From an uncultured Victivallales bacterium (GTDB lineage: Bacteria; Verrucomicrobiota; Lentisphaeria; Victivallales; UBA1829), in the NCBI GenBank assembly GCA_944391115.1, contig CALXSJ010000002.1:62001-126000 (forward strand): 64,000 bases of DNA. The letters are read 5' to 3'. Positions 1 through 64,000 of the stretch are shown here, one piece after another. Within the stretch, counting starts at the first letter, position 1, and the number at the start of each line of letters is the position of its first letter. The notes beneath the pieces are model-generated. The model did not search any database. It saw nothing but the letters and a program-made list of their open reading frames with translations, and was not told the DNA's origin. A program made the translations under genes and the position numbers.

Positions 1-220
1 CCTGCATGTGAAACCACGCGCTTTCCCACTTGCGGCCCCAGAGTTCTCCCTCCCGGATCTTTTTATAACGGAGTTTCCGGCGGTCCCTGAATTTCACCGG
101 CTCTCCGCTGACGGCGTATTCCGCCTCAAGCGGGATGGTCTCCGTGTAAAGATCGTCCCGGAGCCGTCTGAGGAACTTTTCGATGTGAACCTTGTGAATT
201 CCGAATACCTTCTCATGCAT
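1..220 (-). CDS. alpha-mannosidase, GH38 family (N-terminal part only)
   Basis: The gene runs off the left edge; only about 73 codons are visible. The ATG ending at base 220 has an AAGGG ribosome site 9 bases upstream. The translation starts MHEKVFGIHKVHIEKFLRRL and ends in a W-x(3)-KW-x(2)-AWFHM stretch. This resembles the N-terminal region of bacterial GH38 alpha-mannosidases just ahead of their catalytic domain, where 'SAWF(R/H)' precedes the 'HLD' metal site. The catalytic part lies outside the window, so the family call rests on a short segment. A LacI-type palindrome lies just upstream, which suits a sugar-induced glycosidase. Confidence 0.6.
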   Translation of the reverse strand, partial: MHEKVFGIHKVHIEKFLRRLRDDLYTETIPLEAEYAVSGEPVKFRDRRKLRYKKIREGELWGRKWESAWFHMQ

Positions 221-250
221 GACAACATCCCTTCCAGAATATGATAACCA

Positions 251-266
251 ATGCAACCGGTTGCAT
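251..266. promoter_or_regulatory. LacI/GalR-type operator upstream of the GH38 gene
   Basis: ATGCAACCGGTTGCAT is a perfect 16-bp palindrome with a central CG. It fits the general LacI-family operator form TGNAANCGNTTNCA. It lies 31-46 bases upstream of the mannosidase start and downstream of AT-rich hexamers (bases 268-290) that could be its -10 region. That places it where a bound repressor would block transcription. No LacI gene is in the window; the regulator probably lies beyond the left edge or elsewhere. Confidence 0.7.
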
Positions 267-408
267 CCAGCATAATATGCATGATAACAGAGAAAAAGCA
301 ACTGTTTTTTCCGGAGAAACCGTTTTTTCGATGATTTTTTTCCGGATGCCGCGGAAAGAACCGGCAAGGGAAAATTTCCCGGGATTCCGCTTCCGGCGTG
401 TGTTCCGG

Positions 409-1347
409 TTATTTCCCTTCGGATTGTTCCAGTTCGTGCATCTGGAAGGTCCGGTCCGCCGCTTTGAGTTTCGCATAGGTTTTTTTCATGGAGACAAGTC
501 CGGCTTCGCGCATGTCCTGGCAGACATCCCGTTCCAGCTGGGCGCGGATGTTTCCGCCCATGAACGACGCCAGCAGCAGATTAAGGTATTTCTTTTCCTT
601 CGGCGTTCCGTTGACGGTTTTCGGAAGCCAGGGAAAATCCGATTCCCGCACCATGACAAACACATCCCGGCTGTCGTCCGTGAACTTGCGGACCGCCTGC
701 GCCGCCATGCTGCCGGTTCCGAGCGGATTTTCCTCCAGCGCTTTTACTGCGCGCGCAATGACATCCTTCGTTCTTTGCGGAACCTTTGTTTTCTCTCCGT
801 GATAAAAGTTGGATTTTGCCTGTTCGAGGAACAGCCGGAACAGTTTCTCCTGCGGGGCGGCCTGCAGCGGAATCTCCGGCGCGAGTTCAATTTTCAGAAG
901 ATTTCCGCGGTACGGAGCCAGGAAGAGGCAGATGTGGTGTTCCCTGCCGTTTTCCTGACAGGTCAGAAGGGCGAACAGTCCGGTTAATTCCCTCCCCGCC
1001 AGGCAGGAGAGAGTCAGCGTTTCCGTTTTCTTCACGGCAAGATCCTTGCGGTGGCGTTTTTCCGTCTCGACGGCCTGCGTGAAAGCCTGCTTCAGTTCCG
1101 GCGACGAGACACCGTCGGCGATCTCCCCGTGTACGGGATTCAGAACGGATACGGTGAAAAACAACGGGTGCGGTCCCGTGTAGCGGACGGATTTCGTATT
1201 TGCCTTGTCGTTTTTTATTTCAAGCGCGCCTTTCCGGAAAATCGAAATCGATGGGAACATTTTTTCCAGGGTGTCGTGTTCCGCCGCATTCATGCAAAAG
1301 GAAATGCCGCTGAGCAGAACGGCAAGCGCGGCCCGGTATGTTTTCAT
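409..1347 (-). CDS. secreted protein of unknown function (312 aa)
   Basis: I do not recognise the family. The ATG at 1347 is preceded by GGAGG. It opens a clear signal peptide (MKTYRAALAVLLSGISFCMNAA), so the product is exported. The mature part is mixed charged and hydrophobic, with no repeats or further membrane segments. An in-frame extension upstream to 1590 would run through the end of the TPR lipoprotein gene and lacks a good ribosome site, so the shorter start is preferred. It follows the TPR lipoprotein by 49 bases on the same strand and is probably co-transcribed, which suggests an envelope role. Confidence 0.7.
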   Translation of the reverse strand: MKTYRAALAVLLSGISFCMNAAEHDTLEKMFPSISIFRKGALEIKNDKANTKSVRYTGPHPLFFTVSVLNPVHGEIADGVSSPELKQAFTQAVETEKRHRKDLAVKKTETLTLSCLAGRELTGLFALLTCQENGREHHICLFLAPYRGNLLKIELAPEIPLQAAPQEKLFRLFLEQAKSNFYHGEKTKVPQRTKDVIARAVKALEENPLGTGSMAAQAVRKFTDDSRDVFVMVRESDFPWLPKTVNGTPKEKKYLNLLLASFMGGNIRAQLERDVCQDMREAGLVSMKKTYAKLKAADRTFQMHELEQSEGK

Positions 1348-1396
1348 ATTCTTTTCCTCCGTTATTTCCGGAAAGGCGCAAGCTGTTGTTCCAGCG

Positions 1397-2206
1397 TCAC
1401 TGAACCCAGAGCAGACGTTCCGCCGGCTGCGGCAGACGCGAGATTCTGTAAAAGCGGAGCGTATTGATGAGCGTGTTCCGGTAACTGTCATACGGCTCCC
1501 CCTGCGGCAGGCCGGCGGCATGGCGGATCGCATTCTCCTGCGCCCGGATCGCATCCTGCCATTTTCCGTTGACCGCCAGCGCGTAGGCAAGCGTTTCCAG
1601 CGTCACGGCGGAGGGATAGAACTCCGCAGCGCTTTCCGCCATGACAAGAGCCTTGTCCGTATTTTTCCCCGCGTGGGCGAGCAGCCAGGAATAGGTGTCG
1701 AGAACGCGCACGTCGCGGGTGTTCAGCTTGTAGCGGTCGTCGAGCAGGCTCAATGCGGGCTGCTGCTGATTCTTCTTGTAGTAGAGGAGTCTGGCCAGCG
1801 CACAGACGGTTCGGGTCTGGGCAAGATCGGGATTCTTCATTTCAAATTTGAGCTTCAAGGCGCTCTGGTAATCGGCGATGGCGCCGTCATAGTCGCCGGA
1901 CTGTTCCCGGAGCATGCCGCGGATCAGCCTTGCCGCCGCGAGTTCCGGTTCGTTTTTTACCGCCGTGTCCGCATCGGCAAGCGCCTCCTTCTGCCTGCCC
2001 TGCTGATAATACGCCTGGGCCCGCTGCAGATAAAGCCAGGGATCCTTTTCCCCTTTTTCCAGGTCTTCGGTGGCGGCGCGCGCAGCGGCATCGTAATTTC
2101 CTTCCGCATTGTATCGGGATGCCAGTTCCTTGCCGGACGGGGCCGTGCAGGCGCTGAGGAACAACAATGCGGAAATCACGGAACAGGGAAACAGTTTTCT
2201 AATCAT
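1397..2206 (-). CDS. TPR-repeat lipoprotein
   Basis: This 269-aa protein begins with a lipoprotein signal (MIRKLFPCSVISALLFLSAC), with the lipobox Cys at residue 20. Tetratricopeptide-type helical pairs follow at about residues 25-200 (for example the segments starting GNYDAAARAATEDLEKGEKD and GDYDGAIADYQSALKLK). TPR lipoproteins are usually scaffolds for envelope complexes; no partner is visible apart from the co-directional secreted protein downstream. The ribosome site AAGGAG lies 7 bases before the ATG. A short hairpin (about 2240-2253) separates it from the DUF2271 gene upstream. Confidence 0.75.
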   Translation of the reverse strand: MIRKLFPCSVISALLFLSACTAPSGKELASRYNAEGNYDAAARAATEDLEKGEKDPWLYLQRAQAYYQQGRQKEALADADTAVKNEPELAAARLIRGMLREQSGDYDGAIADYQSALKLKFEMKNPDLAQTRTVCALARLLYYKKNQQQPALSLLDDRYKLNTRDVRVLDTYSWLLAHAGKNTDKALVMAESAAEFYPSAVTLETLAYALAVNGKWQDAIRAQENAIRHAAGLPQGEPYDSYRNTLINTLRFYRISRLPQPAERLLWVQ

Positions 2207-2281
2207 GATGCGGTTCTCCTTACAGCGGCAATATAGCCGTGTTTTCTGAAAAAATCAAATCCCGCGCGGACAGCGCAATTT

Positions 2282-2854
2282 TCAAGGTTTGTATGAGACC
2301 GACACCGTGCCGAGCATGCTGCTGTGACTGGAGGATTTCACCGAATACTGCGGCATGGCACGGACGGTGAGCGGCTCTTTCCCGAGCGTAAGGTTTGCAA
2401 TGTAAAGCACGCGGCTTTTCCAGTAAAGGGTGCCTTCGACGAAAATCCGATATTTCCCGGGCGGAACGGTTTTCCCGTCCTTTCCGGTGCAGTCCCAGAC
2501 GTAATTCCGCGTGCCGGTCGCCGGAGTCGCGCCCGAGACCGCATCCAGTTCCTCCTTTGCGGCATTCGCCGCGCCGGAACGCCGCACCCAGGTCGGAACG
2601 CAGTCCTTGCGGATCCGGAATCCGCCCCGGCCGGTATAGTTTGTCACATAGAGCGTCCTGATGAAGTTTCCTTTTGCGTCCTCCACCCAGACGGCGAACT
2701 GATTGCTCGCGCGTCCCGGCTGTCTGACATACGGCACGGAGACCGTTACCGACGGAGATGTCTTTTGGGGCGGAGCATCCGCGGCGGACATTGCTCCCGC
2801 GGCGGTGAAAACACCGGCGGCCAGAAAAAATTTCAGTTTCCGAAACCATTGCAT
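2282..2854 (-). CDS. DUF2271 family secreted protein with a flavinylation-like motif
   Basis: The 190-aa product has a signal peptide (about residues 1-25) and a single DUF2271-type beta domain. The diagnostic parts are the W-V-x-D-x-x-G-x-F-x-R-T-L start, 'DAVSGATPATG' (residues 104-114), 'WDCTGKDGK' and 'PPGKYRIFVE'. The D-A-V-S-G-A-T stretch resembles the Ser/Thr-Gly-Ala-Thr motif to which ApbE attaches FMN. DUF2271 proteins occur near extracytosolic flavin electron-transfer systems, but no ApbE or electron carrier is seen here. GGAGG precedes the ATG. The family is fairly certain; flavinylation is inference. Confidence 0.75.
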   Translation of the reverse strand: MQWFRKLKFFLAAGVFTAAGAMSAADAPPQKTSPSVTVSVPYVRQPGRASNQFAVWVEDAKGNFIRTLYVTNYTGRGGFRIRKDCVPTWVRRSGAANAAKEELDAVSGATPATGTRNYVWDCTGKDGKTVPPGKYRIFVEGTLYWKSRVLYIANLTLGKEPLTVRAMPQYSVKSSSHSSMLGTVSVSYKP

Positions 2855-3054
2855 GGCGAACCTCCTTCGTATGGAACCGGAATACTTTACAATCCTCTTT
2901 CCGCCCTGTCAACCTTTTTTTCCGCCGATTCGGGAAAATTGCCGTTCCGATGCGGATTTCCGTGCCGGTGTTGAAAACGGAGCCTGTCATGTTCGCAAAT
3001 CCGGACATTCTGCGGAAATATGCCGTCTTTCCGCGGAAAATCATTTTCCGCCGC

Positions 3055-3083
3055 TTGACAAATGTATTACTTTGTATTACTTT
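3055..3083 (+). promoter_or_regulatory. promoter with direct-repeat operator for the zinc-uptake operon
   Basis: A consensus -35 box TTGACA (3055-3060) is followed by two exact copies of TGTATTAC (3063-3070 and 3073-3080), exactly 10 bases apart. They fill the spacer up to a weak -10 (about 3077-3083). Tandem sites repeated each helical turn on one face of DNA are typical targets of ribbon-helix-helix repressors, and the first gene of the operon encodes such a protein. The sequence is direct observation; autoregulation is inference. Confidence 0.7.
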
Positions 3084-3110
3084 TAAGGCTTTTGAAACAC
3101 GGAGGATGCC

Positions 3111-3398
3111 ATGAGCGAAAAAAAACAGGCTGTCATCACCTTCAAGGCGGAGGGGGAAATGCTTGCCGCACTGAACAGGATTCCGAACAAGTCGGAGTTC
3201 ATCCGCGCGGCCGTTCTGAACGCCCTGGACGAGACATGTCCCTTCTGCGGGGGGGCCGGATTCCTGAATGAAAAACAGCGCAGGCACTGGAAAACCTTTG
3301 CAAAGTTTCATACCCTGAAGCGGTGCGGGAAGTGCAATGCCCTTGAAATCGAGTGCATCGAGCATGAACACGGAAAGGAAAAGGAGTGCTGCCGATGA
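3111..3398 (+). CDS. small ribbon-helix-helix protein with Cys clusters, putative zinc-responsive repressor
   Basis: The 95-aa product starts with a CopG/MetJ-like ribbon-helix-helix segment: a beta strand (QAVITFK), then helices around residues 15-40 including the 'NKSEFIRAAVLNAL' helix. Metal-type cysteines follow: C43-x2-C46 (CPFCGGAG), C72-x2-C75 (CGKC), C82, H85, H87 and C93-C94. It overlaps znuA by an ATGA junction, so the two are translationally coupled. The tandem repeat in its promoter suits a repressor of this fold. Known zinc-uptake repressors are usually Zur (Fur family), so this would be a different solution. The regulatory role and zinc specificity are inferred from context. Confidence 0.65.
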   Translation: MSEKKQAVITFKAEGEMLAALNRIPNKSEFIRAAVLNALDETCPFCGGAGFLNEKQRRHWKTFAKFHTLKRCGKCNALEIECIEHEHGKEKECCR

Positions 3399-4312
3399 AA
3401 AATACGTTTTCCCTCTGTCTTCTTCTTTTTTCCGCCGTTTTCATTTCCTCCGCGGCGGAAATACGGAATGTCTGCTGCACAACCTTTCCGCTCTATCTGT
3501 TTACGCGGAACATCACGGAAGGCTGCCGGAATGTCAATACGGAGCTTGTCATTCCGCCCGGAACCGGATGTCCGCACGATTACGCCCTGACGCCGCGCGA
3601 CATGCGCAAACTCGGCGCGGAACACCTGATACTCGTGCGCAACGGGCTCGGCCTGGACGATTTCATTCTGGCGCCGCTCCGGAAAATGAATCCGGACGCG
3701 GTCGTGATTGACACGTCGCGCGGAATCGACACGCTCGCGCTTGATACTCCCTGCAGGCATGAGCACGGACACGGGCACAGGCACACGGCGCGGAATCCGC
3801 ATCTGTTCGCCAGTCCGTTTGAAGCGGTCCGGATTGTCGGCAACATCGCGGAGGGGCTTGCGGAGGCCGATCCGGCGAATGCCGCGCGTTACAGGTCGAA
3901 TGCCGCCGCCTATACCGCAAAACTCCGCAGGCTTTGCGAGGCGTTCACGGAAAACGCGCGCAGATATCAGTTTGAAAAGCGGAAGATCGTGACGCAGCAC
4001 GGCGTGTTTGATTATCTTGCGCGCAATTTGAATCTTCCGGTTTTCGCGACAATTACGGCCGAGCCCGAGTCCGGCATCACGGCTTCGGAAATGACGGAGC
4101 TTGCCGCAAAACTCAAGGGGAAAGGCATCGATGTCATCTATACGGAACCGCAGTATTCCCCGCGTGTGGCGAAGACTCTGGCAAGGGAGTGCGGAATTCC
4201 GCTCGCCAGTCTCGACCCGGTTGCGAACGGTCCCGCGGACGCCCCGATGGATTACTACGAATCGACGATGCGGAAAAATCTGGAAGTGCTTGGAAAGACC
4301 CTGAAAAAATGA
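3395..4312 (+). CDS. znuA: zinc ABC transporter, periplasmic solute-binding protein
   Basis: This 305-aa cluster-9 (ZnuA/TroA-type) binding protein captures Zn(II) (possibly Mn) in the periplasm and passes it to ZnuB. It has a signal peptide (residues 1-21). The expected metal ligands are visible as His61 (CPHDY), His136 (NPH), His202 (QHGVFDY) and an acidic residue near Asp274. A His-rich loop (residues 122-131, HEHGHGHRH) is typical of zinc rather than manganese binders. Its start overlaps the upstream regulator gene and its stop overlaps znuC by ATGA, so the operon is tightly coupled. Confidence 0.9.
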   Translation: MKNTFSLCLLLFSAVFISSAAEIRNVCCTTFPLYLFTRNITEGCRNVNTELVIPPGTGCPHDYALTPRDMRKLGAEHLILVRNGLGLDDFILAPLRKMNPDAVVIDTSRGIDTLALDTPCRHEHGHGHRHTARNPHLFASPFEAVRIVGNIAEGLAEADPANAARYRSNAAAYTAKLRRLCEAFTENARRYQFEKRKIVTQHGVFDYLARNLNLPVFATITAEPESGITASEMTELAAKLKGKGIDVIYTEPQYSPRVAKTLARECGIPLASLDPVANGPADAPMDYYESTMRKNLEVLGKTLKK

Positions 4313-5118
4313 AAGATGCTGAACAGAACTGCTGCTGTGCTGGAAGTCATGCGGCGATCCGCATCCGGAATCTGAATGTGAAAATCGGAGCGGTATCCAT
4401 TCTGGAGAATGTTTCCGCGGAGGTTCCGCGCGGCATGTGCACGGCGGTCGTCGGCCCGAACGGAGCGGGAAAGACCACGCTCACGAGAGCGATTCTCGAC
4501 GACATTCCCTACCGCGGAGAGATTGCATTCGGCGACTCGTCCGGCGGGTATTCCCGGAAAAAGCCGCGTTTCGGCTATGTGCCTCAGAAACTCAATTTCG
4601 ACCGTGACATGCCGCTGACCGTCACGGAGTTTCTGGCGGGAGGGCTGGTGCGGCGTCCTGTTTTCTTCGGCATATCGGGGAAATTCCGGAAGTTGTGCCT
4701 GGATTATCTGACCGAGGTTGAGTGCGGGCATCTTGCCGGACGCAGTCTCGGCGCGCTTTCCGGCGGCGAGCTGCAGCGCGTTCTGCTGGCGCAGGCGCTG
4801 ATGCAGAATCCGGAGATTCTGATTCTTGACGAACCGGCCGCCGGCGTGGATTTCAAGGGGGAACAGCTCTGCTGCGAGCTTCTTGAGAAATTCCGGCGGA
4901 AGCTCGGGTTCACGCAGCTGATGATCAGTCATGATCTGTCGATGGTCGCCGCGCATGCGGAACATGTGATCTGCATCAACCGGAGGGTCTACGCCGAGGG
5001 CGTGCCGTCGGAGGTGCTGACCTCCGACGCGCTTTCCGCAACGTTCGGCCTTCATATGGGAATGGTGAAATATGATAAACACGGAGTCGGCTGTAAAACA
5101 TGTGCGAAACAATCCTAG
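4309..5118 (+). CDS. znuC: zinc ABC transporter, ATP-binding protein
   Basis: This 269-aa ABC ATPase powers zinc import. It has Walker A GPNGAGKTT (residues 49-57), the signature LSGGE (150-154), Walker B LILDEP (about 171-176) and an H-loop His208. The start at 4309 overlaps the znuA stop and excludes an in-frame extension into znuA. It carries extra cysteines at both ends: CCC at residues 8-10 and C-x-x-C near the C-terminus (GCKTC). Most ZnuC proteins lack these, and their role is unknown. The 3' end overlaps znuB by 19 bases. Confidence 0.9.
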   Translation: MKDAEQNCCCAGSHAAIRIRNLNVKIGAVSILENVSAEVPRGMCTAVVGPNGAGKTTLTRAILDDIPYRGEIAFGDSSGGYSRKKPRFGYVPQKLNFDRDMPLTVTEFLAGGLVRRPVFFGISGKFRKLCLDYLTEVECGHLAGRSLGALSGGELQRVLLAQALMQNPEILILDEPAAGVDFKGEQLCCELLEKFRRKLGFTQLMISHDLSMVAAHAEHVICINRRVYAEGVPSEVLTSDALSATFGLHMGMVKYDKHGVGCKTCAKQS

Positions 5119-5966
5119 ATTTCTTCTGCTCCCTTGCCGGAGCGCTGCCGTTTGAATGCATGAAGCTGCGGTTCATGCAGGAGGCGTTTCTCGGCGTGCT
5201 CCTGACCGCGCCTCTGGCCGCCGCCGCCGGGATTCAGGTGGTGAACTTCCGCATGTCCTTTTTTTCGGACGCGATCGGCCACTCGGCGTTTGCCGGCGTG
5301 GCGCTCGGATTGATTTTCGGGATCAGCCCGGACTGGACCATGCCGCTTCTGGCTCTGGTGATCGGCATCGGGATCATGGCGATGAAACAGCGTTCCGCAC
5401 TCTCCTCGGACACTGTGATCGGTGTCTTCTTTTCCGCGGTCGTGGCATTCGGACTTGCGCTTGTCAGCCGCAATCCGAATGTTTCGCGGGACATGCAGAT
5501 GTTTCTCTACGGCGATATTCTAACCGTCACCCGCAGCGACCTCTTCTTTCTCTTTCTTCTGTTCTGCGTGTTTTTCGCCTTTCAGATTTTCGCCTACAAC
5601 CGCCTGAATGCGATTGGGCTGCATGAGCAGCTCGCGCGCACCCACCGGATTCACACCGCGTTTTACCAGTATGTCTATGTGGCGCTGCTCTCTCTTGTCG
5701 TGATCTTTTCGGTCAAGTCCGCCGGCGTGCTTCTTGTGACGGCGCTTCTGATCGTTCCGGCCGCCGCCGCGCGCAATTTTTCGAAAAGTTCCGGAATGAT
5801 GTTCTGGATTTCCATTGCAATCGGTGTATGTTCCGGCATAGCGGGGCTTCTGATTTCCGCCCAGCCGTGGGCGGAGACGGCGTCCGGCGCGACCATTGTG
5901 CTGTGTGCCTGCGCCGTTTTCTGCGTCAGTCTGCTGTCCGGAGCGCTGAAAGGAAAAAAATCTTAA
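5100..5966 (+). CDS. znuB: zinc ABC transporter, membrane permease
   Basis: This 288-aa integral membrane protein of the ABC-3 family forms the zinc channel with ZnuA and ZnuC. About eight hydrophobic segments are visible, and the early 'SFFSDAIGHSAFAGVALG' stretch is the conserved region of this family. It is the last transporter gene of the operon. The gene for the TPR/Sel1 lipoprotein starts 15 bases later and may be co-transcribed. Confidence 0.9.
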   Translation: MCETILDFFCSLAGALPFECMKLRFMQEAFLGVLLTAPLAAAAGIQVVNFRMSFFSDAIGHSAFAGVALGLIFGISPDWTMPLLALVIGIGIMAMKQRSALSSDTVIGVFFSAVVAFGLALVSRNPNVSRDMQMFLYGDILTVTRSDLFFLFLLFCVFFAFQIFAYNRLNAIGLHEQLARTHRIHTAFYQYVYVALLSLVVIFSVKSAGVLLVTALLIVPAAAARNFSKSSGMMFWISIAIGVCSGIAGLLISAQPWAETASGATIVLCACAVFCVSLLSGALKGKKS

Positions 5967-5981
5967 CCACGGAGTTTTGCC

Positions 5982-7508
5982 ATGTTCGAAAAACTGTTGC
6001 TGACAGGCGGCGCGCTTCTGGCGCTGGTGATCTGCGTTTCCTGTGCATCCCCGGAAATGGAGGCGGAAGAGGGGAAGAAGGCCGTTCAGGAAAGCCGTCT
6101 TTCCGGCGGCGCGCTTTACGCGCAGGCTCTGAACACGCAGGATGCTGCAAAACGTGCGGAGCTTCTGAAAGAGGCCTTTGCCGTGCTGCGGAAGGAAGCG
6201 GACGGCGGCAATCCGGAATCCGCGCTTCATCTTGCCTACATGTACGACTTGGGGCACGGCGTGAAGCAGGACGGGATTTCCGCCGCGAAATATTACCGGA
6301 TTGCCGCCGACAGCGGACTGAAAAAAGGGAAAATCGCGCTGGCGCGCTTCTGGCTCCGCAACGAAATGTTTCTGGATGATGCCGCAAAACTGATTGAAAG
6401 CATTCCCGATTACCGGAAGGATCCCGACTGTCTGCTTGCGCTCGGCACGATCCGTTACGCACAGTACCAGTATGCGCAGGGGTTTCAGGATCTTTTTGCG
6501 GCCTACCGGAACGCGGGGAGAAACTTCATGATCCGCGACAATGTCTGGAAGATCGTGCATGCGGCGTTTTTCGATCTTTACAAGAGCGGCAATTACGACG
6601 CTGCGCTTGCGGAACTGGACAAGGCGGTCAGATTGAACCCGAAACATCCCGCCATTCCCTACTGCCGCGGCCTTGTTGCCGTAAAGAAGGGACAGAACAA
6701 AGAGGCTCTCGCCTTTTTCAATCAGGCGCTGAAACTGGATCCGGCCGATCCGTTCTTCTACCGGGAGCGGGCGTTTCTTCATGCGGGAAACGGGGAAAAA
6801 GAGGCGGCGATGGATGACATCAAAGTGGCGGTCGCGGTATCCGGCAATGCGGCCGAATTCATCCATGCGCGGATCGAGCTCTATTACCTGCTCAGGGATG
6901 TCGACGGTCTGATCGCCTATGCTTCTGAACTGCTCAAGCAGGATGAGAATGACGTTTACGCCCGCGTGACCCGCGCCGGCGCGTATATGCTCAAGCGCAA
7001 TTATGAAAAGGCATATGCCGATTACCGGAAACTTGCTGACATGCCGCTGACGGCGGACATCCCGGACGTTCAGGAGGGACTTGCGCTCGTAAGCTCCCAT
7101 GTCGGCAGACTGGACGAGGCGGAAAAGGCCTATGAGAAACTGCTGGAGAAAAATGCGACTCCGATTACGCGGATTAATCTTGCGGAACTGTATATTGTCC
7201 GGGGAAAATATGAGAAGGCGCTGAAACTTCTGGATTCGGATCAGCTGCTCCGTTCCGCGGACCGGTTCATGAAATGCATTTCCAGCTATCTTGCCGCTTC
7301 GGCGCTGCTGGCGGAAGGAAAAAATGCCGACGCTCCGATGAAAACCTTCCGCGAATTGCTGCCGCAGTTCAAGGAAAAATCCGAAGAGACCGACTGGGAT
7401 ACCGCCCTCTTTGAAAACTGGCTCAAACATGCGGAACTTCCTCCCGGAGCAAAGGAAAAGATCGCGGACATGACCGCACGCGCAAGTGAAACTTTCCGTG
7501 TCAAGTAA
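5982..7508 (+). CDS. TPR/Sel1-repeat lipoprotein
   Basis: The 508-aa product has a lipoprotein-type signal (lipobox around VSCAS, Cys at residue 21). A Sel1-type repeat follows at about residues 70-105 (pattern A-D-x-G-N-x-x-S-A-L-H-L-A-Y-M-Y ending AAKYYRIAADSG). Several tetratricopeptide repeats run through the rest, for example around residues 205-270. It is therefore a long helical scaffold anchored in the envelope. It has a CGGAG ribosome site and sits between znuB and a GH42-like gene. Neither neighbour tells what it binds. Confidence 0.75.
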   Translation: MFEKLLLTGGALLALVICVSCASPEMEAEEGKKAVQESRLSGGALYAQALNTQDAAKRAELLKEAFAVLRKEADGGNPESALHLAYMYDLGHGVKQDGISAAKYYRIAADSGLKKGKIALARFWLRNEMFLDDAAKLIESIPDYRKDPDCLLALGTIRYAQYQYAQGFQDLFAAYRNAGRNFMIRDNVWKIVHAAFFDLYKSGNYDAALAELDKAVRLNPKHPAIPYCRGLVAVKKGQNKEALAFFNQALKLDPADPFFYRERAFLHAGNGEKEAAMDDIKVAVAVSGNAAEFIHARIELYYLLRDVDGLIAYASELLKQDENDVYARVTRAGAYMLKRNYEKAYADYRKLADMPLTADIPDVQEGLALVSSHVGRLDEAEKAYEKLLEKNATPITRINLAELYIVRGKYEKALKLLDSDQLLRSADRFMKCISSYLAASALLAEGKNADAPMKTFRELLPQFKEKSEETDWDTALFENWLKHAELPPGAKEKIADMTARASETFRVK

Positions 7509-7516
7509 ACGCGGCC

Positions 7517-9328
7517 ATGTTCAGGATCACGACATTCAGCGATTACCGGGAATACTCTCCGGCGGGCCGGCGGAGGATTCTGGCACGCATCCGCGGGGAT
7601 TCCTTTGACGCGGTCCGCTTCCGGATTGACCGCGCCGTGACGGAGACCGCGTTTCACCGCTATGACGACTCTTTCGCCGATACCTTTTTTGAAGACGCCG
7701 CCGCGGAGGGGCTCAAGGCGATTCCCGCTCTTTTGTTTCATACCCCGCCCTGGGCGCGTGATGCGGAACCGTCGTTCAGCGATCCCGGAACATGGCGGAA
7801 TGTCCTCCTGTTTCTGGAACATGTCGTGACCCGTTACAGGAACCGTCCGGAACTGGCGTTTTTCCAGGTGATTTTCAAACCTTCCGCAATTCCGGATTCC
7901 GATCCGGCATTCCGGGAATACCTGATGCGCAGATATCCCTCCATGAAAGCTTTGAATCATGCGCTCAACACATGCTATTCCGCATTGGAAGACATTTCGC
8001 TGAAGGACTGCGGCATCTTCGGCATCCGGATGCAGATGGAGCGCCGGCTGTTCCGGCGCCGGGATTACGAACGGAAGCTGGCCGATCTGATGGAAACGGT
8101 CCGCGCCGTTTCTCCGCAGACGCTTTCCCATACGGTTTTCCTTTCGCACCGTCTCGCGCCTTCCGATCTGCTTTCGGCGCATGCGCTGCTTCAGGAGACT
8201 GCGGACCGGTGCGATGCGCCGTATCTGATTCACTGGAGGCCGCCCGCCGGAACCGCGGAGCCGGAACTGGAGCTTTGCGCCTGTGCGCACGGCGCGTCCG
8301 GTCTGGTTTTTCCCGGCCGCTGCAGAACTTCCGGACTGTTTCCGGCTGTTTCTCCCGCGCATCCGGATGCGGAACGGGCAATGACCGCGTTTCTGGAAAA
8401 ATACCGCGCTCTGTGCGCCGGACTTTCCGTTCCTGCGGAAATCGGAGTGTTCCGCAGCCGCCGCACCGGGTGGCTGGCCGGAATCCGCAAGGAGCCTGAC
8501 GAGGTTCACAAGCGTTCCTTGCACGCCTGGAGCAGAGCGCTGACAGCGGCATCCCTTCCTTTCCGCATTGTGGAGGAGGGCGCGGAATTTCCACGGAAAC
8601 TGAAACTGCTGGTGCTTCCGTCCGTCGCCGCTCTGGACGATGCGGATGCCGAACGTCTGCTTGCCTTTGCCTGGGAGGGCGGCACTCTGTTCTGCGAAGG
8701 CGGATGCGGTCACTACAGCGGACTCGGCGCCTGTCTGGATCCCGAACACAGGTGCTTTGCGGAGGCGACCGGCGTCATGGAGGGTCCGGAGTGTGTGAAA
8801 CCGGCGAATCCTCGTGTGAAATGCGGTTCCGGTGCGGAAACATTTTTCCTGAACGCCGGAGAAAGTCTCACCCCCTGGATTTCCGTTCCGAAATTCTCGG
8901 AAACGCTCATCCCGCTGGACGGGAAACGTGATCTGGTCTGCCGTGTTCCCTACGGGAAAGGAAAAATGATTCTCTGCGCACCGGTTTTCAGCGCATGCTG
9001 CCAGGAGAAGCGGAATGCCGGATTTGAGAAGTTGATACGGCGCGTTTGCTCCTCGGCAGGCGTTTATCCGCCGGTCCGGATTCTGAAACCTTCCGGAGGT
9101 GCGGCTCCGCTGCTGCAGCTTCTGGAAAATGCGGAGCACCGGATGCTGTTTCTGTTTTTCCCGCCGCAGACATCCGGATGCGAACTGGAATTTCCTGCGG
9201 GATTCTGGAGAAAACGGCTCCCCGTCGACCTGCTGCGCGGCGGAAATGTGCGGGTTGCACAGCATTCCGGAGTACAGAGAATGAAGCTGAAAGCATCTCC
9301 GGAAAGAGTTTCCGTGCTGTATGAATGA
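7517..9328 (+). CDS. GH42-like protein apparently lacking the catalytic glutamates
   Basis: The 603-aa product has no signal peptide. Residues 1-270 resemble the TIM barrel of GH42 beta-galactosidases: 'AFREYLMRRYPSMKALNHAL' parallels the family's FRxWLxxKYGTxxALNxxW block, and 'CACAHGASGLVFPG' parallels AxAHGADGVLYF. About residues 350-500 match the GATase-like second domain (LLVLPSVAALDD, then GGTLF). Where GH42 has the acid/base 'NE', this protein reads IFKPS (119-123). Where the nucleophile Glu is expected, it reads IHWRPPAG (about 238-245). It starts 8 bases after the lipoprotein gene. It is probably a non-hydrolytic relative or one with changed chemistry. Confidence 0.65.
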   Translation: MFRITTFSDYREYSPAGRRRILARIRGDSFDAVRFRIDRAVTETAFHRYDDSFADTFFEDAAAEGLKAIPALLFHTPPWARDAEPSFSDPGTWRNVLLFLEHVVTRYRNRPELAFFQVIFKPSAIPDSDPAFREYLMRRYPSMKALNHALNTCYSALEDISLKDCGIFGIRMQMERRLFRRRDYERKLADLMETVRAVSPQTLSHTVFLSHRLAPSDLLSAHALLQETADRCDAPYLIHWRPPAGTAEPELELCACAHGASGLVFPGRCRTSGLFPAVSPAHPDAERAMTAFLEKYRALCAGLSVPAEIGVFRSRRTGWLAGIRKEPDEVHKRSLHAWSRALTAASLPFRIVEEGAEFPRKLKLLVLPSVAALDDADAERLLAFAWEGGTLFCEGGCGHYSGLGACLDPEHRCFAEATGVMEGPECVKPANPRVKCGSGAETFFLNAGESLTPWISVPKFSETLIPLDGKRDLVCRVPYGKGKMILCAPVFSACCQEKRNAGFEKLIRRVCSSAGVYPPVRILKPSGGAAPLLQLLENAEHRMLFLFFPPQTSGCELEFPAGFWRKRLPVDLLRGGNVRVAQHSGVQRMKLKASPERVSVLYE

Positions 9329-9352
9329 TTCCTTTCCGGCTGTTCCGGCGGA

Positions 9353-12300
9353 TCAGGGTTTCGTCTGTTTTGTCTCTTGCGTTTTCTGCCGTTCGCGCAG
9401 ACGCCAGAACTCTTCCGGCGACTGGGTGGTCGCGTGTTCCATGACCGATGACTCGTTGTCCGTCAGCACGCGCAGGAACGGCATCTGCCGGAGCGGCTCG
9501 ATGTCCGTCAGATTTTTCGGAATGTTCAGATATTCGAGAGGTTCGATCAGATAAACCGGCGAGATGTCCTTGAGTTTCGTGCAGTTGCCGAGATCAAGCA
9601 TCAGCAGCGGCATGTCCCGCAGCAGCCCGATGTCGGAAACTTTTGTGGAATCGATCAGCAGCATTTCCAGGGAGAGACCGCGGAGCGGCTCGATGTCCGT
9701 CAGGGGATTTTTTCCGACGTCCAGCATTTTCAGCGTTTCCATGCCGAACAGCGGCTGAAGGGAAGAGATGCCGTTGCCGCGCAGATGCAGTTTTTCCACC
9801 GTGGCGGAACGGAGCGCGTCGATCGCCGTGATCCGGTTGTTCGAGGCATTCAGGGAGATCAGGAGCATGCCGCGCAGCGGAGTGAGATCCTGAATCCGGT
9901 TGTTCGCGCAGTTCAGACTGGTCAGCATCATGCCGCGCAACGGGGTCAGATCGGCGATTTCATTGTTGTGGCAGCTCAGCACTTCCAGCGGCATTTTTTC
10001 AATTCCCCTGAGGGAGGTCAGTTTGTTGTTCGAACAGTCCAGATAGACCAGGGGAAGCGAGGCGATCGGTTCCAGCGAGCGCAGTCCGAAGCCGGAGATG
10101 TCCAGACGTTTCATGTTTTTCGTACGGGCGATCAGCGACATCAGCGTGTCAGCGGCATCCTTCGGAAGTTCATGATGAGGCAGCTGAAGAATCCGGGTGA
10201 CGATATTGGTGTTCGGATTCAGTTCAAAAACCTCGCGCATCAGCTGAAGCGCCTGCGCATAATCGCCGCTTCGCCAGAGGAGAGCCGCGTCCAGTTCCAG
10301 AATCCGGTCGCGGTAGCGGAATTTCGTAAACTGTGCGGCGATCCGTTTTTTGATTTCCACCAGCGCATTGGTTCTCTGCCGGGAATCGGAGAGTTTCGAG
10401 GCCGCGGTCATATAGGCTTTGACCAGCGCCATTTCTGCGAGCTGTGTTCTGGCGTAACTGTCCGCGATCTGAAGATATTTTCCGACGGCGGCCTCGGCAA
10501 GGCCCGCCTCCAGCAGCGTGTCTCCGGCGATCAGCGGAGTTGTTTTTTCCGGAATTGCCAGACGGTAGACGGACAGCGAACGGATCACGGTTCCGTTTGC
10601 GAAGGCCCGGATTCCCACTCTGGAGAGTCCTTCTCCGGTCGGGGGAAAATAATCGACGGCATTGACGGAATGCGTTTTTCCGATTGTCAGGGACAGCTGA
10701 TCGTCCCGCCGGATCGCCGTGATTGTGATTTCCTGTCCCGGCGTGAGTTTCGTCTCGCCGGAGCTGACATATTCCACGGAATACGGATCGTTGACCTTTG
10801 CAATCACATCCTTTGTTCCGCCGAATCCGCTGACAATGAATGTGTATCCGTGCGGAATCTGCCACCATTCCCTGCGGGGGGAAATGTGGCTGTTGACGGC
10901 AATTTCCAGCGCTTCCAGCACCTGCGGAGCGGATACCGTGAGCACGACTTTGACATTGCCGTGCAGCTTGGCGTTCAGCCAGAGCCAGGTGCCTTTTGAG
11001 GTTTCCAGTCCGGCGGGTGTGAGCTGCCACTCCGGAGCCGGTTTGTTCAGATTGGCGTCCATGAAGGAAAGGCCGTCCAGCGTTGCATCCGGTCCGGTGA
11101 ACTTCTGCTGGTAAACGGGAATCCAGTCGCTCTGCCACCGGGAAATTTCAAAGTATGCGTAAAGGGAAAGGAAGAGAGCCAGGCACAGTGTCGTTGCAAT
11201 GGAGGCGACAAGAAGGCGGTGACGTTTGACCAGAAGCAGGAATTTCCGGATCATGCCGGCTTTTTCCGCCTTGGTGTCGAATCCGTCGATATAGGCGATG
11301 ACTTCGTCGCGCAATTCCTTGACCGTGGCGTAGCGGTTGGCCGGATTGACGCTCATTGCCTTCAGGATCACCGCTTCGATGCCGTGCGGGATTTCCCGTC
11401 CCGGCACCCGTTCGCTCGGCTTGATGATGTTTCCGTAGATGGTGTCGTGAAGCATGCTTTTCAGATCCCCCGGTTCGATCGGATCCTTGTAGGTCACCAT
11501 GGCGTAGAGAATCGCGCCGAGCGCGTAAACGTCGGTGCGTACGTCGCTTTTGCTGTTTTTTCCGGCGGCCTGTTCGGGAGCCATGTAGCCGGGGGTGCCG
11601 TTCATGACGCCGTCGAGCGTCAGCTTGAAATCGGTGTAGCCCTTTTCGCGGGAGGCGCGTCTGGAGCCGGAGCCGCTCAGCGGATTCTGTCTGGCGGAGA
11701 CGGAGCGCGCCAGCCCCCAGTCGAGGATCAGCACTTCTCCGAAATCTCCGATCTGCACGTTTTCCGGTTTGAGATCCAGATGGATGATCCCTTTGGAATG
11801 GGCGAATGCCGCGCCGTTGCAGATCCGGAGATAGAGACGCATCAGCGCTTCAAAGGAGTAGTTTTTCAGATAGGCCGGATTCCCTTCGTCCATTTTTTTC
11901 AGCAGAGAGGCGAGCGATTCGCCGCTCAGGAGCTTCATCGTGAAGTAAGGCGATCCGGAGGAGTCGATTCCGATGTCGTGGACGGGAACGATGTTCGGAT
12001 GTTCCAGACTGGCCGTGACGCGCGCCTCCTGAATGAAGCGGAGAATTTCCGCGCGGGAACGGTGCTCGATATCCGGCATCAGGGCCATTGCCACATCGCG
12101 CATCGTGTCGTTGTCGCGGACCTGGAGCACCATTTTCATCCCGCCGCGTCCGATGCTCCTGCGGAATTTATACTTGTCCGGCGGTTTGACGGAAAGTTTC
12201 GCGGTTACAAAGTCGTCGATGTCCAGCGATTTCGGATCGAGTTTCGCCGTCGCCTCCATATCGGACTTGCGCATCCGCTCCCGCGCCTTGATCTCGTGAA

Positions 12301-12385
12301 TTTCATTCTGCACATTGTCAATCGCCTGGGATCCGGCGGTTTCGGTCACGGGTGGACGGGAGTCGATTTCGTTTCTGTCTGTCAT
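9353..12385 (-). CDS. membrane Ser/Thr protein kinase with leucine-rich repeats
   Basis: The 1010-aa protein has a kinase domain at about residues 72-370: glycine loop GRGGMKMV (79-86), catalytic HLDLKPEN (202-209), DWG in place of DFG (222-224) and APE (269-271). The usual VAIK lysine position reads V98-A-M-A101. A lysine (K84) sits inside the glycine loop instead, at the place used by WNK kinases. A membrane helix at about 390-413 is followed by a beta-rich external region (about 430-600), helical repeats, and leucine-rich repeats of the LxxLxLxxNxI type at about 740-960. The ribosome site AGGTGA precedes the ATG, 7 bases after the radical SAM gene. An N-terminal cytosolic kinase and an external LRR sensor are inferred. 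Confidence 0.85.
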   Translation of the reverse strand: MTDRNEIDSRPPVTETAGSQAIDNVQNEIHEIKARERMRKSDMEATAKLDPKSLDIDDFVTAKLSVKPPDKYKFRRSIGRGGMKMVLQVRDNDTMRDVAMALMPDIEHRSRAEILRFIQEARVTASLEHPNIVPVHDIGIDSSGSPYFTMKLLSGESLASLLKKMDEGNPAYLKNYSFEALMRLYLRICNGAAFAHSKGIIHLDLKPENVQIGDFGEVLILDWGLARSVSARQNPLSGSGSRRASREKGYTDFKLTLDGVMNGTPGYMAPEQAAGKNSKSDVRTDVYALGAILYAMVTYKDPIEPGDLKSMLHDTIYGNIIKPSERVPGREIPHGIEAVILKAMSVNPANRYATVKELRDEVIAYIDGFDTKAEKAGMIRKFLLLVKRHRLLVASIATTLCLALFLSLYAYFEISRWQSDWIPVYQQKFTGPDATLDGLSFMDANLNKPAPEWQLTPAGLETSKGTWLWLNAKLHGNVKVVLTVSAPQVLEALEIAVNSHISPRREWWQIPHGYTFIVSGFGGTKDVIAKVNDPYSVEYVSSGETKLTPGQEITITAIRRDDQLSLTIGKTHSVNAVDYFPPTGEGLSRVGIRAFANGTVIRSLSVYRLAIPEKTTPLIAGDTLLEAGLAEAAVGKYLQIADSYARTQLAEMALVKAYMTAASKLSDSRQRTNALVEIKKRIAAQFTKFRYRDRILELDAALLWRSGDYAQALQLMREVFELNPNTNIVTRILQLPHHELPKDAADTLMSLIARTKNMKRLDISGFGLRSLEPIASLPLVYLDCSNNKLTSLRGIEKMPLEVLSCHNNEIADLTPLRGMMLTSLNCANNRIQDLTPLRGMLLISLNASNNRITAIDALRSATVEKLHLRGNGISSLQPLFGMETLKMLDVGKNPLTDIEPLRGLSLEMLLIDSTKVSDIGLLRDMPLLMLDLGNCTKLKDISPVYLIEPLEYLNIPKNLTDIEPLRQMPFLRVLTDNESSVMEHATTQSPEEFWRLRERQKTQETKQTKP

Positions 12386-12392
12386 GCGTCAC

Positions 12393-13265
12393 CTATAAAA
12401 ACAGCGGGACGTGTCCCGGTCCTTTCCTGTCGAGGCTTCCTTCCACCAGCACGCGGTCCAGAAGGGCGCACATCCGTTCCCGGTCCTTCGGAAGACGTCC
12501 TTCCAGCGGAAAGGGAACTGATGCGTGGTTTGCCCGGAATACTGTGGATTTCAGTTCGAGGCCTGCAATCAGATCGCGCATCTCAGCCACGGATTCATAT
12601 TCCGTCAGCGGTTCGTAGGAATCGTACATCCGCAGTCCGGGCACTTCGATGAAGCGCAGCAGCGAGAGAATTTCCGGCTGCATTGCGTTCAGCGCTGCAA
12701 TCGTGTCGGCGACATGCTCTGTGCGGAAACGGCGTCCTCCGATTCCCCCGAGCACCATGACCGAGGTCCGGATTCCGGCATTGCGGAGACGACGCACCGC
12801 TTCCGTCATATGCGTTGCGGTATCATCCTTGCGGACCTGTCGCAGCACTTCCTCGCTTCCGCTTTCGAGTCCCATGTAGACGATTGCCAGTCTCAATTTG
12901 CGCAGGCGCGCGATCGCCTCTTCCGTTTTTGCGAGCACCGAGGAGCCGTTCGCATACATTGTGACCCGGGCGAGGCGCGGAAACTTTTCATTCAGATATT
13001 CCAGAATCCGGCAGAGTGTCCCGAAAGGGAGGAACATCGCGTCTCCGTCCGCGAGGAAAACTCTTCTGACAGATGTTCCGAAAGAGTCCGAAGCACGGTC
13101 GATTTCCCGGAAGATTTCGGAAAGAGTGCGTGCGCGGTAAGGAACCCCCTTGTACATGCCGCAAAAGCAGCAGGTGTTGTGCGGACATCCCCGCGACACC
13201 TGAAAAATCAGACTGTCCGCCTCGGCGGGCGGTCTGAACAACGGTTCCTCCAGCCAGTCCATCAT
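12393..13265 (-). CDS. radical SAM protein
   Basis: This 290-aa radical SAM enzyme has cluster cysteines C27, C32 and C35 in GCPHNTCCFCGMYK, a C-x4-C-x2-C spacing with an extra C33. The family binds a 4Fe-4S cluster and S-adenosylmethionine. Other family signs are 'YMGLESGS' and 'VMVLGGIGG'. I chose the ATG at 13265 because AGGGAAAG precedes it; a TTG at 13298 in the same frame would overlap the methylase gene by 22 bases. The substrate is not evident. The gene lies between an rRNA methylase and the kinase in one minus-strand operon. Confidence 0.8.
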   Translation of the reverse strand: MMDWLEEPLFRPPAEADSLIFQVSRGCPHNTCCFCGMYKGVPYRARTLSEIFREIDRASDSFGTSVRRVFLADGDAMFLPFGTLCRILEYLNEKFPRLARVTMYANGSSVLAKTEEAIARLRKLRLAIVYMGLESGSEEVLRQVRKDDTATHMTEAVRRLRNAGIRTSVMVLGGIGGRRFRTEHVADTIAALNAMQPEILSLLRFIEVPGLRMYDSYEPLTEYESVAEMRDLIAGLELKSTVFRANHASVPFPLEGRLPKDRERMCALLDRVLVEGSLDRKGPGHVPLFL

Positions 13266-13276
13266 CGTTCTTTCCC

Positions 13277-14047
13277 TTATCGGACCGCGGCGGCACAAGT
13301 CCGCCGGACATGTTCAAACAGAATCACCGTCGCCGCCTGTGCCACATTCAGGGATTCCGCATCTCCCGGCATCGGGATGAGAACGTTCACCGCTCCGGGG
13401 ATTTCGCCCGCTCCCGCGCCTTCGCTGCCGAGCACAACCACGCTGTCCGTAAAAAGTTCCTGTTCCGTGAAAACACTCCGTCCTCCGCCCGGCGCCGTCC
13501 GGAAGACGCGGCGGATTCCTCTGGCACGGAGCAAGGCGACAACCTCTTCGAGAGCGCCGTATTCTCTCACGGCAAGGGCGAACTGCGCGCCCGATGCGGA
13601 GCGCACGACTTTGTCGGAATAGGGGTCCGCGCAGCCGCGGGTCATCCAGACTTCCCGGAGTCCGGCGGCACGCGCCGTGCGGAGGATGGTTCCGACATTT
13701 CCGGGATCGCCGACACGGTCCAGAAGCAGTGCGAACGGGCCGGAAACCGGCGCTTCGGGAGGAAGCATTTCCGGACGCCGTGCGACGACGATGATTCCCT
13801 GTGAATTCACGACTGTTCTGGAAACGCGTTCAAATTCCGGTCCGGACAGGATCACGGGCTCGACAGGGGATTCCTCCGGCGTCCCGACTCCGTCACGCAG
13901 AATCAGAATCTCCACCAGATCGGGGCGCAGATGCAGAATTTCACGCGAGGAGCGCAGCCCGTCGCAAATGCAGAATTCGCTGCCTCTGCGTCCATGCCGC
14001 GAGGACAATGCACGGATCAATGCCTCCTGACGTTTCGTTAGCTGCAA
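13277..14047 (-). CDS. TrmH/SpoU-family RNA 2'-O-methyltransferase
   Basis: This 256-aa SPOUT methyltransferase probably methylates a ribose in 23S rRNA or tRNA using S-adenosylmethionine. The three family motifs are seen: NVGTILRTARAAG, VVVLGSEGAGAGE and IPMPGDAESLNVAQAA (near the C-terminus). An N-terminal substrate-binding region precedes them. The only plausible start downstream of the preceding gene's stop is a TTG at 14047, with an AAGGA-like site 6-10 bases upstream. The 306-aa reading from 14197 would run through the Ala/Pro-rich end of the neighbour and is a frame artefact. Confidence 0.8.
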   Translation of the reverse strand: MQLTKRQEALIRALSSRHGRRGSEFCICDGLRSSREILHLRPDLVEILILRDGVGTPEESPVEPVILSGPEFERVSRTVVNSQGIIVVARRPEMLPPEAPVSGPFALLLDRVGDPGNVGTILRTARAAGLREVWMTRGCADPYSDKVVRSASGAQFALAVREYGALEEVVALLRARGIRRVFRTAPGGGRSVFTEQELFTDSVVVLGSEGAGAGEIPGAVNVLIPMPGDAESLNVAQAATVILFEHVRRTCAAAVR

Positions 14048-14057
14048 GACGGAATCC

Positions 14058-14819
14058 TTACTTTTTCTCCTGAGACGCTGCTGCTGCGGGCGCGGCTGCT
14101 TTTTTCTGCGGCGTTGCTGCGGGTGCTGCTGTTTTCTGCGGTGCGGCAGATGCTGCCGCGGGAGCGGCGGGAATCTGGCGGAGAAGCGCCGCGGCATAGG
14201 TTCCCCATACGCCGCTCACAGTTCCCTGATCGGCCCGGAAGCGGGCCAGATAGGATCTCGCGCGTTCAAAGTTTTTCTGCTCGAAGCAGATCCGGCCTGC
14301 GGCATAGGCGGCTTCCGCCCTGAGATCAGGCTGAGTCTGAACGTTGTCGGCAACTCCCGCGAAGAGTTTCAGCGCATCGTCCTTTTTGCCGGTCAGCTCA
14401 TCCAGATATCCCATGGAAAGAGTGGCTTTTGCGGCAAGAAAAGCGTTGGAGGTTCCTCTGGAAACCTGTTCGAGCTGTGTTCTGGCCGCGGCATAGTCTT
14501 TTTTCTCAAGATACAGAGAGGCGAGACGGAAACACGCCTCCTGCGCGGACAGTGCGGACGGCGCCTTCTCCAGCGCGGCATTGATCTCTTCAACCGTCTT
14601 TGCCCTGGCGAACATCTCGGCGTTCCTGCGCGCGGCGGAATTGCGGACCACAATCACGGTAAAGACGATTGCAACAAGAAGAACCAGAACGACGCAGGCG
14701 GCAACCAGGTATTTTCCGTTTTCAATCACCCAGGCCTCAAAACGGTCGAAATCCTCGCTGATCTCGTCTACAAAACTGTCGCTTCCCTTCGGGGCGGCCT
14801 TTTTCAAATCCTTCGCCAT
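14058..14819 (-). CDS. YfgM-like membrane-anchored TPR protein
   Basis: The 253-aa product has a short acidic cytosolic N-terminus, one membrane helix (about residues 37-60) and helical TPR repeats (about 70-215). It ends in a low-complexity tail of Ala, Pro, Gln and Lys. The arrangement matches the YfgM/TPR-21 family, whose E. coli member is an accessory subunit at the SecYEG translocon and works with periplasmic chaperones. It is the first gene of the four-gene minus-strand operon (TPR, methylase, radical SAM, kinase). The family assignment rests on architecture. Confidence 0.65.
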   Translation of the reverse strand: MAKDLKKAAPKGSDSFVDEISEDFDRFEAWVIENGKYLVAACVVLVLLVAIVFTVIVVRNSAARRNAEMFARAKTVEEINAALEKAPSALSAQEACFRLASLYLEKKDYAAARTQLEQVSRGTSNAFLAAKATLSMGYLDELTGKKDDALKLFAGVADNVQTQPDLRAEAAYAAGRICFEQKNFERARSYLARFRADQGTVSGVWGTYAAALLRQIPAAPAAASAAPQKTAAPAATPQKKAAAPAAAASQEKK

Positions 14820-14986
14820 GTTCTTATCTTATCCTTATGTTGTTTTTCCTGATTGTCTTTCATGCCGTATCTTATCAATATAACCGCTCTCCGCTCCTAA
14901 ATCAATTCGGAAGACTTTCTTTTTTTGCAAATCAGGCTATATTTCCCTGAAAAAATAAAAAAACTCAATTTGGTCACAGGAGAATC

Positions 14987-15643
14987 ATGATGAGTGAACT
15001 GAGGGACAGACGCATGGAGAAATTCCGGAAGGCCGACCTTTATCTGGTCATTACGGAGGAATTCACAGCGGGGCGCGGCACCCTGCGCGTCCTGGAGGAG
15101 GCCGCCGATGCGGGGATCCGCCTGGTCCAGCTCCGCGAAAAGAACATGACGAAGAAAGAGCTCTTCCGTCTTGCGGAACAGTTCCGGCGCATTTGCGACC
15201 GCTACGACATCACGATGATTATGAACGACCATGTCGACATCGCCCTTCTGACCGGAGCGGACGGCGTTCATCTCGGACAGGACGACCTCCCTCTGAAGGA
15301 GGCTGTGGAATTCGCTCCCGATCTCATCATCGGCCGCTCGACGCATTCCCGTGAGCAGGCGTTCGAGGCGGAAGCGCAGGGCGCCGCGTATCTGAATCTC
15401 GGACCGATCTATCCGACGCAGACCAAGAATACGCCGGTTCATCCGCTCGGCATTGAAATCGTGAAGGAGGTCGGTCCGCTGCTTCACATTCCTTTCACCG
15501 TGATGGGGGGCATCAAGGAGCGGCATATCCCCGGGCTTCTTGCCGCCGGGGCGAAATACATTGCAATGGTTACGGAAATTACGCAGGCTCCGGATATCGG
15601 GAATCGCGTCCGGAGTCTCCGCGCGCTCTGGGGACGGCGCTGA
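14987..15643 (+). CDS. thiE: thiamine-phosphate synthase
   Basis: The 218-aa TIM-barrel enzyme joins HMP pyrophosphate and thiazole phosphate to make thiamine phosphate. Family landmarks are VQLREKNMTKKELF (the QLR-K substrate loop), NDHVDIAL, GADGVHLGQDDLP, IIGRSTHS, GPIYPTQTKN and VMGGIKERHI. CAGGAG precedes the first ATG, and a second ATG follows directly. It stands alone, divergent from the YfgM-like gene, with no other thi genes nearby. I see no TPP riboswitch in the 167-base leader. Confidence 0.9.
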   Translation: MMSELRDRRMEKFRKADLYLVITEEFTAGRGTLRVLEEAADAGIRLVQLREKNMTKKELFRLAEQFRRICDRYDITMIMNDHVDIALLTGADGVHLGQDDLPLKEAVEFAPDLIIGRSTHSREQAFEAEAQGAAYLNLGPIYPTQTKNTPVHPLGIEIVKEVGPLLHIPFTVMGGIKERHIPGLLAAGAKYIAMVTEITQAPDIGNRVRSLRALWGRR

Positions 15644-15715
15644 AAACGGAAATCTTCTTTTCTGCTGTATTCCGGGAGGAATTTTTTCCGGAACAGGGCG
15701 GCTTTCTTCCCGGAG

Positions 15716-15740
15716 AACGGGCATTTCCCCGTTTCTTTTT
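15716..15740 (+). terminator. probable intrinsic terminator after thiE
   Basis: AACGGG (15716-15721) and CCCGTT (15728-15733) form a short hairpin with a 6-base loop, followed almost at once by five T (15736-15740). It lies 73 bases after the thiE stop, on the plus strand. The rest of 15644-15885 is AT-rich and should hold the promoter of the acyltransferase genes, but I cannot pick a clear one. Confidence 0.55.
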
Positions 15741-15885
15741 CAGAAAAAAACATCCGTTTTGCAGGAAAAAGGTTTTGCAAGACGGCAAAAGCGAGTTAAA
15801 TTACCGGTTGTGGATTAGACATGACAGACAGGCTGTCCAGGCGGAAATCGCTCCGGGACGTCCTGCATAACAATAAAGTTTGAGA

Positions 15886-16719
15886 ATGACGGGGTTTGGC
15901 ATGGACGTTTCAGAGCTGCGGGACAAACTTTGCAATCCGCCGATTCTGGGCGAGAAGGATCAATACAGAATCAAGTTTGCGGATACGCCGGAGGAAATCC
16001 GGGCTGCCTTCAAACTGAGATATGAAATCTTCAATCTGGAGCAGGGCAAGGGGCTCGAAAACGCCGCAAGGGACGGAATCGACCGGGATGAATTTGATGA
16101 CTACTGCCTGCATCTCGTCGTGGAAGAGAAGACGCAGCACAAAATCGTGGGAACCTACCGCATTCATCTCGGAGCGGTGGCCTCGAAGGCGCTCGGATTC
16201 TATTCGGAGCGGGAATTCAGGATCACAGGCCTGGACCGGATCGCCGAAGAAGCGATTGAAGTGGGGCGTTCCTGCGTGTCCCCGGAACATCGGGACGGCA
16301 CGGTTGTCGCCCTTCTCTGGGGCGGCATCGCCGAAATCATCTACCGTTCGCGCCTCCGCTACATGTTCGGCTGCGTCAGTCTGGAAGACACCAATCCCGC
16401 TTCCGGATGGGCGATTTACGAGCATCTCAAGGCGACCGGGAAGATTTCCGACTGTCTGTTTGCCGAGGGGCTTCCCAAATGCGTCATGCCGCGTCCGCCG
16501 CAGGAGGAGATTGATGCGATTCTCAATGACCGTGCGCATCTGCGGGAGCTGATCCCCCCGCTTTTCAAGGGGTATCTCCGGCTCGGCTCCAAAATCTGCG
16601 GAGCGCCCGTTTTCGATCATGAATTCGGAACGATTGATTTCCTCATTCTGCTGGATGTCAACGGTCTGCCGGAGCGTTACCTCAAACATTTCAACGTCGC
16701 AAGCCTGGGTGCCAGATGA
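15886..16719 (+). CDS. OlsB-like GNAT N-acyltransferase
   Basis: This protein of about 277 aa belongs to the GNAT-fold family (Acetyltransf_5) that includes OlsB, the enzyme that N-acylates ornithine to make lyso-ornithine lipid. Visible parts are 'FKLRYEIFNLEQGKG' near residue 40, 'KIVGTYRIHLG', 'EVGRSCVSPEHRDG' and 'LWGGIAEIIYRS'. The start is uncertain: TTG at 15880, ATG at 15886 or ATG at 15901, the last having GGGG 8 bases upstream. It overlaps a PlsC-type acyltransferase gene by ATGA. The OlsB+OlsA order points to an aminolipid; the head group is not proven. Confidence 0.7.
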   Translation: MTGFGMDVSELRDKLCNPPILGEKDQYRIKFADTPEEIRAAFKLRYEIFNLEQGKGLENAARDGIDRDEFDDYCLHLVVEEKTQHKIVGTYRIHLGAVASKALGFYSEREFRITGLDRIAEEAIEVGRSCVSPEHRDGTVVALLWGGIAEIIYRSRLRYMFGCVSLEDTNPASGWAIYEHLKATGKISDCLFAEGLPKCVMPRPPQEEIDAILNDRAHLRELIPPLFKGYLRLGSKICGAPVFDHEFGTIDFLILLDVNGLPERYLKHFNVASLGAR

Positions 16720-17492
16720 AGGTTTTTTTCCGGAAAATCTTCCGTTTGTCGCTTCTTCTGCCGTGGCTGGTTTACATGGGGATCATTTCCGTTCCCGTCA
16801 CGCTGCGGCGCGACCGCTGGTCCGCAATTGCGGGAATGGCGAAAATGACGAAACTCTGGGGGCGCGGCCTTCTGCGCATTTTCAACATCCGGCTTCATGT
16901 GACGGGCGATCCTGACGGATATGACGGCGGGCTTGTTGTTTCCAATCACATGGGCTATATTGACATTTTTGTCCATGCCGCTGTTTTCGGACTGCGCTTC
17001 GCGCCGAAAAAGGAGATCCGTTCCTGGCCCGTGCTCGGCTGGTACACCTCCTTCATTCATCCCGTCTGGGTGGACCGGTCCTCGCGCATCAGTTCGCAGA
17101 AGACACTGGAGGAATTCCGCGAGACTCTGGAGCACAAGGTTCCGCTGATCGTTTATCCGGAGGGGACAAGTTCCGACGGCAAGACGATTCTGCCGTTCAA
17201 GAGCGCCCCCTTCGAACTGGCGGCGTCCGGGAATTTTGACATTCAGCCGATTCTGACCGTTTACCGGGTCCCCGAAGGCGCGGACACCCCGTGCTGGTTC
17301 GGCGACATGGAGCTTCTTCCGCATCTCTGGAGTCTGGTCGGCATTCCCCGGATCGATGCCGATGTTTACATCCTTCCGAAAATCTCGGCGGACGGCAGGG
17401 GCCGGAAGGAACTGGCGGAGGCGGCTCATGACGTGATCCATGCCGCCCATGCCCTGCATGTTTTGAAAAAGGAGCTTCCGGAACATGCCTGA
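16716..17492 (+). CDS. PlsC/OlsA-like lysophospholipid O-acyltransferase
   Basis: The 258-aa membrane acyltransferase has the catalytic H-x4-D motif in NHMGYIDIF (residues about 75-83) and the acyl-acceptor motif YPEGTSSDG. The N-terminus has one membrane helix (about 9-27). With the upstream OlsB-like protein it probably performs the second, O-acylation, step of aminolipid synthesis. It is translationally coupled on both sides: ATGA with the upstream gene, and an 8-base overlap with the CobS-like gene downstream. Confidence 0.8.
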   Translation: MKVFFRKIFRLSLLLPWLVYMGIISVPVTLRRDRWSAIAGMAKMTKLWGRGLLRIFNIRLHVTGDPDGYDGGLVVSNHMGYIDIFVHAAVFGLRFAPKKEIRSWPVLGWYTSFIHPVWVDRSSRISSQKTLEEFRETLEHKVPLIVYPEGTSSDGKTILPFKSAPFELAASGNFDIQPILTVYRVPEGADTPCWFGDMELLPHLWSLVGIPRIDADVYILPKISADGRGRKELAEAAHDVIHAAHALHVLKKELPEHA

Positions 17493-18306
17493 CATCAGTG
17501 CATATCTGGCCCAGTTTTCCGAAACCTGGAACCTCTTCATCCGCTGGAGACTGCCCGCTTTTCTGGATGACGACAATGAGGATGCATCCTTCGGCCTGAT
17601 TGACGGGAAGCCGGCTCTGGCGCGGATCATGATGCCGCTGGTCGGCGCGCTTGCCGGCGTCTGCCTTTATCTGCCGCTCTGGGGAATCTCCGTGGTGTTC
17701 GGACATGTCGCGGGCGGTATCGCTGCGGCGGTTCTGGCTCCCGCCGCAATCGAATTTGCAACCGGCTGGAGGGGGCTTTCCGCCCTGACAGCCTATTTCC
17801 AGCTCCGCCGGGCGGGGGCTTCTCATGAAGAGGCCTTTCTTGCCGGGCCGCAGTCCATGACGGAACCGCGTCCCCCGGTTTCCATGATCGGAATGCTTGT
17901 CATTTATGCTCTGCGGATGCTGATGTTCGGCGTGCTCGCTTCCGTTTACTGTTCCTTCTGGTTCATCATTGTGCTGACAGGAGGGTATCTTGTGCGGATG
18001 CACCTCTGCGGCATGAACGAACCGGGAGGGACTGTGGAGGATCACTGGTATCCCCTGCCGGATGAGAAAATGCAGAAATACGGATGGTGGATCGGCCTTG
18101 TCGTCATGCTGATTGCGGGAGTTTTTCACATTCCGGCGGCGCTGACCGGCTTTCTGTTTGCCGGATGTATGGCGTGGCTGGCAAAACAGCTCTGCCTGGA
18201 TTCGATTTCCGGCATCAACCGCCAGGCGCTGGATGTCTTCGGCTATATGGCGGAAATCATTCTTCTGTTTGTCGGCGTTCTGCTGTTCACGGGGCCGGCT
18301 GTTTAA
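17485..18306 (+). CDS. CobS-like polytopic membrane protein (assignment uncertain)
   Basis: The 273-aa protein has about six hydrophobic segments. Its layout recalls adenosylcobinamide-GDP ribazoletransferase (CobS): 'PLVGALAGVCLYL' near residue 50 parallels the early 'PLVG' stretch, and 'GINRQALDVFGYMAEIILLF' near the end parallels GxTGDxxGAxxxxxE. The acidic DGLAD block of CobS, which binds metal, seems replaced by RGLSALTAY (about residue 95). It overlaps the OlsA-like gene by 8 bases, so a role in the same lipid pathway is as likely as cobamide synthesis. It could also be an unrelated membrane protein. Confidence 0.4.
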   Translation: MPDISAYLAQFSETWNLFIRWRLPAFLDDDNEDASFGLIDGKPALARIMMPLVGALAGVCLYLPLWGISVVFGHVAGGIAAAVLAPAAIEFATGWRGLSALTAYFQLRRAGASHEEAFLAGPQSMTEPRPPVSMIGMLVIYALRMLMFGVLASVYCSFWFIIVLTGGYLVRMHLCGMNEPGGTVEDHWYPLPDEKMQKYGWWIGLVVMLIAGVFHIPAALTGFLFAGCMAWLAKQLCLDSISGINRQALDVFGYMAEIILLFVGVLLFTGPAV

Positions 18307-18364
18307 TCCCGGCGTCCCCCTTTTTTGTTGCATGCCGGCGGGCAGTCCTGCGTATTTCCGGCGC

Positions 18365-19153
18365 TTACATGTATTTCCTGAGTTCGCGCGGCGCAAATCC
18401 GGACCGTTTCCGGATGAACTGCGTGAACAGCCTGTGAACGGGAAAGCCGCAGCGGTCTCCGATTTCTCCGACGGGAAGTTCCGTTTCCCGCAGCAGGCGT
18501 ATCGCAAGCGCATAGCGCTGCGAGAGCTGAAATTCATACGGGGAGATTCCATTGACCTGTTTGAAGCAGTGACGCAGGTAATCCGCGCTGACCGCGTATT
18601 TCGCGGCCTCCTGTTCCAGATCCAGCGCCGCGGCCGGCGAGCGGACGATCCGGGTCGTCAAATGCATGACGGCTTTCTCCATCCGGCCGGAGACAAGATC
18701 ATTCGCTTCCAGCGCGTCGGCAAGGTGCACCATCAGTTCCTCAAGATACAGCGGAAGGCGCCGCCGGTGGAATGCGGTATCGCGTTCAAAACACTCCCGC
18801 ATTCGTTCAAAGGTATTGATCAGCATTTCCGTTTTTTTCAGAAAGAGATACCGTCTGTCCGGGCTGATCCTGTCCAGTGCGCCGAGCATGCGTTCGAATC
18901 GTGTTCCGGAAGCGGAAACCCACAGATTCTCCCTGATTTCCCCGGGCGGAGTTTTCCAGCAGTAGTTTTCCCCGGGATACGACCAGTAGAGAAATGGCGC
19001 CTCCAGTTCAAACTCCTCGTCTCCAATGCACAGGATCGCCTTTCCTCCGGCCATGATGCCGATTGCTCCGTAGAGCGCGGCGCTTCTGGTGCCGTTTCTG
19101 GACGTTATCATTTTGGAAACGCTCCGGAACCAGATATCGTTGAAATAGTCCAT
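18365..19153 (-). CDS. AraC-family transcriptional regulator
   Basis: This 262-aa regulator has a sensor-like N-terminal domain (about 1-150) and a C-terminal AraC double helix-turn-helix (about 165-262), with 'LRHCFKQVNGISPYEFQLSQ' and 'IGDRCGFPVHRLFTQFIRKR'. I use the ATG at 19153, preceded by GGAG at 6 bases; an upstream in-frame TTG (19183) has no ribosome site. It is divergent from the DUF4838 gene, and a 20-bp-spaced direct repeat in the shared upstream region is its likely binding site. It probably controls the cassette that follows. Confidence 0.85.
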   Translation of the reverse strand: MDYFNDIWFRSVSKMITSRNGTRSAALYGAIGIMAGGKAILCIGDEEFELEAPFLYWSYPGENYCWKTPPGEIRENLWVSASGTRFERMLGALDRISPDRRYLFLKKTEMLINTFERMRECFERDTAFHRRRLPLYLEELMVHLADALEANDLVSGRMEKAVMHLTTRIVRSPAAALDLEQEAAKYAVSADYLRHCFKQVNGISPYEFQLSQRYALAIRLLRETELPVGEIGDRCGFPVHRLFTQFIRKRSGFAPRELRKYM

Positions 19154-19165
19154 ATAATCTCCGGA

Positions 19166-19195
19166 TTTATGAAATTTTAGCAAATTTTATGAAAT
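19166..19195. promoter_or_regulatory. direct-repeat operator for the divergent AraC regulator
   Basis: TTTATGAAAT occurs exactly at 19166-19175 and again at 19186-19195, a period of 20 bases, or about two helical turns. AraC-type proteins bind two half-sites in direct orientation with about this spacing. The repeat sits between the AraC start (19153) and the -35 box of the DUF4838 promoter (19205), the position expected for a class of activator that touches polymerase at -35. Confidence 0.7.
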
Positions 19196-19204
19196 GGAAT
19201 GATC

Positions 19205-19232
19205 TTGCAAAAATCAGCATCATCATTATAAT
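19205..19232 (+). promoter_or_regulatory. sigma-70 promoter of the DUF4838 cassette
   Basis: TTGCAA (19205-19210) is followed after 16 bases by a perfect TATAAT (19227-19232). The start codon lies about 70 bases downstream. The AraC-type repeat ends 9 bases before the -35 box. Confidence 0.7.
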
Positions 19233-19304
19233 AGTGGATGGTTTCGTTCTTTTCAAGAGATTCCTTTCTAATATCCGTAAAAATGAAAAATGGATGCGGG
19301 GACA

Positions 19305-22226
19305 ATGAAGATTCTTTTTTCATGCCTGATTGCCGGTCTGCTTTGCGGACCTCTCTTTTCCGCGGAGCACGATGTCTGCCTGGTGAAGGACGGGAAAGCC
19401 GCTGTTTCCATCGTCACCACGGGAAAACCTTCTCCCGCGGAGCGGAAGGCGGCTTCCGAACTGGCATTTTTTCTGGACAGAATGACGGGATGCGGGCCGA
19501 TTCCGGTTTCCGCGGAACGTGTTCCGGGAAAGTCCGCCGTCGTGTTCCGGCGTTCCGCATCGAAAGAGATTCAGCCGGAGGGATTCGCGCTGGAGGCGCG
19601 GAATGACGGAACGGTAATCATTTCGGCTCCCGCGGACATCGGATTCCTTTACGGCGCGTATGAAATCCTGAAACGTTACGGGAACGTCCGTTTTCTGGTG
19701 CCAGGGGATGACGGGACCTACGTTCCGAAGCGGAAGGATTTCCGCATTCCGCTGGAAAAAATCATCTGCAACCCTTCTTTTGCCGTCCGTTCCGGAAACA
19801 ACCTTTACAACTCTCAGGCGGGGAGGGACTGGCTGGTGCGCAACAATATGCGCGTGGTGACAACCGGCGCAAGGGCGGACCGTTATGCGGAATACGCTCC
19901 TCTCCGCGTGGAAGGATGGCAGTGCTACTGGCGCATGCTTTCCGGCATGTATCTCGATACGTTCAGCCGCAGGGAAGCGCTGGCGAAACTCGATGACATG
20001 TTCCGGAAACATCCGGAGCGTTTTCCGCTCATTGACGGCAGGCGCATGCCGCTGACGGATGGAAAGGGAAAGATCGTCCGGCAGTTCTGCACTTCGAATC
20101 CGGATGTGATCCGCATCTGCTCCGACTACATTCTGCGCATGGTCGGACGCTGGACGCCCGATGCGTCGCGGGGATTCTTCTGGCTTGCGCCGAACGATGT
20201 CACGGTCTGGTGCGAATGCGACGCGTGCCGGAAGCTTGACACGCCGGAGGACAGGAAGACGCATTCCCGGGGAACCCGCGCATGGACATTCGCCAACACA
20301 GTGACGCGCCAGGCGCTGGACAGGTATCCCGGCTGCGCGATTTTCGGCATGGCGTATCAGAACTTCCAGAAAATGCCTTCTCTTGTGAAGATCGATCCGC
20401 GCCTGAAGGTGTTTCTGGCATTCAACCGGCGCTGCTGGCGTCACAACATCGACGATCCGGACTGTCCGACAAACCGGAAATTCCGGGAATACTACCGTGC
20501 CTGGAGCGATGCCGGATTCGACTTTCTGGCCTGGGAGCAGACGGACCATGCGGGAGCTGCCTTCCTTCCGATCGAGGACAATGTCCATCATACCCTGCTC
20601 TTTTATCACGGCCTCCGCTGCCGGGGATCCTATCCGGAGTGTTTTGCTCCGGGAATGCGCCTCAATCCCGAAGTGTTTCCCCGCCGTGCCCGCGAGGCAT
20701 GGTTCGGCATGTGGCAGGCGATGTATGTCTTTGCCGCGTTTCAGTGGGATCTGTCGCGGGATTACGGGAAGACGCTTGAGGAAATCAATTCCCTGTATTA
20801 CGGCAGAGGCTGGGCGGGCGGCATGCGTGATTTCCGGCGTCTGCTGGCCGAGACCTCCCGGGAGACGCCCGGCTGCTTCGGGCACGGTCACAGTTCGCCG
20901 CTCGGGCGCCTGCTGGAAAAACCGGGCGTGCACGAACGGCTTCTCCGGTATCTGGACGCGGCGGAAAAAGCCGCTGCGGCGGATCCTGATCCCCGCGCGC
21001 TGGCTCATGTGAAATATGACCGCGAACTTTTTGCCGACACCTGGGAAAAGGCCCGCCGCGAGTATGCCGCGTCCAGGCGGGAACTCTCCGTTCTGCGCAG
21101 AACGCAGCCTGTGAGGATTGACGGAAATCTGGAGGAAGCCGACTGGAAAAACGCGTCCGTCGTCACGGATTTCCGGCAGACGAAGAGCGGCGCGAAAGCC
21201 GCGCAGCAGACTTTTGTGCGCATGCTTTATGACGATGACGCCTTCTATTTCGGGATGGAAGCCATGGAGCCGGAAGTGGGGAACATGAGGAACACTGTCC
21301 GCAGGCATGACGGGGAGGTCTGGAACGACAGCACGCTGGAACTTTTCCTCAGTTCCCCCTCCATGGCGCCGCGCTATGCGCAGATCATCGTGAATCCCTC
21401 CGGAACGGTGTTCGATCAGCTTGTCCACGGCAGCGGCGACATGAGTTTTGAGTCCGGCATTCAGTGCGCGGTGCGCATTCGCGCCGACCGCTGGACGTTG
21501 GAGGCACGCGTCCCCGCCGCTCCTCTGGGAATCTCCGGGCTGTCGGACGGACAGATCTGGCTGATGAATGTCATGCGCACCCGGCGCCTGCACGATCATC
21601 CGTCGGAAGCCTCCACGCTGAGCGGCAGTTCCCCGCATGACACCGGAACCTTTCTCCCGGTCAATCTCGCCGGAAAACGCGGGACCGGAAGCAGCGGCGC
21701 GGAAGTGGACCGGAGGGCGTTCCGCAACGGCAATTTCAGTGAAACGCGCAAGGCGCGCCCGAAGGAATACGGAAACTGGACGCTGGGGCCCGGACGTCTG
21801 ATCCCCAGATACTGGTCGCTTGCCTCCGCCGGAGGGGCTCTCGAAATGCGCAGGGATTCCGCCGGCGATGCGTCCGTCCTGCTGAAAAAAGGATTCATCT
21901 TCCAGATGAACCGTCTCGATTGCGACGCTTTTGCGATCGCCGGCCGGGTGCGGGGAAAAGGCGTTTTGAGCGTGTTCCTGATCCATTATCCCCGGAAAGC
22001 CGGAACCGGCGAAGTTGACCGCGAGGCGCGGAAAACGGTGAAATTTCCCAACACCGTTCTGGGCAGTGTCGCATGCGAGCCCGGCGCATGGAAGGATTTC
22101 CGTTTCACCTTCCGGAAAGACCCTCCGCTCTCCGGATGCATTTCCGCCCTGGCGCTTTCCGCCGGGCCGGGCACGGAGGAGATCGAGATCGGCAATGTGT
22201 ACATGACACCCGTGAATGAAAAATAA
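19305..22226 (+). CDS. secreted DUF4838 protein with C-terminal CBM9-like domain
   Basis: The exported protein of about 973 aa has a signal peptide (MKILFSCLIAGLLCGPLFSA). An alpha-glucuronidase-type N-terminal domain (about 25-150) includes 'ADIGFLYGAYEILKRYGNVRF'. A DUF4838 barrel (about 150-570) carries the Cys-containing 'CECDACRK', and a CBM9-like sandwich (about 605-810) starts RIDGNLEEADWKNA. A beta domain of unknown type ends the chain. DUF4838 proteins are glycan-hydrolase-like and common in Lentisphaerota; the substrate is unknown. An in-frame ATG at 19290 is possible, but the signal peptide favours 19305. Confidence 0.8.
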   Translation: MKILFSCLIAGLLCGPLFSAEHDVCLVKDGKAAVSIVTTGKPSPAERKAASELAFFLDRMTGCGPIPVSAERVPGKSAVVFRRSASKEIQPEGFALEARNDGTVIISAPADIGFLYGAYEILKRYGNVRFLVPGDDGTYVPKRKDFRIPLEKIICNPSFAVRSGNNLYNSQAGRDWLVRNNMRVVTTGARADRYAEYAPLRVEGWQCYWRMLSGMYLDTFSRREALAKLDDMFRKHPERFPLIDGRRMPLTDGKGKIVRQFCTSNPDVIRICSDYILRMVGRWTPDASRGFFWLAPNDVTVWCECDACRKLDTPEDRKTHSRGTRAWTFANTVTRQALDRYPGCAIFGMAYQNFQKMPSLVKIDPRLKVFLAFNRRCWRHNIDDPDCPTNRKFREYYRAWSDAGFDFLAWEQTDHAGAAFLPIEDNVHHTLLFYHGLRCRGSYPECFAPGMRLNPEVFPRRAREAWFGMWQAMYVFAAFQWDLSRDYGKTLEEINSLYYGRGWAGGMRDFRRLLAETSRETPGCFGHGHSSPLGRLLEKPGVHERLLRYLDAAEKAAAADPDPRALAHVKYDRELFADTWEKARREYAASRRELSVLRRTQPVRIDGNLEEADWKNASVVTDFRQTKSGAKAAQQTFVRMLYDDDAFYFGMEAMEPEVGNMRNTVRRHDGEVWNDSTLELFLSSPSMAPRYAQIIVNPSGTVFDQLVHGSGDMSFESGIQCAVRIRADRWTLEARVPAAPLGISGLSDGQIWLMNVMRTRRLHDHPSEASTLSGSSPHDTGTFLPVNLAGKRGTGSSGAEVDRRAFRNGNFSETRKARPKEYGNWTLGPGRLIPRYWSLASAGGALEMRRDSAGDASVLLKKGFIFQMNRLDCDAFAIAGRVRGKGVLSVFLIHYPRKAGTGEVDREARKTVKFPNTVLGSVACEPGAWKDFRFTFRKDPPLSGCISALALSAGPGTEEIEIGNVYMTPVNEK

Positions 22227-22239
22227 GGATGTTGGGAAT

Positions 22240-23025
22240 ATGCGGGAACGGAAAACATTTCAGGAACACTGCGAATTTGTGGAGGAGCTGAGCCGCCTCT
22301 CCTTTTTCCTCGCCTTCCGTCTTCAGGAGCGTCTGCCGGAACTGTCGCTGGAGGAGATCATCCGGAAACAAACCCCGTTTTTCTACCATGCGCTGGATCT
22401 GGAAAACAACGTGATTCTGCCGGGGTTCCGGATCGAGGAAGCCCGCGACGCCGCGGAATTCGAGGAGAAAATGTGGGCGCAGGTCCGGAAACTTGCGCTG
22501 GACCGGGCCGCGCGGTTTTACCGCTCCAGCGTCGGAATGGCGGTTCCCGAGACCTACAATGCCGGATCGCTGAAATATGATCCGCCTCTGCCGGGGCTTC
22601 CGCCGAATTTCTGCAATTTCCATATTGCGAATGCCGTTGCGCCGAATTCGATTTTCGACGATCCGGATTATCTTGCGGGCTGTCTGACGACGCTGATGGA
22701 GAAGAGCGCCGCGGAATACGGATTCGACACCCTGCGCACCTCCTCCTGGCTGAACGGCAATGAACGGTTCCTTGCATATTTTCCTCCGGAATGGCGTGAC
22801 GGCCGTGTGCTGCAGCCCTGTTACGAAGACAAGCCGGACATTCCCGGCTGGACTTTCGGCAACTGGGGGCAGCTGGTCACCGCACGCGGCACTTTCAACA
22901 GGCGGATGGGGGCATACGTGCGGGAGCATCTCACCATGCGTTACGGCTGCTATATCGCGAGCTGTTCGTTTGCAAGTTTGAAACGGCATCTGAAGGAGAG
23001 ACGGTATGTCCAGAAATCTTCATAA
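22240..23025 (+). CDS. uncharacterised protein (261 aa)
   Basis: I do not recognise the family. There is no signal peptide. The protein is rich in aromatic residues and has a central 'FCNFHIANAVAPNSIFDDP' and later 'SSWLNGNERFLAYFP', 'GNWGQL' and 'GCYIASCSF' segments, the look of a soluble enzyme. The ATG at 22240 has AAGGA at 10 bases; the ATG at 22216 overlaps the DUF4838 stop and lacks a site. It ends 20 bases inside the creatininase-like gene, so the two are co-translated, and a two-step cytosolic conversion of a released product is possible. Confidence 0.6.
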   Translation: MRERKTFQEHCEFVEELSRLSFFLAFRLQERLPELSLEEIIRKQTPFFYHALDLENNVILPGFRIEEARDAAEFEEKMWAQVRKLALDRAARFYRSSVGMAVPETYNAGSLKYDPPLPGLPPNFCNFHIANAVAPNSIFDDPDYLAGCLTTLMEKSAAEYGFDTLRTSSWLNGNERFLAYFPPEWRDGRVLQPCYEDKPDIPGWTFGNWGQLVTARGTFNRRMGAYVREHLTMRYGCYIASCSFASLKRHLKERRYVQKSS

Positions 23026-23863
23026 ATACGAGGAACTTACTCCGTACGAGTTCGCCCGGGAGAAGGAGCGCGCATCCATCATTTATCTGGCGTCCGGTCC
23101 GCTGGAGTTTCATGAGGGGTGCAATGCCATGGGCGTGGATGCGTTCAAAGGTTACGACTGGTGTCTGGCCGCCGCCGGAATAACCGGAGGGATCGTATTT
23201 CCTCCCGTTCCGATTGGTCCGTGCACGGCGCCGCCTCGTTTCGAGGGAGACATCAATTTCCAGGAGCGCGGCGGGATCCGGGATGTCATGTCCGGCAAGA
23301 CGCATTTCCGCGGACGGTTCGGTCCGCCGTCGCTGTTCACGAGCTACAGCGTCTGCCATGCTTTTTTCAGCGAGCTTCTGGAAGCGTTTGCCCAGGATCT
23401 CAAATTCAAACTCTGCGTGTTTGTCGGGTCCCACGGCCCTTCCGGCGATCTTTGCCGCAGGATTGTCCGGGAATGCGGAGGAACGGTTTCCGGCATGGAG
23501 GTGATGTCGGTCGGTTCCCTGGATTACAATCGGGATGTCATTCAGGCGTATTATGCGGAAAAGGGAGTGAAGCGCATTTCCCATGGCGGGCTCTGGGAAA
23601 GCGCATTCAATTATGCGATGAATCCGGATTATTTCCATCCGGAATATCTGGACGCATCCGAATACCCGCAGAGTTACGGCGCGTTGACGGAGGAGTTTTA
23701 CGAGGGATGCATCCGTCCGGTTCTTTCGGAATACCGTCAGTTGACTCCGGAATTCGCGCGGGAGCTCCGGAGAATTACGATCGAGCGTCTGGCGGAGGAT
23801 GTCCTGAAACATTATCAGAAGCTGGAGCAGTCCGGCCCGACGCCGGAGAAGCGGGAAGAGTGA
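23006..23863 (+). CDS. creatininase-family amidohydrolase-like protein
   Basis: The 285-aa protein resembles the creatininase family, metal-dependent amidohydrolases or lyases acting on cyclic amides and related compounds. The early '[18 protein letters not shown]' has the Glu, His and Asp ligands of the family's P-x-G-S-x-E-Q-H-G-x-H-L-P-x-x-T-D block in altered form. 'VGSHGPSGD' corresponds to NGHGGN, and 'SHGGLWESA' to HAGExETS. The ribosome site GAAGGAGAG is strong. The substrate is unknown; the fused neighbour upstream probably acts in the same pathway. Confidence 0.7.
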
Positions 23864-23973
23864 CGGTGCACTCTCATGCCGGGCGGACAGCGAGGAATTT
23901 GAATGGAAGAAAGGCGCTGCATGAAGAAGAAACAAGAGTTCCGCAAGTTTTCTTGCAGAAAGAGAGGAGTCCC

Positions 23974-24767
23974 ATGAAAAAACAGAACAGTATCCTGCCC
24001 GTTTCCGCACGAACATGGAGGAAATTCACCCTGATCGAACTCCTCATCGTGATAGCGATCATCGCGATTCTGGCGTCCATGCTGCTTCCCGTGCTCTCTC
24101 AGGCCAGGGAAAAAGCATATTCCGCACAGTGTGTTTCCAATCTCAGGCAGCTTGTCATGGCGGGACTGCACCAGTATGCGGCGGATCATAATGACTTTGC
24201 CTTCAATTTCAAGTATGCGTATTATAAAAGCGGGGATGCGAACGCGGAATTGTCATGGGCCGGAATTCTGGGAGATTTGAATCGGACTCATACCGGCTAT
24301 CCCCATTCTCTCGGCTACATCAAACTCCACGATATTCAGAAAAACAAACAGAGCGATAGGGAACCTGCATGACTTCCGTCCGTTACGCTGAAAGCACCAA
24401 CAGCGCACTCAACTGGCTGGGAATCAACTACAGCATTAATGAATGGCTTTCACTTCCCTCGAACACGATTGCCGGACTCCGGCGGATTGAAATAACGGAT
24501 GAAGCCGGATACACCTTCAGGGGATTCAAACTGTCCAGCCTCAAATTCCCGACGTCCATTGCCTGGATGTACGACACGCCGCTGTGGAGCATCTGTTCTC
24601 CGACACTTCTCCATTCGGGATACAGCTTCAATGCCGGAATGATCGACGGGCACGTCACGGCATACAAAAGAGGCATTTTCAAAGCGGGAAACATTGACCC
24701 GGCAATAAGAACGGTGACCAATTATAACGCGTATTCCAAAATGAATATGGAGCCGTTCAACAACTGA
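23974..24767 (+). pseudogene. frameshifted pseudopilin (type II-like, H-X9-DG type)
   Basis: The ATG at 23974 (GAGAGGAG upstream) opens a prepilin with the cleavage and methylation segment '[20 protein letters not shown]' at about residues 18-37. This frame stops at 24372 after 132 codons. The rest of the protein continues in another frame (24369-24767), including 'YSINEWL' and the tail block H-S-G-Y-x(6)-I-D-G-H-V. A one-base deletion between about 24357 and 24371 restores a single 263-aa reading. The other three pseudopilins here are intact. A sequencing error cannot be excluded. Confidence 0.8.
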
Positions 24768-25026
24768 CGGTTTTCTTGACACGGATGCCGGATGAAATCC
24801 CGTGACCTTCCTCAGGAGAAAACGAATGCGGGATTTGTCTTCGACTGTTGCGGATACTGCAATGATTCACTGGAACTCTGTAGAAAACGGGGCGGACAGG
24901 AACCTGTTGGACTCTCCGGCGCATGAGGCATTCCTGCAGGGAAAAACCGGGAAAAAGAGGATTGCGGACGCAAAAGAGGAGGAAAATCCGGAAAATACAG
25001 TTATATTCTGTTCCGGGAGGATTCAT

Positions 25027-25935
25027 ATGAGGCAGAATGCAGACCGCAAAACAGCGGAAATCCGGAAAGTCACCTATGTGAAGTACGTCCGCAGGGAAAA
25101 GAGTTTCGTTCAGAAACTGCATTGCCATGCGGCGTTCGGACATGAGCTGGTTTACGTCGATTACGGCCAGGTGGATGTCCTGCTTGATGACAAGGTGTTT
25201 CTCCTCAATACTGGAGACTGCATCCTGATCCGCGGAGGGACGAAACATATGTTCACCGGGAAAAAAGAGCGTCCCTTCAGTTATCTGAATGCCATGTTCC
25301 GGGGCACGATTGACGAGTCGCTCTACGGAACGGTTCTTCCGGTCAGCCGGAATGTCAGACGCGTGCTGGAACAGCTCAAGACGGAAACGGAGAATGAAAG
25401 CGATAACTTTTTGAAGGAAGAGCTTGTCCGCTGCCGTTTTACGGAACTGATTCTTCAGCTTCTGCGTTCGTGCATGAGGAAGGCTCCAGCAGCGGAAACC
25501 GGAGAGGCCGGACGTCCGGCAATTCACTCCTACCTGCCTTCCAATACCCGCCGTCATCATGCGGAACTGGTGAAGAAGGCGCTCGAAATCATTCGCGAAA
25601 ATTACGCGCGTCCGCTTGACATGGGAAAAGTCGCCGGCGCCTTGAATGTCAGCAAATCCCATCTCCGCGCCCTGCTGCGCCGGGATACGGGAAAAAATTT
25701 CACCACCCTGCTTCATGAAACCCGGATTGAAGCGGCAAAGTTCTATCTTCAGGAAGGGTCGGCCTCCCTTGCGGAGATTGCCGGAGCCGTCGGTTATGTC
25801 AATCCGGCTTTTTTCTTCCAGCTGTTCAAGCGCCGGACCGGATACACGCCCCGCGAATATTCCGCCATGCTCGGAGAGATTCATTTCGAAGGGACAGATT
25901 CCCGAGTCCTGAAAAAACATCATATCCAATATTGA
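25027..25935 (+). CDS. AraC-family transcriptional regulator with cupin domain
   Basis: The 302-aa regulator has an N-terminal cupin (about residues 20-110, with 'HCHAAFGHELVYVDYGQ' and 'GDCILIRGG') that should sense a sugar. The C-terminal AraC domain (about 185-295) contains 'NVSKSHLRALLRRDTG' and 'IAGAVGYVNPAFFFQLFKRR'. The ATG at 25027 has GGGAGG at 6 bases; a longer reading from 24802 has no support. A TATATT box lies at 25012-25017. I see no other gene in the 259 bases upstream. It probably controls the large DUF4886/DUF4838 operon that follows. Confidence 0.85.
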   Translation: MRQNADRKTAEIRKVTYVKYVRREKSFVQKLHCHAAFGHELVYVDYGQVDVLLDDKVFLLNTGDCILIRGGTKHMFTGKKERPFSYLNAMFRGTIDESLYGTVLPVSRNVRRVLEQLKTETENESDNFLKEELVRCRFTELILQLLRSCMRKAPAAETGEAGRPAIHSYLPSNTRRHHAELVKKALEIIRENYARPLDMGKVAGALNVSKSHLRALLRRDTGKNFTTLLHETRIEAAKFYLQEGSASLAEIAGAVGYVNPAFFFQLFKRRTGYTPREYSAMLGEIHFEGTDSRVLKKHHIQY

Positions 25936-25952
25936 TTAAATCACATCGGATA

Positions 25953-26006
25953 TTGTCATTTCTTCTTTTCCGCATTATAATTATATCCCGGAAAACGACC
26001 GCGGTC
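25953..26006 (+). promoter_or_regulatory. strong promoter with downstream palindrome for the second glycan operon
   Basis: TTGTCA (25953-25958), a 17-base spacer and TATAAT (25976-25981) form a near-consensus sigma-70 promoter. A perfect palindrome GACCGCGGTC (25997-26006) lies about 10 bases after the expected start site, a position that could serve as an operator. The next gene begins at 26080, and no other good promoter is seen until 38 kb on this strand. Confidence 0.65.
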
Positions 26007-26079
26007 ATGACATCTTTGCCGTGGGCGGCATGGTTCGCAGTTTTGTTTCAGAAATCCGATGGACCGGGAGAACGGAGAA

Positions 26080-26991
26080 ATGGCGGCAAAACAATTTTTG
26101 AAAATTCTGACAATCGGGAACAGTTTCACGGACTGTCTCGCCTGCTGTTTTCCGGATGTGGTCGCCTCCGCAGGATGCGGCCTCCTTTGGGACCGGGCCA
26201 GTCACAGCGGGTGCGAACTTCACCGGCATTGGAGCTACATTGAGTTCGAGGAGAGGGATCCCGCCGCCAGACTGTATCAGGAGCCGCGCGTCAAACTGCG
26301 CGACATCCTCCGGAGGGAATCCTGGGATATTGTCACCATTCAGCAGGGCGGGCGTGAAAGCTGGCGGCAGGAACTCTATCAGCCCTATGCTTCGAATATT
26401 TATGCGCATATCAGAAAATACGCGCCGCAGGCGGAGGTCGTGATCCAGCAGACATGGGCCTATCGCGCCGATGATCCGCATCTGATGCCCGGCAGTCCTT
26501 GGGGCTTCGACCAGGAGGGGCACTTCGAGCGCCTGACGGCGGCATACCGCAAACTGGCATCCGAACTCGGACTGCGCATCATTCCGGTTGGCTGTGCCGT
26601 GCAGCTCGCAAGGCGGGAGCAGAGCGTTCCGTTTCAGAATTATGATCCGGCGCTTCTTGCAGAGCTTCACTGGCCGGATCTTCCGCCGCAGGCCGGTTCG
26701 CTGGTCGGGAGAATATGGTGGCAGAAAGATGAAAACGGCAGGCTGCGGATGTTGCGCGACACCATTCATCTCAATGTGCGCGGACAGTATCTTCAGGCAT
26801 GTGTCTGGTTTGCGTTTCTTTACGGCCGTCCGGTTTCGGAAATCAAATTTGTGCCGGACGGGATCGCCGATGCCGATGCGGCATTTCTGCGCGGAATTGC
26901 ACAGCGGGCCGTCGACGGATTTGAGCAGGTCGGAATACGGCGGACCGGAGAAGATGAAACACTGCGTTCCGAGGCGGAACGGCAGGATTGA
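26080..26991 (+). CDS. DUF4886 family SGNH-type hydrolase-like protein
   Basis: The 303-aa protein opens with [10 protein letters not shown], the GNSF block of DUF4886, a relative of SGNH/GDSL esterases in which the Ser is the likely nucleophile. A '[10 protein letters not shown]' block lies in the middle, and '[12 protein letters not shown]' near the end supplies the expected Asp-x-x-His pair. No signal peptide is seen. The ATG at 26080 has GGGAGA 7 bases upstream; the ATG at 26059 does not. A role in removing acyl groups from glycans is plausible. Broken copies of part of this gene lie at 31417-31520. Confidence 0.75.
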
Positions 26992-27106
26992 GCGAAATGC
27001 CCTGCCGTATCGTTTCAGTTTGTTCGGCGCGGAACGGGATGCGGGGAAAGCCAATGCTTTCCGCAAGGGATTTTCAGAAAAAGAAGAGGGAACGGAGGAT
27101 GATTCG

Positions 27107-27814
27107 ATGCCGGGGAAAACAGCGGAAAGACCATTCGTGCGGTTCAGTTTCACACTGGTAGAACTTCTCGTAGTGATTGCGATTATTGCGGTTCTCGCCG
27201 GAATGCTGCTTCCCGCACTGAACAATGCGCGGGAAAAGGCAAGGAGCATTCAGTGCGTCAACAATTTTAAACAGGCCGGTGTGGTTGCTGCCATGTATCT
27301 GGATACCTACGACTGGCTTCTGCCCTACCGGTGGGGACACGTGAGCGGCAATCTTTCCACGGAGCAGGACGATTACGGTGATACCCTGACATTCGGAGAA
27401 GCCATGCACGAAGCATTTCCGGAAAAAAGTATCGGGTATGCCTATCGGCCATCGACGGGATATCCGGGACTGAAGCGATCGCATTACGCGTGCCCCTCCT
27501 CGCAGGATCGGGAGAATTCCTATAACATGACATACGGCATCAATTCAAAAACCTCCAAAGGACTGCATAAAGCAAAGTTTCCGTTTCCAGGCAGACTTGC
27601 CTATGCCGGAGACGGCATGGCGGTTTTCCAGAAGCCGGACAGCATTCTTTTCCGCCACATGGGAGCAACAACCGTCCTCTATGCGGATATGCACGTGAAT
27701 CTCCGGAAACGTTCTTCCATCAACATGCAGAGCGGCGCCGCCGGCGATTCCCTCTTCTGGTCAATCGGCCCGAAATCAGAATGGGGACACGATCTGACGG
27801 GACTTCCTGACTGA
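27107..27814 (+). CDS. pseudopilin-like protein (prepilin N-terminal methylation domain)
   Basis: The 235-aa protein has a short basic leader, then the prepilin cleavage and methylation segment '[20 protein letters not shown]' starting at about residue 13. A globular part ends in the H-x9-D block ([15 protein letters not shown]). GGAGG precedes the ATG. Proteins of this class are abundant in Lentisphaerota and thought to be exported by a type II secretion-like or type IV pilus-like machine. No assembly genes are in the window. Fifty-five bases of its hydrophobic segment are identical to the copy at 31701-31755. Confidence 0.85.
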
Positions 27815-27856
27815 TTCCAGAATTCTGAAAATCAATCAAAAATAAGGAGAACGATA

Positions 27857-28723
27857 ATGAAGAAACAGATTTTCCCTGCAATTCTTTTCCTCGCGGCATT
27901 CAGTCTCATGGCGGATTTTCCGACGGATTTCCAGAATGCCCAGAAACAGTTCAATCAGAGAAAATGGGAGAAGGCGGCGGCCGCTTTCGCTCAAACGGCG
28001 GAAAATGCGCCTGCCGCATACAAGGACAAGTGTTATTCCTATGCGGCACGGGCTCTTGCGTTCGCCCGGAAACAGAGCGAGGCGGAAGCCATGGCCGCAC
28101 GGATTGCAAATCCGGAGTGGAAAAGCTACACCCGAATGGAGATTCTTTCCACTCTAGGGAAATTCAATGAGCTCGTCACCCAGTTCCGAACGGAAAAGAT
28201 CGGCGGGTGGCCGGAGGAAATCGCCTATCTCGGATATTACATGCTCGGAAGGGCGCGGGTCTTTTCCCGGAACGCGGCGGAGGCGGTTGGAGATCTGGAA
28301 AAAGCGGTGGCGCAGGCCGGTTCGGATGAACGCACCCGGATTCTTGCTCTTTCCTCTCTGGTTCAGGCCGCACAGAAAAACGGAGATACGGCAAAAGCTC
28401 TTGCTGCTGCCGACAAGGCTCTGAGCATGAAATCATTTCGCGGATTCTCGGCTTATCTGGATGCCGCGCTGCGGAAGACCCAGATTCTGATTGCGCAGAA
28501 AAAGTTCGATGAGGCGGAAAAGAATCTGGATGCCCTTGATGCGGGAAGAAAATGGAACGGCGGGGACTGGCAGCTGCAGTATCTGGAAACACGGGGGGAT
28601 CTTGCAGCCGCGAAAGGAAACAGCGCGGAGGCGAGGAGATACTATGCGCAGGCTCTGGAAGTCGGAGAGACGCATCCCTATTTTAAAAATCGCGTCAAAG
28701 GCAAATTGGGCAAGATCAGATAA
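27857..28723 (+). CDS. secreted TPR-repeat protein
   Basis: The 288-aa product has a signal peptide (MKKQIFPAILFLAAFSLMA) and TPR-like helical repeats along its length (for example 'FNQRKWEKAAAAFAQTAENA', 'KNGDTAKALAAADKALSMKS' and 'GNSAEARRYYAQALEVG'). AAGGAG precedes the ATG. It sits between a pseudopilin and a DUF4838 gene with gaps of 42 and 24 bases, so it belongs to the same operon and may scaffold their products in the periplasm. Confidence 0.75.
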   Translation: MKKQIFPAILFLAAFSLMADFPTDFQNAQKQFNQRKWEKAAAAFAQTAENAPAAYKDKCYSYAARALAFARKQSEAEAMAARIANPEWKSYTRMEILSTLGKFNELVTQFRTEKIGGWPEEIAYLGYYMLGRARVFSRNAAEAVGDLEKAVAQAGSDERTRILALSSLVQAAQKNGDTAKALAAADKALSMKSFRGFSAYLDAALRKTQILIAQKKFDEAEKNLDALDAGRKWNGGDWQLQYLETRGDLAAAKGNSAEARRYYAQALEVGETHPYFKNRVKGKLGKIR

Positions 28724-28747
28724 GCAAAAGGGTGGAAGGGCGGAAGG

Positions 28748-31240
28748 ATGACAAAGGCAATATGGGCGGTGCTGCTGGGATGTTCCGTATCAACGGCGGC
28801 CTTGTCGCTGGAGATTGTAAAAGACGGCGTTCCGGAAGCGGAAATTGTCATCGCAGAGGAGGCGCATGAGGGCACGCATCGCGCTGCGGAAGATCTGCGC
28901 GATTTCCTGCGGAGGATTTCCGGTGCGGAACTGCGTATCGTCCATGCTCCTTCAACGGAGAAGAAAAATCATCTCTATGTCGGGCGGAGCGTCTGGACGG
29001 ACAAACTTTCCTACCGCCTTCCGGTGTTCCGGAATTCCGGTTACGACATTCTGGTGAAAGGCAATTATGCCGTTCTTGCGGGGCCGATGGTGACTTCTCT
29101 GGAAAATCCGTACCGGATGAGCTCCTCCGATGCCGGGTATCTGCGCACGCCGCTGCTCAACAAAACCCCGAAACCGGCAAATTTTCCCTCGCCGGGATTG
29201 AAGAAATGGCAGTCGTTCACAGGACGGACATTTTCCACTCTGCAGGTCGGCAATGGCGGCGGAGTCCGCAATGCGCCTTTGAAAATCTTCACCAACGACG
29301 ATCTCGGAGACTGGTACGCGGTCAGCGCGTTTCTGGAAGAACTGGGGGTTCGTTTTTACGCCCCCTGCCATGACGGAACGATCGTCCCCAGGAGCAGAAA
29401 TATTTCCGTCGAAGAGTGCCGGATCACGAAGGAGGCGGCTTTTGCACGGCGGGAGTGGACCTATTACGGAGCCATGCGCAGCGACCGGGATGGCATCGCC
29501 TGGCTGAAACGCATGAAATGCGGCAATCATACGCTGATCATCTACAATCACACGACCTATGCCGTTTATTCCACAAAGGAACAGCTGGCAAAACATCCGG
29601 AATATTTCGCGGAGGAGAAACCCGGGAAAAAATGGAGCGGGTTTCCCGCAGGATCGGGAATTCCGCGTTACACGGATCCGGGATTCCGGCGGGACTGCGT
29701 GCTCTTCCTGCGGAAGATGTTTGACGCCTTTCCGCATCTTGCTGCGTGTGCAATGGGACCCCCGGATGGAAGCGTCCGTCTGGATTACCGCGACATGGAG
29801 CAATATCGCCGGGGTGGACTTTCCCCGGAACAGGCGGCAAGCAACTACGTCTGGGATTTTCATGTCCATCTGGCGAAGGAACTGGCAAAGACGCATCCCG
29901 GCAAAAAGCTTCTTTACATGAGCGGCGCGGGAGCCAAACGCTTCCCGACGAATTTCAAGTCCGGGGAAGTCGACAACATCATCATTCCCTTCACGCAGCC
30001 TTACAGCGCCTACCGCGTTTTGCAATCCACGAATGACGCGGTCATCCGGGAGCGGAAGGAGTGGCTTGAGAAAGTGAACGGGAAAAACAAATGTCCGGTC
30101 TGGGATTACTATCTTTATTACAGAATTCCCTCGATGCCGCGCTATCCGGTTATTTTCACGCGGTCGCTTCAGCGGGAAATGCGGGAGATGCTTCCTTATG
30201 CCGACGGCAAGTTCATCGAAGTCGCGCCCGAATGGATGACGGATGGAAAAAACATGCAGTCCGGCAGCCGTATCGGAACCATTCCGCTGATTCATCTCAT
30301 GATGTATATCCAGAACAAGCTCTTCTGGGAGCCGGATCTGGATATGCGGGCGCTGCTCGAAGAGTTTTACCGTCTTTACTACGGGCCCGCCGCGCAGGAA
30401 ATGAAGGCCTACTATGAATTCGCCGAAGAGGTCTGGACCCGTCAGGAGGGGCGCAGCGTCACCCCGACGACAGGATTTCTCAAGGAAAAGGATGTCCCTG
30501 TCTATTTCCAGCTTCTGGCGGAGGCAAAGAAGAAAGTTCCGGCGAATTCGGTTTATTTCCGCCGGATTGATTCGATTGAAAAAGGAATCGAACCGTTGAA
30601 GAAACTCTTTCCGAGTTTGAAGCGGGTCGGTCCCGACATCCGTGCCTGCCGGATCGCCGATGATGCAGAACTGGACGGAGATCTCTCGAAGTACCGTTAC
30701 GGCTGGCTGACCATGAAGGACAATATGACCGGAGAGGAGATTTACCGCAACCGGACGCGGGCGGTTGTCGCACTTTCGGAAAACCGGAAATTCCTCCGTG
30801 TGGGGGTTGTCTGCAATGAAACGGATATGAGCCGGATCAAAGCAGCGTGCATCAGCGGGGATGACAGCAAAATCTTCGAAGACGATGTGGTGGAAGTTTA
30901 CCTCAATACACCGGAACACAGCGATTTCAAAATCGTCGTGAATTCCAACGGCGTGATTTATGATGAATCCACGGATGCGGCCATCGTCGATCGGGATACA
31001 CTCCCGATTCTCTGGAATCCCGGCGTGAAGGCCGTCGTCCGGAAATATCCGGATCGCTGGGAGGTGGAAATCGAAATACCGACTGCGGATTTCGGCACGC
31101 TGGGGCCGACAAAACAGTATCCGTGGGGCATTCAGATCGGGCGCACCAGAATGCCCGGCGGCGGAAAAGCCTATTCCATTGCTCCGACCGGAGGCGCCTA
31201 CCGGATTCAGCCGAAATGGGGCAATCTCTGGGTGCGCTGA
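28748..31240 (+). CDS. secreted DUF4838 protein with C-terminal CBM9-like domain
   Basis: The 830-aa exported protein has a signal peptide (about 1-20) and an alpha-glucuronidase-type N-terminal domain (about 20-200) with 'WYAVSAFLEELGVRFYAP'. The DUF4838 barrel (about 230-610) follows, then a CBM9-like domain (about 640-830) with 'FEDDVVEVYLNTPEH' and 'VVNSNGVIYDE'. It lacks the CxCxxC block of the 19.3-kb paralogue, so the two have diverged. The gene is preceded by GGAAGG. Downstream lies a graveyard of PIG-L and DUF4886 fragments. Confidence 0.8.
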   Translation: MTKAIWAVLLGCSVSTAALSLEIVKDGVPEAEIVIAEEAHEGTHRAAEDLRDFLRRISGAELRIVHAPSTEKKNHLYVGRSVWTDKLSYRLPVFRNSGYDILVKGNYAVLAGPMVTSLENPYRMSSSDAGYLRTPLLNKTPKPANFPSPGLKKWQSFTGRTFSTLQVGNGGGVRNAPLKIFTNDDLGDWYAVSAFLEELGVRFYAPCHDGTIVPRSRNISVEECRITKEAAFARREWTYYGAMRSDRDGIAWLKRMKCGNHTLIIYNHTTYAVYSTKEQLAKHPEYFAEEKPGKKWSGFPAGSGIPRYTDPGFRRDCVLFLRKMFDAFPHLAACAMGPPDGSVRLDYRDMEQYRRGGLSPEQAASNYVWDFHVHLAKELAKTHPGKKLLYMSGAGAKRFPTNFKSGEVDNIIIPFTQPYSAYRVLQSTNDAVIRERKEWLEKVNGKNKCPVWDYYLYYRIPSMPRYPVIFTRSLQREMREMLPYADGKFIEVAPEWMTDGKNMQSGSRIGTIPLIHLMMYIQNKLFWEPDLDMRALLEEFYRLYYGPAAQEMKAYYEFAEEVWTRQEGRSVTPTTGFLKEKDVPVYFQLLAEAKKKVPANSVYFRRIDSIEKGIEPLKKLFPSLKRVGPDIRACRIADDAELDGDLSKYRYGWLTMKDNMTGEEIYRNRTRAVVALSENRKFLRVGVVCNETDMSRIKAACISGDDSKIFEDDVVEVYLNTPEHSDFKIVVNSNGVIYDESTDAAIVDRDTLPILWNPGVKAVVRKYPDRWEVEIEIPTADFGTLGPTKQYPWGIQIGRTRMPGGGKAYSIAPTGGAYRIQPKWGNLWVR

Positions 31241-31261
31241 ATGAAACAAGGAGTCTGAAAG

Positions 31262-31416
31262 ATACCAGGAAAAATTCTGATGGCGATCGGTGTGCATGGC
31301 GATGAGATTGAATGCAATGCCGGGGGAATGATCTACAAATGTCCGGATCGCTTCCATGTGCTTGTTTATGTCCTGTCCGCCAGCGGCATGGCGGGGAAAG
31401 GAAGCTCGTTCCACTG
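31262..31416 (+). pseudogene. remnant of a PIG-L/LmbE-type deacetylase gene (5' part)
   Basis: The frame that reads KILMAIGVHGDEIECNAGGM matches, codon for codon and without gaps, the start of the intact PIG-L gene at 35452 (KVLMAIGAHADDIEFNAGGT). Identity is also high at the DNA level (for example the shared run CTTGTTTATGTCCTGTCC). The expected start codon (31262-31264) reads ATA instead of ATG, 8 bases after a good AGGAG site. The metal motif HADD has become HGDE. Similarity stops near 31416, where the sequence switches to a piece of the DUF4886 gene; the frame ends at 31459. Confidence 0.8.
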
Positions 31417-31520
31417 CCGGTCGGGAAAATATGGTGGAGAAAGAGGAAAATGCATTTGAGCAGCCGGGAATACGGCGGACCGTAGAAAATGGAGCCCTGT
31501 CTTCCGGCGACGATGGATGA
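31417..31520 (+). pseudogene. two joined fragments of a DUF4886 gene
   Basis: Bases 31417-31450 match 26703-26738 of the intact DUF4886 gene (shared runs TCGGGA, AATATGGTGG, GAAAGA). Bases 31451-31520 match its last part, about 26914-26991 (shared runs ATTTGAGCAG and GGAATACGGCGGACCG). About 175 bases of the gene are missing between them. The similarity continues past the old stop codon into the spacer and the following pseudopilin. No start or intact frame remains. The stretch 31241-31640 therefore holds only gene debris and a pseudopilin leader. Confidence 0.75.
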
Positions 31521-31755
31521 GAGAGCGAAATACCCTGCCGTATCGTTTCAGTTTCCTTGATGCGGCATGAAATGCGGCGGGAAAGCCAAAGCTTCCCATG
31601 ATTGAATTTCAGAAAAGAACAGTGAGCGGAGGTGGATACGATGCGGCAGGAAATACCGGAGAAACCCTTGTTGAAAAAAAATTTCACTCTGGTGGAGCTC
31701 CTCGTAGTGATTGCGATTATTGCGGTTCTCGCCGGAATGCTGCTTCCCGCACTGA
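31417..31755 (+). repeat. diverged segmental duplication of 26703-27221
   Basis: From the DUF4886 tail through the intergenic spacer (for example CCCTGCCGTATCGTTTCAGT with one difference just upstream) and into the pseudopilin gene, this stretch tracks 26703-27221 with internal deletions. The best part is 55 identical bases, 27167-27221 and 31701-31755, inside the pseudopilin hydrophobic segment. The two copies are 4.5 kb apart in direct orientation. Confidence 0.8.
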
Positions 31756-32369
31756 GCAAAGCGCGCAAAACGGCATACCGGGCGCGCTGCAGTTCCAACC
31801 TCAGACAGCATGGGGGAGCCTTTTCCATGTATGCGGGAGACAACAAGGGAATGTGGCCGGCTCCAAGTGAAAGCACGGGGGCATCCGCCAGCGGATTTCA
31901 TCTGGCGGGCGGATATCTGGGAAATTATAAGATTCTCGATTGTCCCGGGGATATCACCAGAAAAAGCGGAACCGATTACAAGGCCTGGCCGATATTCGCC
32001 GGCAACCGGAGTTATTCCATCGATGCCGCCCTTGGGCATTATGCGCCGGATTACGGGAAATACTGCACTGCATTCATTCCGGAAAATCAGAAGGGAATTT
32101 CACGCCTTCTGACCGTCTATGAACATGATTACACTTACAGCGGTTATGCATACAGCGCCTCTTATGACGCCTATTCTAATTTCCTGCATCTGAATTCATT
32201 GCAGCAGATGCGCTCCACGATTCTGCGCCATGAGACCCTGAACCTGCTGATGGGAGACGGGCATGTCCGGTCCGGAAAGTTTGATTCCGGCAATCCGGTG
32301 CTCAATCAGCAGCGCTGGGGCAATGATAAAAGTGAAGGAGTGATTCTCCGGTCTTATGATTTCCGTTGA
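31641..32369 (+). CDS. pseudopilin-like protein (prepilin N-terminal methylation domain)
   Basis: The 242-aa protein has the segment '[20 protein letters not shown]' at about residues 15-34 and an H-x8-D-G block near the end ([13 protein letters not shown]). The ATG at 31641 has GGAGG at 8 bases; a GTG at 31632 in frame lies inside that spacing. The middle is Tyr- and Ser-rich. Its promoter-proximal DNA is a duplicate of the 27.1-kb pseudopilin, but the mature domains have diverged completely, which suggests the globular part was exchanged or evolves fast. Confidence 0.85.
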
Positions 32370-32434
32370 ACAACAACTGTCCTTTACGGCATGTGTGCGG
32401 TAAAAAGATATCATTTTTGAATAGAAAGGATCCA

Positions 32435-35400
32435 ATGAAAACAATTGCAGTTTTAGGCGGCGTCATGCTTTTCCTCTGTGCGGAGGCATGGGAAATCAGA
32501 GAACCCGGGAATCCGACAGCGGCGGAAAAAACGGCTGCGGCAGAGCTGAAGCATTGTCTGAACGGATCTGTGCGCTCGTTTCGTCTGGGCGGCCGGGAAT
32601 TGGGGAATATTTATGTCGGGAATACCGCATTTGCCGAAAAGCATGGCCTTGTGTCCGGATCTCTGCCTGATGAAAAATGGGTTATCCGCTCGATTGAAAA
32701 TGATCTGATCCTTACCGGCGGAGGATCAAGAGGAATCATTTACGCCGCATACAAATTTCTGGAAGATGTCATCGGGGTGCGTTTCTTTGCCGCGAACCAG
32801 GAGTATGTGCCGCAAAAACAGGACTATTCCTTTGCAAGTCTGAACTTGTCAGGGAAACCGTTTTTCCGATGGCGCTGCATTTATAAAGGCGGGGAATATC
32901 CCCGTGACGGCGGACGTTCCTTTGCACAGCGCCTTATCAATGACTATACCGTCCGGGGAAAATACGCGCCGGACCAATACGGCGGAACACTGGCCTACGC
33001 ACCCCGGCAGCTGCATAACTTTTCCCTTTATCTGCCTCCTGCGAAATATCTGAAGGCGCATCCCGAATTCTATGCCCTGCGCAACGGAAGACGCGTGCCG
33101 GATCAGCTTTGTCTGTCCAGCCGGCCCATGCGTGCGGAATTTCTGAAAAATCTGAAGAAGCTGATTGCAGAACAGAATGCAGTATCGCGCAGAAAGGGAA
33201 CTGAAAAAACGCTGATTTACAACATCGCCCAGAATGACAACAGAAATAAATGCCTGTGTCCGCAGTGCACGGCGTTTTCCCGGCGCCATGGCGACAGCGG
33301 ACTGCTTCTTGATTTTCTCAATGAGCTTTCCCGTGAAATCACCGCCATGGATCCGGAGCTGCAGATCCGGACTTACGCGTATACCCATACCGTCGAAGCG
33401 CCGCGCGACATGAAAGCCGCACCGAATATCATGGTTCTTCTCTGCAATACGCACGGAAGCAATCATCTGACCGGGGAGAGCGTGAAATTTCCGCGGCTCC
33501 TGAACGAGTGGAGCAAAGTTGTCCGGCAGCTTCATGTCCATGAGTATGAAAACCTGTTTCTTCAGCATCCTGAATGTCCCTGGCCCAGCGAATTTTCCTT
33601 TCCCGCGATCTTCCGTCTCTGGAAGGAGAACCATGTCACGGGAGTCAATATTGAACAGGAGGATTATTACGGCTCCGACATGGCGGATCTGAAATTTTAT
33701 CTTCTGTCGAAGTTTATGGAGGATCCCGTCCGCAAGGATTTTGATTTGCTCCTGAAAGATTTCTGCATGAAATATTACGGCGCGGCGGGAGAGGAAATGC
33801 TGCAGTACCGCAGGACCCTGAAGCGCCTTGCGGACCATGCCGGCACAAGGATTTCCTGGCTCTGCGGAAGTTCCGCGGGGCATAACCGCTACATTGCTCT
33901 TGACGATATGTTGTCGCTGCAGAGCTTATTTGACAGAGCGGAGGGGAAGGTCCGGGGCAATCCGCAGCTTATGGAACGTCTGGGGAGAGCCCGTCTGGCT
34001 CTGGACTGGCAGCTGGGATTTGAGTTGTTCCGGGACTACCGCCGCGCATGGAAGCGCAGCAGTTCCGGAAAGGCGTTTCCCATTGATCTGAAAGCGGTCC
34101 GCGAACGGGCATTGAAGAATTTCAAAAATGCATCCGCGATTTTCAGCGATCCGAAATTTTCACGATTCAAATTCATTCAGGAGAAAAATCCGGATGCCGG
34201 GGAGTCAGAGAAATTCCGTGGAATCCGTCACCATGACATCGCCTCGTTTGAAATGCAGGGGCGTTTGACCGGGGATCCCGGTGCGGAAACGGGAGCAGCT
34301 CTCCTGGAGGAGAATGCGAAACCAAGTTTCGGAATTTACGATGTGATGGGGAAACGGAATTTTTCCGGCATGACTTATCCGGATTTTCCCAAAGACAGGA
34401 TCAAAGGGGAGGGCTATCACTGGTATAAGGTGGCGGCGGGAACGCTCTCCGGACAGGGGGCCGGATGCAATCTGATCCTGACCTCTTCCTGGGCTTCCCG
34501 TGTGGCTCTGGCGCATCTTGACGGCATCGACTATGGAAAGCCGGTCGAAATCTGGGCAAGATTCAAAGTGGAAGGCCCGACCTACGGGATAAAAAATGAA
34601 TCCGGAAAGGATACCGTGTTCCTCGACAGAGTCGTTCTGCTCAATGTGAGAGACACGCAGGGGATACGTCGGGAGGCGGAAATGCTCTGCCGCCGGAAGA
34701 AGCATCGGGAATCGGTGGAGAAATATCTTGAGGTTTCCAGATATCTGGAGGGGCGTGAGCTCTATGACACCATATGCCGGGCCGGTTACTGCCTGCGGCT
34801 CCACCAGAACAAGGCGCAGGAAGCGCTGGATCTTTCCCGGCATATTCCGGACCCCTGCTATGCAAAGGGATACCGTCTGGAAATTCTGCAATGGTCTTCT
34901 CCGGGAGAGACCACTGGCGAATTCGCCGGGGAAGATTTCAGCAGGTGGCCCGAGGCGATTCGCGCGAATGCTTATTTGAGAAGGGGAAACGCTTTCTTCA
35001 AACAGAAAAACACGATTCGCGCGGAAGAGGATTTGCAGAAAGCATACGAACTTGGGAAGTCATTCGGGAAATGGATTCCGGTGCAGCTGCTGGGGGATTT
35101 GTACCGGGAACAGAAAAACGATCCGGCAAAAGCGGAAGAGTATTACAGAATGTGCATGAAGCATTTTCCCAAAGGATTTCCGGCTTATCTTTCCGCTCTG
35201 CATCTCAGCAGGCTTTTGATCCGGCAGGGGAAGGCGGAAGAGGCCTTTCGGGTGATGGAGGAATCTCAGGCAACTGGAATTTACCGTGCGGAAATGCTTG
35301 CGGAAAAGGCCGCAGTCCATCAGGCGCGGGGCGAAATGGAAAAGGCAGCCGGACTGTTGAGGAAGGCGCTGGAGCAGAATATGCATGCGTCTCAAAGGCC

Positions 35401-35452
35401 GCGGTTTGAAAAAATGCTGAAAAATTTGAACGCGCAGGGAGATAAGAAGTGA
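32435..35452 (+). CDS. secreted DUF4838 protein fused to C-terminal TPR repeats
   Basis: The 1005-aa product has a short signal peptide (MKTIAVLGGVMLFLCAEA), an N-terminal alpha-glucuronidase-type domain (about 18-125, with 'GIIYAAYKFLEDVIGVRFFA') and a DUF4838 barrel (about 130-480, with 'CLCPQC'). A beta region (about 590-730) and TPR repeats (about 735-1000) follow. The other two DUF4838 proteins here carry CBM9-like domains instead of TPRs. The ATG at 32435 has AAAGGA at 4 bases; a TTG at 32366 has nothing. Its stop overlaps the PIG-L start (TGATG). Confidence 0.8.
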   Translation: MKTIAVLGGVMLFLCAEAWEIREPGNPTAAEKTAAAELKHCLNGSVRSFRLGGRELGNIYVGNTAFAEKHGLVSGSLPDEKWVIRSIENDLILTGGGSRGIIYAAYKFLEDVIGVRFFAANQEYVPQKQDYSFASLNLSGKPFFRWRCIYKGGEYPRDGGRSFAQRLINDYTVRGKYAPDQYGGTLAYAPRQLHNFSLYLPPAKYLKAHPEFYALRNGRRVPDQLCLSSRPMRAEFLKNLKKLIAEQNAVSRRKGTEKTLIYNIAQNDNRNKCLCPQCTAFSRRHGDSGLLLDFLNELSREITAMDPELQIRTYAYTHTVEAPRDMKAAPNIMVLLCNTHGSNHLTGESVKFPRLLNEWSKVVRQLHVHEYENLFLQHPECPWPSEFSFPAIFRLWKENHVTGVNIEQEDYYGSDMADLKFYLLSKFMEDPVRKDFDLLLKDFCMKYYGAAGEEMLQYRRTLKRLADHAGTRISWLCGSSAGHNRYIALDDMLSLQSLFDRAEGKVRGNPQLMERLGRARLALDWQLGFELFRDYRRAWKRSSSGKAFPIDLKAVRERALKNFKNASAIFSDPKFSRFKFIQEKNPDAGESEKFRGIRHHDIASFEMQGRLTGDPGAETGAALLEENAKPSFGIYDVMGKRNFSGMTYPDFPKDRIKGEGYHWYKVAAGTLSGQGAGCNLILTSSWASRVALAHLDGIDYGKPVEIWARFKVEGPTYGIKNESGKDTVFLDRVVLLNVRDTQGIRREAEMLCRRKKHRESVEKYLEVSRYLEGRELYDTICRAGYCLRLHQNKAQEALDLSRHIPDPCYAKGYRLEILQWSSPGETTGEFAGEDFSRWPEAIRANAYLRRGNAFFKQKNTIRAEEDLQKAYELGKSFGKWIPVQLLGDLYREQKNDPAKAEEYYRMCMKHFPKGFPAYLSALHLSRLLIRQGKAEEAFRVMEESQATGIYRAEMLAEKAAVHQARGEMEKAAGLLRKALEQNMHASQRPRFEKMLKNLNAQGDKK

Positions 35453-36249
35453 TGAGCAGGAAGGTTTTAATGGCGATCGGGGCGCATGCCGACGATATCG
35501 AATTCAACGCGGGAGGAACGATCTGCAAGTATCTGGATCGCGGGTATGAGCTTGTTTATGTCCTGTCCACCAATAACATGGCGGGAAAATGGAGCTCGCT
35601 CGACCGGAGCGGAAAACGCGTTTCGCGCGACGTGCCGTGGTATGAAATCATGCCTCAGCGGAAAAAGGAAGCCGGAAACGCCGCCGCTCATTTCCGGACA
35701 GCGGCCGTTCATCTGAATCATCCCCAGCGTCATTACCGGAACGGAAACCTGGAAACAATTGAACTGCGTTACGGCGCTCCTCGCCCGGAATGCGTGCCGG
35801 AAAACATCCCGAGCATCCTGACCGCACACGAGGATCCCGCGTCCCGGAAGGCCCTTGCGGCCCTGATCGAGGCGCACCGTCCGGAAGCCGTCCTGACCCA
35901 TGACACCATTCAGGCGGATATGGAACACATCGGGACCTCCCTGCTTGTCGCCAAAACCCTCCGGGAGTGCGGATACGGCGGCATGCTCCTCTACTGGCCC
36001 AGCATCGACGTGCCGCCCTGCGGGGAGATCTACAACAGCCGTCAGACCTATATCGACATCAGCGATTATTACGAGCGGAAGATGGAGGCTCTGCGCATCC
36101 ATGCCTGCCAGATCCCCACCACGGAACATTTCACCTTCCGGCCCTGGGAGAAAGGCCTGAACTGCTCTCATGTCGAAGCCTTCGCCATCGGGCAGCGCGG
36201 AACAGGCGGCGCGGAATTCACGGAAGAGATTTTGAAACATGCCTTCTGA
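35452..36249 (+). CDS. PIG-L/LmbE-family deacetylase
   Basis: The 265-aa zinc hydrolase probably removes N-acetyl groups from a GlcNAc-type sugar. The metal motif is H12-A-D-D15, with a further His in the 'HDTIQADMEH' block. No signal peptide is seen, so it acts in the cytosol on imported glycan pieces. The GTG at 35449 in frame is less likely than the ATG at 35452, which re-uses the DUF4838 stop. A degraded copy of its first 50 codons lies at 31262-31416. Confidence 0.85.
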   Translation: MSRKVLMAIGAHADDIEFNAGGTICKYLDRGYELVYVLSTNNMAGKWSSLDRSGKRVSRDVPWYEIMPQRKKEAGNAAAHFRTAAVHLNHPQRHYRNGNLETIELRYGAPRPECVPENIPSILTAHEDPASRKALAALIEAHRPEAVLTHDTIQADMEHIGTSLLVAKTLRECGYGGMLLYWPSIDVPPCGEIYNSRQTYIDISDYYERKMEALRIHACQIPTTEHFTFRPWEKGLNCSHVEAFAIGQRGTGGAEFTEEILKHAF

Positions 36250-37282
36250 TCTTTTGACCGACGACCGGCTCCTGAGAAAATATTCCGCCCTCTGCGGAAT
36301 TCCCGAACCGGTTGCTGCCGGAATCCTGCGGCGGAAAAACGAACTGCCGCTCGAGACGGCGGCCGCCCTGCATGCCCGCGATGAGCGTTTTGCCGGATGC
36401 CTGTCCGCGGATCTGCAATGCGTTTACGCCTGCCTGCTGATCCTGGAGGATGTCCCGCTGACAATCGCGGAGCACCGGAAAAGAGGATTCCCATGGAAAA
36501 TTACGCAGGAGACGCTCTCGGACATCGGCATCTGGTGCGATGATCTTTTCAAGCGGGAGAAACGCTGCGGCATTCTGCCCTCTCAAATCAGGTGGCTGAA
36601 TCACCAGAAGAATATGGAAATCGTCCGGATCGGACGTTTTCAATATCTGACGCATCCCCGTTTCGGCGGCAGGATTAAAGTGCTCCGCCGGAAAAACCGT
36701 GCCGGATACCGGATTCTCGCCGAGGACGGACTCGGAATGAACCGCGACGGGCAGAGAACGGATGAGAATGCCGCATTCCATACCGTTTACCGGGAAGATG
36801 CGCGGAGCTTTTCGGGAAATCCTGTGGAAAACGGCTATGTGCTCCCTGATGCGCTTGCCCTTTCCCGCGAGGAGTGGGACAAGGTTCTGGAATACGGCGA
36901 TCCGATGCTCTCCGTTCACATTCCCGCGGACGGTCCGATGACGCCGGAGGTCTCCCTGCGTTCTTTGCGGGAAGCGGCGGATTTTTTCCGCATTTATTAT
37001 CCGAACCTGCCGTGGAAGGGATTCTGGTGTCACTCCTGGCTGCTGGATCCGTTCCTCCGGAAATTATTGTCGCCGTCCTCCAATATTCTCCGTTTTCAGG
37101 AACTCGGGATGCTGTATCCTGTTTCGGGGAAATCGGAAATCCTGTCCCGCCTGACCCCTGCGGAAAACGGCGGCAGGACACGGTTTCATCAGGCTGTGGA
37201 AGCGGCTGCTGCCGGCGGACATGTTTTTCACAACGGCGGATGGATTCTTTTCCGGGAACAGCTTGACGCCCTGCATTTCTGA
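36239..37282 (+). CDS. GNAT-like acyltransferase domain protein (NAT_N/GNAT_C type)
   Basis: The 347-aa protein fits the paired NAT_N and GNAT-like C-terminal domain architecture. Helical residues 1-105 are followed by 'ETLSDIGIWCDDLF', 'IVRIGRFQYL', 'MLSVHIPADGPMTPEVSLRSLREAADFF' (quoted in two overlapping halves of the same block), 'FWCHSWLLDPFL' and 'SSNILRFQELG'. These proteins are uncharacterised relatives of N-acyltransferases. It overlaps the PIG-L gene by 11 bases, and a deacetylase coupled to an acyltransferase-like protein suggests remodelling of an amino-sugar acyl group. Confidence 0.7.
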   Translation: MPSDLLTDDRLLRKYSALCGIPEPVAAGILRRKNELPLETAAALHARDERFAGCLSADLQCVYACLLILEDVPLTIAEHRKRGFPWKITQETLSDIGIWCDDLFKREKRCGILPSQIRWLNHQKNMEIVRIGRFQYLTHPRFGGRIKVLRRKNRAGYRILAEDGLGMNRDGQRTDENAAFHTVYREDARSFSGNPVENGYVLPDALALSREEWDKVLEYGDPMLSVHIPADGPMTPEVSLRSLREAADFFRIYYPNLPWKGFWCHSWLLDPFLRKLLSPSSNILRFQELGMLYPVSGKSEILSRLTPAENGGRTRFHQAVEAAAAGGHVFHNGGWILFREQLDALHF

Positions 37283-37294
37283 CCGGGCAACGGC

Positions 37295-38197
37295 CTACGG
37301 AGCGTCACTTTTCCGTCTCGGGGACATCCCGGAGTTCCACTGCCGTTTGTATTCGCGCGGACTGATTCCGTAACGGGCCCGGAACTGGCGCGTGAAATAG
37401 TTCGTGTCCGGAAAACCTGCCCGCATTCCCGCTTCGGAGACCGAATCGGAAAGACGGAGCAGAGCCGTTGCTTTTTCCAGCCGCAGACGGAGCAGATAGG
37501 TGACGGGGGGAACGCCCGTCATCGCGCGGAACTGCTGGCGGAAACCGCTCCGGGACATCCGGACGAACCGAGCCATGTCCGCCAGCGACCATTTCCTCGC
37601 AAAGTTCCGGTCCATTTCCGCAAGAAGACGGCTGATCTGATAAACCGCGGTTTTTTCCGAAGCGCCGCCGATGTGTGCGTATCGTATGATGCAGGCGAGC
37701 AGATGGAGGAATTCGCCGAAAACAAGTGTCCGTCCGCCGGCTTCCCGGTGTTTTTCCTCCCGGATGATTTCATCCGCCAGAGTGACTGCCTGTGTGAAAT
37801 GTCCGTGATCCAGCGCAAGCAGATCCGTTTTTGCCCGGAGACTGGAAAAAAGACCGGGCTGCACGTGAAACAGCATCTGGTAGTTCGGCGTGTTTGACAG
37901 ATCGTGCTGGAACAGCTCCAGAATTTCTTCGGAAAACAGGATGTTGTAAATGCCGAGATGCTGCGCGTCGCGGTATCCGTGCATTTTCCCGGGAGGAACC
38001 AGAAAGACGTTTCCCGCCCGGATCGGCGCCAGTTCTCCGTTCATGAAGTGCATGGCCTGTCCTTCGCGGACAAGCACCAGTTCATAAAACGCATGGCAAT
38101 GATCCGAGGGCATGGTGTCCTTCTCATGAACGAAGTAAAGAATGCTCAGAGAGAGGTCCCTCCAGTGCAGATGCGGAAAAATCTCATCCTGTTTCAT
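37295..38197 (-). CDS. AraC-family transcriptional regulator with cupin domain
   Basis: The 300-aa regulator is RhaS-like. The N-terminal cupin (about 25-110) includes 'HCHAFYELVLVREGQ' and 'FLVPPGKMHGY'. The C-terminal AraC domain (about 190-290) has 'MSRSGFRQQFRAMTGVPP' and 'AGFPDTNYFTRQFRARYG'. GGAG precedes the ATG. It is divergent from the GH106-like gene, and a rhamnose-type ligand would fit both, though that is inference. Its 3' end is 12 bases from the end of the GNAT-like gene, with no terminator between them. Confidence 0.85.
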   Translation of the reverse strand: MKQDEIFPHLHWRDLSLSILYFVHEKDTMPSDHCHAFYELVLVREGQAMHFMNGELAPIRAGNVFLVPPGKMHGYRDAQHLGIYNILFSEEILELFQHDLSNTPNYQMLFHVQPGLFSSLRAKTDLLALDHGHFTQAVTLADEIIREEKHREAGGRTLVFGEFLHLLACIIRYAHIGGASEKTAVYQISRLLAEMDRNFARKWSLADMARFVRMSRSGFRQQFRAMTGVPPVTYLLRLRLEKATALLRLSDSVSEAGMRAGFPDTNYFTRQFRARYGISPREYKRQWNSGMSPRRKSDAP

Positions 38198-38370
38198 CGG
38201 ATTGTTCTCCTTTCCCGGCTACTTTAACGCCGGAAGATGAAATGAAAAGCAGGGAAGGGAATTTTTTTGTCAGATCATGCTGATTTTTATGAAAAAAGTC
38301 AAGGTTTACGGACAATTTCCCTCTATATTATCTTCCGGATTGAAACACCATGAAGGGAAAGGGATGCCTA

Positions 38371-41300
38371 ATGCTGAAGGAACAGATGAAGCAGTTCAAA
38401 GAACCCGGACCGGATTTCCGCGGCATGCCGTTCTGGGCGTGGAATGCCGGACTGGAGCCCGGCGAATTGATCCGGCAGATCCGCGTTATGAAGGAGATGG
38501 GGCTTGGAGGTTTTTTCATGCATGCCCGTGTCGGTTTGAACACGAGATATCTGGGACCGGAGTGGTTTGAATGCGTCAGGACGTGCGTTGCCGAGGCGGA
38601 AAAGCTTGGCATGAAGGCCTGGCTTTACGATGAGGACCGCTGGCCGTCCGGTGCGGCGGGCAGTCTTGTGACAAGAGAGGAGCGTTTCCGGCAGAAGATC
38701 CTGTATGCGGAGCTTTCGGAGAGCGCCGTTTCCTCCGGCGAAAAAGGAGAGACGCTTGCATGGTATGCGGTCCGTTTCGACGGCGCTCTCCTCCGTTCCT
38801 TCCGCCGTCTGTCCGGTCCTGCGGGCATTTCTCTGGAAAACGGGGAAAAGCTGCTCCGCTGCTACTGGGTTTACGCGCCCGAATCGTCATGGTTCAACGG
38901 CGCGGCCTATCTGGACACAATGAGCGAGGAGGCTGTGAAACGGTTTGTGGAAGTCACGCATGAAGCCTATCGCCGCGAAGTCGGCGGTGATTTCGGGAAA
39001 ACGATCCCCGGCATTTTCACAGACGAACCCTGTTACACGCAGTTCTACGGAGAGGAGCCGAGGCTGCCGTGGACAACTTCCGTTCCGGAAAAATTCCGGG
39101 AAAAATACGGTTATGATCTCCTGGATTTCCTGCCAGTGCTTTTTTATGAGACGGAGGAGGAGGTGTCTTGCGTCCGCTGGAATTTCCGCGATCTCCTGAC
39201 AAGTTTGTTTGCCCGGGCATTTTCCGGCGTCATCGGGGAATGGTGCGGAAAGAACCATATGAAAATGACGGGACATGTGCTTGCGGAAGATTCCCTGAGC
39301 AGCCAGACGACGTATGTCGGTTCCGCGATGCGCTTCTATGAACATATGCAGGCTCCCGGCATTGATCTTCTGACGGAACACTGGAATATTTTCAATACCG
39401 CGAAGCAGTGTGTTTCCGTCGCGCATCAGCTCGGACGCCGGACCCGCCTCAGCGAGACCTACGGATGCACGGGATGGGATTTCCCGTTCTTCGGGCATAA
39501 GGCGCTCGGAGACTGGCAGTTTGCGCTCGGCATCAATCTCCGATGCCAGCATCTGGCCTGGTATTCCATGGCGGCGGAGGCGAAGCGTGATTATCCGGCG
39601 AGCATCTCCTTCCAGTCTCCATGGTACCGGAAATATCACTTTGTCGAGGATTATTTCGCCCGCATCGGCAGCGTGACCGGCGAGGGAGAGGAGATCCGCG
39701 ACATTCTGATGATTCATCCGATTGAGTCGTGCTGGAGCATCACCTGCGCCGCTTCCGGGGAGACGGCGCCGTCCATCCGGAATCTGGACCGTGATTTCAT
39801 CCTCGTGACAAACCGTCTCCTTTCCGAGAATCTGGATTTCGACTACGGCGACGAGGAACTTCTGTCCCGGTATGCGGAGGTGAACGGGAACGGACTTCGC
39901 GTCGGCGGCGCGTCATATCGGGCCGTTCTGATTCCCGAGCTCAGGACCATCCGTTCCTCGACCCTTGCGCTGCTTGGCGCCTTTGCCGGACAGGGGGGGC
40001 ATGTCTTCCATCTCGGCCGCCCGCCGCGTTATGTGGATGCGGTCCGTTCCGACGAGGCGGAAAAGGTCTTCGGACAATTCCGCGCCGTTACGGAGAAAAA
40101 CGATGCGATGGAACTTTCGAAGGTTGCAAGAAGGGTTTCCCTGGCCGTTCCGGACGGGACACAGGCACGCGGCCTGCTTTACCGCCTGGCGGAAAGTCCG
40201 GATGCCGTATCGCTGTTCATCTGCAATACCGGAATGGAATTCTCTGACAATTATATGCATGAATGCCTGGTCCGGGACAGAAAGATTGTCTACCCGTCGG
40301 TGGATGTCGCCGTCGATCTTCCGGATCGCGGGCAGGTTTATGAACTTGATCCTCTCTCCGGAACGATCCATGCGGTGGACGCCGTTTACAGGGACGGTCG
40401 GTACCGCTTCCGGACATTTTTCGATGAACTGGGGTCCCGGCTTTTCCTTTTCACGCGTGAACCGATGCAGGAGGTCCTGCCAGCGAGGAAATATTCTGAA
40501 TATCGGCTTCTGAAAGAACTTCCCGGCACGGGCTGGAAGATCCGCAGGGAGGAGCCCAATGTGCTTGTCCTGGATCATGCGGCGTATTATGCGGACGGTG
40601 AAAAAAAGAGCTCCCGCGCATATATTCTGAAAATCGACGACGAACTCCGGAAGATGCTCGGAAAACCTCCGCGCGGCGGGACAATGGTGCAGCCGTGGCT
40701 GCGCGGGGAAAGCGTTCCGGAAAAAACGCTGAATGTCGTGCTCGAATATGATTTTGAGTGTGAATCCCTGCCTGCGGAGGATTGTTTCCTCGCCGTGGAA
40801 CATCCGGAGTTTTACCGCATTCGGGTGAACGGACATGAGCTTGCGCGTTCCGGCGCGGACTGGTGGGTGGATCCCGTCCTGCGCAGACTTCCTGTGCCGG
40901 TTTCCTGTCTGAGACGGGGAAGGAATGTCATTGCCGTCGAGTCGGAATATCATGAGAATCTGCCCGGGCTGGAGGCCATGTTCCTGCTCGGGGAATTCGG
41001 CGTCCGGGGGAATGCACTGACAAGCGTTCCGGAAATGCTTTCCTGCGGAGACTGGTGCGGGCAGGGACTGCCCAGCTATGCCGGGAGCCTGAGCTGCGAA
41101 ATCCCGCTGGGCGATCTTCCGGCGGACGGACGGATTTTCATCCGCATTCCGGAATGGCGCGGGGTTGCGCTTGGAATCAGCGTCAACGGCGGCAATGAGA
41201 TTTTTCTGCCGTGGGAACCGGCCCGCGCCGACGTTACGGAACAGCTTCGACGAGACGGAAGCGATACGATTGCGGTTACGGTCTACGGTCATCGCCGAAA

Positions 41301-41439
41301 CGCCTTCGGACCGTTTTATCTGAAGGAGAAATGGCCGGAGTGGACCGGTTCCGAACAATTTAAAATGTATGAAAATGCGGAACGCCAGCTCGTTCCCTGC
41401 GGGCTTCTGCGTCCTCCGGTTGTTGAAACAGAACCATGA
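38371..41439 (+). CDS. GH106-like glycoside hydrolase (possible alpha-L-rhamnosidase)
   Basis: The protein of about 1022 aa begins with the GH106-type block: PFWAWNAGLEPGEL, then MKEMGLGGFFMHARVGL and YLGPEW. A large catalytic region reaches about residue 650, with 'GIFTDEPCY' and 'LSETYGCTGWDF', followed by beta-sandwich domains with 'RIRVNGHEL' and 'NVIAVESEYHE' near 800-870. GH106 enzymes release alpha-L-rhamnose from plant or microbial polysaccharides. No signal peptide is visible, so it may act inside the cell on imported oligosaccharides. The ATG at 38371 has GGGA at 8 bases; 38350 is an alternative. A TATATT box lies at 38324. Confidence 0.75.
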   Translation: MLKEQMKQFKEPGPDFRGMPFWAWNAGLEPGELIRQIRVMKEMGLGGFFMHARVGLNTRYLGPEWFECVRTCVAEAEKLGMKAWLYDEDRWPSGAAGSLVTREERFRQKILYAELSESAVSSGEKGETLAWYAVRFDGALLRSFRRLSGPAGISLENGEKLLRCYWVYAPESSWFNGAAYLDTMSEEAVKRFVEVTHEAYRREVGGDFGKTIPGIFTDEPCYTQFYGEEPRLPWTTSVPEKFREKYGYDLLDFLPVLFYETEEEVSCVRWNFRDLLTSLFARAFSGVIGEWCGKNHMKMTGHVLAEDSLSSQTTYVGSAMRFYEHMQAPGIDLLTEHWNIFNTAKQCVSVAHQLGRRTRLSETYGCTGWDFPFFGHKALGDWQFALGINLRCQHLAWYSMAAEAKRDYPASISFQSPWYRKYHFVEDYFARIGSVTGEGEEIRDILMIHPIESCWSITCAASGETAPSIRNLDRDFILVTNRLLSENLDFDYGDEELLSRYAEVNGNGLRVGGASYRAVLIPELRTIRSSTLALLGAFAGQGGHVFHLGRPPRYVDAVRSDEAEKVFGQFRAVTEKNDAMELSKVARRVSLAVPDGTQARGLLYRLAESPDAVSLFICNTGMEFSDNYMHECLVRDRKIVYPSVDVAVDLPDRGQVYELDPLSGTIHAVDAVYRDGRYRFRTFFDELGSRLFLFTREPMQEVLPARKYSEYRLLKELPGTGWKIRREEPNVLVLDHAAYYADGEKKSSRAYILKIDDELRKMLGKPPRGGTMVQPWLRGESVPEKTLNVVLEYDFECESLPAEDCFLAVEHPEFYRIRVNGHELARSGADWWVDPVLRRLPVPVSCLRRGRNVIAVESEYHENLPGLEAMFLLGEFGVRGNALTSVPEMLSCGDWCGQGLPSYAGSLSCEIPLGDLPADGRIFIRIPEWRGVALGISVNGGNEIFLPWEPARADVTEQLRRDGSDTIAVTVYGHRRNAFGPFYLKEKWPEWTGSEQFKMYENAERQLVPCGLLRPPVVETEP

Positions 41440-41513
41440 CATTGGGTCCCGGCGGGATGCCGGAGTATGCGCTTTCCAGACATTTTTTTTCTGTGAATTT
41501 TTGTTTTCCCCTC

Positions 41514-41542
41514 TTGACAGGAAACAAAAGTGGTATTATAAT
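41514..41542 (+). promoter_or_regulatory. consensus sigma-70 promoter of the GntR-type regulator
   Basis: TTGACA (41514-41519), a 17-base spacer and TATAAT (41537-41542) match the sigma-70 consensus at every position. The -10 box lies inside the first of two identical operator repeats, so the promoter should be very strong unless repressed. Confidence 0.85.
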
Positions 41543-41573
41543 AATAACCAAAATGGTATTATAATAATAACCA
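41531..41573 (+). promoter_or_regulatory. tandem 20-bp operators of the GntR-LacI hybrid regulator
   Basis: TGGTATTATAATAATAACCA occurs twice without any change, at 41531-41550 and 41554-41573, separated by AAA (period 23 bases). Each unit has TGGT at one end and ACCA at the other, so it is a near inverted repeat, as expected for a dimeric winged-helix repressor. The first copy covers the -10 box and the second the early transcribed region; both lie directly upstream of the regulator gene. Confidence 0.8.
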
Positions 41574-41597
41574 ATTCAGGAAAAGGAATGTTTGGAA

Positions 41598-42701
41598 ATG
41601 CCGTATCACAGAACCTCTCCTGCGACGGAACCTGTGCGGCGTTATCTGCTGCAGATGATTGCAAAGAGCGGCGCGGAGCCTGTGCGCCTTCTCTCGGAAC
41701 GTGATCTTGCGAAGAAACTGCATCTGAGCAGGGTGACGGTCCGCCGCGTGATAGAGGAGCTGGAGGCGAACCGCTGCATCATCCGGCTTCCGGGACGCAA
41801 GGGAGCTTTCACAAATCCTGAAATGGCCTCGAAAGTGGAACACTCCGTCGGGGTCGTCGTCTACCGGAATTATATCGGACAGCTGTTCTCGCAGTTTCTG
41901 GGCGGAATTTCCGAAGAGCTGTATTCGCAGGGACATCCCTTCTGCCTCAGTCTGTTTCATGGTGCCGGAAAGACGCCCGCGGAACAGGCGTTTGAACTGG
42001 AAAACAGCGGGTACGACTGTGTGGTCTGGCATACGCAGACTCCGGAGGATCTTGCCGTGATCGACCTTCTGCTGCGGCATGACTTTCCCGTTCTGACAAT
42101 CTGCAATCCGAATTATCCGGAATGGGGCCGTCCCGTGCGCGCCTGGTACGGCTTTGACCTGGAGGATGCGGGAGACGCTGTTGCCTCCCGCTTTCTCCGG
42201 CGGGGCTGCGGGAAGATTCTGTACTGTTCCAGAAATACAGCCTTTCTCCCCCCTCTCCGGAATGGATTGTCGCGGCGCGGCATTTCTCTGCCGGATGAAA
42301 ATGTTCTGCTTGAGGAGAAGGATTTTTGTCAGCGGATTCCGCCGCTTCTCGCCTCAGGGGCGGACGGTCTTTTCTGCCGGATGAACGAGGCTTCCACCAC
42401 GGCCCTGCTTGGGTTTCTCGCGGGATTGAAGGAGAGTTCCGGCTTGAAAATCATTCTTCCTCCCCGCATTTTTTCCGAACGGTGCAGACGGGAATATCCG
42501 CAGCTGGACATCGAATTTCCCGACACGGCGTATTTTCAACGCCAATGCATGGCGCTCGGACGCAGGGTCGCGCATGGAATCCTTGCCGGAAAAGGACCCG
42601 CGGAGGGGGTTCTGCTGAAAAGTTATCGCTTCCGCAGCGCCGGAGAGCGCCGGGAGACCGGGGCTTCGGGCGCGAATCCGGGCGATGACTGGAAAACATG
42701 A
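41598..42701 (+). CDS. GntR-type regulator with LacI-like sensor domain
   Basis: The 367-aa protein has an N-terminal GntR winged helix (about 1-75, with 'LLSERDLAKKLHLSRVTVRR' and 'LPGRKGAF') joined to a LacI/periplasmic-binding-type sensor (about 85-350). This is the architecture of AraR-like sugar repressors. The ATG at 41598 is used; a TTG two codons upstream is the alternative. It almost surely represses its own promoter and the following beta-helix, pseudopilin, CBM and isomerase genes until a sugar binds. Its stop overlaps or lies just before the next gene. Confidence 0.8.
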   Translation: MPYHRTSPATEPVRRYLLQMIAKSGAEPVRLLSERDLAKKLHLSRVTVRRVIEELEANRCIIRLPGRKGAFTNPEMASKVEHSVGVVVYRNYIGQLFSQFLGGISEELYSQGHPFCLSLFHGAGKTPAEQAFELENSGYDCVVWHTQTPEDLAVIDLLLRHDFPVLTICNPNYPEWGRPVRAWYGFDLEDAGDAVASRFLRRGCGKILYCSRNTAFLPPLRNGLSRRGISLPDENVLLEEKDFCQRIPPLLASGADGLFCRMNEASTTALLGFLAGLKESSGLKIILPPRIFSERCRREYPQLDIEFPDTAYFQRQCMALGRRVAHGILAGKGPAEGVLLKSYRFRSAGERRETGASGANPGDDWKT

Positions 42702-42727
42702 ACAGAGATGGAAGGGAGAAGCCGCTC

Positions 42728-44524
42728 ATGACAGGAGTGTTTCTTTTCGGTCTCGGATGCTGTATTTTTCTGAATGCTCTTTCCGCGGCGGAGTATTTTG
42801 TTTCGCCCGCCGGAAATGATGCGGCCGCGGGCACCCGGGAGGCACCGTTCGGCACCATTGCAAAGGCGATGGCCGGGATGAAACCGGGAGATGCTGTGAC
42901 GCTCCTCCCCGGGGTTTATTTTGAATTCGTGCGGTTTTCCGGTGCGGGAGAGGCCGCGCGGCCTTTGACGCTTCGCGCGGAAAAACCGCGGACGGTCATT
43001 GTCACCGGCGCACACCGGGAGATCCGGGAGAAGCGCAGAGCATGGCGGGCCATTGACCCCGGGAGCGGTCTTTACGAGATTGACTATGAGCTCCCACAGC
43101 CATCACGTGTGCTTTATGACAATGTGGATCTGTTTCCCTATAAAAGTCCGGAGGAGCTCAAATCGTTCACCATCCGGAGAGGCAATGTGAACTTTCCCGG
43201 TCCGCGGCACGGTTTTGCCCTCGATTCCCGCGCAGGAAAACTTTATGTCAGGCTCCGGCCCGACGGCAGGTACGGCGATCCCGATCCCAACTGCCATGTG
43301 ATGGCGGTGGCTCCGGCGCCGACCACGAAGTACGGGCCGCGCTACAGTCTTTCCGCATCGGATTCCCTGGCCTGCAATCTGCTTCTTTTCCGTCCCGGAG
43401 CCGGATCCATGCATCTGATCGTCGAAGGCATTGATTTTGAAACGCCCGGGCGGGCCGCCATTTCCATGATGGCAAGCGATGTCACCGTGCGCAACTGCCG
43501 TTTCCAGGGGTGCTGGCGCGGCGGGATCGAGCGCGTCGGCGATGCGGAGCGCGTCGTTCTGGAAAACAGCGAATGGCACTGCTTCCCCATCTTTGACGAT
43601 GTCAGGGAGCTGCTGATGACGCCCGAAGCCGGGAAGAACAGCGAGGTCGCCTGGCCGCACAAATCCGCTTTCCGCGGTGCGGCGGTGCCGTATGAGACCG
43701 GCATCTGCACGAAGGTGGGGAAGGACTGGGTCATACGCGGGAATTACATCCATGACTGTTTCGATGCGCTGTGCGGGCTGGGGTATTCCGGGGTCAATGT
43801 CCGGGTAGAGAACAACCGTTTTGCACGCTGCATCGACAATGCCGTCGAACTGGAGGACCACGGAAAAAATATTGTGATTTCCGGCAATCTGTTTGAAGAT
43901 GCGTTTCAGGCTGTTTCGTGGCAGCCGCTTGACGGGCCTCCGTGGCCGGGACCTGTTTACATCGTCAACAACTGTTTCCGCCGGACCTCCGCATACCGGG
44001 AAATGTGGCGCCGCGGCATGACGCCCTTCAAGATCGGCGCGCCGCGCTATCAGTGGAAACGGAGCGCTTCCGACAGGCGCTGGAAAGGGGAGAATGCGGA
44101 TCATATTGCCGCGCCGGGCGGAATCTGGATCTGCAACAATACGTTCATCGAACCGTCCGGCTCGCTGATCCATGAGCTCAACTGGTCTCATCAGCGCATT
44201 GACAACATTCATTTCCGGAACAACATCGGCATTTTTGCGCAGCTGCGGCAGTATCCCGACAGCTGGACAGGAGGAGTTGCCGTTCATGCCGGCTACCGGA
44301 ACAACCGCTTCTTCTGGAGTCGGCAGAAGCCGCCGCTGGAACATCTTGCCTCCCAGTCCGTCGAAACTCCCGAAGAACTGCTGCCAGGCTTTGCCGCGGG
44401 GGATTTTGCGCCGAAGATCCGTTTGCCGTCGCTTCCCGTTCCCGAAGTGAAGGAAATTCTGCCGGCATGCATCGGCGCGGAAAGAAAAGCGGAAGGCGGA
44501 ACCGGAAAGGCGGCGGGACGCTAG
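42728..44524 (+). CDS. secreted right-handed beta-helix protein (DUF1565/pectate-lyase-like)
   Basis: The product of about 598 aa has a signal peptide (MTGVFLFGLGCCIFLNALSA) and the DUF1565 start 'YFVSPAGNDAAAGTREAPF' then 'GTIAKAM'. A parallel beta-helix core (about 220-500) follows, with repeated turns such as 'VTVRNCRFQGC', 'WVIRGNYIHDCFDALCGLGY', 'VRVENNRFARC' and 'IVISGNLFED'. Such folds are used by polysaccharide lyases, epimerases and hydrolases; no catalytic set can be named. The ATG at 42728 has GGGAG at 9 bases; the ATG at 42698 overlaps the regulator stop. Confidence 0.8.
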   Translation: MTGVFLFGLGCCIFLNALSAAEYFVSPAGNDAAAGTREAPFGTIAKAMAGMKPGDAVTLLPGVYFEFVRFSGAGEAARPLTLRAEKPRTVIVTGAHREIREKRRAWRAIDPGSGLYEIDYELPQPSRVLYDNVDLFPYKSPEELKSFTIRRGNVNFPGPRHGFALDSRAGKLYVRLRPDGRYGDPDPNCHVMAVAPAPTTKYGPRYSLSASDSLACNLLLFRPGAGSMHLIVEGIDFETPGRAAISMMASDVTVRNCRFQGCWRGGIERVGDAERVVLENSEWHCFPIFDDVRELLMTPEAGKNSEVAWPHKSAFRGAAVPYETGICTKVGKDWVIRGNYIHDCFDALCGLGYSGVNVRVENNRFARCIDNAVELEDHGKNIVISGNLFEDAFQAVSWQPLDGPPWPGPVYIVNNCFRRTSAYREMWRRGMTPFKIGAPRYQWKRSASDRRWKGENADHIAAPGGIWICNNTFIEPSGSLIHELNWSHQRIDNIHFRNNIGIFAQLRQYPDSWTGGVAVHAGYRNNRFFWSRQKPPLEHLASQSVETPEELLPGFAAGDFAPKIRLPSLPVPEVKEILPACIGAERKAEGGTGKAAGR

Positions 44525-44565
44525 CATGCGGGGATTCTGAAGAGAGTGTTTCCGGGAAATGACAT

Positions 44566-45327
44566 ATGGAAGGGAAAACAAGGGGTGGCGCTGTGAAAGA
44601 CAAAAATCTGAATGTTCGGAATACCGGTCTCCGGATTTCGCGTCCGCGCAGGGAAAGCTGTTTCAGCCTGATTGAACTCCTGGTTGTCGTTTCCGTAATC
44701 GCTGTTCTGGCCGGGCTGCTGCTGCCGGTTCTGAACAGAGCGAGGGAGTCGGCGCATTTCATCACCTGTGTCAACAATACGGGCACCGTAGGGAAAGCAA
44801 TGCTGATGTATGTGAACGATCACAGCGGATTCTTTCCGGCAGTTCCGGTTCCGAAAGATCTGTTTGATCCCGGCGCGTCTTCCAGCGGAAACGGGCGGTA
44901 CTGTCCGTTGAAGGACTATTTTGAGCCGGAGAATCAGCGCATCGGCGGCCTTCAGGCGACTTATCGTCACAAGCTGGCCTGTCCGGTGCTCCGGGAAACC
45001 GGCAAATTCACATGGGGCGGCAACAGGTATCTGGTTCAATGGGACTCCTCCAAAAGCGGTTTCAAGGCGAGCCGCCTCAGATATCCGTCCCGTCTCTGTG
45101 TTGTCGGAGAGGGCGACGACGGGGTGATTGAATACTATGTCAAACAGCTGAATCCGTCTCGGAGCAGCGCCCTGAATCTCCGTCACGACAACCGGAAAGG
45201 CAATGTCCTGTTCGGCGACATGCATGTGAATTTTGTCACCTTGCAGACCGCTCCGGCCCAGAACAATCCGGTGGATCCGGCGTTCCCTTCCATGGATTCC
45301 AATCCCTTCTGGCAGCCGCGGCTTTAG
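44566..45327 (+). CDS. pseudopilin-like protein (prepilin N-terminal methylation domain)
   Basis: The 253-aa protein has a longer than usual basic leader (about 33 residues) before 'FSLIELLVVVSVIAVLAGLL'. The globular part ends in an H-x10-D block (HDNRKGNVLFGDMHVN). It follows the beta-helix gene by 41 bases. The weak ribosome site and long leader leave open a shorter start at the GTG near 44593. DNA in the hydrophobic segment differs from the 27-kb and 31-kb copies, so it is an older paralogue. Confidence 0.8.
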   Translation: MEGKTRGGAVKDKNLNVRNTGLRISRPRRESCFSLIELLVVVSVIAVLAGLLLPVLNRARESAHFITCVNNTGTVGKAMLMYVNDHSGFFPAVPVPKDLFDPGASSSGNGRYCPLKDYFEPENQRIGGLQATYRHKLACPVLRETGKFTWGGNRYLVQWDSSKSGFKASRLRYPSRLCVVGEGDDGVIEYYVKQLNPSRSSALNLRHDNRKGNVLFGDMHVNFVTLQTAPAQNNPVDPAFPSMDSNPFWQPRL

Positions 45328-45381
45328 TCTGGCAGTGCAAGTCAATATTCTGAAATATCAAACAATGCAAAAGGTGAGAAC

Positions 45382-45924
45382 ATGAGGAAAATGATTCTTG
45401 CAGCGGGAATGCTGCTTGCGGCGGCGCTACTGTCCGGCCGGGAACTGCAGGTGAACGGAAATTTCCGGAAAATCAACAAAACGACAAACACGCCGGGCGC
45501 CTGGAGCACCGAAGCGAAAAAAGATACCGTTGAAACGAAGGTTCTTCCCGGAAGAAATCCCGGGATGAACGCCTTTCAGATCAGGACACGGAAGGAAGTT
45601 TGCTACTATGCCGGGCCGCAGAACGTGGAAAAGGGAGAGAAAATCACATTTTCCGCCGATGTGAAGGGGAAGGGAAAAGTATTTCTCCAGCTCAATTTCT
45701 TCGGTTCCGGCGGCAGCGGATTTGCGGGATCCCGGCGTGTGGCGGCCGCGGACGCGGCGGAGCAATGGTCGCGGATTGCGGGAAGCTGTCTCGTGGAAGG
45801 GGAATTCAACGGAAAGCCGGTCAGGACGGTGCGCCCGGCGTTTGGAGCGGAGGCCGGTTCCGAAGTGACATTTGAAAATATCCGCATTGCCGTTTCCAGA
45901 GACACGCAGCCGGAACGGAAGTAG
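45382..45924 (+). CDS. secreted CBM-like beta-sandwich protein
   Basis: The 180-aa product has a signal peptide (MRKMILAAGMLLAAALLSG) and a single domain resembling CBM4/9-type carbohydrate-binding jelly rolls. It starts with 'LQVNGNFRK' (the usual N-G-x-F entry), has 'KITFSADVKGKGKVFLQLNF' in the middle and ends in 'VTFENIRIAV'. No catalytic domain is attached. It lies in the GntR-controlled cassette and may hold the glycan near the beta-helix enzyme. Family assignment is from pattern only. Confidence 0.6.
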   Translation: MRKMILAAGMLLAAALLSGRELQVNGNFRKINKTTNTPGAWSTEAKKDTVETKVLPGRNPGMNAFQIRTRKEVCYYAGPQNVEKGEKITFSADVKGKGKVFLQLNFFGSGGSGFAGSRRVAAADAAEQWSRIAGSCLVEGEFNGKPVRTVRPAFGAEAGSEVTFENIRIAVSRDTQPERK

Positions 45925-45994
45925 ACGTGATGCCGTGCTTCCGCGCGGTGGAGCGGCAGTTCATTTGAACAATCTGATATTTGAAGGTTCGGAG

Positions 45995-46789
45995 ATGAAA
46001 ATGCAGGGAAAAACGCTGGTTCATTTTGTGGAATGGAAGAAAGTTCCGGACGAGGCCTTTGCATCCACGCTGGCCCGGATCCGTTCCTTCGGGGTGACGG
46101 ATATCGTCGCCCATCCGGTCTGGGGACTGCGGGAACAGCGGGAGAAAGGCTATCTGGAAGCTGCCGCGGAGCAGATCCGCCTTGCTGGGCTGAGGACGCC
46201 CGCCTGTCATGCCTTCTGGGGAGAAGGGTTTGATCTGGGATGCCGCGATGAGAAACGCCGCGGAGAAGCGATGCGGGAACATTGCCGTTTCCTTCGTCAG
46301 CTTGCCCCGATGGGTGTGAAGACCTATACGCTGCATCTCGGCATCGGGGAAAATGACGGATCCGCATCCGCATGGGACCGGATCCGGAAAAGCCTGGACG
46401 AGCTTCTGCCCGCTGCCGAGGAAACATCCATTGCGCTTGCGCTGGAGAACGGCAGCGAGACGGAGGAGGATCTTCACAGGCTGTCGGCCCTGGCGGAGGA
46501 ATACGCCCATCCGCGGATCGGCTTCTGCTTCGACACCGGCCATGCGAACTGCTATGCTCCCGCGGGACTGTTTCCGACTCTGGAACTGATGAAAGCAAAT
46601 ATCGTGACATACCACATGCATGACAATTACGGTTCGTTTGACGACCACAATCCGCCCGGCGCGGGAAATATCGACTGGGCGCGGCTGATTCCCGCTCTGC
46701 GGTCCTGTCCGCGCCTCCTTCATGCGGAAACGGAGGCGGGCGACTGGGGAGGGAGTTCCTGGGAACAGTTCCGGCGGGTCTGGAATTGA
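45995..46789 (+). CDS. xylose-isomerase-like TIM barrel protein (sugar isomerase/epimerase)
   Basis: The 264-aa protein belongs to the AP-endonuclease-2/xylose-isomerase-like superfamily. Metal and substrate positions are seen in 'LALENGS' (Glu), 'GFCFDTGHAN' (Asp, His), 'YHMHDNYGSFDDH' (His, Asp) and 'LHAETEAGDW' (Glu). It probably interconverts a released monosaccharide in the cytosol. The ATG at 45995 has AAGG at 8 bases; the ATG at 46001 has GGAG and is equally possible. It is the last gene before a terminator and so closes the GntR cassette. Confidence 0.8.
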   Translation: MKMQGKTLVHFVEWKKVPDEAFASTLARIRSFGVTDIVAHPVWGLREQREKGYLEAAAEQIRLAGLRTPACHAFWGEGFDLGCRDEKRRGEAMREHCRFLRQLAPMGVKTYTLHLGIGENDGSASAWDRIRKSLDELLPAAEETSIALALENGSETEEDLHRLSALAEEYAHPRIGFCFDTGHANCYAPAGLFPTLELMKANIVTYHMHDNYGSFDDHNPPGAGNIDWARLIPALRSCPRLLHAETEAGDWGGSSWEQFRRVWN

Positions 46790-46816
46790 CTTCCATTAAA
46801 TAATTGGGTTCATACC

Positions 46817-46977
46817 GCGATGCCTTGCATCGCCAAAACGGCTGCGTGCGTTCCGGCTTTGTCCTGCCGCGCTCCCGCTGCGCAAGCTGGTCGCCGGAGG
46901 CGAAATTCCTGCGGATTTCATCGCATTTTCTGCAGGGCGTCCGCTTCGTTCCCCGCCGTACCGGCTTTGTCCTGCCG
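46817..46977. repeat. non-coding stretch with hairpin and dispersed-repeat fragments
   Basis: The gene-free interval 46790-47069 holds a perfect hairpin GCGATGC-CTT-GCATCGC (46817-46833) and two direct copies of CCGGCTTTGTCCTGCCG (46853-46869 and 46961-46977). Between them lies a block at about 46863-46914 (GCGCAAGCTGGTCGCCGGAG then GCGAAAT) that is shared with the structured repeats at 51.4-51.8 kb. A short open frame across it has no ribosome site and is not called. Confidence 0.6.
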
Positions 46978-47015
46978 TTTCCTGCCGCCGGCATCCGGAT
47001 TTGCAGAGAAATAAA

Positions 47016-47049
47016 AAAACGTGCCTGATTTTCAGTTCAGGCACGTTTT
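47016..47049. terminator. bidirectional intrinsic terminator
   Basis: AAAACGTGCCTGA (47016-47028) and TCAGGCACGTTTT (47037-47049) form a 13-bp perfect stem with an 8-base loop. The A and T runs at the stem ends let it serve both the plus-strand isomerase gene and the minus-strand pal-like gene, which converge here. Confidence 0.85.
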
Positions 47050-47069
47050 CAGAATTTCTGGAAGAAAGT

Positions 47070-47702
47070 TTACGGATGCAGCAGTTTGACGGCGACAAAA
47101 TCGTCGCGGCGGTTTTTCATGTGATCCTCTTCCGTATTGCCGAGCGCGACAAGCTTTTCCTTGCCGTAGCTGAGTGTCTTGATTCTGGAAGGATTGATTC
47201 CCTGTTCCAGCAGATATTCCTGCGCGGTCAGGGCGCGGCGTTCGCCGAGCGCACGGTTGTATTCCTCGCTGCCGCGGACGTCGCAGTTGCCTTCGATCAC
47301 GACACCGGTGCCGGGGTTGCTCTTGAGGTAGTTTGCGATCGCGTTCAGCTTGCCTGTCTCGGTCGATTCGATGCGGGACTGGTCGAAGCGGAAATAGACG
47401 GTCTCGAACGTGACGCCGGGAATCGGCGTGCCGAAATTGTCATAGGTATTGGAAAGCCCGGGTCCTTCCTGGGAGGAGCCGGGAGCATTGAGCAGCTCTT
47501 CCGCGCCGGGACCGCCGCCGGAGATATTGGCATTTCCGGAAGGGCCGGGCTCCTTGACATTGACTTTTTCCGAACCGTCAAGGGAGCGGTAGAACGGACC
47601 TTTGTCCTCTTCCTCGGAGGATTCAAAGATGCCGCATGCACTGCCGGAAACGGCAAGCCCGAGTGCGAGAACGCCCAGCGAGAGAATTCTTCTGAATTTC
47701 AT
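47070..47702 (-). CDS. pal: peptidoglycan-associated lipoprotein (Pal/OmpA domain)
   Basis: The 210-aa lipoprotein has a signal with lipobox GSAC (Cys23), a Gly/Pro/Glu-rich linker (about 25-100) and an OmpA-like domain (about 105-205). That domain has 'VYFRFDQSRI', 'VVIEGNCDVRGSEEYN', 'LGERRALTAQEYLLEQGI' and 'KNRRDDFV', the usual diaminopimelate-binding surface. It ties the outer membrane to the cell wall, as Pal does in the Tol-Pal system; no tol genes are adjacent. GAAGGA precedes the ATG at 47702. Confidence 0.85.
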   Translation of the reverse strand: MKFRRILSLGVLALGLAVSGSACGIFESSEEEDKGPFYRSLDGSEKVNVKEPGPSGNANISGGGPGAEELLNAPGSSQEGPGLSNTYDNFGTPIPGVTFETVYFRFDQSRIESTETGKLNAIANYLKSNPGTGVVIEGNCDVRGSEEYNRALGERRALTAQEYLLEQGINPSRIKTLSYGKEKLVALGNTEEDHMKNRRDDFVAVKLLHP

Positions 47703-47786
47703 GTTGCTTATCCTTCTTTTATGATGATTTTTTGACTGCCTATATAAAATTATCCACTTTTCCGGAAAATTCAATAGTAATTATGA

Positions 47787-47814
47787 TTGACTATGCGAGA
47801 AAAGCAAGTAGATT
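47787..47814 (+). promoter_or_regulatory. probable promoter of the aminotransferase gene
   Basis: TTGACT (47787-47792) and TAGATT (47809-47814) with a 16-base spacer lie 74 bases upstream of the aminotransferase start, in the divergent region shared with pal. The -10 is only 4 of 6 to consensus. Confidence 0.45.
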
Positions 47815-47887
47815 TTAAAAAATAAATGAACAAAAAACAACAGCTTGCGGCTGCTGCAAACCAAGAGAACAGGATCGGAGTCAGAAA

Positions 47888-48925
47888 ATGGCAACACAGG
47901 AACAACTTGACAACATCAGAACCGATATCGACTGGGGAAGTCTCGGATTCAGCTACATGCCGGTCCGCTCTCATATCCGCTGCTCGTACAAGGACGGGAA
48001 ATGGAATTCCGGCGTCCTGCTGCAGGATCACACGATCACCATGACCATCGCGGCGACCTGTCTGCACTACGGCCAGGCGGCGTTTGAAGGGCTCAAGGCG
48101 TTCCGCTGCCGAGACGGGAAGGTCCGGGTCTTCCGCCCGGATGAGAATGCGCACCGCCTCAATCTTTCCGCCTCGCGCATTCTCGGACCGGAAATTCCGG
48201 TCGACCAGTTCTGCGATCTTGTCCGGCGGGTTGTTCTGGACAACATCGACTATGTTCCGCCGTATGGTTCCGGAGGATCCCTCTACATCCGTCCGCTTTA
48301 CATCGGGACCGGCCCGCAGATCGGCGTCGCGCCCAGCAAGGACTATGAACTTCTGATTATGGTCATGCCTGTCGGGCCGTATTACAAGGGCGGAATGAAG
48401 CCCGTCCGCGCCCTTGTGATCGAAGATTACGACCGGGCGGCTCCGCTCGGAACCGGCACGATCAAGCTCGGCGGAAACTACGGCGCCAGTCTCAAGCCTG
48501 CGAAAATCGCCAAGGAAAAAGGTTTTCCGATTCCGCTGTTCATGGATCCGAAGACCCATCAGTATGTCGATGAGTTCGGCACGAGCAACTTTTTCGGAAT
48601 CACGAAGGCGGGCGTCTATGCCACGCCGGATTCCCCGTCGATTCTTGCGAGCATCACAAATAAATCGCTTCAGCAGATTGCAAAGGATCTCGGAATGAAG
48701 GTCGAATGCCGCCACATCCACCGCGACGAGCTCGGGGATTTCGCCGAGGTCGGCGCCTGCGGAACTGCGGTTGTCATCACGCCGATCTCGGAAATCGTCA
48801 CGGCGGACAAGGTGTTCCGCTATGGCGAGGAGTGCGGCCCGACACTGCAGAAGCTCTACCACGCCATGACCGGCATCCAGTATGGCGAGCTTCCGGATAC
48901 CCACCACTGGATGTTTGAGGTCTGA
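47888..48925 (+). CDS. ilvE: branched-chain amino acid aminotransferase
   Basis: The 345-aa class IV PLP enzyme transfers amino groups between Leu, Ile or Val and 2-oxoglutarate. The PLP lysine is K193 in TIKLGGNYGAS. Other family blocks are 'CLHYGQAAFEGLKAFR', 'RIHRLNLSA'-like 'AHRLNLSASR', 'YVDEFGTSNFF' and the late 'ACGTAVVITPI'. The length and motifs fit the longer, eukaryote-like BCAT group (about 340-360 aa) rather than the short E. coli form. CGGAG precedes the ATG. Confidence 0.9.
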   Translation: MATQEQLDNIRTDIDWGSLGFSYMPVRSHIRCSYKDGKWNSGVLLQDHTITMTIAATCLHYGQAAFEGLKAFRCRDGKVRVFRPDENAHRLNLSASRILGPEIPVDQFCDLVRRVVLDNIDYVPPYGSGGSLYIRPLYIGTGPQIGVAPSKDYELLIMVMPVGPYYKGGMKPVRALVIEDYDRAAPLGTGTIKLGGNYGASLKPAKIAKEKGFPIPLFMDPKTHQYVDEFGTSNFFGITKAGVYATPDSPSILASITNKSLQQIAKDLGMKVECRHIHRDELGDFAEVGACGTAVVITPISEIVTADKVFRYGEECGPTLQKLYHAMTGIQYGELPDTHHWMFEV

Positions 48926-49019
48926 ACCTGCCTTTTTTGCAGACAGGGAAATGCTTTTTTGCGAAATCTTGTTCCGTTTCACACCTTGCGGCTTGAAAAA
49001 TGCTTCTTATGCATTAATT

Positions 49020-49034
49020 TAAGAATCATTATCA
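49020..49034 (+). promoter_or_regulatory. PerR/Fur-type box upstream of the stress operon
   Basis: TAAGAATCATTATCA matches 11 of 14 fixed positions of the PerR box TTATAATNATTATAA. It begins 34 bases before the regulator ATG and overlaps the likely -10 region of a TTGAAA (48993-48998) promoter. Autoregulation by the Fur-family protein directly downstream is the simple reading. Confidence 0.6.
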
Positions 49035-49053
49035 AAACACAGGATTCCGGATT

Positions 49054-49461
49054 ATGAAACTGAGCAAGACCGTTCAAAGAAAAGTGATTGTGGATGAGCT
49101 GAGGAAGCTGAAATGTCACCCGACTGCCGATGAACTGTATGAAGTGGTGCGGAGGAGACTTCCCCGGATCAGTCTGGGAACCGTCTACCGGAATCTGGAT
49201 GTTCTTTCCGCAAGCGGGGAGATTCTCCGGCTGGGGATCGGGAAAAAGCAGATGTGCTTTGACGGCGATACGAGCCGGCATTACCATCTGGTCTGCCGCT
49301 GCTGCGGAGCGGTTGATGACATTATGCCCGGCGACATGGGCAATGTGGAAAAGGAGCTGGATTCCAAGCTGGCCGGCCGGATTCTGGAGGCCAGCGTCAG
49401 TTTTTCCGGATATTGTGAAAAATGCGCCTCCCGGGTGAAACGGGATGCGCAGCTGTCTTAA
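49054..49461 (+). CDS. perR: Fur-family regulator, PerR-like
   Basis: The 135-aa protein has the Fur winged helix (about 1-75, 'HPTADELYEVVRRRLPRISL' and 'GTVYRNLDVL') and a C-terminal dimer domain. 'HYHLVCRCCGAVDDI' and 'YCEKCASR' supply the two CxxC zinc sites. Being first in an operon with superoxide reductase, flavodiiron protein and rubredoxin, it most likely senses peroxide through iron and derepresses them, as PerR does. A Fur or Zur role cannot be excluded from sequence alone. Confidence 0.75.
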   Translation: MKLSKTVQRKVIVDELRKLKCHPTADELYEVVRRRLPRISLGTVYRNLDVLSASGEILRLGIGKKQMCFDGDTSRHYHLVCRCCGAVDDIMPGDMGNVEKELDSKLAGRILEASVSFSGYCEKCASRVKRDAQLS

Positions 49462-49484
49462 CCAAAACCTGAAGGGGGGTTGCG

Positions 49485-49886
49485 ATGTTGAAACAGAACA
49501 CTGTACTCAAGTGCGCCGACTGCGGATTCGTCACGGAAGTCGTCGCGGAATGCAAATGCGAAGCGTGCGATGTCACCTGCTGCGGCAAGCCGATGGCTGT
49601 GCTGGAGGAGAAGACCGCCGATTCAAAAGGGGAAAAGCATGTGCCGTTCCCGATGGACAACGGGAAGGGGGGGACAAAGGTTGTTGTCGGCGAAAGCATG
49701 GCGCACCCGATGCTGCCGGAACATTATATTGTCTGGATCGAGGTTCAGAACGGGCCGTATGTCAACCGGAAGTATCTCAAGCCCGGCGAGGAACCTTCCG
49801 CGGAATTTTATGTCTCATTGAAGAAGGGCATGATCGTCCGCGAATACTGCAATCTGCACGGCTTGTGGAAGTATGAAGTGAAGTGA
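49485..49886 (+). CDS. dfx: desulfoferrodoxin (superoxide reductase)
   Basis: The 133-aa protein reduces superoxide to peroxide without making oxygen. The N-terminal desulforedoxin domain has C10-x2-C13 and C32-C33 for centre I. The catalytic centre II ligands are in 'EKHVPF', 'HPMLPEHYI' and 'CNLHGLW'. Oddly, three further cysteines (C23, C25, C28) lie in the loop between the two centre I pairs, where most relatives have Gly. It follows the PerR-like gene by 23 bases and precedes its likely redox partners. Confidence 0.9.
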   Translation: MLKQNTVLKCADCGFVTEVVAECKCEACDVTCCGKPMAVLEEKTADSKGEKHVPFPMDNGKGGTKVVVGESMAHPMLPEHYIVWIEVQNGPYVNRKYLKPGEEPSAEFYVSLKKGMIVREYCNLHGLWKYEVK

Positions 49887-49947
49887 GCCGCCGGGTGTGT
49901 TTGCGGCGGAGTGTTAAAATTTTAACAACAGGACATGTTTCAGGATT

Positions 49948-51168
49948 ATGGAAAGCCATCTGAAAGCCGTCAAGGTCACGGACCGCGTCTGGTGGGTAGG
50001 CGCGATCGACTGGGGACTCAAGGAGTTCCACGGTTATAAAACCGCCAGGGGAACCACTTACAACGCGTATCTCGTCCTTGCGGACAAAATCACGCTGATT
50101 GATACGGTCAAGGCGCCGTTCAAGGAGGAGATGTATCAGAGAATCGCCTCCGTCATCGGGGATCCCGCCAAAGTCGAAATCGTTATCTCCAACCATGCGG
50201 AAATGGACCATTCCGGCGCACTGCCCGAGGTGATCCGCGATCTTGCTCCGGAAAAGACCTACGCGTCGCTCATGGGGGTCAAGGCGCTTGATGCGCATTT
50301 CCGGATCGGTGCGAAACTGACCGGTGTCAAGACCGGCGATTCCATCAGTCTTGGAAACATGACGGTTGCATTCGTCGAAACCAAAATGCTTCACTGGCCG
50401 GACAGCATGTTCTCCTACATCCCCGAGGAGAAGATTCTGTTTTCACAGGACGGATTCGGCATGCATCTGGCGACGGACCGGATCTTCGCGGACGAGAACG
50501 ACTGGGCGGTCGTCGAGCAGGAGATGAGAAAATACTACGCGAACATTCTTCTGCCTTACTCGCCCCAGGTGCTCAAGCTGCTGGAGGATTATCCGAAACT
50601 CGGACTTGACGTCAAGGTGATAGCCAGCGACCACGGTCCGATCTGGCGCGGCGACATGCTTGCGAAACCTTTCGCACTGTATAAAACATGGGCGGAACAG
50701 ACCCCTGAAAAGCGCGCCGTCGTGATCTACAGCACAATGTGGCACAGCACGGAGAAGATGGCCGCCGCGATTGCCGACGGCATCCGGGAAGGCGGAGCGG
50801 TTGTCGAGGTTCTGCCGCTTGACGCACATTCGAGGAGTGATGTCGTAACCCGCCTGATTTGCGCCGGAGCCCTGGTTGTCGGTTCGCCGACCATCAACAA
50901 CGGACTTTATCCGAAGGTCGCGGACGTGCTGACCTACATCCGCGGACTGCGTCCGCGCAATCTGCTTGGCGCCGCCTTCGGGTCGTTCGGCTGGAGCGGA
51001 GAGGCCGTCGCGCAGATCAACGGCTATCTCACGGATATGAAGGCGGAACTGATTACGGACGGATTGAAGGTCAAATACGTCCCGACGGATGACGATCTGA
51101 AACAGTGTTTCGAGCTTGGTTTGCAGATTGCCCGGGCTCTCGGGGAGAGAGCCGCTGCAAAGGCTTGA
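49948..51168 (+). CDS. flavodiiron protein (rubredoxin:oxygen oxidoreductase type)
   Basis: The 406-aa protein has a beta-lactamase-like diiron domain (about 1-250) with the H83-x-E85-x-D87-H88 ligand set ([10 protein letters not shown]). A flavodoxin domain (about 255-400) binds FMN through '[12 protein letters not shown]' and has '[11 protein letters not shown]' and '[10 protein letters not shown]'. It reduces oxygen to water (or NO to N2O) with electrons from rubredoxin, whose gene follows at 31 bases. It is the third gene of the oxidative-defence operon. Confidence 0.9.
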
Positions 51169-51199
51169 CAAAGTAAAAAACGAAGAAGGAGAAGACAAG

Positions 51200-51358
51200 A
51201 TGGACAAGTATGTATGCGATGTATGCGGTTATGTTTATGATCCCGCAGTCGGCGATCCCGACAACGGCGTTCCCGCCGGGACTCCGTGGGAACAGGTTCC
51301 CGATACCTGGACCTGTCCGGAATGCGGCGCCGGCAAGGATCAGTTCTCCAAGCAGTGA
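51200..51358 (+). CDS. rubredoxin
   Basis: This is a 52-aa typical rubredoxin with Fe ligands C6, C9, C39 and C42 (YVCDVCGY and WTCPECGA) and the usual aromatic core. GGAGAAG precedes the ATG. It should carry electrons to the flavodiiron protein and superoxide reductase made from the same transcript. Confidence 0.95.
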
Positions 51359-51386
51359 CCGCTGAAATCAGGAAGAGTTTTTCCTG

Positions 51387-51424
51387 CGCGGTTTTCCGTG
51401 ACCATGCGGAAAGCCGCGTTTTTT
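51387..51424 (+). terminator. intrinsic terminator of the oxidative-defence operon
   Basis: CGCGGTTTTCCG (51387-51398) pairs with CGGAAAGCCGCG (51407-51418), one T-G wobble, with an 8-base loop. Six T follow (51419-51424). It lies 28 bases after the rubredoxin stop. Confidence 0.9.
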
Positions 51425-51438
51425 CGTTCGGGATTTTC

Positions 51439-51808
51439 AGCCCTGCCGCGGTCCGGCTGCGCAAGCCGGCCGCCGGAGGCGAAATCTTCCGCCTGGAGCG
51501 GACCAGCGTTTCGCCGCTGGACCACGCCAAGGGCCGGAGGGCCCTTGAGCCCGGGAAGAATGCGCTGCATTCTTCCGTATTTTTCAAGAAAAATTGCGGA
51601 AGCAATTTTGTGATCGTGCAGGACTGACAGTCCTGCTTCGGTCCAGCTGAATAAGCTGGTCGCCGGAGGCGAAATCTTCCGCCTGGAGCGACCAGTGTTT
51701 CGCCGCTGGACCACACCAAGGGCCGGAGAGCCCCTGACCCCGGGAAGAATGCGCTGCATTCTTCCGTATTTTTCAAGAAAAATTGCGGAAGCAATTTTGT
51801 GATCGTGC
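51439..51808. repeat. two tandem copies of a structured non-coding repeat (period about 189 bases)
   Basis: Copy 1 is about 51439-51618 and copy 2 about 51629-51808. Both have an outer stem GGTCC(G/A)GC with GCTGGACC (51450/51516 and 51640/51705). In copy 2 a nested stem CTGGTCGC/GCGACCAG (51656/51688) encloses AGGCG/CGCCT. Then come a perfect hairpin GAAGAATGC-GCT-GCATTCTTC (51555 and 51744) and a second, AAAATTGC-GGAA-GCAATTTT (51590 and 51779). Stems are kept while some paired bases differ. No gene is seen in 51425-51864. Confidence 0.75.
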
Positions 51809-51864
51809 TTTCCTTTCTTTATTCTGTTGCGGCGCATCGCACTGTCAAATCAATTTTTATTGAA

Positions 51865-52647
51865 ATGAAAAAGAATACCGGCAGATTTCTGGAAAACATC
51901 TATTGCACTTACACCCGGCGGGAATATGTTGATCCCGATCCGGTGCTGTTCCTTTATGCATACGAGGGGACAGACCGTGAAATTGTCGCGCTTGTCGCCT
52001 CTTCGCTCGCCTATGGACGGGTCGGCCAGATTTTGAAAAGCGTGCGTGCGGCACTGGACGCGATGGGCAGTTCTCCGTCGGATTTTCTCGAAAGGAATTC
52101 CGAATTGCGGATTCATGCGGCATTTTCCGCTTTCAGGCACCGTTTCACCTCGGGAGAGGATCTGGCGCGGCTGCTGTGCGGCGCCAGACGGGCGCTCAGG
52201 ACGCATGGTTCTCTCCAAAAAGCCTTTCTTTCCCGTTATTCCGCGAAAGATGAAACATTATTGCCCGCATTGAACGGATTCAGCCGTGAACTCTGCGCCT
52301 TTTTTCCGGATCATGCCTCCAGTCTGCTGCCTTCACCGGAGAACGGAAGCGCGTGCAAGCGCCTGAATCTGATGCTGCGATGGCTGGCAAGGTCGGACGC
52401 GGTCGATCCGGGCGGATGGGAGCTTGTTCCGAAAAGCCGGCTTCTGGTTCCGCTCGACACGCATATGTTCCGGATTGCCGGGGCACTGGGGTTCCATTCC
52501 CGGCGGAGCGCGGATCTTTCCGCCGCGCTGGAGATTACGCGCGCCTTTGCGGAATTTGCTCCGGACGATCCCGTAAAATATGATTTTTCCCTGACCCGCT
52601 TCGGCATTCATCCGCTGCTTGGGAAAAAGCGGTTTCCTGTGCAGTGA
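51865..52647 (+). CDS. TIGR02757/DUF2400 family protein
   Basis: The 260-aa protein matches the uncharacterised TIGR02757 (DUF2400) family. It opens 'YTRREYVDPDPVLFLYAY', then 'REIVALVASSLAYGRVGQIL', 'KRLNLMLRWLARSD', 'LLVPLDTHMFRIAGALGF' and ends 'YDFSLTRFGIHPLLG'. The family recalls HhH-type DNA glycosylases in its helical pattern, but its function is unknown. The ATG at 51865 is preferred over the upstream in-frame ATG at 51799, which lies inside the repeat. The ribosome site is weak. Confidence 0.8.
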   Translation: MKKNTGRFLENIYCTYTRREYVDPDPVLFLYAYEGTDREIVALVASSLAYGRVGQILKSVRAALDAMGSSPSDFLERNSELRIHAAFSAFRHRFTSGEDLARLLCGARRALRTHGSLQKAFLSRYSAKDETLLPALNGFSRELCAFFPDHASSLLPSPENGSACKRLNLMLRWLARSDAVDPGGWELVPKSRLLVPLDTHMFRIAGALGFHSRRSADLSAALEITRAFAEFAPDDPVKYDFSLTRFGIHPLLGKKRFPVQ

Positions 52648-52757
52648 CAGCCGCCGCGATACGGAAATCCGTTGTTCCGCGCCTGGAAACGCATGGGGTT
52701 TCAGGATTGCTCCGCGGATCCCCCTTTTCTTTCTCCAAAAAAAAGGATTTTCGGGAC

Positions 52758-52790
52758 TTGTCTTTTCTTTGAAACGGTATTATTATACCG
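52758..52790 (+). promoter_or_regulatory. promoter with palindrome upstream of the SPFH cluster
   Basis: TTGTCT (52758-52763), a 17-base spacer and TATTAT (52781-52786) form a good promoter. The -10 lies within CGGTAT-TATT-ATACCG (52775-52790), a 16-base inverted repeat that could be an operator. A leader of about 145 bases follows before the first SPFH gene; its function is unknown. The interval 52648-52940 shows no gene. Confidence 0.6.
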
Positions 52791-52940
52791 GATATGCGGC
52801 GTAAAGAAGTATTTTTTGAACTCATAAAGCGGAAGTGCTTTTTCTCAAAATTGTTTTTTGCGAAGCGGGATGTTTTTCAAGGACGGGTCATAAGACTTCA
52901 GCATTGTTAAAATTTTCAAGATAAAGGGGACATAAAGACC

Positions 52941-54893
52941 ATGCAGAGTGAAAATACAAATCTTACCGCTGTCCTGGAGCGTGCGGGACTGGCTGTAAAA
53001 CTGTCTATTGTCGCGACTATTCTCTCCGCCGTGCTTACCGTGATTATTCTTCTGACCGGGCCCGTCTATGAATGGGCCGGCTTTGCCACTTACACGCTTG
53101 CTCTGATTCCTTTTGCGATTGCCTTTCTCTGCGCTCTGATGGCCTGGGTTCATTCCAAGCTTACGGAAAAGGCGATCCGGGACGAGGAGGAAAAACTGAT
53201 TCTTCAGAAGCGGAAGGAGAGCAAGCTTTCCATTCTGGAAATTTCCGAGGATGTCCGGTTTACGGCGGGGCGCAATCTGCTGAATTTTGAAAAATATGTT
53301 CCTTCCACGGTTTCCGTGCTGATGGTCATCGTGCTGGCGGCGGTTCTGGTTTACTTCTGGAGTGCGCTGATTTTCCGCAGTGAAGATGCGGCTGCGCTTG
53401 CTGCGCAGGTTCCGAAACAGCCGATTGTTCTGGCGTTTCTCAGCGCGATGTGTGCGGCGTTCAGTCTGTTTCTCGGCATTTTTCTTGCCGGGCAGTCCCA
53501 TGTGACCGAGTTCCGCTGGCTACGCCCGGTCGGCGCATGGCTGATGGCGGGAGCGCTGGTGATGTGTTTCACGCTGATTTCCTCGCTGCTGACCCAGTTT
53601 GAATTTCAGTCCTGGGACGGCTTCTTCTCGAAAGTGACCTATTTTGCGCTCGCGGTGCTCTGCGTCGAGCTCCTGCTGAGCTTCATCAGCGAATTCTACC
53701 GGCCGCGCAATCAGATGGAGGACCGCCCGGTTTATGAAAGCCGCCTTCTCTCCCTGTTCACCGAGCCCGGCGGCATCATGCGCAATATCGCGGACTCCCT
53801 GGATTATCAGTTCGGTTTCAAGGTGTCCAAGACCTGGATCTTCGGTTTTTTTGAACGCGCGATTCTTCCGGCAATTCTTCTCTGGCTTCTTTTGTTCTGG
53901 ATTTTCACGATTGTGACCGAGGTTGCGCCCGGTGAAGTGGGTATCCGGGAACGTTTCGGCGCGGTTTCGAAGGACCACAAGGTTCTGGAGCCGGGCGTCT
54001 ATTTCAAGCTTCCCTGGCCCTTTGAAACCGTGCGGCGGATTCCGATCGACCGGATTCAGGAAGTGGTGGTCGGGTCCCGCTTTGAAAAGGACGGCAAGCT
54101 TCTGAAGCCCGCGGTTGTTCTCTGGACCACCGCTCACAGCGAAAAGGATTCTCCGGTCAGCACCGGTTTCCTTGTGGCGAATGACGCGATGGAGGGCACC
54201 GAGGTCGCCAGCGCCGTTTCCATTCTGGAAATCACGCTCCCCGTCAGCTACAAGGTGAGAAAAGATCAGGTTTACAATTATGCGTTCAAGTTTGAGAATG
54301 TCCGGAAAATGGTCAAGGACATCAGCGAGCAGGAGGCGACGCGTTATTTCGCCAGCACGGACTTCATCAAGGACATGTCTTCCGGACGCAAAACCATCGT
54401 TCAGGCGCTCAAGACCCGGATTCAGGCAGAGGCCGACCGGCTTGGACTCGGCATTGAGATCGATTGCGTGAATGTGAATGACGCGCATCCGCCGGTCAAG
54501 GATGTTGCTCCGGCCTTCCAGGATGTCCTCGCCGCCCAGGAACAGGTCAAGACGCTGATTTACGAGGCGACCGCAGAGGCGGAAAAAGTTGAGGCCGAAG
54601 GAAAGATCAGGAGCATGGAGATCACCAGCGACGCGCAGGCGTATTCTTATAATGTGTCAACGGTGGCGTCCGCGGATGCCTTCCGCTTCAAGAGCCAGCT
54701 GACCGCCTACAAGGCGCAGCCCAAACTGTTCCGGCTCCGCACATATCTGGACTTCCTTGAGATTGACTGCAAGGATCTGCGCAAATACATTGTTTCGGCG
54801 AATATTCCGTCCCAGATTTTCGAGGTGAACATGGAGGAGAATCCGCGCCTTGACCTTCTGAACAGCGACGAAATCAATGAACTCGGAAAATAA
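52941..54893 (+). CDS. SPFH/band-7 protein with a seven-helix membrane N-terminus
   Basis: The 650-aa protein has membrane helices near residues 17-40, 46-70, 121-145, 160-184, 194-217, 230-252 and 303-326. An SPFH (HflK/HflC-like) domain starts 'EVAPGEVGIRERFG' at about 327 and reaches about 540. A coiled-coil stretch (about 530-590, rich in A/E/K) and a short tail follow. Ordinary HflK or HflC proteins have one membrane helix, so the large membrane region is unusual. It leads a run of three SPFH genes. Confidence 0.8.
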   Translation: MQSENTNLTAVLERAGLAVKLSIVATILSAVLTVIILLTGPVYEWAGFATYTLALIPFAIAFLCALMAWVHSKLTEKAIRDEEEKLILQKRKESKLSILEISEDVRFTAGRNLLNFEKYVPSTVSVLMVIVLAAVLVYFWSALIFRSEDAAALAAQVPKQPIVLAFLSAMCAAFSLFLGIFLAGQSHVTEFRWLRPVGAWLMAGALVMCFTLISSLLTQFEFQSWDGFFSKVTYFALAVLCVELLLSFISEFYRPRNQMEDRPVYESRLLSLFTEPGGIMRNIADSLDYQFGFKVSKTWIFGFFERAILPAILLWLLLFWIFTIVTEVAPGEVGIRERFGAVSKDHKVLEPGVYFKLPWPFETVRRIPIDRIQEVVVGSRFEKDGKLLKPAVVLWTTAHSEKDSPVSTGFLVANDAMEGTEVASAVSILEITLPVSYKVRKDQVYNYAFKFENVRKMVKDISEQEATRYFASTDFIKDMSSGRKTIVQALKTRIQAEADRLGLGIEIDCVNVNDAHPPVKDVAPAFQDVLAAQEQVKTLIYEATAEAEKVEAEGKIRSMEITSDAQAYSYNVSTVASADAFRFKSQLTAYKAQPKLFRLRTYLDFLEIDCKDLRKYIVSANIPSQIFEVNMEENPRLDLLNSDEINELGK

Positions 54894-54923
54894 ATAATCA
54901 TTAAAATACTGGAGAACAGAATC

Positions 54924-55874
54924 ATGTCCAAGAGCAGTCCCGAAAAAGTTTCCAAGGTGCCGGTATACTGGTCCACAATTCTTCTGGGCGTCGTTGTCGC
55001 CGCTGTCTTCCTGATGGCGATTTTCACGTATCAGGTTCAGGAGAATGAGCGTGCGCTCGTGATCACGATCGGCAAGATTTCCGGTGAACGCGGCCCCGGC
55101 CTGCATCTGCGCCTGCCGCTGCCGATTCAGGAGATTGTGAAATTCGACGTCCGTCAGCGCTGTTTCGACGGCAATGTCGGCAATCTTGAAGAAACCATGA
55201 CTGCGGATGAGAAAAATGTGATTGTCGGGATCTATACGATATACAGCATCAAGGATCTTTCCCGGTTCAAGAACGCGGCGAAGAGTCTTGCCTCCGCCGA
55301 GGAGTATCTCAGCAACCGCATGAGAACGGCCAAGGGTGCGGTTGTCGGCAAATATCGCTTCGATCAGATGATTAATACCGATCCGAAAAAGATGATGCTC
55401 TCCCAGATGGAGGCGGACATGTATAAGCAGATCGCGCCGGATGTCATGGAGCGTTACGGCATTGAAGTCGTCAAAGTCGGCATCCGTACGATCAGTGTTC
55501 CGGAAAAGATTTCCGGTGAAATCGCCAAGCGCATGAAGACCGAGCGGGAAACCGCCGCGGTCCGCGTCAAGCAGCGCGGCAATGTCGAGGCGGAGAATAT
55601 CAAAACCAAAGCCAATCAGATGAAGCGTGAGGAGATCACCAGGGCCGAGGCGCAGGCAAAGGAGCTTATGGCGGCCGGCGACGCTCTCGCCGCAAAACAT
55701 TACGCGGTTTTCAACCAGAATCCCGAACTTGCGGCGTTCCTGCGCAAACTGGATTCTCTCAAACGCATTCTCGGTACAAAGACAACGCTGATTCTTGATA
55801 CGGAGGCCACGCCGTTCGACATCTTCAAGATCAAGGTCGGTTCCCTTGAACAGGACGGCGCGTCGAAGAAATAA
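54924..55874 (+). CDS. SPFH/band-7 protein, HflC-like
   Basis: The 316-aa protein has one membrane helix (about 14-36) and an SPFH domain starting 'VQENERALVITIGKI'. 'GPGLHLRLPLPIQEIVKFDV' and a charged helical stretch (about 205-255) follow. In E. coli HflC pairs with HflK to hold the protease FtsH; no ftsH is present here. GGAG precedes the ATG, 30 bases after the first SPFH gene. Its length is close to HflC (334 aa). Confidence 0.8.
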   Translation: MSKSSPEKVSKVPVYWSTILLGVVVAAVFLMAIFTYQVQENERALVITIGKISGERGPGLHLRLPLPIQEIVKFDVRQRCFDGNVGNLEETMTADEKNVIVGIYTIYSIKDLSRFKNAAKSLASAEEYLSNRMRTAKGAVVGKYRFDQMINTDPKKMMLSQMEADMYKQIAPDVMERYGIEVVKVGIRTISVPEKISGEIAKRMKTERETAAVRVKQRGNVEAENIKTKANQMKREEITRAEAQAKELMAAGDALAAKHYAVFNQNPELAAFLRKLDSLKRILGTKTTLILDTEATPFDIFKIKVGSLEQDGASKK

Positions 55875-55898
55875 CGCGAAAACGGGGTTTGCATACAA

Positions 55899-57068
55899 AT
55901 GGAAAACGACAACAGATATCAGAACGCGATGGACACGGCGGACAGCGGGCAGTTCTCCCAGGGAATGCAGGCTGTCTCCCGGATGTTCAAAGTGTTTTTC
56001 ACATTGCTGACGATCATCATCGGTCTGATGGTGGTCTGGTTCTTCACCCTCGGCGGTTTCTTCATTGTCGACTCCACCAAGGAGACCGTGCTTCTGCTGC
56101 AGTTCGGCAAACTGAAGGAGAAATGCGAAGCGGGCGGCGTCTACTGGAGTTTCCCGTATCCGGTAAGCAAGGTGATCCGGGTGCCGAAAACCAATCAGAC
56201 GATCCGCAGCCTGACGTTCATGCCAGCCGACCGCACTTCCATTACAGAACGAAAGAGCGATCAGAGCGGCTCGTCGCAGAATGCCGCGCTGACACCCGGC
56301 AAGGACGGTTTTCTGCTGACGGGCGACAACAGCATCATTCATACCGAATGGGAACTTGTCTATCGTGTGACCCAGCCGGAAACCTATTATGAGAAATGCC
56401 TGACTCCGGAACGGCCTCTTGATCCGGATGAAGTCATGAAAGGCGATGACGGCGAACTGCTCGGCACGCGCGGAGCCAGCACCCTGATTAAAAACATCCT
56501 GGATGACTGCATCATCAAGGTGACGGCCACATGGGACATCAAGGATATCCTGTATGACAAGACGACCGACTACATCCTTGCGGTGGAAGCCCGTCTGGTC
56601 AAACAGCTCAACGACATGCAGATCGGCGTCACCGTGGAAAGTCTCGCCCTTCCGGTGAAGCGGCCTCCGCTTCAGACCATTGCCGCGTTTGACGAGGCGG
56701 CGAGCGCCAGCACGCAGGCGACGATCGAGATCGAAAGCGCCAAGGCGAAGGCGATTGAAGCCGCCAACAGTGCAAAATCCCAGTCCGCAATGATTATCGC
56801 GGACGCGGAATCCTACAAGGCGCGCATTGAGGCGCAGGTCAAAGCGGACATTTCCTACTTCGAGGCGATTCTCAAGGAATACCGGAAGAATCCGGATGCC
56901 GTGATGGTTTCGCTTTACTCCAATACTCTTGCGGACGCGATGGCGCTCGTGAAGGACAAGTTCATTTTGAGCAAGGTTCAGAATTCCCGTCAGGAACTCC
57001 GGCTCAAGCTCAATCCGGAACCGGTAATCAAGAAAACGGATGACAAGACAGCGAAGGATCAGAAATAA
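55899..57068 (+). CDS. SPFH/band-7 protein, HflK-like
   Basis: The 389-aa protein has a short cytosolic start, one membrane helix (about 26-52) and an SPFH domain beginning 'VDSTKETVLLLQFGKLKEKC'. A coiled-coil region (about 270-320, 'IEIESAKAKAIEAANSAKSQ') follows. The order HflC-like then HflK-like is the reverse of the E. coli operon. Its stop overlaps the P-type ATPase start (TAATG), so the membrane scaffold and the metal pump are made together. Confidence 0.8.
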   Translation: MENDNRYQNAMDTADSGQFSQGMQAVSRMFKVFFTLLTIIIGLMVVWFFTLGGFFIVDSTKETVLLLQFGKLKEKCEAGGVYWSFPYPVSKVIRVPKTNQTIRSLTFMPADRTSITERKSDQSGSSQNAALTPGKDGFLLTGDNSIIHTEWELVYRVTQPETYYEKCLTPERPLDPDEVMKGDDGELLGTRGASTLIKNILDDCIIKVTATWDIKDILYDKTTDYILAVEARLVKQLNDMQIGVTVESLALPVKRPPLQTIAAFDEAASASTQATIEIESAKAKAIEAANSAKSQSAMIIADAESYKARIEAQVKADISYFEAILKEYRKNPDAVMVSLYSNTLADAMALVKDKFILSKVQNSRQELRLKLNPEPVIKKTDDKTAKDQK

Positions 57069-59134
57069 TGAGTGAGACAGCACACAAACACGGTCCCGGT
57101 TGCGCACACGACCATGCGCAGGAGCATGCTCCTGCATGCGGATGCGGACATCATCATGAAGCCTCTCCGGACGAGCCGACCCGCTGCATATCCTGCGGCG
57201 CGCCGATCGGCGAAGGTGTCGGTCACGGCCGTTCCATGGGCAGAATCGGTTTTGCGGTGGTCGGCGGATTCCTGATTCTGAACTCCTATCTTTTCCTCTG
57301 GCTGCTGCCGGGGCAGGCGTTTGCCGCCGAACTCTGCGCGTTTGTCGGCGCGGTCATTCTGGCATTCCCGATCATTCTTACGGCGGTCAAGGATCTCTGC
57401 GAAGGGCGCGTCTACATGAACGAGCTTGTCGCGCTGGCGATTCTGGCGGCTTTTACCTCCGCGGACTTCCGCGAGGCGGGGATTATCGCATTTTTCCTTC
57501 TGGTGACGATCATCATTGAGACGCACACCGCCAGCGGCGCCCAGCGTTCCATTGAGGAGCTGATCCGCCTGGCGCCGGACACTGCGCGGAAAATTGTGGA
57601 CGGTGTTGCGACGGAAGTCAAGGTTTCCGAACTGGCAATCGGGGATGTGATCAATGTCCGTCCCGGCGACAATTTCCCGATTGACGGCGTGATTGTCTCC
57701 GGTGTCAGCGCAGTCAACCAGGCGTCGATCACGGGCGAATCCCTGCCTGTTGACAAGACCGTCGGCGACGATGTGTTTGCCGGAACGCAGAACCTTTCCG
57801 GAAGCGTGGATGTCCGGATCACGAAGGTCGGCGGCGATACGACGCTCGGCAAAGTCAAGGATATGATTCTTGCGGCGGAAAAGAGCAAGACTCCGGTGGT
57901 CCGGCTCATTGACAAATATGCGGCATTCTATACGCCGACGATTCTGATGCTTGCCATCATCACCTGGTGGCTCTCCAACGGCGACATGGAACGCGTGATC
58001 ACGCTTCTGGTGATTGCCTGCCCGTGCGCGGTGGTTCTGGCGACGCCGACCACGGTCGTCGCTTCGGTGGCCGCCGCTGCGCGTCTGGGAATTCTGGTCA
58101 AGAACGTCAGCCATCTGGTCGAGCTGGCCTCCCGGATCCGCGCATTCATCTTCGACAAGACCGGAACATTGACCGAAGGGCAGCTCGCGGTCGCGAAACT
58201 GGGACCGGTTGACGGGGTTGAACCGGCGGAACTGCTGATGGTCGCCTCCTCCATTGAGGCGAACAGCAATCATCCGACGGCTCTTGCAATCCAGAAACTG
58301 GCGAAGGAGGTCGGGATCAAGCCGCAGACCGTAACGGATTTCAAAGAGACTCCAGGCACCGGCGTGGAGGGAGTTCTGGACGGCAGAATCACGCATGTCG
58401 GACGTGCCATCTGGCTGAGAGCGCAGAATATTCCGCTGCCGGAAAAACAGCCGGAGGAATCCTCCGGAATGAGCGTGGTCTATGTCGCCCGTGACGGAAA
58501 ACTTATCGGCTGGATCGGATTCCGCGACAAGATCCGTCCGGAGTCCGCTGAAGCGGTCCGCCGTCTGAAGGAACTCGGAATCAAGCGGTGCGCAATGGTT
58601 ACCGGCGACCGCGAAAGCGTGGCCAAGGGAGTCGCCGCCAGGCTGGATATCGATGAATTCAAGGGAGACTGTCTGCCGGAAGGCAAGGTCGCCTATATTG
58701 AAGAGCTCAAGAAGAACAGTCTTGTGGCATTCGTCGGTGACGGCGTTAATGACGCGCCTGCGCTGGCTGCCGGTGATCTGGGCATTGCAATGGGTGCGAT
58801 CGGAAGCGACATCGCCATCAACAGCGCTTCCATTGCTCTGATGACCAATGATCTCCGGCGTATTCCGATGCTGATTATGCTGGCGAGGAAGTCAAGCACG
58901 ATCATTCATCAGAATGTTGCGTTCGGTTTCCTGTTCGTTCTGTGCGGCATCGTGCTTTCCGTATTCGGCTGGATGGGGCCGATCGCGGCGGCGATTTTCC
59001 ATACATGCAGCACATTGATCATCATTTTCAACAGCGCCCGTCTTCTCCGGACCGGCGAGGATGCGACAAGTCAGGAACTGAGCTCCTGGCGGCGTGCGCT
59101 GATTCAAGAGGCTCAGCAAGAGGCGAAACAATAA
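57068..59134 (+). CDS. P1B-type heavy-metal ATPase
   Basis: The 688-aa pump has a His/Cys-rich N-terminus (residues 6-43, several HxH and CGCG, CISC) but no ferredoxin-like HMA domain. Core motifs are TGES (222-225), the transmembrane CPC (318-320), phosphorylated Asp363 in DKTGT, the 'SNHP' HP motif and GDGVND. The last helix reads 'FHTCSTLIIIFNSARLL', which fits neither the usual copper (MxxSS) nor zinc (ADxG) signature, so the metal is uncertain. It is coupled to the SPFH genes before it and the ABC genes after it. Confidence 0.85.
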   Translation: MSETAHKHGPGCAHDHAQEHAPACGCGHHHEASPDEPTRCISCGAPIGEGVGHGRSMGRIGFAVVGGFLILNSYLFLWLLPGQAFAAELCAFVGAVILAFPIILTAVKDLCEGRVYMNELVALAILAAFTSADFREAGIIAFFLLVTIIIETHTASGAQRSIEELIRLAPDTARKIVDGVATEVKVSELAIGDVINVRPGDNFPIDGVIVSGVSAVNQASITGESLPVDKTVGDDVFAGTQNLSGSVDVRITKVGGDTTLGKVKDMILAAEKSKTPVVRLIDKYAAFYTPTILMLAIITWWLSNGDMERVITLLVIACPCAVVLATPTTVVASVAAAARLGILVKNVSHLVELASRIRAFIFDKTGTLTEGQLAVAKLGPVDGVEPAELLMVASSIEANSNHPTALAIQKLAKEVGIKPQTVTDFKETPGTGVEGVLDGRITHVGRAIWLRAQNIPLPEKQPEESSGMSVVYVARDGKLIGWIGFRDKIRPESAEAVRRLKELGIKRCAMVTGDRESVAKGVAARLDIDEFKGDCLPEGKVAYIEELKKNSLVAFVGDGVNDAPALAAGDLGIAMGAIGSDIAINSASIALMTNDLRRIPMLIMLARKSSTIIHQNVAFGFLFVLCGIVLSVFGWMGPIAAAIFHTCSTLIIIFNSARLLRTGEDATSQELSSWRRALIQEAQQEAKQ

Positions 59135-59149
59135 TTCCGGGAGTTGGCA

Positions 59150-60328
59150 ATGGTTGAGACGGCAGGGAAAGAATCAAATGTCATCGTGAGTTCCGTGGGG
59201 CTCGTCAAAGAGTTCCGGGATTTCTGGAACCGGCCGAAGGCGAAAGCTGTCAACGACCTCGATTTCGAAGTCCGGGAGGGGGAGGTGCTCGGTCTTCTCG
59301 GGCCGAACGGTTCTGGCAAGTCGACCACGGTGAAGATGCTTCTGGGACTGCTCTACCCGACCGCAGGCCGGCTGACCGTATTCGGCAAGTCGCCGCGCGA
59401 TGTGGATACCAAGCGTCTGATCGGGTATCTTCCCGAGGAATCCTACCTCTATAAATATCTGACTGCCTATGAAACGCTGGATTTCTTCGGCTCCCTGTTC
59501 AATCTTTCCGGCGCGGAACGAAAGAAGAGAAGCGAGCAGCTCCTGGAAATGGTGGGACTCACCCATGCGAAAAACCGTCCGGTCGGGGAGTTTTCCAAGG
59601 GCATGTCCCGCAGAATCGGACTGGCGCAGGCAATGATCAACGATCCCTCGCTGCTGATCCTGGATGAACCTACGTCGGGACTTGATCCGCTGGGCTGCCG
59701 AGAGGTCAAGGATCTGATTCATATGCTGAAACGGCGCGGCAAGACAGTGATTGTGACCAGTCATCTGCTCAGCGACATCGAGGATGTCTGCGACCGCGTG
59801 ATTATTCTCTACGGCGGCCGGATCCGGGCGCAGGGCACGCTGAACGAACTTCTGACCATTGAGGGGACAAACCGCATCACCACGCCGCAGCTTCCGCCGG
59901 AAGTCATGGAAAAAGTCCTGGCGATTCTGCGCGCTTCACTTTCCGACGATCAGTTCAAGGTGGATCACCCGCGCATGTCGCTGGAGGATTTCTTCCTTGA
60001 TGTCGTCAACAAGGCGCAGTCCGAAAGCGTCGAAACCTACGGCGCGCGTTCCGGCGGTCATATCGCCGAGTATCTTTCCGCTGATGCGGAGGAGGATTCC
60101 GCGCGCGAGCTCCTGGCCTCTCTGACCGGCAAGGACAAGGAACCGGAAAAACCGGCGGAACCTGTTGCCGAAGCGCCGAAGATCGATACGAAAACGCTGG
60201 ATGACCTCAGTGACGATCTTCTCCGGACAAAGACGCCGGAGATGGATGAGCCGGCGGCGCCGAAAATCGATCTTTCAGAAGCCAACGAGAAACTCAAGGA
60301 CATTCTTTCTTCCAGGGATGCAAAGTGA
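59150..60328 (+). CDS. ABC transporter ATP-binding protein with C-terminal extension
   Basis: The 392-aa ATPase has Walker A GPNGSGKSTT (about 49-57), signature 'FSKGMSRRIGLAQAM', Walker B LLILDEPTSGLD and an H-loop in 'VTSHLL'. The ABC domain ends near residue 230. A domain of about 90 residues and a Pro/Glu/Ala-rich tail (about 325-375) follow, longer than typical ABC-2 ATPases. GGGAG precedes the ATG at 59150; a TTG two codons earlier is unlikely. It pairs with the permease encoded 13 bases downstream. Confidence 0.85.
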   Translation: MVETAGKESNVIVSSVGLVKEFRDFWNRPKAKAVNDLDFEVREGEVLGLLGPNGSGKSTTVKMLLGLLYPTAGRLTVFGKSPRDVDTKRLIGYLPEESYLYKYLTAYETLDFFGSLFNLSGAERKKRSEQLLEMVGLTHAKNRPVGEFSKGMSRRIGLAQAMINDPSLLILDEPTSGLDPLGCREVKDLIHMLKRRGKTVIVTSHLLSDIEDVCDRVIILYGGRIRAQGTLNELLTIEGTNRITTPQLPPEVMEKVLAILRASLSDDQFKVDHPRMSLEDFFLDVVNKAQSESVETYGARSGGHIAEYLSADAEEDSARELLASLTGKDKEPEKPAEPVAEAPKIDTKTLDDLSDDLLRTKTPEMDEPAAPKIDLSEANEKLKDILSSRDAK

Positions 60329-60341
60329 CGCGGGGCGGACG

Positions 60342-61781
60342 ATGACATCATTTCTCGCTATAGTCAAGCTTACATGCCGTTCGGCGGTCAGATCCAACGT
60401 CTTCCGTTTCCTGCTGTTTCTGCTGATCGTCTGCGTGATTCTCGTGCCGAATACGATCAAGGGCGACGGCACCGCATACGGTTACATTCAGGTCATGCTG
60501 GAGTACAGCACGGGAATTGTCGCGCTGATTCTTTCCACATCGATCATCTGGCTTTCCTGTTCCGAGTTCTGCACGGACATGGAGAACGGGCGGATTCATA
60601 TGATTTTTGTGAAACCTGTGTCGCGCATCACTGTCTGGCTCGGGAAATTCACCGGCGTCTTCTTGATTCACTTCCTTCTTCTGCTGATCTCCTTTCTGTT
60701 CATCTACCTCTTTGTGATGTTCCAGTACAACCGGCAGAAATTCTCGCCGGAAGAGCGGGCGCGGATGGAGAATGAGGTGTTTGCGGGCCGCAGGAGTTAT
60801 CTGCCTGCGATCCCGGATCTGAACAAACAGGTCGAGCAGGTAACGGCCGAACGGATTCAAAATGCAAAAGCCCGCGGTGAAACCCTGCCTGAACTCGACA
60901 AGGGCGGACTCCGGAAATATATGGCCACGGTCCGGATGGAGCTGCTGGCAAAGATGGGGGAAGTGCGGCCCGGCGGAATGCAGCAGTGGTATTACAACAC
61001 GCTTCCGAAGTCTTACAGCGCTCCCGTTTTTGTCCGTTACAAGATTTATTCCGGATCACTGTTTTCCAAAGACCAGAAGATGGCGTTGGGAATGTGGCTG
61101 CTCCGCTACGTGCAGGTGATCTATGACGAGAATTCCAGGGAGGAGCCGAAAAAGGTGATCGACCGCCGTGAGTATCAGATTCAGAAGCCGCCGGAACAGA
61201 TTGTGTGCGGCATCTACAATGAATTCGTGGTCAACGGCGAAACCCTGATTTATGACGGGGAGGCCTATCTGCGGTTTGCCAATCTCGGGCAGCCTGGCGC
61301 GGATACGCTTCACTTTCAGGTGACGGACAGTCCGCGGCTGCTGATTAAACAGGTCTCTTTCCTCAACAATTATGTCCGCGCGGCGTTCACGACGGCGCTT
61401 GGAATTTTTGCCCTCGGGCTGATTGCGAGTTCCGCAGCGGCGTTTCTTTCCATGCCGACGGCGGTCTTCATCACGCTGTCTTATGTTCTTACGGGCATGT
61501 TTTCCAGTTATATCATTTCCTCCATCGACGCGACCAGCGAAGGAATTGACGTGAATCTTCTGGATGCCATCGGGACCTATACCGGCAGAGTCATGATGTC
61601 TCTGCTGATTCCGGTGCAGAGTTTCTTTGTGTCGGGTTCGCTTGCAACCGGGGAGCTGATTGAATATTCTCTGATTGCACATCTTCTGATCTTCAATATC
61701 ATTCTGAAGGGGCTTCCGCTCTGTCTGCTGGGAATTTATCTCTACTGGCGCAGGGAAGCCGCCCTGGCAATGAAGCAATAG
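60342..61781 (+). CDS. ABC-2 type permease
   Basis: The 479-aa membrane protein has two membrane segments near the start (about 20-38, 50-72) and more at about 90-125. A large extracytosolic region (about 130-335) is followed by four to six helices at the C-terminus. This ABC-2 pattern with a big external loop is seen in gliding- and Na-export-type permeases and others. It begins 'MTSFLAIVKLTCRSAVRSNV'. The substrate is unknown; the partner ATPase is the gene before it. Confidence 0.75.
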   Translation: MTSFLAIVKLTCRSAVRSNVFRFLLFLLIVCVILVPNTIKGDGTAYGYIQVMLEYSTGIVALILSTSIIWLSCSEFCTDMENGRIHMIFVKPVSRITVWLGKFTGVFLIHFLLLLISFLFIYLFVMFQYNRQKFSPEERARMENEVFAGRRSYLPAIPDLNKQVEQVTAERIQNAKARGETLPELDKGGLRKYMATVRMELLAKMGEVRPGGMQQWYYNTLPKSYSAPVFVRYKIYSGSLFSKDQKMALGMWLLRYVQVIYDENSREEPKKVIDRREYQIQKPPEQIVCGIYNEFVVNGETLIYDGEAYLRFANLGQPGADTLHFQVTDSPRLLIKQVSFLNNYVRAAFTTALGIFALGLIASSAAAFLSMPTAVFITLSYVLTGMFSSYIISSIDATSEGIDVNLLDAIGTYTGRVMMSLLIPVQSFFVSGSLATGELIEYSLIAHLLIFNIILKGLPLCLLGIYLYWRREAALAMKQ

Positions 61782-61794
61782 GACGGGTAACGGC

Positions 61795-63426
61795 ATGAGA
61801 GAGAAACGTCCGATCGTTTTTATCGCGTTTGTGGCCGGAATTCTTTTCCTGGCCTGCAACATGTTTATTCAGTCGCGTCTGGATGACAGCATCCGTGAGA
61901 ACAAGCTGATTGATGAGCAGTTCATTGAAGGAGCGCCTCCGATGGTGGCGTTTACGACTGTCGCGCTTGGCGGATTCCGGGGGCTGATCGCGGACTTCCT
62001 CTGGCTGCGCGCGATCTCGCTGCAGGACCAGGGCAAGTATTTCGAAATGGTTCAGCTTGCATCGTGGATCATGAAACTGCAGCCGAAGTCCACTGCAACG
62101 GCGGCTTATCTCGCCTGGAACATGGCATACAATATTTCCGTGACCTACAGTTCGCCTGTGGACCGCTGGCGCTGGGTCAACCGCGGACTCGATCTTTATC
62201 ATGAGGCCATGCAGTACAACCCGAACGATCCGGTGCTTTACAAGGAACTTGGATGGATTTATCAGCATAAGCTGGGCAATATCCTTGACGATGCCCAGCG
62301 TTATTACAAATATCAGATGGCGCTTCGCATGATGACGATTCTCGGCAGGCATTATCCGGACTGGAAGATGCTTGCCGCTGTTCCTGCAACCGAAGACGCC
62401 CTGCGTGCGGCGCTCAAACCGGATTCGACCTTTTATACTGTGCTGAAGGAGGCCGGATACGAGTCGCTTCCCATGCTGTCCGAGGCGTTCCGCGAGGCGG
62501 ATGGAACGTTCCCGGAAAAGCTGGCGTCGAAAATGAAGAATAAAGAGGAAATCGAGCTGGTGACGAATTATATGCGTGTCAGATGGCTGAAGGAGGTCAC
62601 GATGCTTTCGCCCGCCGATATTCTGAAAGTGAATGAGAAATACGGCGATCTGGACTGGGTTCTGCCCGAATCGTTTGCAATTTACTGGGCCATGCTTGGA
62701 ATAGAGAAAAGTCCCGACCGTCAGAGCATTGACTGCAGCCGCATGATTACACAGTCCTTGCAGGTTACATTTACCAATGGCCGCATGCTGCTGCCAGATG
62801 ACAAGCCCGCGGAGGATTTTCTGCTGATCCCGAATTTTTCCGTTGCGGATGCCGTGCGGCAGTCTTATCTGGATGCAATTGAGGAGAATCCGGACATCAA
62901 ATCCTTCCGTGATGCCTATGAGAATTTCATGTCCCGCGCCATTACCACAATGTACAGTTACGGACAGTACACCAAGGCGCAGCAGTTCTATGATTATCTC
63001 ACGGATCACAAAAAGAACCGCGCCACACGTCTTCCGTTCGATCAGTATGTCCTGAAACAGTGGCAGGAGGAGATCCGTGATGCGGGATTCAAGCAGGCCA
63101 ATGACATGATTAACGGTCTGATCTTCCGAAGCTGCATTCTTCTCGGGTACGGCGACAAGACCGCCGCGGATGCCCATCTTCAGCTTGCGCGGATGGCTTA
63201 CAACCGTTATATGAAGGATATGGGAACGGAGACCCGCACACAGCTTCCGCCATTCTCCCAGATGACGTCGGAGATTGCGCAGGCGTGCATCCGGAATCTT
63301 CCCAAGGGAATTGCCGACCGCATCAAGGCACAGCTGCTCCTGGAGGCTCAGCAGGCGCCGGAAGCCGCTGAAAGTCAGGTGGAAAACAACAAGGCAGAGG
63401 CAAAGCCTGCGCCCGCAGGGAAATAA
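61795..63426 (+). CDS. membrane-anchored TPR-like protein of unknown function
   Basis: The 543-aa protein has one N-terminal membrane helix (about 7-26). A conserved-looking block 'VALGGFRGLIADFLWLRAIS' (about 56-75) precedes helical repeats along the chain ('LDLYHEAMQYNPNDPVLYKE', 'GQYTKAQQFYDYLTDHKK'). The Glu/Ala/Pro-rich tail is probably unstructured. It follows the permease by 13 bases and is the last gene of the SPFH/ATPase/ABC operon. I do not know its function. Confidence 0.7.
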   Translation: MREKRPIVFIAFVAGILFLACNMFIQSRLDDSIRENKLIDEQFIEGAPPMVAFTTVALGGFRGLIADFLWLRAISLQDQGKYFEMVQLASWIMKLQPKSTATAAYLAWNMAYNISVTYSSPVDRWRWVNRGLDLYHEAMQYNPNDPVLYKELGWIYQHKLGNILDDAQRYYKYQMALRMMTILGRHYPDWKMLAAVPATEDALRAALKPDSTFYTVLKEAGYESLPMLSEAFREADGTFPEKLASKMKNKEEIELVTNYMRVRWLKEVTMLSPADILKVNEKYGDLDWVLPESFAIYWAMLGIEKSPDRQSIDCSRMITQSLQVTFTNGRMLLPDDKPAEDFLLIPNFSVADAVRQSYLDAIEENPDIKSFRDAYENFMSRAITTMYSYGQYTKAQQFYDYLTDHKKNRATRLPFDQYVLKQWQEEIRDAGFKQANDMINGLIFRSCILLGYGDKTAADAHLQLARMAYNRYMKDMGTETRTQLPPFSQMTSEIAQACIRNLPKGIADRIKAQLLLEAQQAPEAAESQVENNKAEAKPAPAGK

Positions 63427-63534
63427 GTTTCCGGATTCTTCCCGGAGAATATTTTCCCATCCTGCGCTTGTCTTTCATTCAGGAGGGGGGAAGGGCGTGA
63501 ATATCATATCGCTCCGGATCCCCGGTTCTTTGCT

Positions 63535-64000
63535 TCAGAGAGATTTTCCTTTTCCGGAACCCGTATTTTGCGTGGAAAGTCTTGAATGGGACTGCTTGGT
63601 TTTCTCCGCGCCCGCAACGGCTGCGCCGCTTTTTACGGGAGAGCGTCCGATCTGTTCATACAGCTTTGCCTGATCGGAGACCAGAAAGAGATTGTCATGA
63701 AAATACCGCCGTTCGAAATTGAGGCGGCTTTGCAGCATCGCCTTGCGCTTCAGAAGCCGGGAGGCATTTTCTCCGGGAAGCGCGGCCACCTTGTCCGGGT
63801 CGAAGGAAACCTGAACGATGGCGTATTCGCGTTTGTTCTGACGCGCCACCCGGAGCAGATAGTCGAATCCGTCCGCGCAGCTGAACCGGACGGTCCGTGC
63901 AAACGCGAGTTTCGCCGGATCCTCCAGTGAAAGATCAAGTCCGAACGGCTTGGAGAGCAGATCGGCGAGTTTTGACAGAATACCCGCATCCACCTTTCCC
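63535..64000 (-). CDS. C-terminal part of an uncharacterised protein (runs off the window)
   Basis: The open frame enters from the right edge and ends at 63535; about 155 codons are visible. A GTG at 63993 is a possible internal start, but the frame stays open to the end of the window. The visible part has 'TVRFSCADGFDYLLRVARQN', then 'YAIVQVSFDP' and 'FHDNLFLVSDQAKLYEQIGR', a beta-rich pattern that faintly recalls DUF4340 proteins encoded near ABC-2 transporters. That link is weak. It converges on the SPFH operon. Confidence 0.5.
   Translation of the reverse strand, partial: GKVDAGILSKLADLLSKPFGLDLSLEDPAKLAFARTVRFSCADGFDYLLRVARQNKREYAIVQVSFDPDKVAALPGENASRLLKRKAMLQSRLNFERRYFHDNLFLVSDQAKLYEQIGRSPVKSGAAVAGAEKTKQSHSRLSTQNTGSGKGKSL

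Follow-up and report, generated by a model that had tools for sequence, protein, structure and literature searches.

A PknB-like membrane kinase from an uncultured Victivallales bacterium and its family carry a WNK-type placement of the putative catalytic lysine

According to Kannan et al. (2007), the WNK kinases are the only functional ePK family without K72, the lysine of strand beta3 (PMC1821047). In WNK1 catalysis requires Lys233 instead, which contacts ATP like PKA Lys72, and a charge shift was noted in the same work for CAK-chloro, a different branch (PMC1821047). The CAK-chloro kinases form a choline-kinase-like ELK family with Arg55, Met72, Phe91 and Gln186 and are not of the Ser/Thr ePK type. 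For bacteria, a 2025 review of pseudokinases describes arginine-based solutions and treats WNK as a eukaryotic case; the words Verrucomicrobi-, Planctomyc- and Lentisphaer- are absent from its text (PMC12599244). In the openly accessible literature we found no published description of bacterial WNK-like kinases, and such an absence is not proof. Among the described bacterial systems the closest are the mycobacterial PknB or PASTA kinases, which carry the VAIK lysine, a serine at the loop position, HRD, DFG and PASTA repeats, and the chlamydial PknD, which comes from the same superphylum as the locus analyzed here.

The locus lies in a 64,000-nt window of an uncultured Victivallales bacterium (assembly GCA_944391115.1, contig CALXSJ010000002.1, positions 62,001 to 126,000 of the forward strand), and all coordinates below refer to this window, i.e. 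to the whole stretch of DNA that was analyzed. The gene comprises the following features:

9353..12385, minus strand: whole gene including the stop codon, ORF from ATG, membrane kinase of 1010 aa carrying the lysine swap
11324..12172, minus strand: kinase domain, residues 72-354 (Pfam PF00069, E 7.7e-31)
12128..12151, minus strand: glycine loop GRGGMKMV, residues 79-86 (sequence and alignment)
12134..12136, minus strand: Lys84, equal to WNK1 Lys233 and to the PKA Gly55 position (alignment; invariant in the swap family)
12083..12085, minus strand: Ala101 at the VAIK lysine position, equal to PKA Lys72 and WNK1 Cys250 (alignment)
12026..12028, minus strand: Glu120, the alphaC glutamate (invariant in the swap family)
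11759..11782, minus strand: catalytic loop HLDLKPEN, residues 202-209, with D204 as putative base, N209 as putative metal ligand and Leu203 in place of the HRD arginine
11714..11722, minus strand: DWG, residues 222-224, Asp222 putatively metal-binding (motif and family conservation)
11159..11215, minus strand: predicted transmembrane helix, residues 391-409, following the basic stretch KFLLLVKRHR (positive-inside rule; hydropathy)
10559..11125, minus strand: ectodomain part resembling a beta-sandwich, residues 421-609, low to intermediate confidence (AF2 strands, pLDDT ~27-72)
10127..10534, minus strand: helical hairpin (TPR-like) part, residues 618-753 (AF2 helices, pLDDT ~80-93)
9461..10114, minus strand: internalin-like LRRs, residues ~758-975 (Pfam LRR_4; PDB matches)

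The PF00069 match reached 107.9 bits against a cut-off of 31.7 and covered profile positions 1-254 of 263; in the ORF translation the beta3 motif reads 98-VAMA-101 and APE occupies residues 269-271. The relatives of this locus that bear a name are uncultured Victivallales or Lentisphaeria, and same-genus orthologs of the kinase are 93, 88 and 81% identical. Against three close orthologs the kinase domain gave dN/dS values of 0.04-0.09. In one same-genus ortholog (L044/L015) an in-frame TAG trims the C-terminal tail downstream of the LRRs.

In the alignment with PknB and with the human WNK1 domain (identical to PDB 5w7t) Lys84 fell on WNK1 K233, Glu120 on WNK1 E268 and Ala101 on both WNK1 C250 and the VAIK lysine of PknB. 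An initial annotation of the locus, made from the sequence alone, had placed Lys84 at the site of the WNK catalytic lysine and Ala101 at the VAIK position, and the alignment agrees with it in both respects. It had furthermore described all other catalytic motifs as present except for the change of DFG to DWG. The motifs it listed are indeed there, but it overlooked that HRD is altered as well: the arginine is replaced by Leu203, resulting in HLD and hence a non-RD kinase. The DWG motif was discarded as part of the oddity because it is the usual form among the canonical relatives.

An AF2 model of residues 61-375, computed with 14 input sequences, reached a pLDDT of 83 and a pTM of 0.83. Its best match in the PDB was PknB 5u94 (Z 34.0, rmsd 1.6 A over 259 residues; Foldseek E 1.4e-22), so that the model predicts a kinase fold with confidence, closest to active PknB. 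Besides the fold, the protein shares with PknB 30% identity over 302 aa, the order of kinase, transmembrane helix and ectodomain and an apparently intracellular N-terminal kinase, but it differs in the swapped lysine, in HLD and DWG and in an ectodomain built of LRRs. Chlamydial PknD (NF009651/PRK13184) was the best NCBIfam match, with E 1.3e-70 over residues 71-375; the score of 238.5 bits, however, stays far below the cut-off of 839 and the kinase part alone matches, so that the protein is not a member of that family. With the WNK kinases it has in common the GxGxxK loop lysine, a small residue at the VAIK position, the alphaC glutamate and the catalytic Asp, Asn and Asp. The WNK kinases nevertheless belong to another kinase branch, with HRD instead of HLD and DLG instead of DWG, and the residues of their chloride site are not kept here. 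Furthermore, the Victivallales kinase is membrane-anchored, lacks the WNK regulatory parts and appears to carry a lysine feature which is not homologous to theirs.

Within its own genome the kinase is the only one of 13 Pkinase matches with the swap. All same-order orthologs covering the site read GG[MS]K ... VA[ML]A together with HLD, in one case HFD. Beyond the orthologs we classified 40 loci from relatives and 40 from the rest of the phylum, two of the latter without a gene. For 120 domains both columns were readable: 79 carried Lys84 and no lysine at 101, none carried both lysines, 40 had Lys101 without Lys84 and one had neither. Residue 101 of the 79 Lys84 kinases was Ala in 78 and Thr in one (L120, from G264). 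After removal of rows with more than 95% identity the counts were 78/0 and 1/40, corresponding to a Fisher p of 5e-31 if shared descent is ignored. Since the swap group is defined by Lys84, the telling part of this comparison is the state of residue 101 together with the catalytic residues. The occurrence of the swap in every site-covering ortholog and in paralogs across the phylum puts it beyond chance. One degenerate relative in the same group, L050 (G039:C351), keeps the VAIK lysine but has KKDNS in the loop, NLN in place of HRD and EWG in place of DFG, and is likely a real pseudokinase.

In a genome-wide scan, for which no loci were preselected, the codon pattern G-G-x-K-x6-D-x4-R-x-[VI]-A-x-A matched in 70 of the 274 genomes analyzed from the phylum, at about 195 places in sum; of the matches listed, three or more do not look like kinases. 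The reversed control gave one match. With the same pattern, lysine at both places was found in none of the 274 genomes. The canonical pattern, Gly84 and Lys101, matched 65 of the 89 genomes of the class, and the five matches to a pattern without either lysine (Gly84/Ala101) were on inspection not kinase-like. All of these counts are lower bounds, as GG, D91 and R96 are demanded. They indicate that exactly one lysine is always there, neither both nor none. The placement which had been presented as the trait of a single protein is WNK-like as described, but belongs to a large conserved family, and a wider occurrence in PVC genomes, for which the initial annotation had proposed a survey, is supported. 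Three Lentisphaera-like genomes of the same class (G228, G244 and G264, family f11) had between 24 and 39 swap matches each by pattern, the three counts being, from high to low, 39, 38 and 24, and with roughly 100 kinase candidates each on first look they display a remarkable expansion of swap kinases.

Outside the phylum, a search of viral contigs with the swap profile gave no match, and the matches listed by a plasmid tblastn were general bacterial kinases. Several IMG/VR contigs encode kinases with divergent loops: nine related ones (L172-L175 and L177-L181) carry Gln in the loop (GEGGMQ[KE]VYLA) and keep the VAIK lysine, L186 has a GGQKIV loop with lysine at both places, and L189 has a GSEKLV loop, Asn at the VAIK position and no obvious alphaC glutamate. 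Other phyla may harbor a further type of bacterial kinase, whose loop resembles GEGGKKxVYLA and whose beta3 reads VAFALI. Searching with this consensus retrieved canonical kinases only among the 20 loci read from the phylum, nothing in the viral contigs and no convincing plasmid match. If this holds true, the trait would be wider and present in at least two bacterial groups.

In the set of 78 non-redundant swap kinases Lys84 is encoded by AAA in 43 and by AAG in 35, and residue 101 is Ala in 77, distributed over the four GCN codons as 26/17/17/17. E120, D204, N209, D222, G81 and G224 are invariant throughout the family. A full turnover of codons at constant residues 84 and 101, along with the invariance of E120, D204, N209 and D222, argues for an active enzyme. 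Columns 84, 101 and 203 discriminate most strongly between swap and canonical kinases, the last being the position of the HRD arginine. Three kinases from other families of the class (L125, L133 and L137) combine the canonical VAIK lysine with HLD and are possible living intermediates from before the swap. Two swap kinases of the same phylum (L131 and L143, family f70) keep HRD and read GGEK in the loop and VALA at beta3; they sit on a long branch and may represent an early or a separate branch. As canonical HLD kinases and HRD swap kinases both exist, HLD and the lysine swap are linked but separable.

In a tree computed without the trait columns the swap rows were nested among the canonical DWG-type kinases of the phylum, and the quick tree required the trait to change three times. 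When all 60 swap rows were kept in one clade, the tree scored 23 lnL above the free search (p-AU 0.859). A single origin of the swap inside the PknB-like lineage of Verrucomicrobiota/Lentisphaerota is favored by this comparison, not proved. With an apparent single origin the covariation of both columns reflects one event which was well kept and not many independent ones.

The likeness to WNK raises the question of descent. Gain of a true WNK gene from a eukaryote would account for the same lysine placement and for the similar GRGG and GRGS loops. This is hardly credible: by blastp the kinase scored 135 bits with PknB and 79 bits with WNK1, a profile search of the PDB returned PknB first and no WNK among its best 60 sequences, HRD and DLG of the WNK kinases differ, and the swap kinases nest among canonical relatives of their own phylum. 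Eukaryotic transfer was rejected on account of the closer relation to PknB, and the resemblance to WNK is best read as convergence; bacteria apparently evolved the WNK-type rearrangement on their own. Chloride sensing after the model of WNK, which the initial annotation had brought up, fares little better. In WNK1 the move of the lysine makes room for chloride (PMC5346417), and the emptied space at beta3 might likewise hold an inhibitory chloride ion here. Yet L369 of WNK1 corresponds to W223 (Trp in 97% of the family), F283 to V135 and L299 to F148, leaving L371 as the only one of four pocket residues that is matched (L225), and a WNK4 mutant at the equivalent of L369 loses chloride control (PMC5346417). 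With a tryptophan at the place of the chloride-site leucine the idea is unsupported, and we regard it as very improbable.

Greater weight is due to the reading as a pseudokinase, in which the change of the lysine means lost catalysis and the domain, perhaps still binding ATP loosely, acts as a scaffold or in allosteric signaling. It follows the usual rule by which a kinase that has lost the beta3 lysine is taken for a pseudokinase (PMC12599244). The HRD arginine is missing too, and catalysis by the swap kinases is predicted from their sequences. HLD is unusual for active kinases, while active non-RD kinases are known. Against a pseudokinase speaks that catalytic base, metal ligands, alphaC glutamate and glycine residues are invariant, unlike in the decaying L050, that a compensating lysine was never absent, and that families of 24-39 copies per genome have been retained; lost catalysis is therefore unlikely. 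Alternatively, the kinase could be active with Lys84 serving as a signature for substrate, regulation or a different nucleotide, while the role of the VAIK lysine falls to a different basic group. Arginines of beta2 or the catalytic loop have been proposed to do so in DLHK and ActPs2 (PMC12599244), and the geometry of Lys84 toward ATP is taken from the alignment. However, Lys84 occupies the position of WNK1 K233, a residue that catalysis requires (PMC1821047), its exchange with the VAIK lysine is strict, and no other basic residue has become newly invariant near the site in the swap family (A1 alignment), which makes such a replacement quite improbable. By analogy, the swap kinase is most likely active, with Lys84 in the role that Lys233 has in WNK1, and for a large conserved family an active WNK-like ATP site is much likelier than a chance pair of substitutions.

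As for the architecture, the membrane helix and the external leucine-rich repeats of the initial annotation were recovered as the helix at residues 391-409 and the LRRs at ~758-975, the latter matching internalins and the Chlorobium Roco LRR in the PDB structure search (Z ~23; AF2 model of residues 412-1010). The layout, as distinct from the ancestry, would be that of a receptor kinase, with a cytoplasmic kinase, a single membrane helix and external repeats. The likeness to receptor kinases proposed along with it holds for the 1010-aa protein but not in general, since in many swap kinases the chain stops just past the helix and there is no ectodomain. The constant module consists of swap kinase and membrane helix, with one TM at that spot in nearly all swap kinases, and what follows downstream varies: LRR ectodomains occur in the present kinase and related families, and ectodomains without a Pfam match in L034, L117, L141 and L154. 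Loci of family f4 (e.g. L102, L107, L110 and L114) encode tail-anchored proteins of ~400-450 aa which end soon after the helix. The neighboring radical SAM, SpoU methylase, TPR and GH-like genes are syntenic in the genus; no clue to function or signal was seen in these neighbors, and an Rfam search for an RNA element gave no match. Adjoining the kinase gene, positions 7517-9328 (plus strand) encode a 603 aa GH42-like protein with a weak trimerization-domain match only. This gene has the same place in L044. The flanks of L045 contain no match to it, and there the kinase lies directly beside the TPR gene. Farther away, positions 3386-5966 (plus strand) hold a zinc-uptake-like ABC operon of ZnuA-type binding protein, ATPase and ABC-3 permease.

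With a probability of roughly 0.77 we read the locus as encoding a membrane-anchored, PknB-descended Ser/Thr kinase whose ATP-anchoring lysine has moved to Lys84, giving a WNK-like site of independent origin. In the proposed mechanism the ATP-anchoring lysine would have shifted out of beta3 (VAIK) into the glycine loop, with Ala left at beta3. Lys84 would reach from beta2 down to the alpha and beta phosphates of ATP, held by Glu120 of alphaC, while Asp204 would serve as base in catalysis and the metal would be bound by Asn209 and Asp222. As the HRD arginine is gone, a phosphate on the activation loop probably does not exert control in the manner of RD kinases, and by extension from what is established for non-RD kinases, activation should not need the phosphate-arginine clamp usual in RD kinases. 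The ectodomain with its beta-sandwich, helical and LRR parts may sense a cue at the cell surface or in the periplasm and presumably promotes dimerization. The swap itself would have arisen once in the PknB-like lineage of Verrucomicrobiota/Lentisphaerota and then been kept and multiplied.

The family of PknB-type kinases with WNK-type lysine placement is apparently undescribed. It is probable that an active family of receptor-like and tail-anchored bacterial kinases has independently evolved the WNK swap along with loss of the HRD arginine, that the move is repeatable and untied to chloride, and that such kinases make up a large share of the Lentisphaera-like kinome (by pattern as many as 39 copies). 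The family shows how two lysines can trade places without surviving intermediates, and as a conserved bacterial case it offers an independent test of whether the move of the lysine always goes along with chloride sensing. In bacteria, kinases are still classed as pseudokinases when they lack the beta3 lysine (PMC12599244), and the pseudokinase counts for this phylum would need correcting.
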